Source: Paracoccaceae bacterium (lineage in GTDB: Bacteria > Pseudomonadota > Alphaproteobacteria > Rhodobacterales > Rhodobacteraceae). Taken from it: 40,106 bases of DNA. Positions 1-40,106 of the stretch are shown here, piece by piece. Position numbers and translations under genes: made by a program. Each line of letters begins with the position of its first letter. Position 1 is the first letter of the stretch. The stretch is taken from contig JAQTYE010000002.1 in assembly GCA_028749255.1 (NCBI GenBank), positions 1-40,106 on the forward strand, read 5' to 3'. The notes beneath the pieces were generated by a model that worked only from the letters and a program-made list of their open reading frames with translations, did no database searches and was not told the origin of the DNA.

Positions 1-1206
1 CGCACCACCATTCAGGCTATCATTGCCGGCCCTGCCGGTCAGATTGTCATCGCCGCTGCCGCCCATCAGGGTGCTGCCCGACGCGACCGCGATCAGTTGC
101 AGGCCCGGAGTGTTCAGATCGACCCGATATTCCGACAAATAGGGCGCAGATTGCATCGACACCCAAAGTCGAAGTGCCCCGCCATCGGCCACGGCCTCGA
201 TGTCAGTGATCCCCCAAAGCGGCATTTCCGAACTCGTGGTGATCGTGTCCACGAGCTGCAACTGGCCGTTGGGCAGCAGCTCCAAAACCGAGAACCCCGC
301 ATCCGCCCCGGCTGCGATCAGATAGCTGTGACCGTTCAGCTCAACCAGTTCCAGAACCGAAACCTTGGCAAACGCGGTGTTCGCATCGTCCAGAACATGG
401 TCGCTTAACACCAGTGTGCCATCGTTTTGCAGCGCGAAAACGCTGAGCGATCCGGTGCCGCTAGCCGCCAGAATCACATAACCCTGCCCCCCGACCACGG
501 TCAGCGCAAGGTCCGAGGGTTTCGAAAACCACCCCTCTGCCGCAGAGCCGAAATAGTTGGTCTGATCAATTACATAACCACTGATATCGGATCGGATCAC
601 ACAGAGCGCGTTTTCAGCGCCGAAGGCCGCAACCGTGACCTGAGTGGCGCCGATCAACCGGGTTTCGACCGCAGTCAGGGTGGCATCGGCCAAGGCCGGA
701 GTCATCGGCAGTGAGGTCATCGTCAGCTGGTTTTTCACACTGGCATCCGCCAGCATAAGCCCGCCTGACCGCAACGCGGCAATCCCGTGACTGCCCGAAT
801 TGAATAACACCAGATCGGCCAGATCACCCGGATCCGCGCCGTTGACCGTGATCAAGCGCCGAGACCCCAGATAACTGTCGTCCATCGCCCCGGTTGATGT
901 GACGGACAGAAGGCTCGAGGCTTCCAGCCCCGGCATCAGGATGTAACTTCCCCAACTGCAGGACAGAAATTCGATATTGGGTTGCTCGATCCCGATCTGA
1001 TCAAGCGAGATCGCGAAGGATTCCAGCAAGGTCGCCGGGCCAGCCATGCCGATGTCGTAGGCACTCAGCGCGCCGCCGCCACGCGTGATCGTCACGAGCG
1101 CAAACTGCCCGTTTCGCTCGATAATTTCCAAGTCGGTTATGCCTGCCAGCGCAGAGATTTCTGCCCCAATAAGGTGACCGACGCCCGCAATCTGCGCACG
1201 TGTCAT
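1..1206 (-). CDS. RTX/calcium-binding secreted protein, partial (runs off left edge)
   Basis: The minus-strand frame is open from an ATG at 1206 to the window edge (402 codons, no stop), so the ORF track missed it. The N-terminal ~375 residues have repeating hydrophobic strand-like segments (for example LALTVVGGQGYVILAASG) resembling a beta-propeller; I do not recognise a named family there. The last visible residues read MGGSGDDNLTGRAGNDSLNGG, two glycine/aspartate nonapeptides of the RTX (hemolysin-type calcium-binding) kind, so more repeats and a C-terminal type I secretion signal are expected beyond the edge. There is no N-terminal signal peptide, which fits type I secretion. GTG codons just upstream in frame are alternative starts. 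It is divergent from the DUF2793 gene. Its role is unknown; a surface or matrix protein linked to the polysaccharide genes is inference. Confidence 0.8.
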   Translation of the reverse strand, partial: MTRAQIAGVGHLIGAEISALAGITDLEIIERNGQFALVTITRGGGALSAYDIGMAGPATLLESFAISLDQIGIEQPNIEFLSCSWGSYILMPGLEASSLLSVTSTGAMDDSYLGSRRLITVNGADPGDLADLVLFNSGSHGIAALRSGGLMLADASVKNQLTMTSLPMTPALADATLTAVETRLIGATQVTVAAFGAENALCVIRSDISGYVIDQTNYFGSAAEGWFSKPSDLALTVVGGQGYVILAASGTGSLSVFALQNDGTLVLSDHVLDDANTAFAKVSVLELVELNGHSYLIAAGADAGFSVLELLPNGQLQLVDTITTSSEMPLWGITDIEAVADGGALRLWVSMQSAPYLSEYRVDLNTPGLQLIAVASGSTLMGGSGDDNLTGRAGNDSLNGGA

Positions 1207-1427
1207 CTTCCACCTGATTTTCCCACTCACCACGGGCAGGCTACACAGCGGGGTCGCTGGAGTTTCCGTTGGGATTTGGGCGAAACTGGGACTTTCGCCA
1301 ACAGTTTGAGGAAAACACACGGGTGTTGCGGAAACGCGCGACGCGGCGGGCGGTCGTTATCAATATTCTTGAGGGATTGCGCGCAGGGTGACGCCCAGAT
1401 CAGCACATAGATGTCAGAAAGAGGTCG

Positions 1428-2414
1428 ATGATGACAGACACCACCCCGCGTTTGTCCCTGCCCTATATCCAGCCGTCGCAGGCCCAAAAACATGTCACCC
1501 ATAACGAGGCCCTGAAAGTGCTGGATGCGGTGACCCAACTGGCGGTGCAAAGCAGCACCCTGACCAGCGCCCCCGCGACGCCCGGTGCAGGTGAGTGCCA
1601 TCTGGTGGGCGCGGGCGCAGGCGGGATCTGGGCCGGGTTGGATGGCCAGATCGCGGTTTTTGATGGCCTGAGCTGGAGCTATGTCATCCCGCGTCAGGGG
1701 TGGCGCGCCGATGTCGCCGCCGACGGGCGGGCGCTGCGCTTCAACGGCTCGGCCTGGGTCGATGCCGTGGTGCTGCAAAATCTCGACAGTCTGGGCATCG
1801 CCACCATGGCGGATTCCACGAACAGGCTGGCTGTGGCCTCGGATGCGGTGCTGTTGACCCATCAGGGCGCGGGTCACCAACTCAAGATCAACAAGTTCGG
1901 CCCCGGGGATACCGCAAGCCTGTTGTTCCAGACCAACTGGTCGGGGCGCGCGGAATTCGGCACCACCGGCAGTGATGATTTCGCGATCAAGGTCAGCGCA
2001 GATGGCAACACCTATCACGAAGCGATCCGCGTCGAAGGGAGCAGCGGCGCGGTGCAGATCCCGTCGGGGCAGAGCTATTTCGAGGATGTGCTGATCGCCG
2101 ACAACGGGGTTCATGCGTTCGACATCCCTTGGTCCGACCCCGCACGAATCCTGCTGTGGATTTCGGCCGATGTCGGCGGTCATTTCGCGCTGCTCTCGGT
2201 CACTGGCCCCCTGTCCGGCGCCAACAATTTCACTACGCTTTTTGCGCAGCCCTCTGGCTCGGTCAGCTACTACACAGGCCCTCTGAATGGCACCACCGGT
2301 GCGTCGGGTGGGGTCAACCTGTCGATCGACACTGGCACAGGCACCCCCCGGTTTTACATCGAGAACCGGCTGGGCACGAACCATGTCTTCACCCTGTCCA
2401 CGATTGGCAGATAA
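1428..2414 (+). CDS. DUF2793 domain protein, phage/GTA spike-like
   Basis: This 328-residue protein opens with the DUF2793 signature (LPYIQPSQAQKHVTHNEAL) in the first ~100 residues, including the aromatic and glycine-rich stretch around GIWAGLDGQIAVFDG. The C-terminal two thirds are rich in Gly, Ser and Thr with beta-strand character and are probably the variable binding part. DUF2793 proteins occur in phages and, as I recall, among the head-spike proteins of Rhodobacter gene transfer agents, which bind recipient capsule. No other phage or GTA gene is nearby, so this is a solitary copy. The second ATG at 1431 fits the Shine-Dalgarno AAGAGG slightly better. The 221-bp gap to the RTX gene must hold both divergent promoters; I see no convincing boxes. 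It could instead be a host surface protein. Confidence 0.75.
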   Translation: MMTDTTPRLSLPYIQPSQAQKHVTHNEALKVLDAVTQLAVQSSTLTSAPATPGAGECHLVGAGAGGIWAGLDGQIAVFDGLSWSYVIPRQGWRADVAADGRALRFNGSAWVDAVVLQNLDSLGIATMADSTNRLAVASDAVLLTHQGAGHQLKINKFGPGDTASLLFQTNWSGRAEFGTTGSDDFAIKVSADGNTYHEAIRVEGSSGAVQIPSGQSYFEDVLIADNGVHAFDIPWSDPARILLWISADVGGHFALLSVTGPLSGANNFTTLFAQPSGSVSYYTGPLNGTTGASGGVNLSIDTGTGTPRFYIENRLGTNHVFTLSTIGR

Positions 2415-2547
2415 CCCTACCTCACCCGCCATTGTATTGGATTTTAATGATAAATCCTGGGCTTTGGCGGGACTGCGGCCAATCCCTCAGTGACAACTCA
2501 AGATTGAGCTGGTAACCATGCTCAAGGGTTTTTGCGGAGGTTTGAAC

Positions 2548-3108
2548 GTGCAAGTCACAAAAACCGAGCTGGAGGGGGTGCTCCTTCTGGAACCGGCACG
2601 TTTTGGCGATGACCGGGGCTTTTTCTCCGAAAGCTGGAGCCGCAGGACATTGGCATTGCAGGGGATCGATATCGACTTCGTGCAAGACAACCATTCGCTG
2701 TCGCGTGTCGCGGGAACCGTCCGGGGTCTGCATTTTCAGTCTCCGCCCCATGCACAGGCAAAACTGGTACGCTGCGGCCGCGGTCGGTTGTTCGACGTCG
2801 CGGTCGATATCCGCAAAGGCAGCCCGGGTTTCGGGCGCTGGGTCGGCTATGAGCTTAGCTTCGAAAACGGCCGGCAACTGCTGATCCCGGCGGGGTTTCT
2901 GCATGGCTTTGTCACGCTCGAACCCGATACCGAAATCATCTATAAATGCTCCGATTACTACGCGCCCGACTGTGACGGCGCTGTGCGTTGGGACAGCTGC
3001 GGCATCGACTGGCCCGATTTCGGCGCAGACCCCGTGCTGTCGTTGAAAGATGCGGCCGCCCCTGCCTTTGCCGATTTCGACAGCCCGTTCATCTACGGGG
3101 GCACCTGA
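2548..3108 (+). CDS. rfbC: dTDP-4-dehydrorhamnose 3,5-epimerase
   Basis: Epimerises dTDP-4-keto-6-deoxyglucose at C3 and C5, the third step of dTDP-L-rhamnose synthesis in the cytoplasm. The 186-residue cupin-fold protein shows the family pattern: [12 protein letters not shown] near residues 19-30, the catalytic base His62 in VRGLHFQ, Lys72 and the SDYYAP tyrosine near 138. The ORF track starts at ATG 2518, but GGAGG at 2536-2540 sits 7 bases before GTG 2548, and the protein then begins [11 protein letters not shown] as family members do, so GTG 2548 is preferred. It is the first gene of rfbCBDA; its stop overlaps the rfbB start (TGATG). The 133 bp upstream should hold the operon promoter. 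Confidence 0.93.
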
Positions 3109-4157
3109 TGAAAATTTTGGTTACGGGCGGCGCAGGCTTCATCGGCTCTGCTGTGGTGCGGCTGGCCGTCGCACGCGGCCATGATGTCGTCAATCTGGAT
3201 GCACTGACCTACGCAGGATCGCTGAGCAACGTGGCCTCGGTGGCGGACAGCCCCCTCTATCGTTTTGAGCAGGCCGATATCCGCGACCGTGCGGCGCTGG
3301 ACCGGGTTTTCGCCAGCCATCGCCCCGATGTGGTGATGCATCTGGCCGCCGAAAGCCATGTGGATCGGTCGATCGACGGCCCCGGTGACTTCATCGAGAC
3401 CAATATCACCGGCACGTACAACATGCTGGAGGCCGCACGCAGTTTCTGGATGCAGCAGGGCAAACCTGCGGGCTTCCGGTTCCATCACATCTCGACTGAT
3501 GAGGTGTTCGGCTCGCTGCCCGATGACCCAAACGTGAAATTCACCGAAGACACGCCCTATGATCCGCGCAGCCCCTATGCGGCCTCCAAGGCCAGTTCGG
3601 ACCATCTGGTGCGCGCTTGGTACGAGACTTATGGCCTGCCTGTGGTTTTGACGAATTGTTCCAATAATTACGGCCCCTATCACTTCCCCGAAAAGCTGAT
3701 TCCGGTGGTCATTTTGAATGCGCTGGCGGGCAAGCCACTGCCGATTTATGGCACCGGGGCCAATATCCGCGACTGGCTGTTTGTCGAAGATCACGCCGAT
3801 GCGTTGCTTTTGGTTGTGGAAAAGGGTGCGCTCGGGCGCAGCTACAATATCGGCGGCGAGAATGAGCGCAGCAATCTGGAGCTGGTTCAGACAGTTTGCG
3901 CGGTTCTGGACAAGAAACGCCCCAAACTGCAGGGCAGCTACGCCGATCAGATGACCTTCGTGGCGGATCGACCCGGCCATGATGCGCGCTATGCCATTGA
4001 TCCGACGCGGATTCGTACAGAACTGGGCTGGCGACCTAGCATGACCGTCGAAGAGGGGCTGGCGAAAACTGTGCAATGGTATCTCGACAACGAAGATTGG
4101 TGGCGTGCGCTGCAATCGCGACGGGGCGTGGGGCAACGACTGGGCACCCGCGCATGA
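3108..4157 (+). CDS. rfbB: dTDP-glucose 4,6-dehydratase
   Basis: Converts dTDP-glucose to dTDP-4-keto-6-deoxyglucose, the second step of the rhamnose pathway. The 349-residue extended SDR has the NAD-binding GGAGFIGS at residues 7-14, the catalytic TDE at 130-132, Tyr157-x3-Lys161 (YAASK) and the downstream [14 protein letters not shown] block typical of RmlB. The ORF track begins at 2988, inside rfbC. The real start is ATG 3108, which overlaps the rfbC TGA by one base and gives the standard [14 protein letters not shown] terminus. The stop overlaps the rfbD start (ATGA), so translation is probably coupled. Length is normal for the family. Confidence 0.95.
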
Positions 4158-5008
4158 GCGTTCTTGTTTTCGGAACAACCGGGCAAGTCGCCACCGAATT
4201 GCGCGCACTTGCCCCCGAAGCGATCTATCTGGGCCGCGCTGACGCAGATCTGTGCGATCCACGGGCCTGCGCTGCGGCCATTTTGGCGCATCGCCCCGCT
4301 GCTGTCATCAATGCCGCCGCCTATACCGCCGTGGACAAGGCCGAAAGCGAAGACGCTTTGGCCACCGCAATCAACGGCACCGCCCCCGGCGCCATGGCAA
4401 AGGCCGCCGCAACCCTGGGCGTGCCCATCGTTCACCTCTCGACCGATTACGTTTTCGCCGGCACCGGCACCGCACCCTGGCGCCCTGATGACCGCGTGGC
4501 ACCACAAAATACCTATGGCCGTTCAAAACTGGCAGGCGAAATCGCCGTGCGCGCGGCGGGCGGGACACATGTAATTTTGCGCACCAGCTGGGTGTTTTCC
4601 GCACATGGCAATAATTTCGTGAAAACCATGCTGCGACTGTCCGAAACTCGCGACGCGCTGTCGATCGTCGAGGATCAGATCGGCGGCCCAACCCCGGCGC
4701 GTGCGATTGCGGCGGCATGTCTGAACATCGCCACACAACTGCGCGAAGCCCCGGAAAAATCGGGCACCTACCATTTTGCGGGCGCCCCCAACACCAGTTG
4801 GAAAGCCTTTGCCGAGGCGATCTTTGCGCAAGCGGGACGGCAGGTCGCGGTGACCGGCATTCCCAGCAGCGCCTATCCCACGCCCGCAACCCGTCCGTTG
4901 AATTCGCGCATGGATTGCGGCAGCCTTGCCGAGGCTTTCGGTATCGCGCGGCCCGATTGGGCGCAGGGGTTGCGCGATGTTCTGCGTGACTGCCGCGCGG
5001 CCCCGTAA
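4154..5008 (+). CDS. rfbD: dTDP-4-dehydrorhamnose reductase
   Basis: Reduces dTDP-4-keto-L-rhamnose to dTDP-L-rhamnose, the last step of the pathway. The 284-residue SDR-type reductase has a short Rossmann start [13 protein letters not shown], the LSTDYVFAG block at residues 95-103 and the catalytic Tyr121-x3-Lys125 (YGRSK). The C-terminal segment [11 protein letters not shown] is a RmlD hallmark. The ORF track start at 4076 lies inside rfbB. ATG 4154 overlaps the rfbB stop by four bases and gives the normal N-terminus. A 25-bp gap with AGGAG precedes rfbA. Confidence 0.94.
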
Positions 5009-5033
5009 CCCAGCACACAGGAGCAAGACGACG

Positions 5034-5903
5034 ATGCAACGCAAAGGGATCATTCTTGCAGGCGGCTCGGGGACGCGGCTTTATCCGGTGACGATGGGCA
5101 TCTCGAAACAACTGCTGCCGCTCTATGACAAGCCGATGATCTATTACCCGATCTCGGTGCTGATGCTGGCGAATATCCGCGAAATTGCCGTGATCACCAC
5201 GCCGCAAGATCAAGATCAATTCATTCGTCTTCTGGGCGATGGCCACCAATGGGGCCTTTCGCTGACCTATATCACACAGGCCTCGCCCGACGGGTTGGCG
5301 CAGGCGTATCTGCTGGCAGAGGAGTTTTTGGCCGGGGCCCCTTCGGCGATGGTGCTGGGCGACAACATCTTTTTCGGTCACGGCCTTCCCGAACTGCTAC
5401 AGGCCGCCGATGCGCAACCAGATGGCGGCACGGTTTTTGGGTATCACGTCGCGGATCCGCAACGCTATGGCGTCGTAGCCTTCGACGCCGACGGCCGTGC
5501 CCAGTCGATCATCGAAAAACCTGCTGTGCCGCCGTCGAATTATGCGGTCACAGGGCTGTATTTTCTGGATGGAACGGCGCCTGCACGGGCCCGCAAGGTC
5601 ACGCCTTCGGCCCGCGGCGAGTTGGAAATCACCTCGCTTCTCGAAATGTATCTCGATGATGGCGCGCTTTCGGTGCAGTTGATGGGCCGTGGCTATGCCT
5701 GGCTCGACACCGGCACGCATGCCAGCCTGCTGGATGCCGGGAATTTCGTGCGCACGCTGACTGAACGGCAAGGCCTGCAAACCGGGTGTTTGGATGAAAT
5801 CGCCTTCCGCAAGAACTGGATCAGCGCCGAAGATTTGCGCAACCGCGCCCAGATCTTCGCCAAGAACGATTATGGCGAATATCTGCTGGGTCTGCTGCGC
5901 TGA
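5034..5903 (+). CDS. rfbA: glucose-1-phosphate thymidylyltransferase
   Basis: Makes dTDP-glucose from dTTP and glucose 1-phosphate, the first and normally feedback-inhibited step of dTDP-rhamnose synthesis. The 289-residue protein begins with MQRKGIILAGGSGTRLYP, the nucleotidyltransferase signature, followed by the KQLLPLYDKPMIYYP substrate-binding block; VLGDNIFFGHG and IEKP are also in place. The start is ATG 5034, with AGGAG at 5019-5023, not 4926 as in the ORF track. It is the last gene of rfbCBDA. Its stop lies 3 bp from the stop of the opposing glycosyltransferase operon, with no hairpin between, so the two transcripts probably overlap at their 3' ends. Confidence 0.95.
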   Translation: MQRKGIILAGGSGTRLYPVTMGISKQLLPLYDKPMIYYPISVLMLANIREIAVITTPQDQDQFIRLLGDGHQWGLSLTYITQASPDGLAQAYLLAEEFLAGAPSAMVLGDNIFFGHGLPELLQAADAQPDGGTVFGYHVADPQRYGVVAFDADGRAQSIIEKPAVPPSNYAVTGLYFLDGTAPARARKVTPSARGELEITSLLEMYLDDGALSVQLMGRGYAWLDTGTHASLLDAGNFVRTLTERQGLQTGCLDEIAFRKNWISAEDLRNRAQIFAKNDYGEYLLGLLR

Positions 5904-5906
5904 GGG

Positions 5907-7124
5907 TCAGCGTGGCGCCAGAAGCTCGTCGATCAGAACAGCAAACGCCCGCGCCTGATCGGTAAAGCTCGCAACCGGCAACGGCGGCTGACCTTGGTCT
6001 GATCGGCTCAGCGCGGCCCGCAGCTGCACCTCCAGAACCGAGGCCGGGGCCCCGATGTCAATAGCCTGGCCAGATGCCATTGCCCCATGTTCAACCGTGC
6101 CACCACTGTCCGTCTGGATCACGCGAATGCCCCGCGCCAAGGCCTCGCGGATTGCCAGACCGAATGTCTCTTTCCACTGCGACATGAACAGAAGGACGTC
6201 AATTTCCTTATAGAAGCTGTCCATATTCTCTTGTTCGAACCGCGGATGAATGCGGATGTCACCGGGCAGTGCTGCAAGATCGACATCGCGCCACCAACTG
6301 CCATCCGGGCTCCCGTCGACCAGCAAGAGCCGGAAGTCATCACGGTCAAGCGCACCAATTGCCTTGCGAATGATCGGCCAACCCTTGATCTGCGAAGGAC
6401 CACCAACAAAGCCGAAACTGACCTGCGGATCGCGGGCGCGCCGCGCGGCCTGCGCCTCGAAAAAACCCGGCTCCGGCAAACGCACGCCATTTGACCAGAC
6501 CACGCCGCGCCCGGTCGCGAACCCAGAGGCTTCGCTTAGCTCCAGCGCGAACTGACTGGGATAGGTCACCCGCGCCGGGATCTGCGCCAGACGCGCCAGC
6601 CGACTGAACCGGGTCTTGGCACGGCTGAAATCATCGACACAGCTGCGGCACGCGTCGATCTTGACCGGGTGCTGGCCGCAATATTTCTGATTGGGCCGGA
6701 TCATGAACTGCCGGTCACAGATCCACCAGAAATCATGCACGCTCAGGATCACCGGAATCCCGCGATCCTGTGCCGCCTCGAACATCCCTGCACCCAGATC
6801 CTGAACGCAATGCGCATGCAGCAGATCCGGGGCAAGCGCATCCATCAGCCCGGCGATGATTTCGGTCACGCGCGAATTGTCATAGAGATCGCTGTAATAG
6901 CGTCCGGGCGGCAGGTTGATGATGTAATTCGCGATGCCATCCACCTCGGATTTGGCAATCGTATAGGGTGCCATATCGCCCCGCTGCGCCGCCGAAATCG
7001 CACTGATCCGCCAGCCGGTCTGCGCCCGCAGTTCGCGGGCAACCTGCTCGGCGACAATCGTTGCACCGCCGTAGGTGAAGGGTGCAAAAAACACATTGCT
7101 CAGAAGAATATGACGCTCGCTCAT
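5907..7124 (-). CDS. glycosyltransferase, GT4 family
   Basis: A retaining GT-B glycosyltransferase of 405 residues. It has the N-terminal glycine loop (TYGGATIVAEQ, residues 18-27), VHDFWW near 129-134, and the C-terminal EX7E element Glu319-Glu327 in KETFGLAIREA that contacts the nucleotide sugar. Four cysteines (136, 149, 159, 162) in the middle resemble the Cys-rich insertion of some exopolysaccharide GT4 enzymes and could bind metal. It is the last gene of the leftward manB-manC-ugd-GT block and overlaps the preceding gene by ATGA. Donor and acceptor cannot be read from sequence; mannose, rhamnose and glucuronate donors are all made by neighbouring genes. Confidence 0.85.
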   Translation of the reverse strand: MSERHILLSNVFFAPFTYGGATIVAEQVARELRAQTGWRISAISAAQRGDMAPYTIAKSEVDGIANYIINLPPGRYYSDLYDNSRVTEIIAGLMDALAPDLLHAHCVQDLGAGMFEAAQDRGIPVILSVHDFWWICDRQFMIRPNQKYCGQHPVKIDACRSCVDDFSRAKTRFSRLARLAQIPARVTYPSQFALELSEASGFATGRGVVWSNGVRLPEPGFFEAQAARRARDPQVSFGFVGGPSQIKGWPIIRKAIGALDRDDFRLLLVDGSPDGSWWRDVDLAALPGDIRIHPRFEQENMDSFYKEIDVLLFMSQWKETFGLAIREALARGIRVIQTDSGGTVEHGAMASGQAIDIGAPASVLEVQLRAALSRSDQGQPPLPVASFTDQARAFAVLIDELLAPR

Positions 7125-8431
7125 CTATGCACCCAATCCAGAACGGCGGGGTCGATGATATGCGCGCCGCCATTGGCGCCCCAGCGTGTCTCCAGATCCC
7201 GGCGGGCGGCATGTCCGATCTGGCGGCGCAGCCCACGATCCCGGGCCAGCGCCTCCAGTGCATCGCGCCAGTCCGAGGGGGTTTGCGCCACAAACCCGGT
7301 CTGCCCCGGCACCACGACATTGTGCAGATCGCCCACCGCCCCAACGATCGACGGCACCTGGACCGACGCCGCATCAATCACCCGCACCGCGCTTTTGCAG
7401 CGGTTGAAAATATCATCGGTCAGCGGCATCAGCGCGCAATCGGCCTGCGCCAGCGTTGCCAGATAGGCGCCATAGGTCGAAAACCCGTGCCGTTCGATCC
7501 GGTCTTGCAGCGCGTTGGGCAGCAGGCCTTCGTCGAAATGCCCAAGGATCATCAAGCGCCGACTTTTGTCGGCATCCAGAAAGTCGATCACCGCCTCTTG
7601 CACCAGCGCAAAATCGACCTCGTGGCCGCGCGATCCACTGGCGAAAACGGCGCGGAACAGCCCGTCATCTTCGCGTCGGGTCAGCGCATCGCGCCCCTGT
7701 TCAAGCGTCTCGGCATCGGCGAAATTGCGGCGCAGATGAACCGGACGCGACGAATACATCCGCGTGTGTTCCACCATCCCCGGGGTCGAGACCGTCAGCA
7801 TATCGGCCCCGTTCATCGCTTCGAGGTATTTCGGGGCTTCCGACAGGAAATGCGCTTTCAGTTCAGGCTCTACCGCCTTCATGTTTTCATAGGTTTCATA
7901 GGCCGAAATCGAAAACAGCGGGTCGTCGAGATCATACAGGATCGGCAACCGCAGCCGCCGCGCCTCGTAGCGATACATCGTCACGACGGGAAAATTCTGT
8001 AACCGGTATTCGAACAGGTGCGTCGCATCTTGCAGGGCATTCACGCAGCGCGGCACGTCTTGATAATGCGCGTAGGTGACATCGACACCGCGCCCTTGCC
8101 AGAAATCGGCGAGTTGCTCGATCCGGTATTTACGGCATTGCGGCAGGTTCAAATCACCGATCAGCGCAATCTTGCGCCGCCGGTTCAGCACCGCGGGCGG
8201 CTGCGAGATGTGAAACCCGTTGCCGCGCGCCAGGTCTTGCCAAATGCCATTGAGATAGAGGTGATCGGTGCTGATCAAGCGCCCCGTGGGCATGACCGAA
8301 CTGCGCCCCCCGCCGCGCCGCACCATACCCAGATAGGTCCGCACCTTGCGTAGCGCCTGGACCGGCCCCTCTTCACGCAGGGCAAGGAAAAACCGTTTCA
8401 TCAGGGCTGGATCGAAGAGTTTCGAAATCAT
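7121..8431 (-). CDS. glycosyltransferase, GT-B fold (GT1/GT4-like)
   Basis: A 436-residue protein with a GT-B layout: an N-terminal domain with RKIALIGDLNLPQCRKYR and the ILYDLDDPLF motif common in exopolysaccharide glycosyltransferases, and a C-terminal nucleotide-sugar domain (FSTYGAYLATLAQADCALMPL, then KSAVRVIDAASVQVPSI). The ORF track starts at 8593, inside the upstream GT2 gene. ATG 8431 lies after that gene's stop and gives a sensible start, MISKLFDPALMKRFF, although its Shine-Dalgarno is weak. It shares an ATGA overlap with the next glycosyltransferase, so the two are probably translated together. Specific linkage unknown. Confidence 0.8.
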   Translation of the reverse strand: MISKLFDPALMKRFFLALREEGPVQALRKVRTYLGMVRRGGGRSSVMPTGRLISTDHLYLNGIWQDLARGNGFHISQPPAVLNRRRKIALIGDLNLPQCRKYRIEQLADFWQGRGVDVTYAHYQDVPRCVNALQDATHLFEYRLQNFPVVTMYRYEARRLRLPILYDLDDPLFSISAYETYENMKAVEPELKAHFLSEAPKYLEAMNGADMLTVSTPGMVEHTRMYSSRPVHLRRNFADAETLEQGRDALTRREDDGLFRAVFASGSRGHEVDFALVQEAVIDFLDADKSRRLMILGHFDEGLLPNALQDRIERHGFSTYGAYLATLAQADCALMPLTDDIFNRCKSAVRVIDAASVQVPSIVGAVGDLHNVVVPGQTGFVAQTPSDWRDALEALARDRGLRRQIGHAARRDLETRWGANGGAHIIDPAVLDWVHR

Positions 8432-8514
8432 GTATAAGGTCCGCTGGTCTGGCCTGACGTAGAACTGACAGACGGTTTCACGAAAAAAGAAACGAAAGTG
8501 ACAAGACAGGGTTT

Positions 8515-9525
8515 CTAAAGTCGCCCAATACCCGCCGCGACCCATAGCGCGACGGTGCTGACAGCCGTTTGTCGATAGACCCGCGCACGCCACAGGGCCG
8601 CCAGACGCCCGCCCAGCCCGCCGCGCCGTGCGGCCGCAAACAGCGCCAGCGTGGCCCGGTGTTCCGGTGCCAGACGATGGGCCGACCGCATCAGTGCCCG
8701 CAGGTTGATGTCGTTCCAGTCGCGAAATGTCCCTTCCAAGACCATCGACACCCGCCGCAGCTTGGCGCGCAGGCCGTCATTCGCGCCGACTTGGTTTGTG
8801 CCGTGCTGGCGATAGAACAGAACCGGCCGCCCATCGTGAATTGCCGTGCCGCCGGCTCCGGTCACGATCAGATAGCTCCACCAATCGTGCATGACGACGC
8901 ATTCGGGTTCGGAGGCGGCGGCACAGATCAACTCGCTCGCCGCCGCATTCAGAAGGATCGTGTTGCCCGCCGCGATATTTTGCACCAGCGCATTGCGAAA
9001 CCCCGGCTTGCGCGGTCGCCGTGCCGACAGCCGGGGGTTTTGCAAGGCTTCGTCGGTCACCAGCGTGGTGTGAAACACCATCGCCGGATGGCCGGGCGCG
9101 ATGCCGTTCAGATTTTCGATGCCTAAGCTCAACCGCGAGGGAAACCAAACGTCGTCCTGATCGCAGGTCGCAATATAGCCGTCCGGCGCCAAAAACGCGC
9201 CTGCACGCCGAAACAGCGACATGAAGTTTTCGGCAGGCCCGATACAAGGCCCCTTCAGGACGGTTACATCATGGCCACGATGCGCGAAATCGTTCAGGAT
9301 TTGCAGGCTTTCGTCGCTGGACCCGTCGTCACTGGCCAGCAGGCTCCAGCGGCGATGGTCTTGCGCGGCGATACTTTCAAGCTGTGCACCCAGATGCCGC
9401 GCACCATTTCGGATCGCAAGCAAGATCAAGACATGCGGCCCCGTGTCCGGGGTACCAAAGGGCGCGACAGTCCCCGTCCGGGCAGGGGCCGCCATCGTAA
9501 ATCTGTCTCGGATCGGAACTGTCAT
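8515..9525 (-). CDS. glycosyltransferase, GT2 family
   Basis: A 336-residue inverting GT-A glycosyltransferase with LLASDDGSSDES at residues 62-73 (nucleotide binding) and the metal-binding DQDDVW at 122-127, followed by VMHDWWSYL, a pattern seen in rhamnosyltransferase-like GT2 proteins. Because rfbCBDA lies just beyond this operon, rhamnose is a reasonable donor guess, but that is inference. ATG 9525 is the longest start; Met11 (9495) is possible. The 159-bp gap to ugd contains a small TTCG-loop hairpin (9603-9616) and an AT-rich stretch, so an internal promoter or attenuation is possible. Confidence 0.85.
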   Translation of the reverse strand: MTVPIRDRFTMAAPARTGTVAPFGTPDTGPHVLILLAIRNGARHLGAQLESIAAQDHRRWSLLASDDGSSDESLQILNDFAHRGHDVTVLKGPCIGPAENFMSLFRRAGAFLAPDGYIATCDQDDVWFPSRLSLGIENLNGIAPGHPAMVFHTTLVTDEALQNPRLSARRPRKPGFRNALVQNIAAGNTILLNAAASELICAAASEPECVVMHDWWSYLIVTGAGGTAIHDGRPVLFYRQHGTNQVGANDGLRAKLRRVSMVLEGTFRDWNDINLRALMRSAHRLAPEHRATLALFAAARRGGLGGRLAALWRARVYRQTAVSTVALWVAAGIGRL

Positions 9526-9684
9526 CTTCGCCTTCGTTCAGTCGGGCCTTGCGGCCATCGTGTTCAGGCACCGTTCCGTTCAAAGATTCGAAGCATGGGC
9601 GCCAGCCCGAAGGCTGACCCAATAAGGTTAATAAACTTTTGCTCTGCTTTGCATCGCACCCGATGAGGCCAGGTTCCGTATCGG

Positions 9685-10851
9685 TCAGTCCGCGCCGAAC
9701 AGATCGCGCGTAAAGATTTTATCGCCGACATCGGACAGCTCGTCTGACTGCCGGTTCGCCAGAATGACATCGGCCTCGGCCTTGAACGCGGCCAGATCAC
9801 GGATCACGCGCGACCCAAAGAACGCATCCTCGGACAACGCGGGCTCATAGACCACAACTTCGATGCCCTTGGCTTTGATCCGCTTCATGATGCCCTGGAT
9901 CGAGCTATGCCGGAAGTTGTCAGACCCCGCCTTCATCACCAGCCGATAAACGCCGACCACCCGGGGTTTGCGCGCGATCACCTGATCGGCCAGAAAATCC
10001 TTGCGGGTGCGGTTGGTTTCGACGATCGCCGCAATCAGGTTTTGCGGCACTTCGGAATAGTTCGCCAACAGCTGCTTGGTGTCTTTGGGCAGGCAATAGC
10101 CGCCGTATCCAAAGGACGGGTTGTTGTAATGGTTACCAATCCGCGGATCGAGGCTGACACCTTCGATGATCTGGCGCGAATCCATCCCGCGCGACAATGC
10201 ATAGCTGTCCAATTCGTTAAAAAACGCCACGCGCATCGCCAGATAGGTATTGGCAAACAGCTTGATCGCCTCGGCTTCAGACGGGTCGGTCAACAGCACC
10301 GTCACGTCTTTCTTGATCGCACCTTCCAGCAGCAGATCGGCAAAGGCCTGCGCCCGGTTGCTGCGTTCGCCAACGATGATCCGCGAGGGATGCAGGTTGT
10401 CATAAAGCGCGCGTCCTTCGCGCAGGAATTCCGGGCTGAAGATTACTTGCGTGGTGTTCAACTCTTCGCGCAGCCGCTCGACATAGCCTACAGGGATCGT
10501 GGATTTAATCACCACCGTCGCCTCGGGATTGATCGCGATCACATCGCGGATCACCGCCTCGACGCTGGAAGTGTCAAAATAGTTGGTCTGCGGATCGTAA
10601 TTGGTGGGCGTGGCCACGATGACAAACTGCGCGCCCTGATAGGCCTCGGCGGGCGTGGTGGTAGCCCGCAGATCCAGCCCACCGCGGGCCAGAAACTGCT
10701 CCAGCTCGGCATCGACGATCGGGCTTTTGCCATCATTCACCAAAGCCACGCGTTCGGGCGTGATATCCACAGCCACGACACTGTGATGCTGCGCCAACAG
10801 CACTGCATTCGACAGCCCGACATAGCCAAGCCCTGCCACTGCGATCTTCAT
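9685..10851 (-). CDS. ugd: UDP-glucose 6-dehydrogenase
   Basis: Oxidises UDP-glucose twice with NAD to UDP-glucuronate, a precursor for acidic exo- or capsular polysaccharide. The 388-residue protein has the Rossmann start [15 protein letters not shown], the SPEFLREG block near 139-146 and the catalytic Cys253 in [15 protein letters not shown]. It is the short form typical of bacterial capsule loci, not the ~430-residue form. Its start codon overlaps the manC stop (ATGA), which implies coupled translation. The operon therefore yields both GDP-mannose and UDP-glucuronate. Confidence 0.95.
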
Positions 10852-12281
10852 CCTTTGGCCCCTTGCCCGCGGGCATAGACATCTTCGTAGCGGATGATGT
10901 CATCTTCGCCCAGATAGCTGCCGGTTTGCACCTCGATCAGAACCATCGGCACTTTGCCGGGGTTCTCCATGCGATGCACGGCACCTAAAGGGATATAGAC
11001 AGATTGGTTTTCTGTCACCAGTTTGACGCTGTCATCAATGGTGACCCGGGCGGTCCCCTCGACAACAATCCAGTGTTCCGAACGATGGTGATGCGATTGC
11101 AGGCTCAGCGCCGCGCCGGGATGCACATAGATACGCTTGACCTGGAAACGATTGCCAACCACCAGGCTTTCGAACCAGCCCCAGGGCCGATGGTCCTTGG
11201 GGAATTGCGTGGCTTGCAGACGGCCCTTGGCCTTCAGCGCCTCGACTGCCTTTTTGACATCCTGCGCCCGGCTCATGTCGGCAACCAGCACCGCGTCATT
11301 CATCGCGATGGCCATCACGTTCTTCAACCCGATCCCGACCAGCTCGACCCCGGCACTGTCTGATCGCAGCAGACTGTCTTCGCAATCAATGGCACTGGCC
11401 GCGCCCGACAGACCGACACCATCCGCATCGCGCACGCCCTCGCTCCAGACCGCGTCCCAGCCGCCCAGATCGGACCATTTTCCCTCGAAGGGCACCACCG
11501 ACAGATTGTCGGCCCGCTCCATGATCGCATAATCCAACGAGATATCCGCAGCCTGCGCCCAGGGCGCGGGTGCCAGACGCAGAAAGCCCAAATCGGTCGC
11601 GGCCTCGGTCACTGCCGCCCGGACCGGCGTCAACAATTCCGGCGCATGCGCCTCGAACGCAGCAATCATGTCGGCGGCACGGAACAGGAAAATCCCGGCG
11701 TTCCACAGATAGGTGCCCGCCGCCAGCATCGCCTCGGCCCGGGTCTGATCGGGTTTCTCGACAAAGCGTGCCAGGTCGATCGGCGCCCCCGATCCGTCCG
11801 AAGGCGCAGTCAGTTCCAGATAGCCATAGCCGGTTTCGGCCCGCGTCGGGCGGATGCCGAAGGTCACCAGATTGCCTGCGGCCACCGCCGTCATGCCCTG
11901 CGCCACCGCCGCCTCGAACGCGGCCACATCGGGGATCACATGGTCCGAAGGTGCCACCAACAACACCGCCTGCGGATCGCGCGCCTGCAGATACAGCGCT
12001 GCCGCCAGCACCGCAGGCGCCGTGTTACGCCCTGCGGGTTCGATCAGCACGGCACCCGGGTCGATGCCCGCACCTGCCAGCTGCTCGGTCACAATAAAGC
12101 GAAAATCGGAATTGGTCAGCACGGTGGGCGGCGCGAACATCGCCCCCGACAGACGCCGCGCAGAGGCCTGAAACAGCGTTTCTTCGCCCGTCAGCTGCGC
12201 AAACTGTTTGGGATAGCTTTTGCGAGACAAGGGCCACAACCGCGTGCCCGAACCGCCACAAAGAATTGTCGGATAAATCAT
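10848..12281 (-). CDS. manC: mannose-1-phosphate guanylyltransferase / mannose-6-phosphate isomerase
   Basis: A bifunctional type II enzyme: the N-terminal domain makes GDP-mannose from GTP and mannose 1-phosphate ([22 protein letters not shown] near the start, FVEKPD near the middle). The C-terminal cupin domain interconverts fructose and mannose 6-phosphate (RPWGWFESL, then [17 protein letters not shown]). The ORF track start at 12296 is a TTG; ATG 12281 gives the normal [10 protein letters not shown] start and 477 residues. It lies 76 bp after manB and overlaps ugd. With manB it supplies GDP-mannose; no gmd/fucose genes are visible. Confidence 0.94.
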
Positions 12282-12357
12282 GTCACAAAGCCCCAATTCA
12301 TGAACCCACTTCCGCTATAAACGCACAAATGCTGCATTGCCGCAATTCTTGTTTCGG

Positions 12358-13755
12358 CTAGAGCGCCGCACGCACCAAGGTCAGCGCCGCATCCAGAAGC
12401 GCGGCAGCCTCAGCCGCCGTTTGCGCCTCGGTATAGACCCGAAACTCGGGGGCATTGCCCGAAGGGCGCAAATGAACGACCCGCCCATCCACCAGCATCA
12501 ACCGCAGCCCGTCGGTGCGATCACAGGCGGCCAAGGTGCCAATCGGCGCCAAAAATGCCGCGCAATCCGCTGCATTCCCATCCAGACGCGCCAGGAACGC
12601 GGCACTTCTTTCCGTCGGGATTTCAGTCAGCCGGTCAGAGGCCGTGAACCGCGCGGGCAGCCCGGCGGCCATTTCCGCAAGGCTCACCCCGGCAGCCCGC
12701 GCCGCGACCAATGGCGCCAGCATCGGTAAGAACGCATCGCGGGTCATCAAGGCCGCCAGCGGCCCCACCGGGCCCTGCGCCGCAAACCCCAGCAAGAATC
12801 CGCCGTTCGCCTCGAATCCCACCACCTTTGCATCGGGCTGTGCGCTCAGGGCGGCCTCCATCGCGGCGATCACGAAAGGCGATCCGATCTTCGTCAGATA
12901 CACCGCATCAAATGCGGGAATTTCCGACACCATCGAATTGGACGACACCGGCGTGCAAACGATCTGCGCACCCAGTGCCTGTGCCGCCAGCACCCCCAGC
13001 ACATCGCCCGGGACAACCTGCCCGGTGGCATCGGTCAGCATCGGACGGTCGGCATCACCATCGGTCGAGAGGATCGCATCCAGCTGATGGTCGACGCACC
13101 ACTGTGCCAACATTGATCGCGTCTGCACATCCACGGCCTCGGTATCAACCGGGATAAACGTGTCCGAAGGGGCCAGCAGGATCGGCGTGGCCCCCAGCGC
13201 GGCAAGCACCGCGACCAACAGATCGCGCGCGACCGAGGAATGCTGGTAAACGCCCAATCGCAGCCCGGCCAGGGCCTGCGCCCCGTAGGCATCCGCATAG
13301 CGTGCGACATAGGCTTGGGCGGCCTCGGGCCGCGCGCTCAGGCTGCCCTCCGGGCCATCGCCGGGCGCAGCGCCCGCCCCATAGGCCGCGCCGATTGCGA
13401 TTTCATCCTGCTTCGAAATCTCGCCGCTTGGCAGATAGAATTTCAACCCGTTGCGATCCGCGGGGATATGGCTGCCCGTGACCATGATCGCCGCCGCCCC
13501 CGCCGACATTGCCGCCAGCGCCAGCGCCGGGGTTGGCAATGCACCGCAATCCGTGACCGCAACCCCCGCACGCCGTGCCGCCGCAATCACATCGCCCGCG
13601 ATCCGCGGCGAAGACGGTCGCAAATCGGCCCCCACGAAAAGCCCGGTGCCAATCGGACAGGACGCAAGAAATGCCGTTGTATAAGCCTGCACCAGCTCTG
13701 GCGTCAGTTCCACCACAAGGCCGCGCAACCCGCTCGTGCCAAATTTTGGTGCCAT
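12358..13755 (-). CDS. manB: phosphomannomutase
   Basis: Interconverts mannose 6-phosphate and mannose 1-phosphate (possibly also the glucose phosphates). The 465-residue alpha-D-phosphohexomutase has the N-terminal KFGTSGLRG substrate loop, the phosphoserine loop IMVTGSHIPADRNG with Ser95, the metal-binding STDGDADRP and a C-terminal phosphate-binding loop HLRPSGNAPEFR. The track start is 13770, but GGAG within those first codons sits 9 bases ahead of ATG 13755, and MAPKFGTSGLRG looks like a natural start. It is the first gene of the leftward polysaccharide operon. The 196-bp gap to the divergent LuxR-type gene should contain its promoter. Confidence 0.92.
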   Translation of the reverse strand: MAPKFGTSGLRGLVVELTPELVQAYTTAFLASCPIGTGLFVGADLRPSSPRIAGDVIAAARRAGVAVTDCGALPTPALALAAMSAGAAAIMVTGSHIPADRNGLKFYLPSGEISKQDEIAIGAAYGAGAAPGDGPEGSLSARPEAAQAYVARYADAYGAQALAGLRLGVYQHSSVARDLLVAVLAALGATPILLAPSDTFIPVDTEAVDVQTRSMLAQWCVDHQLDAILSTDGDADRPMLTDATGQVVPGDVLGVLAAQALGAQIVCTPVSSNSMVSEIPAFDAVYLTKIGSPFVIAAMEAALSAQPDAKVVGFEANGGFLLGFAAQGPVGPLAALMTRDAFLPMLAPLVAARAAGVSLAEMAAGLPARFTASDRLTEIPTERSAAFLARLDGNAADCAAFLAPIGTLAACDRTDGLRLMLVDGRVVHLRPSGNAPEFRVYTEAQTAAEAAALLDAALTLVRAAL

Positions 13756-13951
13756 TTCCCGTTTCTCCATCCGTTTACGCCACGATCACAACCCATGATT
13801 GCAAACACATTACCCGGCGTCTGTTACAGCAGCCCTACAAGAATGGCTTTTCCACAGTGGTCAAGAAGAATGGTGCCCACAGTTGGCGCGCCTGCGCCAG
13901 AGATGCGCACGGATTGTGCGTTGTCATTCAAGCGCCGAGTTTTTACCCTGA

Positions 13952-14458
13952 ATGGTCATCGCTGCCGCCAAGGAAAATCCCATCGAAGATCTGAACATCC
14001 CTGATCGTCCAGGCCAAGCACCGGTTCACGAGGATATGCTCGTCCACCTCGTCTATGAGACGGCGCTGGACAATAGCCTGTGGCCGGAAATGATCGTGCG
14101 CATCATGGATCAGATCGACCAGTTGGAGCGCACCCCCGAAAACCCGCAGGTGCAGGCACGGATCGACCGGATAAACACACATTTCAAACGTGCCTACGCG
14201 ATTTCCGAAAAGATGCTGGCGCTGCAGGAACGCGACGCCGGCAAGGCCCAGGTGCTTGCCGGTCTGGCCTTCGAGGTGGCGCTGTTTGATCGCTCCGGCG
14301 GACCGATTTTCGAAAGCAAAGCCGCCCCCACCGACCCGCCCGGGCAGCTTGCACTGACCAAAGGTCAGCCCCCCCCCACTGCAATTGCCCGCCGGATTTT
14401 CGCAAAAATGCACCGCGGGGCAGCAGTCCGGCGAAATGCAGATCTGGGCCGAAAATGA
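13952..14458 (+). CDS. LuxR-type regulator / alpha-beta hydrolase fusion, 5' part (frame broken)
   Basis: This ORF encodes about 139 residues of an N-terminal sensor-like region (VHEDMLVHLVYETALDNSLWPEMI, then LAGLAFEVALFDRSGGPIFES, which looks PAS-like) and then runs into 29 residues of apparent shadow sequence after a run of nine C at 14369-14377. Removing one C joins it to the next ORF as one 589-residue protein (13952-15722). The N-terminal layout, a short helical segment followed by a PAS-like fold, is typical of solitary LuxR regulators that also carry a hydrolase domain. There is no strong Shine-Dalgarno at 13952. Whether the break is real, phase-variable or a sequencing error cannot be told from one sequence. 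Confidence 0.65.
   Translation: MVIAAAKENPIEDLNIPDRPGQAPVHEDMLVHLVYETALDNSLWPEMIVRIMDQIDQLERTPENPQVQARIDRINTHFKRAYAISEKMLALQERDAGKAQVLAGLAFEVALFDRSGGPIFESKAAPTDPPGQLALTKGQPPPTAIARRIFAKMHRGAAVRRNADLGRK
14369..14377 (+). repeat. nine-cytosine homopolymer at the frame break
   Basis: A run of nine C lies where the coding frame shifts between the two halves of the LuxR/hydrolase gene. Eight C would read PPP then LQLPAGFSQ and restore one continuous frame. The tract is either a slippage-prone (phase-variable) switch or a homopolymer sequencing error. Confidence 0.9.
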
Positions 14459-15722
14459 CGCCGCGGGCACGGTTTATGTGCTGTTGCCGAAAGAACTGGC
14501 GTTGGCTTACCGCTTTCCTGCCCGTGCCGAGACGGTTTTGCTGTCCTATCGAATCGAGGACACGGCCGCAGTCGATCATTTCGCGCACCGCCACCGGCTG
14601 AGCCCCGCGCACGGCCGCTTCCTCAAGGCATTTGTCACCGAGCCGGATCTGCGGACCGCCGCCACGTCGCTCGGGTTGACCTATGAAACCGCGCGCCGCT
14701 ACCTCAAGACGATTTTCGCCGAAACCGGAATCCGGTCGCAGGCCGCACTGATCCGCGCGCTGTGGAACGATCCGTCGGCCTTGTTGCCCGCGTCGGTGCT
14801 GGCCTCCAAAGACACCCTGCCTGTGCGCCGATTGATGACATTGCCCGACGGGCGCCAGCTGGAGTATTTCTCGCTGGGGCCAGAAGACGGTTATCCGGTT
14901 TTCTTCATGGATGCGCTGGCGGGGAACTCCATCGACACGCTGGGCCACCCCGAGCGGTATCGGCGGCACCTGACCGACCTGGGCCTGCGCCTGATCACAC
15001 CATGTCGGCCCGGGGGGGTTCGTTCCAGCTATCGGGCGCTGTCCTCTCTGCGCGACTATGCCGCCGATATCGCGGCGCTTTGCGCCCATCTGAAGCTGCA
15101 GAAAATCTCTTTGTTATCTTATTCTTACGGATCGAATGCGGCGCTCGGGATCGCGCATGAACTGCCCGATCTGGTCGAGCGGCTGACGATGTCCTCCGTC
15201 TCTTACACCGCCTACGCAGCGCAGAATCTGCGCGACATGGACATGTTCTTTCAGATCACAAATGTCGTTGGGCGGCGCTGGCCGAACCTGTTGAACCTGC
15301 TGATCCCGTTTTTGGCGCGCTCGGTCGTTCAGAATGTGGATACTTTTGCCAACCGGATGCTGAGCCGCGCAGTGTGCGACCATGAGCGGGCAATCTTGCA
15401 AAGCCCGCTGGTGCGCGAACGTGCGGCCGCGATGGTGGCCGAGCGCACCGCGGGAGGCATGGAAGGCGTGATCGAGGAATTCCGCATCAACGCCCAGCCC
15501 TACGATTTCAACGTCGCCGACATTGCGGTGCCGATGACCCTGTTTCACGGCGATTGCGATGTGAACAACCCGCTGGCCGGGGCCGAGCTGCTGGCCCGGC
15601 ATGCCCCGAACGCCACGCTGCACGTCCTGCGGGGGATGGGCCATCATCATCTGTTCGTCGAATGGGATTGGATCCTGGCCGCCGCAATGGGCCGGAACGT
15701 CACGATCCCGGGCACCGCATAA
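14385..15722 (+). CDS. LuxR-type HTH plus alpha/beta hydrolase, 3' part of the frame-broken gene
   Basis: The 3' ORF opens with the end of the PAS-like region (MQIWAENDAAGTVYVLLP), then a LuxR/GerE helix-turn-helix at about residues 70-125 (LSPAHGRFLKAF, AATSLGLTYETARRYL). A complete alpha/beta hydrolase domain follows, with nucleophile motif SYSYGS, a C-terminal aspartate in FHGDCDVNNP and histidine in RGMGHHHLF. The annotated start is a TTG at 14385 without a good ribosome site; ATG 14436 is another possible re-initiation point. HTH and catalytic triad are intact, so a truncated product could still bind DNA or act as hydrolase. It is divergent from manB, making it a candidate regulator of the polysaccharide operon (inference). 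Confidence 0.75.
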   Translation: MPAGFSQKCTAGQQSGEMQIWAENDAAGTVYVLLPKELALAYRFPARAETVLLSYRIEDTAAVDHFAHRHRLSPAHGRFLKAFVTEPDLRTAATSLGLTYETARRYLKTIFAETGIRSQAALIRALWNDPSALLPASVLASKDTLPVRRLMTLPDGRQLEYFSLGPEDGYPVFFMDALAGNSIDTLGHPERYRRHLTDLGLRLITPCRPGGVRSSYRALSSLRDYAADIAALCAHLKLQKISLLSYSYGSNAALGIAHELPDLVERLTMSSVSYTAYAAQNLRDMDMFFQITNVVGRRWPNLLNLLIPFLARSVVQNVDTFANRMLSRAVCDHERAILQSPLVRERAAAMVAERTAGGMEGVIEEFRINAQPYDFNVADIAVPMTLFHGDCDVNNPLAGAELLARHAPNATLHVLRGMGHHHLFVEWDWILAAAMGRNVTIPGTA

Positions 15723-15753
15723 CCTGGCAGCCGCGCCCGCGCATGACAAAACT

Positions 15754-15785
15754 GACGGGGCCTACCACCTGCGGCAGGCCCCGTC
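15754..15785. terminator. bidirectional hairpin terminator between convergent genes
   Basis: Perfect 10-bp stem GACGGGGCCT/AGGCCCCGTC with a 12-nt loop between the stops of the LuxR/hydrolase gene and the aminotransferase. On the minus strand the stem is followed by CAGTTTTG; on the plus strand TTTT comes about 10 bases later. Confidence 0.75.
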
Positions 15786-15797
15786 GCAGTGATCGTT

Positions 15798-17168
15798 TTA
15801 GCCAAAGACCGCCGTCAGCGCGCCATCGACGGCCTCGGTGATCTCGTCAATGTCGTCGGCCGTTGCGATCAGGGCGGGGCTGAAGCACAGCGTGTTGTTG
15901 AAGCCCACCAACGAACGGTTGGTCACCCCGATCATCACGCCGCGTTTCGCGCATTCGGCGACCACGCGTTGCGCATCCGCTTCGGCCACCGGCTCTTTGC
16001 TGCTGCGGTCGGTCACCAGTTCCGCGCCCACAAAAAGACCCGCGCCACGCACATCGCCGATGATCGCGTGTTTCTCCATCAGCGCCCCAAGATTGGCCAT
16101 GATCCGCGCGCCCATCGCCTTGGTATTTCCCAGCAGATCCTCTTCTTCGATGATCAGCATGTTTTCCAACGCGGCCGCCGGACCGGCGGTGCAGCCGCCG
16201 AAGGTCGAGATGTCGCGGAAATAGCTCAGGCGATCCGAGGCGTCCTTGAACTTCTCGAACACGGCCTCGGTGGTGACGGTGCACGAAATCGCGGCATACC
16301 CCGAGGCCACGCCCTTGGCCATGGTCACGAAATCGGGCTTGATGCCGTAGTTCTGATAGCCAAACCACTCGCCAGTGCGGCCCATGCCACAGACCACTTC
16401 GTCGATGTGCAGCAAGATGTCATACTTGCGGCAGATTTCCTGCACGCGATCCCAATAGCCCGCAGGCGGCACGATGACGCCACCGCCTGCCGTGACCGGC
16501 TCCAGGCACAGCAGACCCACGGTGTCCGGGCCTTCGCGCAAGATCACCTCTTCAATCGCATCCGCCGCGCGACGGCCGTAATCCTCGACATCCCATTGCG
16601 CACGATACTCCAGGCAATGCGGCACCGAAACAAACCCGTCCGGGTAGGGACCATATTGCATCGCGCGCTCGGCCTGACCGCAGGCCGCCAGCGTGCCGAT
16701 GGTCGCGCCGTGATAATCGCGTTCGCGATACAGGATTTTCCACTTGCGCCCGTCATGCAGCCGCGCCGACATCTGGCGCACCATCTTGAACACCTTCTCG
16801 TTCGCTTCCGAACCAGAGTTGGCGTAATAGACCCGGCTCATGCCCGGCATCTTTTCAAGCAGCCGCTCGGAGAACAGCGCCGCGGGGATCGAACCAACGC
16901 TTTGTGCGAAATAGGGCAGCTCGATCAACTGGTCGCGCACGGCATTGGCGATGCGTTCACGACCATAGCCGACGTTTACCGTCCAGACCCCGCCCGAAAC
17001 AGCGTCCAGAAACTCAGTCCCGTTCTGGTCCCAGACCCGCATGCCCTGGCCTTTGACGATGATCCGGGGATCGTTGGTTTCCAGCGCCTTGTGCTGCAGC
17101 AGATGGTGCCAGATATGCGCGCGGTCGGCTTCGGTAACGTGACGCATATCATTCGACATTGCGGTCAT
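15798..17168 (-). CDS. tpa: class III aminotransferase, taurine--pyruvate type
   Basis: A PLP-dependent omega-aminotransferase of 456 residues. SGSEANE at 118-124, the aspartate of HIDEVVCGMGRTG near 256 and the Schiff-base Lys285 in VTMAKGVASG are all present. The N-terminus (HIWHHLLQHK, then DAVSGGVWTVNVGYGRE) and the C-terminus (NNTLCFSPALIATADDID) closely resemble roseobacter taurine:pyruvate aminotransferase, which yields sulfoacetaldehyde and alanine. Hypotaurine or a polyamine are alternative substrates; no xsc, pta or tau transporter is in the window to settle it. ATG 17168 follows AGGAG by seven C; the longer track start (17474) overlaps the regulator. The divergent XRE-cupin gene probably controls it. 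Confidence 0.75.
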   Translation of the reverse strand: MTAMSNDMRHVTEADRAHIWHHLLQHKALETNDPRIIVKGQGMRVWDQNGTEFLDAVSGGVWTVNVGYGRERIANAVRDQLIELPYFAQSVGSIPAALFSERLLEKMPGMSRVYYANSGSEANEKVFKMVRQMSARLHDGRKWKILYRERDYHGATIGTLAACGQAERAMQYGPYPDGFVSVPHCLEYRAQWDVEDYGRRAADAIEEVILREGPDTVGLLCLEPVTAGGGVIVPPAGYWDRVQEICRKYDILLHIDEVVCGMGRTGEWFGYQNYGIKPDFVTMAKGVASGYAAISCTVTTEAVFEKFKDASDRLSYFRDISTFGGCTAGPAAALENMLIIEEEDLLGNTKAMGARIMANLGALMEKHAIIGDVRGAGLFVGAELVTDRSSKEPVAEADAQRVVAECAKRGVMIGVTNRSLVGFNNTLCFSPALIATADDIDEITEAVDGALTAVFG

Positions 17169-17193
17169 GGGGGGGCTCCTGTTGGCTATTTTT

Positions 17194-17220
17194 CCCGCCA
17201 ATTGAGCGCCTCTTGGCGGG
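17194..17220. promoter_or_regulatory. inverted repeat, candidate operator of the XRE-cupin regulator
   Basis: Perfect 8-bp repeats CCCGCCAA and TTGGCGGG separated by 11 bases, just upstream of the aminotransferase start in the divergent intergenic region. Neither strand has a T-tract after it, so an operator is more likely than a terminator. Confidence 0.4.
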
Positions 17221-17319
17221 CTCAAACAATCCTTTTTATGCATTTTGCAACCTATTGTTTTCAGGCGTGTAATCTTGCAGTGTTCACTCAACGCAAACAC
17301 CCAAACGGAGGCGCGGCGC

Positions 17320-17868
17320 ATGGAGGTGGATATCGGCGGGCGGCTGCGCGCGTTGCGGGGCGAACGCAACCTGTCGCAACGCGAGTTGGCGCGGCGCGTG
17401 GGCCTGCCCAATTCGACGATTTCGTTGATTGAATCGGGGCGCACCAACCCGACGATCGGCGCGCTCAAGCGCATCCTTGACGGGCTGCCGATCGGGCTGG
17501 CCGAGTTCTTTGCCTATGAACCACAGACGCCACGGCGCTTTTTCTTCGAGGCATCCGAGCTGAAAGAAATCGGAAAGGGGCGGATCTCGTATCGTCAGAT
17601 TGGGGCGGGCGGTGTCGGGCGGGCGTTGCAGATGCTGGATGAAACCTACGCACCCGGGGCCGATACCGGGCGCACGCCACTGAGCCATTCCGGCGAGGAA
17701 GTGGGCCTTGTGCTGTCCGGGCGCCTGGAGGTCACGGTGGACGGGCAGCGCAAGATCCTTGGCCCCGGCGATGCCTATGCCTTCGAAAGCCATCTGCCAC
17801 ACCGCTTCCGTGCGCGCGGCGAAACGCCCTGCCGGGTCGTCAGCGCCTGCACGCCCCCCAGTTTCTGA
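17320..17868 (+). CDS. XRE-family regulator with cupin sensor domain
   Basis: A 182-residue regulator of the PuuR-like type. An N-terminal helix-turn-helix (residues ~6-60, LSQRELARRVGLPNSTISLIESG) is followed by a C-terminal cupin_2 domain (residues ~105-180, HSGEEVGLVLSGRLEVTV, then LGPGDAYAFESHLPHRF) that usually binds a small ligand. GGAGG at 17307-17311 sits 8 bases before ATG 17320, so the longer ORF-track start at 17245 is rejected. It is divergent from the Tpa-like aminotransferase across 151 bp that hold a good inverted repeat. Regulation of the amine/taurine gene by its substrate is the natural inference. Confidence 0.88.
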   Translation: MEVDIGGRLRALRGERNLSQRELARRVGLPNSTISLIESGRTNPTIGALKRILDGLPIGLAEFFAYEPQTPRRFFFEASELKEIGKGRISYRQIGAGGVGRALQMLDETYAPGADTGRTPLSHSGEEVGLVLSGRLEVTVDGQRKILGPGDAYAFESHLPHRFRARGETPCRVVSACTPPSF

Positions 17869-17882
17869 CCGGGCCGAACAAC

Positions 17883-17900
17883 CCCGAGTGCCAGCTCGGG
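17883..17900 (+). terminator. weak hairpin after the XRE-cupin gene
   Basis: Six-bp stem CCCGAG/CTCGGG with a 6-nt loop, 14 bases after the regulator stop. There is no clear T-tract, so it is at best a weak terminator. Confidence 0.35.
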
Positions 17901-17917
17901 CAGATCTTGTCAGCAGC

Positions 17918-18115
17918 TCAGAAACGCCGCGCGTCGAACGCCGCACGCGAGATTTCCGGCGAACGCCGCGCCACAATCGCAGCCATCAGCTCCGCCGTAC
18001 CCGCCGATTGCGTCAGGCCAAGATGGCCATGCCCAAAGGCATAGATCACCCGGTCCGATTTGGGCGACCTGCCGATGACCGGCAGACTGTCGGGCAGCGA
18101 GGGAGCGCAAGACAA
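17918..18115 (-). pseudogene. remnant of a D-amino-acid dehydrogenase-like FAD oxidoreductase (3' end)
   Basis: Only the last ~62 codons of a DadA/DAO-type flavoprotein remain: SLPDSLPVIGRSPKSDRVIY, then AFGHGHLGLTQSAGTA and the closing helix with ISRAAFDARRF. In intact proteins this is the C-terminal FAD-binding end of a ~400-residue chain. Similarity stops at about 18105, in a short non-coding stretch before the tRNA terminator. No start codon with a ribosome site is evident, so it is very likely dead. It may be what is left of a larger amine-catabolic locus with the adjacent aminotransferase, or of a rearrangement downstream of the tRNA. Confidence 0.7.
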
Positions 18116-18159
18116 GTTGGCTTGTTCGGAGTGTCGCCTGCCACAGGAAGCTTAGTGGC

Positions 18160-18186
18160 AAAAAAGGAATACTATCGTGGCATTCC
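18160..18186 (-). terminator. rho-independent terminator of tRNA-Pro
   Basis: On the minus strand a 7-bp stem (GGAATGC/GTATTCC, one G-U pair) with a 7-nt loop is followed directly by six T. It lies 14 bases after the CCA end of the tRNA. Confidence 0.75.
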
Positions 18187-18199
18187 ATAATCGGGAAAT

Positions 18200-18276
18200 T
18201 GGTCGGAGCGAGAGGATTCGAACCTCCGACCCCCTGCTCCCGAAGCAGGTGCGCTACCAGGCTGCGCTACGCTCCG
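18200..18276 (-). tRNA. tRNA-Pro (CGG)
   Basis: The 77-nt minus-strand gene folds as a cloverleaf: acceptor CGGAGCG pairs with CGCTCCG, the D-arm contains AGCCTGGTAGCGC, the anticodon stem CCTGC/GCAGG holds loop TTCGGGA with anticodon CGG, and the T-arm has GGTTCGAATCC. The CCA end is encoded. It sits 45 bp after the DMT transporter stop in the same direction and has its own terminator. Confidence 0.95.
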
Positions 18277-18321
18277 ACCGTGAGCGCGGAGTTACCGAGT
18301 CACTGCGGCATTTGCAAGGGG

Positions 18322-19308
18322 TTATCTGTATTTTCCGTCACGCGAACGCGCGCTCAGGTTCAACGTGCGTTGCAACAGCGACGACCGCGGCGTGGTGGCC
18401 ATCTCGATCCGGCCACGGGTGCGCAGAACCGGAGTATTTTGCGACACATCCGTCCGGCTTTCGCGAAACACGATATACAGCCCCGAGACGATCACCAACG
18501 CGGCGCCCAGAACGGTCGGCGCGTCAAGCTTTTCGCCAAACAGCACCCAACCGTAAAACACCGCCCAAAGGATCTGCGAATATTGCATCGGCGCGATGAT
18601 CGCGGCCTCGCCCGCACGATAGGCCAGGATCATCAGGAAGGATGCGATCAGCCCGAAACCCGCGACCACACTCAGCAGGCCCAGATCGACGAGTTGCAGC
18701 GGCTGCCACACGAAAGGCAACACGGCCCCCATCGCCAGAAAGTTGCCCAGAAGCGGTGCCAGCAGCAGCACGACCGACCGCTCTTTGTGGCCGATCTTAC
18801 GCACCGCGACGCCAGCGAAGGCCCCCGATGCCGCCGAAGCCAGCGCAGCCAGATGCCCAAGCCCCAGCGCAGCCTGCCCCGGGCGCACCACGATCAACAC
18901 CCCGACCAAACCCAGGAAGACCGCGGCCCAGCGATGCAGACCGACCTTTTCGCCCAGAACCGGGATCGCCATGATGGTGATGAATAACGGTGTCGCAAAC
19001 AGGATCGGATAGACCTGCGCCAAGGGCAGCTCGACAAAGGCAAAGAACGCCAGAACGCCGCTGGCGACCGTGGCGGTCGAGCGCGCAATGACCCACCACG
19101 GATGCACCGGACGCAGGCTGCCTTCGTGGTGATCGTTCAACAAGAACAGGGACAGCACCGGAAAGCTGAGCAGCGAGGCGAAGAATACGATCTGCACGGG
19201 CGAGTAGGTCTCGCCCAGCCCTTTGATGATGGCATCATGCGAGGCATAGATCGCCATTGCCAGAAGCGCATAGATCGCGCCTTTGATGTTCGAATTCGCA
19301 TGCGACAT
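18322..19308 (-). CDS. EamA/DMT-family membrane exporter
   Basis: A 328-residue integral membrane protein with about ten hydrophobic helices arranged as two EamA repeats (first repeat from residue ~8, second from about the middle with AAIIAPMQYSQILWAVFYGW). Members export amino acids, metabolites or drugs; the substrate is not predictable. GGAGG lies five bases before ATG 19308; the ORF-track start at 19389 would read through the leuB terminator region and is rejected. The ~45-residue C-terminal tail is hydrophilic and rich in Arg and Ser, longer than in most DMT proteins. It is separated from leuB by a strong terminator, so it has its own promoter. Confidence 0.85.
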   Translation of the reverse strand: MSHANSNIKGAIYALLAMAIYASHDAIIKGLGETYSPVQIVFFASLLSFPVLSLFLLNDHHEGSLRPVHPWWVIARSTATVASGVLAFFAFVELPLAQVYPILFATPLFITIMAIPVLGEKVGLHRWAAVFLGLVGVLIVVRPGQAALGLGHLAALASAASGAFAGVAVRKIGHKERSVVLLLAPLLGNFLAMGAVLPFVWQPLQLVDLGLLSVVAGFGLIASFLMILAYRAGEAAIIAPMQYSQILWAVFYGWVLFGEKLDAPTVLGAALVIVSGLYIVFRESRTDVSQNTPVLRTRGRIEMATTPRSSLLQRTLNLSARSRDGKYR

Positions 19309-19367
19309 ATGTGCCTCCGTCATCGCGCAGCTAACCGCATCATCGGGGCGCCCCGCAAGCCCAAAGA

Positions 19368-19396
19368 AAACGGCGCGGGGAAACCCCACGCCGTTT
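19368..19396 (-). terminator. leuB terminator
   Basis: Stem AAACGGCGCGGGG/CCCCACGCCGTTT (one C-A mismatch) with a 3-nt loop. On the minus strand it ends in TTTTCTTTG, 48 bases after the leuB stop. Confidence 0.8.
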
Positions 19397-19443
19397 CAAA
19401 GAGTTGCACAAGCCTTGTGCCCGATCTGCGCACGTCGTGCAGA

Positions 19444-20550
19444 TCAGAGGCTCGCGTCGAGCGCCGCGATGATCTTGTCGCCCATTTCCGAAGTCGAGAC
19501 CGGAGTGCCGCCATCGGGGCCCATCAGATCGGCAGTGCGCACGCCATCGGCCAGCACCTTTTCAATCGCCTGCTCCAGACGCGTCGCCTCGTCGCCCTGA
19601 TCAAAGCTGTAGCGCAGCGCCATTGCAAAGCTGAGAATGCAGGCAATCGGGTTCGCCTTGCCTTGGCCCGCGATATCGGGGGCCGAGCCATGCACGGGTT
19701 CATACATCGCCTTCGGGCGGCCATTGGCCATCGGCGCGCCAAGCGAGGCCGAGGGCAACATGCCCAGGCTGCCGGTCAGCATCGCGGCGCAATCCGACAG
19801 GATATCGCCGAACAGGTTGTCGGTGACGATCACGTCGAACTGCTTGGGCCAGCGCACCAGCTGCATCGCGCCGTTATCGGCATACATATGCGACAGCTCG
19901 ACCTCGGGATATTCCTCATCGTGCACTTTCTGCACGACTTCGCGCCACAGAATGCCCGATTCCATGACGTTGGCCTTCTCCATCGAGCAGACCTTGTTGT
20001 TGCGGCGTTTCGCCAGCTCGAACGCCGCGCGCGCGACGCGAACAATCTCGCTTTCGGTGTAGCGCTGGGTGTTGATGCCGACGCGCTCGTTGCCTTCGTT
20101 GAAGATGCCGCGCGGTTCACCGAAGTAAACGCCCGAGGTCAGTTCGCGCACGATCATGATGTCGAGCCCGGCCACCACGTCTTTTTTCAGCGACGAGAAA
20201 TCAGCCAGCGCATCAAAGCATTGCGCCGGGCGCAGGTTGGCGAACAGATCCATTTCCTTGCGCAGACGCAGCAGGCCACGCTCGGGCTTCACCGAGAAGT
20301 CCAGAACGTCATATTTCGGCCCGCCCACGGCGCCCAGCAGCACCGCGTCGGCGGCCTGTGCCTTGGCCATGGTTTCGTCAGCCAGCGGCACGCCGTGCAC
20401 GTCATAGGCCGCACCGCCCACCAGGTCTTCGCTGACGTCAAAAACCAGCCCGCGCTTGTCGCCAAACCAGCTGATGATTTTCGTCACCTCGGCCATGACT
20501 TCGGGGCCGATGCCGTCGCCGGGAAGAATAAGGATTGAGGGGTTGGCCAT
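19444..20550 (-). CDS. leuB: 3-isopropylmalate dehydrogenase
   Basis: Oxidatively decarboxylates 3-isopropylmalate with NAD to 2-oxoisocaproate in leucine synthesis. The 368-residue protein shows [12 protein letters not shown] at the start, [16 protein letters not shown] with the substrate-binding arginines, [20 protein letters not shown] with the metal-binding aspartate, and [18 protein letters not shown] for NAD specificity. GGAG precedes ATG 20550 by eight bases. Here leuB is split from leuCD by two unrelated genes, all on the same strand. Confidence 0.96.
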
Positions 20551-20623
20551 GCGATTTCTCCAACGGAATATGGGTTGAGACGGGCCTATCCAATGGGGGC
20601 CGCAGGGTCAAGCACGGGCGCGC

Positions 20624-21784
20624 CTACGGCAGTGTAATATCGACCCAAACCAGGTGATGGCGCGATGCGGTCGCGGTGTCGGCCGCTTCCGTCACGGGCC
20701 AGACCACGCCCGCCCCCGTCACCACCAGGTCGCGCGACGGCAACACGTAATCGACCCGCAAATTGCCGGGTGGATCGCCATAATCGGCGGTATCAAGGCC
20801 CGGATCGCCGCGCTGGCCGGGATCGGCGGCGGCGCGGCCACCTTTGCTTGCGGGCTTTGGGTCTTGCAGCCGCGGGTGGGCCAGCAAGGCGCGCAGGGCC
20901 TCGGGGCGCCCCTCACCATCCGCCGGGTCCAGATTGGCATCCCCCAGCAGCACAAAAGGCCCGGGCGTGGGCCGCTGTGGCAGGCGCCCGTCAAGGTAGC
21001 GCAGCCAGAACGCCGCCTCGTCATGGTTGCGCCGCCCGTTGCGGTCTTCGGGCCCGTCAAACACCGGCGGGGTCGCGGCCCAAGCCCACAGATGCAGGCG
21101 CCGACCATCGGGCAGCAGAACCGGCAGATCCCAGTGCGCCGTTGTGGACAGCCGCTGCACCGCCGCCACCTGCGGCGACAGCCCCGCCCCCGCGCTCAGC
21201 GCATCGGGCAGATCACGCCACAGCATCGTGGAAAAATCGCGCGCCTCGTCCGACAGCAACGGGTAGCGCGACAATACCGCCATCCCGCCCGCGCCGCTGA
21301 ACCGGCCATAGCCTTGCGCATCGCGGGGCTCGCCCCGCCGACCGTTGCCGTCCATATCCAGCCCCGTCGCCATCCCGGTATTGGGGCGCGGTGCAAACAA
21401 ATGCGGATAACCCGCGCCCGCTGCGGCCAGCTGTGCCTCGAAGGCACGCAGCGCACGGCCCTCATAATCCCAGTCGAACCCGGTCAGCAGCAGGATATCG
21501 GGGTTAGTCTGGGCGACCACCTGCACCGCCGCCGTGATCTGGCGATCGCGCCCGGTGTCAATGTCGCGCCACAGCAGGCCAGGCCCCGCCCGGGTCAGAT
21601 CGGGTGTCCATGTCGCAATGCGCAGCGTGTCCGCACCGGCCGGAATGGCCGCACAGACCAGCGCCGCACTCAGGCAGGCGCGAAATCGACGGCGACGCTG
21701 TGGCGACGCTTCTCTTCGATCATGCGGGCAACCCGCCCCATCGCGATCCCGCGCATGAAAAGGCTTGCCGGAAGGAATGCCCAT
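20624..21784 (-). CDS. secreted endonuclease/exonuclease/phosphatase-family protein
   Basis: An EEP-fold hydrolase (DNase I/phosphodiesterase superfamily). DTLRIATWTPDL opens the fold, FVLLGDANLDPADGEG carries the catalytic GD.N motif, and RVDYVLPS and SRHHLVWVDITLP supply the final Asp and His. A cationic stretch RRRRRFRACLSAALVCAAIPAGA looks like a signal peptide with cleavage near AGA-DT, so the product is probably periplasmic or secreted. The only ATG in frame (21784) makes a 115-bp overlap with the preceding membrane-protein gene and a long N-terminal extension; the real start is uncertain. Substrate is unknown (nucleic acid, phosphoester or phospholipid). Confidence 0.75.
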   Translation of the reverse strand: MGIPSGKPFHARDRDGAGCPHDRREASPQRRRRFRACLSAALVCAAIPAGADTLRIATWTPDLTRAGPGLLWRDIDTGRDRQITAAVQVVAQTNPDILLLTGFDWDYEGRALRAFEAQLAAAGAGYPHLFAPRPNTGMATGLDMDGNGRRGEPRDAQGYGRFSGAGGMAVLSRYPLLSDEARDFSTMLWRDLPDALSAGAGLSPQVAAVQRLSTTAHWDLPVLLPDGRRLHLWAWAATPPVFDGPEDRNGRRNHDEAAFWLRYLDGRLPQRPTPGPFVLLGDANLDPADGEGRPEALRALLAHPRLQDPKPASKGGRAAADPGQRGDPGLDTADYGDPPGNLRVDYVLPSRDLVVTGAGVVWPVTEAADTATASRHHLVWVDITLP

Positions 21785-22593
21785 GCCGTTACCGTCCAGA
21801 TCAAGGTGTGCGGTGATTGCAACGTCACCGGGGCAAACCCCAGTGAAATCGCCTTGAGCGCCGCAGGAATAAGGAAGGGCAAAAGGAAGCCCAAGGCAAT
21901 ATTGAACCAGGCATCTCTGCGCAGACGTTCAACCACATCGGCGCCAGCGGTCGGTTCGAAGGTCGGCAAATTGACCCATACGTTGAACCCGTCCTGCGCA
22001 TTCGGCCAACCGATCATTCGCATGATCAAAACGAAATATCCCAGCGTAATCAAAGAGATCATATAGGCCAGACCACCCGCAGTGCGCACCATCGCGACAT
22101 GTTCGGGCGTGGCGTCCGCAGGCAGCATCAGCACCAGCAAGCGCACCGGGCTATAGGGGACGTCGATCGACCGCGCCATTGCCGCGCCCAATACCTCGAC
22201 AAACCGGGTCAGCGTGGTCGGTGTATCGCCCGCCAACGCCACAGTGGACAGCAGGAATACCGTCATGAACAACGAGACAAAGCGAATGCGGTTGAACGGC
22301 GGCGCATCACGGAACTCGACCAGCCCGGGATAAATCGCAGCATATTCAAAGAACGTCAGTGCCCCGGCGAACAGGGCGACCAATGCCACGATCTGCGCAG
22401 TATCGGCGTTGAGGCTTGGCAACATCAGCGACGGAGTCGCGATCACAGTCACGACCAGAATCGCGCGCACCAACGCCCCGGAAAAGCGTGCAATCACTGC
22501 CCCATCCTTCAACTTGGCCGGATCCGATACGTTGCCGGAGCCTTGTCCCAGTTTGTTCCCGCCGATTATGACGGACTGCCTCATTCTTGCCAT
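21670..22593 (-). CDS. multi-spanning membrane protein, unknown function
   Basis: I do not recognise the family. The ~307-residue protein has about six hydrophobic helices (roughly ALVRAILVVTVIATPSLML, IVALVALFAGALTFFEYAAI, FVSLFMTVFLLSTVALAG, LAYMISLITLGYFVLIM, FNIALGFLLPFLIPAAL and WTVTAWAFLPASLFM) and a hydrophilic cytosolic C-terminus. The track start at 22623 is TTG; ATG 22593 or 22584 is more natural. It is followed by, and overlaps, the EEP-family gene, suggesting co-transcription of a membrane protein with an exported hydrolase. It lies between leuD and leuB with no obvious link to leucine synthesis. Confidence 0.7.
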   Translation of the reverse strand: MARMRQSVIIGGNKLGQGSGNVSDPAKLKDGAVIARFSGALVRAILVVTVIATPSLMLPSLNADTAQIVALVALFAGALTFFEYAAIYPGLVEFRDAPPFNRIRFVSLFMTVFLLSTVALAGDTPTTLTRFVEVLGAAMARSIDVPYSPVRLLVLMLPADATPEHVAMVRTAGGLAYMISLITLGYFVLIMRMIGWPNAQDGFNVWVNLPTFEPTAGADVVERLRRDAWFNIALGFLLPFLIPAALKAISLGFAPVTLQSPHTLIWTVTAWAFLPASLFMRGIAMGRVARMIEEKRRHSVAVDFAPA

Positions 22594-22699
22594 GATTTTG
22601 CCCACTTTCCGCTCTGCTGGCAATCTTCTGTTAACCTTAGGAAATCAATTCGGGTGTTTTGTGGGTGGAACTGGTGCGCGATTGCATCAATTTCCGCGC

Positions 22700-22726
22700 A
22701 AAAATAAGGCCGCCCAGTGGGCGGCC
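22700..22726 (-). terminator. leuD terminator
   Basis: Perfect 8-bp stem GGCCGCCC/GGGCGGCC with a 3-nt loop. On the minus strand it is followed by TTATTTTTG, 40 bases beyond the leuD stop. Confidence 0.85.
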
Positions 22727-22765
22727 CTAAATGTTGTAGATCAGGGGCTTAGCGCCACTAATGCA

Positions 22766-23371
22766 TCAGACCCAAGGACGCGACTGCGCGGCCTGCGCCT
22801 CGAACGCGTCGATGGCGGTAACCTTCTCCAGCGTCAGCCCGATATCGTCCAGACCGTTCAGCAGGCAATGCTTCTTGAACGGATCGACGTCAAACTTGAT
22901 CACGGTGCCGTCCGAGGTGGTGATCTCTTGCGCTTCCAGATCAACGGTCATCCGCGCGTTGGCGCCTTTTTCCGCGTCCTGCATCAACAGATCGACCTGT
23001 TCTTGCGGCAGCACAATCGGCAACATCCCGTTCTTGAACGAGTTGTTGAAGAAGATGTCCGCGAACGAGGTCGAGATGATCGCCTTGATGCCGAAATCGG
23101 CCAGCGCCCAGGGGGCATGCTCACGCGAGGAACCACAGCCGAAGTTGTCGCCCGCAATCAGGATCTGCGTGTCGCGGTATTGCGGCTTGTTCAGCACGAA
23201 ATCCGGGATCTCGTTGCCCTGCCGGTCATAGCGCATCTCGTCGAACAGGTTCACACCCAGACCCGAGCGTTTGATCGTCTTGAGGAAGACCTTGGGAATG
23301 ATCATGTCGGTGTCGATGTTGACCAGCGGCATGGGGGCGGCGATGCCCGTCACTTTGGTGAACTTTTCCAT
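22766..23371 (-). CDS. leuD: 3-isopropylmalate dehydratase small subunit
   Basis: Forms the swivelling small subunit of isopropylmalate isomerase with LeuC, converting 2- to 3-isopropylmalate. The 201-residue protein has the N-terminal [31 protein letters not shown] and the substrate loop [16 protein letters not shown], as in LeuD, followed by [17 protein letters not shown]. Length is normal. It follows leuC by 13 bp on the same strand and is the last gene before a strong terminator. Confidence 0.96.
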
Positions 23372-23384
23372 TGTCGTTGGCTCC

Positions 23385-24794
23385 TTACATCATTTCACGA
23401 ACATCGGTCAGATGACCGGTGATCGCCGCAGCCGCCGCCATCGCGGGGCTGACCAGGTGGGTGCGGCCTTTATAGCCTTGGCGCCCTTCGAAGTTGCGGT
23501 TCGAGGTCGAGGCGCAACGCTCGCCCTCGGACAGCTGATCGGGGTTCATCGCAAGGCACATCGAACACCCGGCCAGACGCCATTCGAAACCGGCGTCGAT
23601 GAAGATCTGGGCGATGCCCTCTTCCTCGGCCTGCAGGCGGACCAGACCCGACCCGGGCACGACCATGGCACGCATGCCGTCCTTGATCTTCTTGCCCTTC
23701 AAAATCTCGGCAGCGGCGCGCAGATCTTCGATGCGGCCGTTGGTGCACGACCCGATGAATACGGTGTCGATCTGGATGTCGGTCAGTTTCTGGCCCGGGG
23801 TCAGACCCATGTAATCGAGCGCGCGTTTCGCGGCCTCGACCTTGCCGCCCTTGAAGTCTTCGGGCGCAGGCACGGTCGCGGTGATCGGCAGCACGTCCTC
23901 GGGGCTGGTGCCCCAGGTCACGACCGGCTGAATGTCTTCGCCCTTCAGGGTGACGACCTTGTCAAACTGCGCGCCTTCATCGGTGAACAGCGTCTTCCAC
24001 CACATCAGCGCGGCTTCGAACTGCGCGCCCTTCGGCGCATGCGGGCGGCCCTTGACGTAGTCAAAGGTTTTCTCGTCGGGCGCAATCAGACCGGCGCGGG
24101 CGCCGCCTTCGATGGCCATGTTGCACACGGTCATGCGGCCTTCCATCGACAGATCACGGATCGCTTCGCCGCAATATTCGATGACATAGCCGGTGCCGCC
24201 TGCGGTGCCGGTTTCGCCGATCACGGCCAGCGTGATGTCCTTGGCGGTGACGCCCGGACGCAGCTTGCCGGTGATTTCCACCTTCATGTTTTTCGATTTC
24301 TTCTGGATCAGCGTCTGCGTCGCCAGAACATGCTCGACCTCGGACGTGCCGATGCCATGCGCCAGCGCGCCAAAGGCGCCATGCGTGGCGGTGTGGCTGT
24401 CGCCGCAAACCACCGTCATGCCCGGCAAGGTCCAGCCCTGTTCGGGGCCGACGATGTGCACGATGCCCTGACGCACGTCTGACACCGGATAGTAGTTGAT
24501 GCCAAAGTCACGCGCGTTCTTGTCCAGCGCCTCGACCTGAATACGGCTTTCTTCGTTGGCGATCACGCCCGAGACACGGTCCAGCGTGGTCGGCACGTTG
24601 TGATCCGGCACGGCGATGGTTTTTTCCGGCGCGCGCACCGGGCGGCCCGCCAGACGCAGCCCTTCAAAGGCTTGGGGGCTGGTCACTTCGTGGACCAGAT
24701 GGCGGTCGATATACAGCAGGCTGGTGCCGTCGGCGTCTTCGGACACAACATGGGCGTCCCAGATTTTATCATAGAGGGTTTTCGGAGCGGACAT
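23385..24794 (-). CDS. leuC: 3-isopropylmalate dehydratase large subunit
   Basis: The aconitase-fold, [4Fe-4S]-containing catalytic subunit of isopropylmalate isomerase. The 469-residue protein shows [13 protein letters not shown] at the start, [21 protein letters not shown], and the cluster cysteines in FIGSCTNGR and [10 protein letters not shown]. The track start at 24803 is a GTG; ATG 24794 gives the usual length and start. The 236-bp upstream region carries a good sigma-70-like promoter, a tiny ORF and a GC-rich hairpin, so leader control is possible. Confidence 0.95.
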
Positions 24795-24860
24795 GGCTCT
24801 CACTTTCGATGGCTGTGAATGGGTCAGTCAGGGCGAGGGCGCCACGAAGGGGCCATCGCA

Positions 24861-24891
24861 GGCGCCGGGGATGCGGTTACACCCCCGCGCC
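24861..24891 (-). promoter_or_regulatory. GC-rich hairpin in the leuC leader
   Basis: On the minus strand GGCGCGGGGGTG and CATCCCCGGCGCC can pair around a 6-nt loop, directly after the small leader ORF. No T-tract follows, so it may be a structural or Rho-dependent control element rather than a terminator. Confidence 0.35.
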
Positions 24892-24895
24892 GACA

Positions 24896-24982
24896 TCAAA
24901 GTCGGGCAAGGATAGAGCGGCTTTCGCCGTAAAAGCGCTCACGCAGGCGGGCGCGGTCATCCATGTCGAAAACGGTGATCAT
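24896..24982 (-). CDS. possible 28-residue leader ORF upstream of leuC
   Basis: Reads MITVFDMDDRARLRERFYGE then SRSILARL and stops about 100 bases before leuC. Its ATG lies only seven bases after a good -10 box, so the mRNA would be nearly leaderless. It has no leucine run, only four Leu/Ile codons in the last third, so classical leucine attenuation is not obvious. It may be untranslated. Confidence 0.3.
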   Translation of the reverse strand: MITVFDMDDRARLRERFYGESRSILARL

Positions 24983-24989
24983 GCCGCGC

Positions 24990-25018
24990 GATATAGGCGA
25001 TTGCGCCGCGCCCCGCAA
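24990..25018 (-). promoter_or_regulatory. sigma-70-like promoter for leuC
   Basis: TTGCGG (-35, 25013-25018) and TATATC (-10, 24990-24995) are separated by exactly 17 bases on the minus strand, about 195 bases upstream of leuC. Confidence 0.5.
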
Positions 25019-25030
25019 GGAAATCTCGGG

Positions 25031-25249
25031 TCAGGGACGCTGACCTTCGGGCAGAGCCTCCAGCAGATCACCGGGCTGACATTCAAGCGCCTCGCAAATC
25101 GCGGCCAGCGTTTCAAAGCGCACCCCCTTTACCTTGCCCGCCTTCAGCAGTGACAGGTTGGCTTCGGTGATTCCGATCCGCTCGGCCAGTTCGCGTGAAC
25201 GCATCTTGCGCCGGGCGAGCATCACATCCAGCCGAACGACGATCTGCAT
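25031..25249 (-). CDS. small XRE-family regulator (YozG-like)
   Basis: A 72-residue Cro/CI-type protein that is almost entirely a helix-turn-helix: RLDVMLARRKMRSRELAERI, then ITEANLSLLKAGKVKGVRFETL and a C-terminal ALECQPGDLLE. This single-domain type is typically encoded next to a DUF2975 membrane protein, as here: its ATG overlaps the stop of that gene by one base. By analogy with such pairs it probably regulates its own two-gene operon; the signal is unknown. Confidence 0.88.
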   Translation of the reverse strand: MQIVVRLDVMLARRKMRSRELAERIGITEANLSLLKAGKVKGVRFETLAAICEALECQPGDLLEALPEGQRP

Positions 25250-25773
25250 CAGACAAACTCCGCATTTTCGGCCGCTGCCCGCGCACCGGTTTGAATCGCC
25301 GCGGCGATCAGCAGCAAAAGCCCGCCATAGACCACCGCCTCCAGCAGGTCGGATGAAACCCCCACCGACAGAAGGCGTTTGCCCGCCGGATTGGTGATCG
25401 TCAACAGCGCGACCGCCGCCGTCTGTGTCGGCACCATCAGCGCCGCGCGCACCAGAATCGCCACACCAATGCGCCGCACATGCCGCGCGGCGGTTTCGGT
25501 CAGCACCTCGCCGCGGGCAAAGCCGTGCATCAACTGCGCCGCATGGATCAAGGCGCAGACGGCGGGCGCCACGACCAGCACCAGAACCGCGCGCGAGGCC
25601 GCATAGGCCAGCGGATGCACCACCATGCCCGCAGCCTCAGCCGGAATCTCCGGTGCGATCAGGCCGGGAAACAGCAGCGGTTGCGCCACCAGAAACATCC
25701 ACCCCAGCGCCAGAACGGCGGCGCTGAGATAGGCCAGGCGGGACAAAAGGTAGGCAAGGCGGGGGAAGGTCAT
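25249..25773 (-). CDS. DUF2975 membrane protein
   Basis: A 174-residue inner-membrane protein with four hydrophobic helices (about residues 12-32, 50-75, 90-115 and 140-160), matching the DUF2975 layout. GGAGAG lies five bases upstream of ATG 25773; the longer track start at 25854 would consume the AT-rich divergent promoter region. It pairs with the XRE regulator downstream, and DUF2975/XRE pairs are widespread but poorly understood. The gap to the divergent lipoprotein gene is only 70 bp. Confidence 0.82.
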   Translation of the reverse strand: MTFPRLAYLLSRLAYLSAAVLALGWMFLVAQPLLFPGLIAPEIPAEAAGMVVHPLAYAASRAVLVLVVAPAVCALIHAAQLMHGFARGEVLTETAARHVRRIGVAILVRAALMVPTQTAAVALLTITNPAGKRLLSVGVSSDLLEAVVYGGLLLLIAAAIQTGARAAAENAEFV

Positions 25774-25843
25774 GGCGCTCTCCGAATCATCTTTACAGAT
25801 ATTATTTTTATTGTATTGCGATAAAAAATCCATAGGAAAGAAA

Positions 25844-26380
25844 ATGAAGCACATCGTATTTCTGTTACTTCTTGCCGGATGCGGGCTCAGCGATCCGCGC
25901 GGGCTTTATGCCTTGTCACAGGTCAATCCGGCGCATGACGACCCCGGCGGTCTGGCGGTTGCCATTGCCCCACCTTCGACGCTGCGGCTGATGCCCAAGG
26001 GCACGCGGCTGATCATGACGCTGCAGCGTGGCGATGCAGCGCCGGAAAAGCAGATTTTTACTCTGGTTCCGGCGGCGGCCGAGGGGCCGGTGGCGCAGGC
26101 GCAGGTTTTCGCCCTGCGCGACACCGATCTGCCCGCATTGCGCGCAATGCAGGCGCAAAACGACCAGCGTCTGGAAGCAGGACAGCAGAGCACACTTGCG
26201 CTGTCGCTCGAAGCCGACGCCTGCCGCACGGTTCGTGAACTTCCGCAAGATGCGCGCGGTTCTGTCTGGATTCGGACCCGCGCGGATGCCGATTTCGCGC
26301 CGCTGCTCGTTAACACTCCGCTGGCCAAAATTCCGGGCTGGGAGGACGCTGCGAACAAAATCCTACCCTGCACGCCTTGA
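25844..26380 (+). CDS. small lipoprotein, unknown function
   Basis: A 178-residue protein with a short lipoprotein signal peptide, MKHIVFLLLLAGCGLSDP, whose lipobox LAGC puts the lipidated cysteine at residue 13. Serine and not aspartate does not follow at +2 (Gly), which suggests outer-membrane sorting. I recognise no domain in the mature part. AGGAAAG precedes ATG 25844; the ORF-track start at 25772 runs through the divergent promoter region and is rejected. A hairpin follows the gene. Confidence 0.75.
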   Translation: MKHIVFLLLLAGCGLSDPRGLYALSQVNPAHDDPGGLAVAIAPPSTLRLMPKGTRLIMTLQRGDAAPEKQIFTLVPAAAEGPVAQAQVFALRDTDLPALRAMQAQNDQRLEAGQQSTLALSLEADACRTVRELPQDARGSVWIRTRADADFAPLLVNTPLAKIPGWEDAANKILPCTP

Positions 26381-26397
26381 CATCGGCAACAAACTGC

Positions 26398-26429
26398 ACG
26401 ACCGGAGACGGAATTCCGTGCCCGGTCGT
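26398..26429 (+). terminator. palindromic hairpin after the lipoprotein gene
   Basis: ACGACCGG/CCGGTCGT (8 bp) encloses a second palindrome ACGGAATTCCGT. No T-tract follows, so it may be a weak terminator or a protein-binding site. Confidence 0.4.
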
Positions 26430-26566
26430 TGAGATTCAGCGACTCGGGTGTTACCTTATTGGTAGAGGCCCGGCGTCGGGGCGTAAGCGGCGCGCAACCC
26501 CTGGAGGACAATGTCCTGGATTCTTTCTCTCACGCGTCCGGCCAAGCGGATGCAAAGGCGGCCCCG

Positions 26567-26929
26567 ATGACCACAAACATGGCAGGGGTCGATGTGACCA
26601 GCGACCAGATTCTGGATCGCATCATCGATTCCCTTGAAGACGACAAAGCCGAGGATATCGTCACCATCGACCTGCGCGGGCGCTCGTCGATTGCCGACTA
26701 CATGGTGATTTGTTCGGGGCGCAGCTCGCGGCAGGTCGGCGCCATCGCCGAAAAGCTGACCGAGCGACTGAAGGAAAGCTTCGGGCGTCTGTGCAAGATC
26801 GAGGGCAAGGAACAGGGCGATTGGGTGCTGATCGACACGGCCGATGTGATCGTGCATGTGTTCCGCCCCGAAGTGCGCGAGTTCTATCAGCTTGAAAAGA
26901 TGTGGATGCCTGCGGGCGGTCCCGTCTGA
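26567..26929 (+). CDS. rsfS: ribosomal silencing factor RsfS
   Basis: Binds ribosomal protein L14 (uL14) and blocks subunit joining, lowering translation in stationary phase or starvation. The 120-residue protein carries the Iojap/RsfS domain: DKAEDIVTIDLRGRSSIADY, MVICSGRSSRQVGAIAEKL, then EGKEQGDWVLIDTADVIVHV and FRPEVREFYQLEKMW. ATG 26567 is chosen over 26429, whose extra residues have no family counterpart; Met at 26579 is a further option. It is followed after 9 bp by rlmH, the usual bacterial pairing. Confidence 0.93.
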   Translation: MTTNMAGVDVTSDQILDRIIDSLEDDKAEDIVTIDLRGRSSIADYMVICSGRSSRQVGAIAEKLTERLKESFGRLCKIEGKEQGDWVLIDTADVIVHVFRPEVREFYQLEKMWMPAGGPV

Positions 26930-26938
26930 GATCTTGCG

Positions 26939-27406
26939 ATGAAGGTCACGATTGCGGCGGTGGGGCGGTTGCGCAAAAGCCCCGAACTTGCCTTGATCGA
27001 GGATTATCTGGAACGATTTGGCAAGGCCGGTCGGGCGTTCGGGCTCGGACCGGCCTTGGTCGTTGAGGTCGAAGACAAGAAAAACCTCGGCATGGAGGCA
27101 GAGGCCGTTCTGCTGGAACGTGCGCTGCCCGCAGGCGCGGTGGTGGTGACGCTGGACGAACGCGGCGCGCTGATGTCCTCGCCCGAATTTGCCGAAAAGC
27201 TGGCCGGGTGGCGCGACGGCGGTCGGGATGTGGCCTTTGTGATCGGCGGCGCCGATGGCATTGCCCCTGGCCTGCGCGCCAAGGCGGATTTCTCGATCTC
27301 GTTTGGCAAGATGGTCTGGCCGCATATGCTGGTGCGGGTGATGCTGGCGGAACAGATCTATCGCGCCGGGCAAATTCTGGCGGGCACGCCCTATCACCGG
27401 GTCTGA
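26939..27406 (+). CDS. rlmH: 23S rRNA pseudouridine-1915 N3-methyltransferase
   Basis: A SPOUT-class SAM enzyme that methylates pseudouridine 1915 in helix 69 of 23S rRNA after subunit joining. The 155-residue protein has the family start MKVTIAAVGRL, the knot region DVAFVIGGADGIAPGLRAKA, and the C-terminal WPHMLVRVMLAEQIYRAGQI with the terminal PYHR. It is co-directional with rsfS. Its stop is 8 bp from the stop of the opposing anti-sigma gene, with no terminator between. Confidence 0.95.
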   Translation: MKVTIAAVGRLRKSPELALIEDYLERFGKAGRAFGLGPALVVEVEDKKNLGMEAEAVLLERALPAGAVVVTLDERGALMSSPEFAEKLAGWRDGGRDVAFVIGGADGIAPGLRAKADFSISFGKMVWPHMLVRVMLAEQIYRAGQILAGTPYHRV

Positions 27407-27414
27407 GCGCTGCC

Positions 27415-28098
27415 TCAGATCCGGCGCAAGGCTGCGGCGGCCACCAACGGACCGGTTGCGACGCCGGTGGGCGACCCGCCCGCAGGTTCTTCGGTGATCG
27501 CCAGCGTGGCATTGGCGACCAGCGCGGTCAGATTCGCCGGGATCGGCATCGCCGCCTGCCCCTGATGCGGCATCACGCCCAGAGAAATCGGCGCGCCATC
27601 ACCCTGAATCAGCCAAAGTTCGAAATCGCGTCCTTCGGCTGGCGCCGCGCCGCCCATCGACACGCGCATCTCACCCGAGGCCTCGTCATAAAGCGCGGCC
27701 AGACGGACGCTGCCATCCTCGGACACCATATCAGAAATCCACAGCGGGCCAGGCGCGGGCGGCAGCGGCTGCCCCAGCCACAATACAGCGGCCAGCACGG
27801 CGGTGGCCAGCCCCGAAGCCCCGGCGAACCAGCCCCAGACCGAGATCTTGCCCGCGGGCAGACCGAACAGGCGCCGTTCGACATCGGTCCAGACCCGGGC
27901 GGGCGGTGTGATCGGGCGCACCTCATCGGCGAGCGGATCGAAATGTGTTTCCCAACGGGCGACTTCACGCGCGAAATCGGCATCAACGTGGATCCGGCGC
28001 GTCACGTCCTGCCGCGTCGCCAAATCCAGCGTGCCCAGCACATATTCGCCAGCCAGGGCGATATCGTCGTCGGTCAAGGGGCTGCGCGGGTCGGTCAT
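27415..28098 (-). CDS. RskA-type anti-sigma factor
   Basis: A 227-residue membrane-anchored anti-sigma factor. The N-terminal cytosolic domain (LAGEYVLGTLDLATRQDVTR, residues ~17-36, then ARWETHFDPLADE) should bind the sigma factor. One transmembrane helix lies near residues 90-108 (WGWFAGASGLATAVLAAVLW), and the C-terminal part is the RskA periplasmic domain (DFELWLIQGDGAPISLGVM). It contains no cysteine, so it is not a zinc anti-sigma factor like ChrR. ATG 28098 overlaps the sigma-factor stop (ATGA), and translation is probably coupled. Release would normally need proteolysis of the periplasmic domain. Confidence 0.88.
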   Translation of the reverse strand: MTDPRSPLTDDDIALAGEYVLGTLDLATRQDVTRRIHVDADFAREVARWETHFDPLADEVRPITPPARVWTDVERRLFGLPAGKISVWGWFAGASGLATAVLAAVLWLGQPLPPAPGPLWISDMVSEDGSVRLAALYDEASGEMRVSMGGAAPAEGRDFELWLIQGDGAPISLGVMPHQGQAAMPIPANLTALVANATLAITEEPAGGSPTGVATGPLVAAAALRRI

Positions 28099-28640
28099 GG
28101 CGACAGGCACTCCCTGAGTTGGAGCAGGCTGCGGCGCAACCAGCTGCGCATCGTGTTCAGCGGCACGGCGAACCGTTCGGCCAGTTCCTGATAGCTGTCA
28201 CCCTCGACATAGGCGCGGCGCACGGCTTCGGCACGCGCGGGTTCCAGCGCATCAAGACAGGCCTCGATCCGACGCCCTTCGGATCGGGTGATTGCGGCGG
28301 CCTCGGGGCCGGGTGTCGGGTCCGGCACCGCATCGGCGGCCTCCAGCCCGACGGCCGCATTGCGCCGCGCGCGCAGCCGGTCGATCGCATGGTTGCGCGC
28401 AACCGCGTTCATCCATGCCGCAGGGCTGGCCACATCGGGAAGATAGCGGTCGGCATTGTTCCAGATCTTCACGAAAACCTCCTGCAACGCGTCTTCGGCC
28501 TCTCGGCGGTCTTTCAGAAGACGCAGGCAGATCGCAAAAAGTTTCGGAGACAGTGCAGAATAGAGCGCGGCAAACGCGGCCCGGTCCTTCAGGGCAACCC
28601 GGGCCAGCAACCCGGCAAGCTCTTCCGTCTGGACTGCCAT
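28095..28640 (-). CDS. ECF RNA polymerase sigma factor (SigK-like)
   Basis: A 181-residue ECF sigma factor. Region 2 (residues ~20-85) has LRLLKDRREAEDALQEVFVK and the -10-recognition stretch ASPAAWMNAVARNHAIDRLR; region 4 (residues ~125-178) has YQELAERFAVPLNTMRSWLR. The ORF-track start at 28931 covers the divergent operon; ATG 28640 gives a normal N-terminus (MAVQTEELAGLLARV), though its ribosome site is poor. Its divergent partner is the FAD/DUF1365/Cfa operon, the same company kept by mycobacterial sigK (from memory). I assign it the GCAAC-N17-CGTC promoters seen at the operon and DUF2177 gene; I see no such element upstream of itself. Confidence 0.92.
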   Translation of the reverse strand: MAVQTEELAGLLARVALKDRAAFAALYSALSPKLFAICLRLLKDRREAEDALQEVFVKIWNNADRYLPDVASPAAWMNAVARNHAIDRLRARRNAAVGLEAADAVPDPTPGPEAAAITRSEGRRIEACLDALEPARAEAVRRAYVEGDSYQELAERFAVPLNTMRSWLRRSLLQLRECLSP

Positions 28641-28683
28641 CTGACTTTTCAGCGCCTCTTTGCGGGGTTTTCCCAGGCTGGCT

Positions 28684-28709
28684 GCAACCTTTTTCGGGGC
28701 TGCACCGTC
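28684..28709 (+). promoter_or_regulatory. ECF-type promoter of the FAD/DUF1365/Cfa operon
   Basis: GCAAC (28684-28688) and CGTC (28706-28709) are separated by 17 bases, the AAC/CGT pair typical of ECF promoters. It lies 34 bases before the GTG start of the operon. An element upstream of the DUF2177 gene has the same two boxes, and 11 of its 17 spacer bases match this one. Confidence 0.6.
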
Positions 28710-28743
28710 CCATCTGCACAGACAATGGCAGAGCGAGGCGCAG

Positions 28744-30027
28744 GTGACAACCAAGGGATTGAAAATCGCCGTGATCGGCAGCGGGATTTCCGGTCTGGGG
28801 GCGGCCTGGCTTCTGGCGCCGCAACACGAGGTGGTGATCTTTGAAGCCGAGGCACGCCCCGGCGGCCATGCGCGCACCGTGCAGGCCCAAGGCGTGGCCG
28901 TCGATACCGGCTTCATCGTGTGCAACCGCAAGACCTATCCCCTGTTTATCCCGCTGCTGGAACATCTGGGCGTGGCACTAACCCCCAGTGACATGAGTTT
29001 TGCCGCCAGTTTCGGCGGCGGGGCCTATGAATATGGCACCACCCGGCCGCTGGATATGTTTGCGCAAAAGCGCCGCCTTGCCGATCCGTCGCATTGGCGG
29101 ATGATCCGCGACATCTTGCGGTTTTTCCGCGCCGCGCCCGACCATGCCGGGGCTTCGGGCAGTATCGGCGATCTGATCGCCACACTGGGCCTTGGGCCCG
29201 AATTCCGCGACCGTTTTCTGATGCCGATTTCAGGGGCGATCTGGTCCACGCCGACACGCGACATGCTGTCCTTTCCTGCTGCCAGTTTCATCCGGTTTTT
29301 CGACAATCACGGCTTGCTGAGCGTTAGTGCACAGCCGCAATGGCTGACCGTGGCGGGGGGATCGGCCAGCTATGTTACGGCGCTGTTGCGGGCAACGCGG
29401 GCAGATCTGCGGCTGAGGTGTCCGGTGCGCAGCGTCACCCGTGATGCCAACGGCTTGCACGTTATCAGCACCCGGGGGACAGAGCGGTTTGACCGGGTGA
29501 TTTTCGCCACTCACGCCCCGCAGGCGCTGGCCTTGCTGGCACAGCCCGACACCGAAGAGCGCGCGATCCTGGGCGCGCTGCGCACCGAGGCGAACCGCAT
29601 GGTGCTGCATTCTGACACCCGGCTGATGCCGCAGCGGCGGGCGATCTGGTCATCGTGGAACTATGTTACCGCAGGCGACAAGGCGCTGAGCGACCGTCCG
29701 ATCAGCCTGTCTTACTGGATGAACCGGCTGCAGCATCTGGACACGCCGCGCCCGCTGATCGTGACCGTGAACCCCGAAATCGAGCCCGATCACATCCATG
29801 ACGAAGCGATCCTGCACCATCCACAATATGACGCCGCGGCGCTTGTGGCGCAGGCCCGGCTGGGGGCGATTCAGGGCCGGGGCGGCGTGCATTATGCGGG
29901 CGCATGGACGCGTTACGGATTTCACGAAGACGGGCTGTTGTCGGCCCTGCGGGTCGCGCAGGCACTGGGGACACCCTGGCCATTGGGCGCTGACCCTTGG
30001 GCAGAAACTGCAAAGGCCGCGCCATGA
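28744..30027 (+). CDS. FAD-dependent amine-oxidase-like oxidoreductase
   Basis: A 427-residue flavoprotein of the amine oxidase/phytoene desaturase superfamily: the FAD Rossmann loop VIGSGISGLGAAW near residue 13, EAEARPGGHARTV for ribityl binding, and the C-terminal FAD segment GRGGVHYAGAWTRYGFHEDG. GTG 28744 follows GAGG; upstream ATG-like codons of the track (28660) lie in the promoter. It heads the DUF1365-Cfa operon and overlaps DUF1365 by ATGA. Homologues sit beside Cfa-like enzymes in many bacteria and probably oxidise or desaturate a membrane fatty acyl chain after methylation (inference; R. sphaeroides homologues have been tied to furan fatty acids, from memory). Confidence 0.88.
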   Translation: MTTKGLKIAVIGSGISGLGAAWLLAPQHEVVIFEAEARPGGHARTVQAQGVAVDTGFIVCNRKTYPLFIPLLEHLGVALTPSDMSFAASFGGGAYEYGTTRPLDMFAQKRRLADPSHWRMIRDILRFFRAAPDHAGASGSIGDLIATLGLGPEFRDRFLMPISGAIWSTPTRDMLSFPAASFIRFFDNHGLLSVSAQPQWLTVAGGSASYVTALLRATRADLRLRCPVRSVTRDANGLHVISTRGTERFDRVIFATHAPQALALLAQPDTEERAILGALRTEANRMVLHSDTRLMPQRRAIWSSWNYVTAGDKALSDRPISLSYWMNRLQHLDTPRPLIVTVNPEIEPDHIHDEAILHHPQYDAAALVAQARLGAIQGRGGVHYAGAWTRYGFHEDGLLSALRVAQALGTPWPLGADPWAETAKAAP

Positions 30028-30797
30028 GCGATCTGTGGCAGGGCGCGTTGGTTGACTGCGCGATCTGGCACGCGCGCACGGGCGATGCACGCCGCGAGTT
30101 CCGCTACCGTGCCACTTATCTTGCGCTGCCGATCAAGGCCTTCGAGGCCGGGACGCTGCCGATCCAGCCCGACGGCGCGGGGCTGTGGTCGATCCGGCGG
30201 CGCGATTATGGCGCACGTGACGGCAGCGCGCTGAGCGATTTCATCGGCGATCAGCTGCGCCCCGCGGGCCTGCAGGAGTGCGATATCACCCTGATCACCA
30301 TGGCGCGCAGCACCGGATATGGCTTCAACCCGGTCAGCTTCTGGCTGGCACGCGACGCGGGCGGGCTGCGTGCCGTGCTGGCTGAGGTGTCGAATACCTT
30401 TGGCGAGCGGCACCTGTATCTGTGCCGTCACCCTGACAATCGTCCGATCACCCGATCTGACCGGATCTCGGGCGAGAAACTGTTCCACGTCTCGCCGTTT
30501 TTGCCGCGGGCGGGGCGCTATGTGTTTCGCTTCGATCCGGGGCCGGGGCGGTTTGGCGCCTGGGTCGACTGGATCGACGCCGAAGGCACATTGCGGTTGC
30601 AAACTTCGGTGGCGGGGCCAGCCCGCGCATTGACGCCGCGTCTGTTGCGCCGCGCGGTCTGGCGTCACCCGCTGCAGGCGCAAAAGGTGATGGCGCTTAT
30701 TCTTTGGCAGGCCGTGCAACTTTTCCTGCGCGGCATCCGTTTCCATTCCAAACCCGCGCAACTGCCCCGGGCCCGGTCCGAAGCAAAAGACAGGTAA
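30024..30797 (+). CDS. DUF1365 family protein
   Basis: A 257-residue soluble DUF1365 protein with the family blocks RREFRYRATYLALPI near residue 33, YGFNPVSFWLARD near 104-116 and FGERHLYLC, then EKLFHVSPFLPRAG. Its biochemical role is not established, but it is almost always encoded between an FAD amine-oxidase-like gene and a Cfa-like methyltransferase, as here. It overlaps the previous gene by ATGA and is followed by 6 bp before the Cfa-like gene. A role in modifying acyl chains is inference from context. Confidence 0.9.
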   Translation: MSDLWQGALVDCAIWHARTGDARREFRYRATYLALPIKAFEAGTLPIQPDGAGLWSIRRRDYGARDGSALSDFIGDQLRPAGLQECDITLITMARSTGYGFNPVSFWLARDAGGLRAVLAEVSNTFGERHLYLCRHPDNRPITRSDRISGEKLFHVSPFLPRAGRYVFRFDPGPGRFGAWVDWIDAEGTLRLQTSVAGPARALTPRLLRRAVWRHPLQAQKVMALILWQAVQLFLRGIRFHSKPAQLPRARSEAKDR

Positions 30798-30803
30798 GAG
30801 CCG

Positions 30804-31976
30804 ATGTTTGAACGTCAGATTGAAGACAAGCTTCTGAAAAGTCTTGATAAGATACAATATGGCAGCATTGCCCTGACCACCCCCGACGGCACGGTGCGCG
30901 GGTTCGAGGGCCCCTTGCGCGGCCCCGCCGTGGATCTGACCGTCACCGATTGGCGCGCCTTTCCGCTGGTTGCGGCACGCGGCGACATCGGCCTGACCGA
31001 AGCGTATCGCGATGGCTGGATCACCACCCGCGATCTGAGCGCGTTTCTGACCTTTGGGCTGCACAATGAGGCGGCGGTGGAGCCGTTCTTGTATGGCAGT
31101 CGGCTGCAATCATTGCTGGTGCGCGCACTGTATTTCATGACGCGCAACACGCGGCGCGGGTCGCTGCGCAATATCTCGGCCCATTACGATCTGGGGAATG
31201 AATTTTACCGGCTCTGGCTGGACGACACGATGACCTATTCCTCGGCGTTGTTCGCCCCCGAGGATGCGCGCGCCCCCGACCCGCTGGTCGCCGCACAGCA
31301 CCGTAAATATGACCGGATTCTGGATGGTCTGGGGGGTGGTTCGGGGCGGTTGCTGGAAATCGGCTGCGGTTGGGGCGGCTTTGCGGAACGTGCCCTGACC
31401 CGAGGCGATTTCGCGGCGAAAGGGCTGACGTTGTCGCACGAACAGGCGGCCTTTGCCCGCGCGCGTCTGGGCCAGGGCGCCGAAATCGCGCTGCAGGATT
31501 ACCGTGATGAACGCGGGCGCTTCGATCATATCGTCTCGATCGAGATGTTCGAGGCCGTGGGCGAGCAATACTGGCCTGTCTATTTCGACAAGCTGCGCGA
31601 GGTGATGGCCCAAAAGGGCCGTGCCATGGTCCAGACAATTACCGTGGCCGGCAGCTATTTCGACCGCTACCGCGCGGGCGGCGATATGATCCGCAGCTTC
31701 ATCTTTCCGGGCGGCATGCTGCCCAGTCCGGGGCGCTTCGGGGCCGAGGCGGCGCGCGCCGGGCTGCGGATCGAAGACGCGCATGGCTTCGGGGCGGATT
31801 ACGCGCGCACCCTGCGGGACTGGCTGACCCGGTTCGAGGCACGGCTGGCCGAGATCCGTGCACTGGGCTTTGACGAGGCTTTCATCCGCGTCTGGCGGTT
31901 CTATCTGGCGGCCTGCATCGCGGCCTTTGACACCGGGCGCACCGATGTTTACCAATACCGGCTGGCCCATGCCTGA
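30804..31976 (+). CDS. Cfa-like SAM-dependent fatty-acyl methyltransferase
   Basis: A 390-residue member of the cyclopropane-fatty-acyl-phospholipid synthase family: HYDLGNEFY near 127-134, the SAM loop LLEIGCGWGGF at 183-193, SIEMFEAVG near 245-253 and ADYARTL at 331-337. In classical Cfa (E. coli, from memory) bicarbonate is held by Cys139 in YSCAYW and His266 in LHTIG; here these positions read YSSALF (Ser147) and VQTIT (Gln277). The glutamate of MFE and the tyrosine of ADY remain. The enzyme therefore may not make cyclopropane rings but another methylated acyl chain, which the FAD protein then oxidises. It overlaps the SDR gene by 8 bp. Confidence 0.87.
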   Translation: MFERQIEDKLLKSLDKIQYGSIALTTPDGTVRGFEGPLRGPAVDLTVTDWRAFPLVAARGDIGLTEAYRDGWITTRDLSAFLTFGLHNEAAVEPFLYGSRLQSLLVRALYFMTRNTRRGSLRNISAHYDLGNEFYRLWLDDTMTYSSALFAPEDARAPDPLVAAQHRKYDRILDGLGGGSGRLLEIGCGWGGFAERALTRGDFAAKGLTLSHEQAAFARARLGQGAEIALQDYRDERGRFDHIVSIEMFEAVGEQYWPVYFDKLREVMAQKGRAMVQTITVAGSYFDRYRAGGDMIRSFIFPGGMLPSPGRFGAEAARAGLRIEDAHGFGADYARTLRDWLTRFEARLAEIRALGFDEAFIRVWRFYLAACIAAFDTGRTDVYQYRLAHA

Positions 31977-32700
31977 GGCCCCGCGCATCTGGATCATGGG
32001 CGCGTCAGACGGGATCGGCGCGGCGCTGGCGCGCGCGCTGGCGGCGCAGGGTGCGCGGCTGATCCTGTCGGCCCGATCCGAGGGGCGGGTGCAGGCGCTT
32101 GCGGCCGAACTCGAGGCCGAGGCGATTGCGGCGGATGTGGCCGACAGTGCCAGTCTGCAGACGGCAGCGGATCGGATCGCAATGAGCGGACCGCTGGACC
32201 GCGCGATCACGCTGGCTGCGATCTATGATCCGGGTCGGGTCATGGCGGTTGACCCGGCGCTTGCGGCGCAGATTGTCACGGTCAACCTGACGGGCAGTTT
32301 CAATTTCGTCCGTGCGGCGGTGCCGCTGTTGCGACCGGGCGGGCAACTGGCGCTGACCGGATCGGTTGCGGGCTATGTCGGGCTGCCGCAGGGACAGATC
32401 TATTCCGCGACCAAGGCGGGCGTCATCAATCTGGCCGAGAGCCTGCGCGCCGAGTTGGCGCCACGCGTCGATGTGCGGCTGATCTGCCCCGGTTTCGTGG
32501 CAACCCGTCTGACCGAGAAAAACGACTTCGCGATGCCGGGCCTCTTGCAACCTGAGCAGGCTGCGCAGACCATCCTTGCAGGTCTGGACGGGCGTGGCTT
32601 TGAAATCCATTTTCCGCGCCGCCTGACCTGGCCGCTGAAACTGCTGCGCGCTTTGCCCTATGGGCTCGCGCTGCCCCTGACCCGGAGGTTCGCCCGATGA
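31969..32700 (+). CDS. short-chain dehydrogenase/reductase
   Basis: A 243-residue classical SDR: the cofactor loop GASDGIGAALARAL at 11-24, catalytic Ser132 in LTGSVAGY, and Tyr145/Lys149 in YSATKAG. ATG 31969 overlaps the Cfa-like gene by 8 bp and gives MPEAPRIWIMGASDGIG; the longer ORF-track start lies inside that gene. Its ATGA overlap with the next gene keeps it within the operon. Substrate unknown; a ketoacyl or aldehyde product of oxidised membrane lipid is a reasonable guess from the operon. Confidence 0.9.
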   Translation: MPEAPRIWIMGASDGIGAALARALAAQGARLILSARSEGRVQALAAELEAEAIAADVADSASLQTAADRIAMSGPLDRAITLAAIYDPGRVMAVDPALAAQIVTVNLTGSFNFVRAAVPLLRPGGQLALTGSVAGYVGLPQGQIYSATKAGVINLAESLRAELAPRVDVRLICPGFVATRLTEKNDFAMPGLLQPEQAAQTILAGLDGRGFEIHFPRRLTWPLKLLRALPYGLALPLTRRFAR

Positions 32701-33401
32701 TCCGCCCCCTGCTTGCGCCGCTTGTGCTGATCCTGACGCTGGCCTTCGCGCTGTCGCCGCTGGCGAGTAACGGCTTCAACGGGTTTACCCCGGGCCAATT
32801 CCCGGTGGTGCAGGATCATTGGCCGGTGCAGCCGGTGGGCTGGGCGTTTTCAATCTGGGGGCTGATCTATCTGTGGCTGACGGCGGGGGCGGTATACGGG
32901 CTGCTGCGGGCACGCGACGATCTGCGCTGGACCGAGATGCGCGCCCCCTTGGCTATAAGCCTGCTGATCGGGGTGTTCTGGATTGCGGTCGCCAATCTGC
33001 AGCCGTTGGCCGCCACGGTGATGATCATCTTCATGGCGGCGGCGGCGATTGTCGCGCTGTTGCGCGCGCCCGATGGGTTTTGGGCGGTGGGGCCGGTGGG
33101 GCTCTATGCCGGGTGGCTGACGGCGGCGACCGGCGTCGCGATTGCGGTGGTTCTGGGCGGCTACGGTGTTCTTTCGGCGCAGGTGGCGGCGCTGGTGCTG
33201 TTGGCGCTGGTGCTGGGCGTCGCACTGAGCGTGCAATGGCAGCGCCCCGGTGCATTCAGCTATGGATTTGGCGTCGTGTGGGCGTTGATGGGGGTGATTG
33301 TGGCCAATCTTGATCCCGTGAATCTGCCGGTGATCGGGCTTGCGGGCTTTGGCATTACCGCTTTGGTGGCCCTTGTTATTTTGAGGAAGGAAGCATTGTG
33401 A
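32697..33401 (+). CDS. TspO/tryptophan-rich sensory protein-like membrane protein
   Basis: A 234-residue, strongly hydrophobic protein with about seven helices. The segment VQPVGWAFSIWGLIYLWLT resembles the TspO/MBR signature (PPGWVFGPVWTLLY type), and membership in that family is my best reading; it is longer than the usual ~160-residue five-helix TspO. TspO proteins bind porphyrins and heme-like tetrapyrroles and are linked to oxidative stress. It is translationally coupled to the SDR (ATGA). Confidence in the family name is moderate. Confidence 0.65.
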   Translation: MIRPLLAPLVLILTLAFALSPLASNGFNGFTPGQFPVVQDHWPVQPVGWAFSIWGLIYLWLTAGAVYGLLRARDDLRWTEMRAPLAISLLIGVFWIAVANLQPLAATVMIIFMAAAAIVALLRAPDGFWAVGPVGLYAGWLTAATGVAIAVVLGGYGVLSAQVAALVLLALVLGVALSVQWQRPGAFSYGFGVVWALMGVIVANLDPVNLPVIGLAGFGITALVALVILRKEAL

Positions 33402-33949
33402 TGATTGCGAGTCTGGTAAAAACCGCGGCGCTGAGCGTTCTTGTGGCATTTGGCGCGGGCGTTGCACTGGCGCAGGAGGCCGCGCCCGGCTTCACGTTCG
33501 AGTCGATCGACGGCGGCACGATCGACACCACCGATTGGCGTGGGCATCCGGTGCTGGTGGTCAACACCGCCTCGATGTGTGGCTTCGCCCCGCAGCTTGA
33601 AGGGATGCAGGATCTGCATGAAACCTTGGGGCCGAAGGGATTGATCGTGCTGGCGGTGCCGTCGGACGATTTCGCACAGGAATATGACAGCGCGGCCAAG
33701 GTCAAGGAATTCTGCGCGCTGACCTATGGCATCACCCTGCCGATGACCGACATCACCCATGTGCGCGGCGCGCAGGCGCACCCATTCTATCGCTGGCTGC
33801 GCGAGACGCATGATTTCGTGCCAATGTGGAACTTCAACAAGGTGTTGCTGGATGGTGATGGCAAGGTGGTGGCGACCTGGGGGGCGCTGACCAAGCCAGG
33901 GTCGGGCGCGATCACCAAGGCCATCGCGCCGCTTTTATCAGGCAGCTGA
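33401..33949 (+). CDS. periplasmic glutathione-peroxidase-like protein
   Basis: A 182-residue thioredoxin-fold protein with a Sec signal peptide (MIASLVKTAALSVLVAFGAG, then VALAQ, cleavage near residue 25). The peroxidatic Cys60 lies in VNTASMCGFAPQLEGMQ and the Trp143/Asn144 pair in PMWNFNK. The catalytic glutamine of the usual CNQF motif is missing: this site reads SDDF at residues 88-91. No clear resolving cysteine is present; Cys105 lies in KEFC. It may therefore be a weak or altered peroxidase. AGGAAGGA serves either GTG 33398 or ATG 33401. It is the last operon gene and overlaps the convergent DUF2177 gene by 12 bp. Confidence 0.88.
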   Translation: MIASLVKTAALSVLVAFGAGVALAQEAAPGFTFESIDGGTIDTTDWRGHPVLVVNTASMCGFAPQLEGMQDLHETLGPKGLIVLAVPSDDFAQEYDSAAKVKEFCALTYGITLPMTDITHVRGAQAHPFYRWLRETHDFVPMWNFNKVLLDGDGKVVATWGALTKPGSGAITKAIAPLLSGS

Positions 33950-34342
33950 GATCTGGCGGGCGATCATCACACCTGCCCAGGCCGCGCCCCCCGTCAAGGC
34001 GGCCCCCCAGGTCATATCAAGGATTACCTGCTCGAATGACCAGCCGCGCAATGTTGCCAGATTGGTGAATTCATAGGTTCCATAGCACAACAACCCCAGC
34101 AGGGCGCCACCAAGCAACGCCTGCATCGGGCGCCCTGCTGCCAGTGCCGGAACCGACACGAACCAAAGCACCCCGCCGATGTAAAACAGGTAAAACACCG
34201 CCGCCGGACCCAACCGCAATGGATCGGCCAGCATATCGCCAACATGGCGGGCGAAAACGGGCTTGATAATCGTGCTGATACCGACGGCATCGACGACAAG
34301 AAAGATCACGAGTGTGGAAAGGTATAGGACAAGCAGCTGCAT
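33938..34342 (-). CDS. DUF2177 membrane protein
   Basis: A 134-residue DUF2177 protein with four transmembrane helices, including the family features LVVDAVGI in helix 1, VFYLFYIGGVLWF and YEFTNLATLRGW before WGAALTGGAAWAGV. AGGAG lies seven bases upstream of ATG 34342. Its promoter carries the same GCAAC-N17-CGTC element as the divergent FAD/Cfa operon, so it likely belongs to the same sigma-factor regulon despite facing the other way. Function is unknown. Confidence 0.88.
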   Translation of the reverse strand: MQLLVLYLSTLVIFLVVDAVGISTIIKPVFARHVGDMLADPLRLGPAAVFYLFYIGGVLWFVSVPALAAGRPMQALLGGALLGLLCYGTYEFTNLATLRGWSFEQVILDMTWGAALTGGAAWAGVMIARQISAA

Positions 34343-34369
34343 GGGGCGTCTCCTGAGGTTTCCCTAAAA

Positions 34370-34395
34370 GACGTGGAAGCCGCGCAAAAAGTTGC
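34370..34395 (-). promoter_or_regulatory. ECF-type promoter of the DUF2177 gene
   Basis: On the minus strand GCAAC (34391-34395) and CGTC (34370-34373) are 17 bases apart, with the spacer TTTTTGCGCGGCTTCCA closely matching the one before the FAD/Cfa operon. The start codon is 28 bases downstream. Confidence 0.6.
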
Positions 34396-34447
34396 AGTGC
34401 ATGAAAAACCATCACGCAGCCCCAAACCGGCCTGCCCGGGCATTCGC

Positions 34448-34816
34448 CTAGAAATGCGCCTTCGGCTCGTCCGGTTTTCCAGCGGCGATGGCCAGAATCC
34501 CGCCCAGAATACAAAACCCGATGGGGAACATGGTGAAAACGCCAAAACCAAAGGCGAAATAGATCAGCCCCGCCGACAAAAGCATCAGCCCCCCGCCCCA
34601 TAGCGCCCGGACCTTGGCCATGGCACCGCCCGCAAGCGCCATCAGGGGCGCCAGAAAACTCGCGGTGCGGATCAGTTGCGTATTGTCAACCTGCCCAAAG
34701 ATTTCGCCAACCTCGGCATGGCTGCTCAGCACCTCGGTATAGCCATAGCTGAAAAACCCCACGAGCATGGCGATCAGCCCGCCGATCACACCCAACACCA
34801 ATGCAGCATTCCGCAT
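34448..34816 (-). CDS. small membrane protein, DUF4064-like
   Basis: A 122-residue protein with an N-terminal helix (LVLGVIGGLIAMLVGFFSYG), a short soluble loop, and a pair of C-terminal helices (LMALAGGAMAKVRALWGGG region and LLSAGLIYFAFGFGVFTMF). The arrangement resembles DUF4064 proteins, but the match is only by layout. It has no shared promoter element with the preceding DUF2177 gene, although the two are co-directional and 105 bp apart. Function is unknown. Confidence 0.65.
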   Translation of the reverse strand: MRNAALVLGVIGGLIAMLVGFFSYGYTEVLSSHAEVGEIFGQVDNTQLIRTASFLAPLMALAGGAMAKVRALWGGGLMLLSAGLIYFAFGFGVFTMFPIGFCILGGILAIAAGKPDEPKAHF

Positions 34817-35086
34817 GCGCCCACTCTTACCCGCTCGGGGTATCCTTTTCTGCGTTCCCTCGCTTCGAAATAGGCCCTGCCCCCTCCCTCAATCAAGGGG
34901 CACTGCACACACGCGGCCAGAATAGACCCGCGTGGGGACAGCCATGCGCATAGCGCATCTGCGTGAAACAGGGACGCTGCTGCAGGATCACCCTGACGAC
35001 AAGTCCAGGCGACCACCAATCCCGCAAGGGGCGCAGCACGCCAAAATCCACGAAACTTCAGCCAGTTTGGCGCACCCTGCGAACCG

Positions 35087-35965
35087 TCAGCTTTCGGACT
35101 TCAGCCAATCAACAAAAATTCTGGCGGCCGCGCTCATCGGGCCTGGGGGCCAAACGACATAATAGCCCAGGTTTTCAGTGTTCAGTTCGTGGATCTTCAC
35201 CAACCAGCCCAGTTTCAAATCTTCCACGATCAGCGCTTCGGTCTCCAGATGCAGGCCAATGCCCTCGCGCGCTGCCGACAGCGCCAGCTCTTCATTCGGA
35301 AAATCGGTGAATTTCAGCGCGGCGGGTTTTAGCCCGATGGATTCCAGCAGTTGCATCTGCTCGGGCCAGTCGCCTTCGCGAATCCACGGCAACATCGACA
35401 TTTCGCGCAAAGACAGCTTCGTGCGCCCGCCCAGAAGCTCGGGCGCTGCGACAACAACCTGCGGTGCAGCGGTCAGAAATTCGGCGTTCACCCCGCGCCA
35501 GCGCCCGTCACCAAAACGAATGCCCAGGCTGGCGCCCGCTTCGCGCAGATCTATCGTGCGGGGCTCGGGCAGCAGCGACAGGGCGACCTCGGGGTGTTTT
35601 TTCCAAAACCGGGCCAGCCGCGGCATCAGCCATTCGGCGGCAAACGCGGGGGGCAACGTCACCGCAAGCGGGCGCTCGGCCTTGTGCGCACGCAAACTTT
35701 CGACGGCGGCCTGGATCATCGTGAACCCATCGCCCAGCGCCGCGGCCAGCCGTTCCCCCTCGGGGGTCAGATGCAAGGCGCGGCCTTCGCGCCAGACCAG
35801 TTCGGCGCCCAGATCCGCCGCCAGCGCGCGGACCTGCTGGGCCACGGCGGCATGTGTCACGTTCAGTCTGCGCGCCGCCGCGCTGAATCCGCCTGCGCGC
35901 GCGGTCGCGGCAAAGGCCCGCAGCGCCGTCAGTGGCGGCATCTTGCGCCAGTCGATTTCACCCAT
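35087..35965 (-). CDS. LysR-family transcriptional regulator (GcvA-like)
   Basis: A 292-residue regulator with a winged HTH (residues ~8-68: LTALRAFAATARAGGFSAAA, then LNVTHAAVAQQVRALAADLG) and a C-terminal effector domain. The HTH resembles the GcvA group. Its start lies beside an inverted repeat with a T-N11-A spacing (35968-35982), fitting autoregulation. A tiny candidate gene is divergent from it, and the HD hydrolase follows that. Ligand unknown. Confidence 0.9.
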   Translation of the reverse strand: MGEIDWRKMPPLTALRAFAATARAGGFSAAARRLNVTHAAVAQQVRALAADLGAELVWREGRALHLTPEGERLAAALGDGFTMIQAAVESLRAHKAERPLAVTLPPAFAAEWLMPRLARFWKKHPEVALSLLPEPRTIDLREAGASLGIRFGDGRWRGVNAEFLTAAPQVVVAAPELLGGRTKLSLREMSMLPWIREGDWPEQMQLLESIGLKPAALKFTDFPNEELALSAAREGIGLHLETEALIVEDLKLGWLVKIHELNTENLGYYVVWPPGPMSAAARIFVDWLKSES

Positions 35966-35967
35966 CT

Positions 35968-35982
35968 GTTAGTATTCCTAAC
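35968..35982. promoter_or_regulatory. LysR-type T-N11-A box
   Basis: GTTAGTATTCCTAAC is a 5-bp inverted repeat with a T-N11-A core, three bases upstream of the LysR start codon. It is placed to repress its own gene and could also act on the divergent small ORF. Confidence 0.4.
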
Positions 35983-36063
35983 ATATCTGGCAAAATTCCT
36001 GACTCGCAAAATGGCCAGAGTCAACGCAAATAGGCGGCAGAACCGTGATGTTGGAGATTGAAA

Positions 36064-36156
36064 ATGTTCCGTATGCTTGGCGATGTACTGGCCCTTGCGA
36101 TGGGTGGGTATGCCCCCCGCGCCCCCAAAAAGGGCGAATACAAGTTCAGCCGCTGA
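36064..36156 (+). CDS. possible 30-residue small protein
   Basis: The ORF reads MFRMLGDVLALAMGGYAPRA then PKKGEYKFSR. GGAG at 36053-36056 lies seven bases ahead of the ATG, a good ribosome site for such a short frame. The N-terminal half is hydrophobic and the C-terminal half basic, so a small membrane-associated peptide is possible. It is divergent from the LysR gene (possible target) and its stop overlaps the HD-hydrolase stop by 11 bp. I do not recognise it. Confidence 0.45.
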   Translation: MFRMLGDVLALAMGGYAPRAPKKGEYKFSR

Positions 36157-36739
36157 TCGCGGCGAGCAAGGCATGGTGACGCGCGGTATAGTCTGCGCGC
36201 ACCTCGGCCGCGGGGCGCAGACGGATCGTCAGCCCCCGGATCACCCCCGGATCGGGGCGGCCAAACAATTTATCCGCCTCTGCCTTTGAAAATCCTGCGA
36301 TCCGCTCGGCCTCCAGCCGAGCCGAAATGATGTCTGCCGCCTTGATCGCCTTTTTGATCGGCGCGGGCAGCGTAGCGGGCAACCCAAAGCGGCGGTGCAC
36401 GGCGGCGGTCAGGCGGGCATCCAGTTCGCCATAGCTGGCGCCGATGGCCGCCTTGACCGGACTGATCATGTCGCCCAGCACATATTCGGGCGCATCATGC
36501 AGCAGCGCCGCCAATTGCCAGCGCGCACCCACACCCGGGTTCTGGCGGCTGAAAATCTGTTCGACCAGAATCGAATGTTCGGCCACCGAATAGGGCCAGT
36601 CGCCCAGCGTCTGCCCGTTCCAGCGCGCGACAAAGGCCAGCCCGTGGGCGATATCCTCGATCTCGATATCCATCGGTGTCGGATCCAGCAGATCCAGCCT
36701 GCGCCCCGAAAGCATCCGCTGCCATGCACGTTTCGTCAT
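36146..36739 (-). CDS. HD-domain phosphohydrolase (YfbR-like)
   Basis: A 197-residue HD-superfamily hydrolase with DIAHGLAFVARWNGQT near residues 29-43, AEHSILVEQIF near 53-63 and the metal-binding ALLHDAPEYVLGD at 78-90. These are the three histidine/aspartate blocks of YfbR-type 5'-nucleotidases. GGAGG precedes ATG 36739 by five bases; the ORF-track start at 37207 is in another gene. It may cleave deoxyribonucleoside monophosphates, but the substrate is inferred from the family only. Confidence 0.85.
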   Translation of the reverse strand: MTKRAWQRMLSGRRLDLLDPTPMDIEIEDIAHGLAFVARWNGQTLGDWPYSVAEHSILVEQIFSRQNPGVGARWQLAALLHDAPEYVLGDMISPVKAAIGASYGELDARLTAAVHRRFGLPATLPAPIKKAIKAADIISARLEAERIAGFSKAEADKLFGRPDPGVIRGLTIRLRPAAEVRADYTARHHALLAAISG

Positions 36740-36803
36740 CACCCCTCCCGGGTCCGTTTGGCGCCCCAGAGCTAGCCTCTGGGATCGGGGCTGTAAACCG
36801 CAC

Positions 36804-36829
36804 GGAACCACATCGCCCCTGATCGCGTT
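36804..36829 (+). promoter_or_regulatory. weaker ECF-type promoter candidate
   Basis: GGAAC and CGTT are separated by 17 bases, 36 bases before the exported-protein start. It resembles the two GCAAC-N17-CGTC elements but the boxes and spacer match less well. Confidence 0.3.
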
Positions 36830-36865
36830 GTCTGTCTGAACGCATCCAACGAAGAGGGCTGATAC

Positions 36866-37363
36866 ATGCACCCGAAATCGCTGACCCTTGCCACGTTTGT
36901 TTCTGCCGCTCTGGGCTCTGTCGCTGTATCGGTGATGGCCGCCACCACCGGGGTTGGCACCGGCGACAACGCCCGCCCCGTCGCACAGACGCAGTCGGGA
37001 GAGACGACGGCGTATGGCCGCCCGATGGATGATCTGGGTGGTGCGCTTTATGGTGATCTGTCGGTTTTTGATGCGATCACCGAGACCGGTGAAGCGCAGG
37101 CCGCCAATGTGCCCTATTGCGACCATCGCCCCGCGCTGCTGGCGACGCTGTCGCATGACTTTGGCGAGCACCCGGTGACGCAGTCTCCGGTGGACACGCA
37201 CCGCCATGTCGAGTTGTGGGCGTCAGAGGTGATGGGAACCTGGACGGCGGTCTATGTGCGCGCCGACGGTGTGGCCTGTGTGATCAATTCGGGTATCGGC
37301 TGGACCCCGACCAGCGACCCCGTTGCGATGTTGGAAACCGCAACAGAGCAGGTCAACAGTTGA
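36866..37363 (+). CDS. small exported protein, unknown function
   Basis: A 165-residue protein with a typical Sec signal peptide (MHPKSLTLATFVSAALGSVA, then VSVMA, cleavage near residue 26). The mature domain begins with a Gly/Thr-rich stretch and contains two cysteines (in VPYCDHRPALLATLSH and GVACVINSG), which could form a disulfide. HRHVELWASEVMGTWTAVYV is its most conserved-looking segment. GAAGAGG lies upstream of ATG 36866. No family recognised. It is co-directional with ahcY, 103 bp upstream of it. Confidence 0.8.
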   Translation: MHPKSLTLATFVSAALGSVAVSVMAATTGVGTGDNARPVAQTQSGETTAYGRPMDDLGGALYGDLSVFDAITETGEAQAANVPYCDHRPALLATLSHDFGEHPVTQSPVDTHRHVELWASEVMGTWTAVYVRADGVACVINSGIGWTPTSDPVAMLETATEQVNS

Positions 37364-37400
37364 TGTTTTACGGGTGCGGCAGGCCCCTTTGGGCGCGGAT

Positions 37401-37459
37401 CACGTCATTGTCCATTAAGACGTGGAATGGTAAGTAGCCCCCAACAGAGTATTTGGGAG
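37401..37459 (+). promoter_or_regulatory. structured ahcY leader with SD-sequestering hairpin
   Basis: CACGTC/GACGTG (37401-37424) and CCATT/AATGG (37412-37430) are overlapping, mutually exclusive stems. A further hairpin CCCAA/TTGGG (37440-37457) covers part of the GGGAG Shine-Dalgarno seven bases before ahcY. It does not match the SAH or SAM/SAH riboswitch consensus I know. Confidence 0.35.
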
Positions 37460-37466
37460 CCGCAGA

Positions 37467-38855
37467 ATGGCCGATTACATCGTCAAAGACATCGCGCTTG
37501 CCGCTTATGGGCGCAAGGAACTCGACATTGCAGAAACCGAGATGCCGGGCCTGATGGCGCTGCGCGAAGAATTCGGCGCCGCGCAGCCGCTGAAAGGCGC
37601 GCGCATCGTCGGGTCGCTGCACATGACGATCCAGACCGCCGTGCTGATCGAAACGCTCAAGGCGTTGGGTGCGGATGTGCGTTGGGCCTCGTGCAACATC
37701 TTCTCGACCCAGGACCACGCGGCGGCGGCGATTGCGGCGGGCGGCACCCCGGTGTTTGCGGTCAAAGGCCAGACCCTAGTCGAGCATTGGGATTACCTGG
37801 ACCGTTCGTTCCAGTTCGCCGAAGGCGCCAACATGATCCTGGACGATGGCGGCGATGCCACGCTCTATGTCCTGCTGGGCGCGCGCGTCGAAGCGGGCGA
37901 AACCGACCTGCTGGCCGTGCCGACCTCGGAAGAGGAAGAAGCGATCTTTGCCCAGATCAAAAAGCGCATGAAGGAAAGCCCCGGCTGGTTCACCAAGACG
38001 CGGGACGCCATCAAGGGCGTGTCCGAGGAAACCACGACCGGCGTGCACCGCCTGTATGACCTGCACAAGAAGGGCCAGCTGCCCTTCCCGGCGATCAACG
38101 TGAATGACTCGGTCACCAAGTCGAAATTCGACAACAAATATGGCTGCAAGGAATCGCTGGTTGACGGCATCCGCCGCGCGACCGACGTGATGATGGCTGG
38201 CAAGGTCGCCGTTGTGTGCGGCTATGGCGATGTGGGCAAGGGCTCGGCTGCGTCGCTGCGGGGCGCGGGTGCGCGCGTCAAGGTGACCGAGGTCGATCCG
38301 ATCTGCGCCCTGCAGGCCGCGATGGACGGGTTCGAGGTTGTGGTGCTGGAAGACGTGGTGGCGGATGCCGACATCTTCATCACCACCACCGGCAACAAGG
38401 ACGTGATCCGCATCGAGCATGTGCGCGAGATGAAGGACATGGCGATCGTCGGCAACATCGGCCATTTCGACAATGAAATTCAGGTCGCCGCGCTGAAAAA
38501 CCACAAATGGACCAATATCAAGGACCAGGTGGACATGATCGAGATGCCCTCGGGCGCGCGGATCATCCTGCTGTCCGAAGGCCGTCTGCTGAACCTTGGC
38601 AATGCCACCGGTCACCCGTCTTTCGTGATGTCGGCGAGCTTCACCAACCAAGTGTTGGCGCAGATGGAATTGTGGACCAAGGGCGACGACTATCAGCCCG
38701 GCGTTTACATCCTGCCTAAGCATCTGGATGAAAAGGTGGCGCGTCTGCATCTGAAGAAAATCGGCGTCAAACTGACCACGCTGCGTGCCGATCAGGCCGC
38801 CTATATCGGCGTGACGGTCGAAGGCCCCTTCAAGCCCGAGCATTACCGCTACTAA
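37467..38855 (+). CDS. ahcY: adenosylhomocysteinase
   Basis: Reversibly hydrolyses S-adenosylhomocysteine to adenosine and homocysteine, clearing the product inhibitor of methyltransferases. The 462-residue, NAD-dependent enzyme shows [13 protein letters not shown] near residue 52, [11 protein letters not shown] with substrate contacts, the NAD-binding [18 protein letters not shown], and the C-terminal [11 protein letters not shown] ending FKPEHYRY. Length and motifs are normal. GGGAG lies seven bases before ATG 37467, within a possible hairpin. A strong terminator follows. A second methyltransferase gene is its downstream neighbour. Confidence 0.97.
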
Positions 38856-38873
38856 GCTGTGCCTCGCTTACCA

Positions 38874-38913
38874 CGGCGGCAGGATTTTCAAATTCTGCCG
38901 CCGCATATTTTTG
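38874..38913 (+). terminator. ahcY terminator
   Basis: CGGCGGCAG/CTGCCGCCG (9 bp, extending inward through ATTT/AAAT pairs) is followed by CATATTTTTG. It lies 18 bases beyond the ahcY stop. Confidence 0.88.
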
Positions 38914-38995
38914 ATCTTCATTTGCACATGGGCTGCCCTGCGGTATCTTTCCCGCACATAAAATATGCCGGAACAAGGCAGATGAGAGGCAGGAC

Positions 38996-39556
38996 ATGGA
39001 AACGTCAAAACGCGACCGCGTGCGCGGAAAATTACTGGCAATGATGCCCAAAGGGGCGGTGTGTGCCGAGGTCGGCGTCTGGGAGGGTAACTTCTCGGAT
39101 CGGATCTTGGCCGAGTGCGACCCCAGCGCACTGCATCTGATCGACCCGTGGCTCTATCAACCGGAATTCGGCAACACGGGTTTCGGGCGCAAGAAAAACG
39201 AAGACCTGATGGAAGAGAAATACCTGTCGGTCGTCGAGAAATTCAAAGACGATGCGCGCGTCACGATTCACCGCGCAATGTCGGATGTGGCGCTGGCCGC
39301 GCTGCCCGATCACAGCCTCGACTGGATCTATCTGGACGGCAACCACAACGAGCCCTTCATCGGCCAGGATCTGGAGATGAGCCTGCGCAAGGTGAAGTTG
39401 AACGGGATCATCTCGGGTGACGATTTCAACTGGCAAAGCGATGCGCTGGGGGCTCCGGTCAAACGTGCGGTTGAGGCGGTGATGGGCTTGCTGGGCGACC
39501 GCGCCGAACTGACACTGTTGGCGAACCAGTATTTCATCCAGCTCAAGCGCGGCTGA
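38996..39556 (+). CDS. class I SAM-dependent methyltransferase (methyltransferase_24-like)
   Basis: A 186-residue Rossmann methyltransferase: motif I AEVGVWEGNFSDRI at residues 24-37, DPWLYQPEFGN after it, and LDWIYLDGNHNEPFI near 113-127, the pattern of the methyltransferase_24 family. GAGAGGCAGG precedes ATG 38996. Families of this kind modify small molecules, sugars or peptides; the target here is unknown. It is separated from ahcY by a terminator, so it has its own promoter. Confidence 0.82.
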   Translation: METSKRDRVRGKLLAMMPKGAVCAEVGVWEGNFSDRILAECDPSALHLIDPWLYQPEFGNTGFGRKKNEDLMEEKYLSVVEKFKDDARVTIHRAMSDVALAALPDHSLDWIYLDGNHNEPFIGQDLEMSLRKVKLNGIISGDDFNWQSDALGAPVKRAVEAVMGLLGDRAELTLLANQYFIQLKRG

Positions 39557-39695
39557 GCCAATTGACGCTTGTCGCTGCGGCAGGGGGAGAGACGGCGCAG
39601 ATTTCCCTTGGTTCTGCGTCGCGTTTCCCCTTACGCTCTGACCCGACATGGGGCCCGCCCATGCACAAGCAAACCGGACAGGTGGGAGTGAGAAA

Positions 39696-40037
39696 ATGGG
39701 TAAACGCGACGATCTGATCGCCAAATATGCGGACGATCTGCAAAGCAAATGCGGGATGACGCCGGATATGGACCTGCTGACCAAAGTCACGATTGGCTGC
39801 GGTCCGGCGATCTACAACGCGGACTCCTCAACTGTGGCGGCGGGGCAGCCGGCCGAGTTGGAAACCGTGAAAACCAATTTCCTGATCAAGAAGCTGGGCC
39901 TCGCCGATGGCCCCGAGCTGATGGATGCGATTGATGCGGTCATCGAGACCTATGGTCGTTCGGAGCGCAACAAATACCGTGCTGTTGTCTATTACATGCT
40001 GACCAAGCATTTCGGCAAAGAAGCCGTCTACGGCTGA
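39696..40037 (+). CDS. DUF2853 family protein
   Basis: A 113-residue soluble alpha-helical protein matching DUF2853 along its length (MGKRDDLIAKYADDLQSKCG, then MDLLTKVTIGCGPAIYNADS, NFLIKKLGLADG and the closing YYMLTKHFGKEAVY). Members are common in alphaproteobacteria; no function is established. ATG 39696 is preferred over the track start at 39648, because the family starts at MGKRDD and GGGAG lies upstream. A terminator follows. Confidence 0.9.
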   Translation: MGKRDDLIAKYADDLQSKCGMTPDMDLLTKVTIGCGPAIYNADSSTVAAGQPAELETVKTNFLIKKLGLADGPELMDAIDAVIETYGRSERNKYRAVVYYMLTKHFGKEAVYG

Positions 40038-40061
40038 TCCGATCCGGCAGCGGACCGCAAT

Positions 40062-40087
40062 ACGCCCGGGGTCACCCCCGGGCGTTT
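40062..40087 (+). terminator. hairpin terminator after DUF2853
   Basis: Perfect 10-bp stem ACGCCCGGGG/CCCCGGGCGT with a 4-nt loop, followed by TT. It may serve genes on both strands; the short 3' flank does not show which gene lies beyond. Confidence 0.75.
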
Positions 40088-40106
40088 GCATGTCAGATCA
40101 GCGCCT

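Follow-up and report, generated by a model that had tools for sequence, protein, structure and literature searches.

A SigK-like sigma factor, together with an RskA-type anti-sigma factor, very probably runs a furan-lipid stress regulon in this Paracoccaceae bacterium. As judged from sequence comparison, the regulon comprises an operon predicted to encode the furan-fatty-acid pathway (UfaD, UfaO, UfaM), the neighbouring gene of a DUF2177 membrane protein, a fasciclin gene and folE2. It appears that the SigK-type factor took over the lipid-protection genes here and in some relatives, while most relatives use a light-stress sigma factor. The window which we have analysed is the whole stretch of 40,106 nucleotides (contig JAQTYE010000002.1). 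Its features are given in Table 1.

The sigma factor has 181 residues and contains only regions 2 and 4 (Pfam), as corresponds to an ECF factor. It scores 138 bits against the NCBIfam SigK subfamily, whose cut-off is 226 bits: we therefore call it SigK-like and not SigK proper. Its two cysteines are invariant in 119 of 119 sigma homologs. By this conservation and their spacing of 50 residues they can be likened to cysteines 133 and 183 of M. tuberculosis SigK, which are also 50 residues apart (PMC7509140). The anti-sigma factor is encoded next to the sigma gene and has an RskA_C domain with a single hydrophobic stretch (residues 91–109). A ChrR-type cupin anti-sigma factor was also searched for in this genome, but the best Cupin_7 matches are below the cut-off; the RskA_C protein is found instead. 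In the operon the genes for the FAD desaturase, the DUF1365 protein and the acyl methyltransferase are adjacent, as found by Pfam and by comparison with the described Ufa pathway, in which UfaD is RSP1091 of R. sphaeroides (PMC7380195).

Table 1. Features of the window related to the putative SigK-type regulon
Feature	Position	Strand	Basis and remarks
Third exact match of the loose pattern, judged to be chance	25937..25962	-	Inside a coding region of the other strand
RskA-type membrane anti-sigma factor	27415..28098	-	Pfam RskA_C 6e-20; overlaps sigma gene
SigK-like ECF sigma factor	28095..28640	-	Pfam Sigma70_r2 and Sigma70_r4_2; Ser166 in region-4 recognition helix; Cys128, Cys178
Putative SigK-type promoter box, ufaD-ufaO-ufaM operon	28684..28709	+	Exact GCAAC-N17-CGTC match, GCAACCTTTTTCGGGGCTGCACCGTC
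UfaD-like FAD desaturase (amine-oxidase family), operon gene 1	28744..30027	+	Pfam Amino_oxidase
UfaO-like DUF1365 protein (predicted furan-forming step)	30024..30797	+	Pfam DUF1365 1e-58; PMC7380195
UfaM/Cfa-like fatty-acyl methyltransferase	30804..31976	+	Pfam CMAS 9e-71
Short-chain dehydrogenase	31969..32700	+	Pfam adh_short; overlaps UfaM/Cfa-like gene
Multi-pass membrane protein	32697..33401	+	ORF overlapping its neighbours; no Pfam or NCBIfam match
Exported glutathione-peroxidase-like protein, last operon gene	33398..33949	+	Pfam GSHPx 3e-21
DUF2177 four-helix membrane protein	33938..34342	-	Pfam DUF2177 2e-37; convergent with the operon, overlaps its end
Putative SigK-type promoter box, DUF2177 gene	34370..34395	-	Exact GCAAC-N17-CGTC match, GCAACTTTTTGCGCGGCTTCCACGTC
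Weak copy, rejected as regulon member	36804..36829	+	GGAAC-N17-CGTT

The original prediction was that two near-identical GCAAC-N17-CGTC boxes precede the operon and DUF2177. Both sites are exact, and 11 of their 17 spacer bases agree. Between the first box and the GTG start codon (28744) of the FAD gene there are 34 bases, as predicted; between the second box and the ATG at 34342 there are 27 and not 28. Both units are probably transcribed from these boxes. In the window there are three exact copies of this loose pattern, against 0.58 expected; only 1 of 100 shuffles reaches three, so that the number is weakly unusual. The third copy was rejected as a promoter, since it is found in a coding region and is missed by the refined pattern given below. 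The weak copy, which it had been suggested might add a small exported protein to the regulon, has neither C nor A at the diagnostic second base of the -35 element and is found only in the nearest relative.

In the whole genome the loose pattern is not enriched: it has 59 matches, as compared with 54 for the reversed control. Counting alone is thus uninformative, and the evidence is comparative. The refined promoter pattern is GCAAC-YTT-N14-CGTM. It has four matches in this genome, located before the operon, DUF2177, the fasciclin gene (contig C155) and folE2 (contig C206), although it is barely enriched with respect to the three matches in reversed controls. A box was also looked for upstream of the sigma gene itself and none was found; autoregulation is therefore not seen. 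Boxes inside the sigma gene of several genomes are an artefact of conserved KLFG-x-CLR codons. Motif discovery upstream of the sigma genes of 60 relatives yielded a shared terminator-like repeat and no promoter.

The expected recurrence of the motif, which fails as enrichment in this genome, is apparent as conservation among relatives. All 11 genomes which have both a SigK-RskA-type locus and a DUF2177 gene have the box before DUF2177, with a chance of 0.0012 per 120 bases. It is found in none of the seven genomes of the same genus with RpoE-ChrR beside the operon. Both boxes are conserved in Salipiger, Mangrovicoccus, Paracoccus and genomes of the same genus, but not in genomes of the RpoE-ChrR type. 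Nearly all SigK-type loci bear the box in the region divergent from the sigma gene; in UBA6796 it has been retained although ufaD-O-M is deleted. In related SigK genomes 32 of 36 loci have GAAAC-N17-CGT upstream of their fasciclin gene, when 2.1 would be expected. The sequence TGATC-N18-CGTA was found before ufaD in none of the 11 SigK-type loci tested, including the window.

DUF2177 is present in 121 of 260 genomes with DUF1365 and in 1 of 38 genomes without it (Fisher 1.7e-8). In the genus of the window the figures are 9 of 9 and 0 of 9: both genes are lost together. This distribution, nested within the genomes with DUF1365/UfaO, leads us to assign DUF2177 to the lipid response and supports what had been proposed; its role would thus lie in the lipid pathway. 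Its AlphaFold model has four helices (pLDDT 95.6). A fold search with this model gave a best match of E 1.3, and a sequence search for a solved structural relative found none. It is also possible, though rather doubtful, that the boxes are real SigK-type promoters and DUF2177 is merely a general membrane-stress protein, outside the synthesis or handling of furan fatty acids. The family has no known function and is absent from 139 of the 260 DUF1365 genomes; in R. sphaeroides RSP1087-1089 belong to the co-regulated operon, but the furan lipid does not require them (PMC7380195). Such a protein would hardly be expected to follow DUF1365 so closely, both in its presence and in its loss. Furthermore, the singlet-oxygen genes of Chlamydomonas include CFA1/2 and GPX5 together with DUF1365 and DUF2177, which are co-induced (PMC4067076).

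The SigK-type cassette is a separate lineage, which occupies the place taken by RpoE-ChrR in most relatives. The UfaD proteins of SigK-type loci form one clade (SH-aLRT 100), and UfaD of the window is 62–81% identical to the SigK-type copies and only 46–49% to the RpoE-type copies, even within the genus. These values make it unlikely that an ancestral RpoE-ChrR regulon had its regulator exchanged on the spot, one gene after another, without the arrival of a cassette. A swap of this kind would agree with the divergent arrangement of sigma and ufaD at the same position in both locus types. It would also agree with two genomes (G006 and G066) whose RpoE-type ufaD has no adjacent RpoE and bears GAAAC-N17-CGTG boxes, and with the presence of boxes at genes outside the cassette (DUF2177 in Mangrovicoccus, fasciclin and folE2 here).

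Residue 166 of the sigma factor covaries with the second base of the -35 element. Ser is found with GC in 22 cases and never with GA, while Thr is found with GA in 57 cases and with GC in one. The rule that Ser166 corresponds to GCAAC and Thr166 to GAAAC was written first and then upheld on 40 further loci. S. aestuarii has Thr166, yet its sites are one GCAAC and one GAAAC. Exchanges at residue 166 are few on the tree, with at least three on well-supported branches, so that there are only 2–4 independent pairs of residue and box: all are concordant, but a sign test cannot reach significance with this number. The last promoter base also varies with sigma residue 78, G going with Ile and C with Asn, which is suggestive; here phylogeny confounds and we have discarded it. 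The conservation of boxes in SigK-type but not in RpoE-ChrR-type genomes, across genera, and the covariation of residue 166 both argue for a single SigK-like factor controlling the two units, as originally predicted. It is highly improbable that the boxes are alike by chance or through another regulator, with a different sigma reading both units: the loose motif is as common as its reversed control and the genome has other ECF factors, but the boxes are conserved at both genes where chance gives 0.12% per site, the covariation extends to loci added later, and RpoE-ChrR was not found, the best ChrR-cupin match in this genome being below the cut-off.

The regulon might work as follows. RskA would hold the sigma factor at the membrane and free it upon an oxidative or membrane signal, for which singlet oxygen or lipid peroxides are the likeliest candidates. 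The sigma factor would then direct RNA polymerase to promoters of the refined pattern, before the divergent six-gene operon, the convergent DUF2177 gene, the fasciclin gene and folE2. The lipid products of the operon would be methylated and furan fatty acids which trap the oxidant, the glutathione peroxidase would reduce lipid peroxides, and DUF2177 would serve the same lipid pathway. We give about even chances to a joint statement with three parts: in several lineages of the family the singlet-oxygen lipid response has passed from RpoE-ChrR to SigK-RskA as its master regulator; the Ser/Thr exchange sets the -35 base and thus divides SigK factors into two sub-specificities; and the furan-fatty-acid pathway has in DUF2177 a dedicated, hitherto unrecognised part.

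Sister species would thus run one protective lipid regulon with two unrelated sigma/anti-sigma pairs, so that the replacement of a regulator can be tested directly. The comparison also offers a simple rule, one residue and one base, for the choice of the -35 element by ECF factors. For DUF2177, a conserved family of membrane proteins with no known function and no solved fold, it provides a strong lead, and it connects the SigK regulon of mycobacteria with the biology of singlet oxygen and furan lipids. The inclusion of the fasciclin gene and folE2, the predicted nature of the operon and its control by RpoE-ChrR in most relatives go beyond the original prediction.

The closest known system is the mycobacterial SigK regulon, with the UfaA1 operon and the fasciclins MPT70/83. 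In the M. tuberculosis complex the SigK-RskA regulon consists of the SigK locus with UfaA1 and of MPT83-DipZ-MPT70 (PMC10540498, PMC7509140). As in the present genome, an ECF sigma factor and a membrane anti-sigma of the RskA type are found beside a methyltransferase operon (UfaA1 there), and a fasciclin is the other main target. The present genome differs in that its sigma gene is divergent from the operon and not within it, in the addition of DUF2177, folE2 and GPx, and in that sigma autoregulation is not seen. Other genera of the family have fasciclin-type SigK-RskA loci, with the same pair, the same spacing and a GMAAC-N17-CGT promoter. Their target is the adjacent fasciclin gene; most of them have a GAAAC...CGTG box with Thr166, while the window has Ser166 and GCAAC...CGTC.

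R. capsulatus has a pair named RpoE/ChrR which is closer to SigK/RskA of M. tuberculosis than to RpoE/ChrR of R. sphaeroides (PMC7074977). It is induced by singlet oxygen, along with glutathione peroxidase, cryB and folE2 (PMC7074977). Unlike the window, R. capsulatus lacks homologs of the RSP_1087-1091 operon, and its authors call the gene setting unique (PMC7074977). RpoE-ChrR (ECF11) of R. sphaeroides also controls ufaD, ufaO, fasciclin and folE2, and its sigma gene adjoins the ufa operon (PMC7074977, PMC7380195). The regulators are different: the RpoE-type sigma factors of relatives are 28–35% identical to that of the window, and a zinc/cupin anti-sigma (ChrR) and the promoter TGATCC-N18-CGTA are found in place of RskA and the GCAAC-type box. 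The targets of sigma-E in R. sphaeroides include RSP_1087-1091, the fasciclin RSP_1409 and folE2 RSP_1852 (PMC7074977): without DUF2177, the putative regulon of this genome (operon, fasciclin and folE2) corresponds to these singlet-oxygen targets.

We will start with the gene set divergent from the sigma gene (see the table). Since in R. sphaeroides the FAD protein UfaD, the DUF1365 protein UfaO and the methyltransferase UfaM produce methylated furan fatty acids (PMC7380195), we predict the same pathway for this ufa operon from protein family and gene order. The membrane protein at 32697-33401 has no match in Pfam or NCBIfam; it stays with the glutathione peroxidase even in loci which have lost ufaO and ufaM.

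Features of the locus and the putative promoter boxes (window positions unless a locus is named)
Feature	Position	Strand	Remarks
RskA-type anti-sigma gene	27415-28098	-	overlapped by sigma gene
SigK-like ECF sigma gene	28095-28640	-	overlaps anti-sigma gene
Box before FAD gene	28684-28709	+	GCAACCTTTTTCGGGGCTGCACCGTC; 34 bases upstream of gene start
ufa gene set	28744-33949		divergent from sigma; FAD oxidoreductase, DUF1365, Cfa-like methyltransferase, SDR, membrane protein, glutathione peroxidase; closely packed
DUF2177 gene	33938-34342	-	convergent with ufa set, overlapping its end
Box before DUF2177	34370-34395	-	GCAACTTTTTGCGCGGCTTCCACGTC; 27 bases upstream
folE2 box	L379:1543-1568 (contig C206 of the same genome)		box start to start codon, 89 bases

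The two near-identical GCAAC-N17-CGTC boxes of the original prediction are both present. A third exact copy lies within a gene (25937-25962). The genome has 59 matches vs 54 for the reversed control, so that the loose motif by itself proves nothing. The refutation test set with the original prediction (a motif no commoner at gene starts than by chance), if read literally, would have failed because such a count has too little resolution. A box-like match inside the sigma gene (GAAACTTTTCGG...CTGCGT) was rejected as a mimic due to conserved KLFG-x-CLR codons. Many relatives have this mimic in their sigma gene (e.g. L363:4090, L367:4445), and it can mislead genome-wide motif scans.

Conservation is more informative. 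Nearly all loci with a SigK-RskA-type pair beside the ufa operon (SigK-type) have GCAAC-N17-CGT[C/A] in the sigma-divergent region. S. aestuarii is an exception with GAAAC, and the spacer is off by one base in P. isoporae and one other genome. In one genome (G304) the sigma gene is not divergent and the box is located before ufaD instead. Paracoccus has a fasciclin gene located before ufaD, downstream of the divergent box, which is the predicted promoter of that gene. In UBA6796, the sister of the window's species (L257 / L274), the locus has lost ufaD, ufaO and ufaM together with the greater part of the SDR gene; the box and the sigma/anti-sigma pair are retained despite this deletion, and DUF2177 is also absent from the genome. 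The box precedes DUF2177 in 11/11 SigK-type genomes vs 0/7 genomes of the same genus without this cassette, with a chance of 0.0012 per upstream region. In Mangrovicoccus DUF2177 is on a separate contig and still has the box upstream.

DUF2177 occurs in 121 of the 260 family genomes with DUF1365 vs 1 of the 38 without it (Fisher 1.7e-8, kinship uncorrected; overlap tallied by hand from two lists). Within the genus both are found in the same 9/18 genomes, in a search with the window's own DUF2177 protein which a very divergent copy could escape. DUF2177 is predicted with confidence to fold into a four-helix membrane bundle, in which Asp18, Glu91 and Asp109 are invariant; no known fold match was found for the model. 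The Chlamydomonas genes that depend on SAK1 for singlet oxygen induction include CFA1/2, DUF1365, DUF2177 and GPX5 (PMC4067076).

The family sample has 298 genomes, nearly one per genus: DUF1365 is present in 260 and a homolog of the sigma factor in 125, many of them adjoining a fasciclin gene. In most relatives examined, the sigma gene divergent from the ufa operon encodes another factor, RpoE, paired with ChrR (RpoE-type), and the operon is often preceded by a recognisable TGATCC-N18-CGTA promoter; none of the 11 SigK-type loci tested has this box before ufaD. A fasciclin gene is also found near some RpoE-ChrR-ufa loci (L222:1940 in G009, L178, L181, L285, L286). SigK-RskA was found in this position only in the window, in some other genomes of its genus and in Salipiger, Mangrovicoccus and Paracoccus. 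These loci form one fully supported clade in the UfaD tree; the window protein has 62-81% identity with their copies and 46-49% with RpoE-type copies, same genus included. Both the clade and the identity gap indicate that the SigK-type cassette is a separate lineage. Two RpoE-lineage operons without adjacent RpoE (L176 in G006, L164 in G066) have a SigK-type box, GAAAC-N17-CGTG; this looks like true rewiring, with possible independent switches to SigK control.

From the following correspondence we infer that this sigma reads the box. Fasciclin-type genomes have G[A/C]AAC-N17-CGT upstream of the fasciclin gene; exact AAC-N17-CGT is found in 32/36 loci vs 2.1 expected from shuffling. In the recognition helix PLNTMR[S/T]WLRR, residue 166 (window numbering) is Ser with GCAAC and Thr with GAAAC. 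This rule was written down before 40 further loci were fetched: Ser goes with GCAAC in 4/4 scorable cases and Thr with GAAAC in the other scorable loci, except a lone divergent match (L350). The totals are Ser/GC 22, Ser/GA 0, Thr/GA 57 and Thr/GC 1. On the tree, the Ser state calls for three or more changes on branches with good support; the independent pairs, only 2 to 4, are all concordant but too few for strict phylogenetic significance. S. aestuarii is within the Ser clade yet has Thr166, with boxes of both kinds. The loop of residues 64-79, before residue 80, differs between CGTC and CGTG genomes (e.g. Asn or Ile at 78) and may set the last -10 base.

The refined consensus GCAACYTT-N14-CGTM has four matches in the window's own genome: the ufa operon, DUF2177, a fasciclin gene (contig C155) and folE2. 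The fasciclin site is also found in G304, and two genomes of the same genus, G308 and G311, share the folE2 site. Sigma-E of R. sphaeroides has the ufa operon, folE2 and a fasciclin gene among its targets (PMC7074977); with the four matches, this suggests that the SigK-like factor controls much the same gene set. We call it SigK-like because it scores under the NCBIfam SigK cut-off. A partial precedent for such control is the R. capsulatus "RpoE", which is nearer to SigK than to the R. sphaeroides RpoE; singlet oxygen induces it together with a glutathione peroxidase and folE2 (PMC7074977). The closest known system is the mycobacterial SigK regulon, with its sigma, RskA, the UfaA1 operon and the fasciclin proteins MPT70/83 (PMC10540498; PMC7509140).
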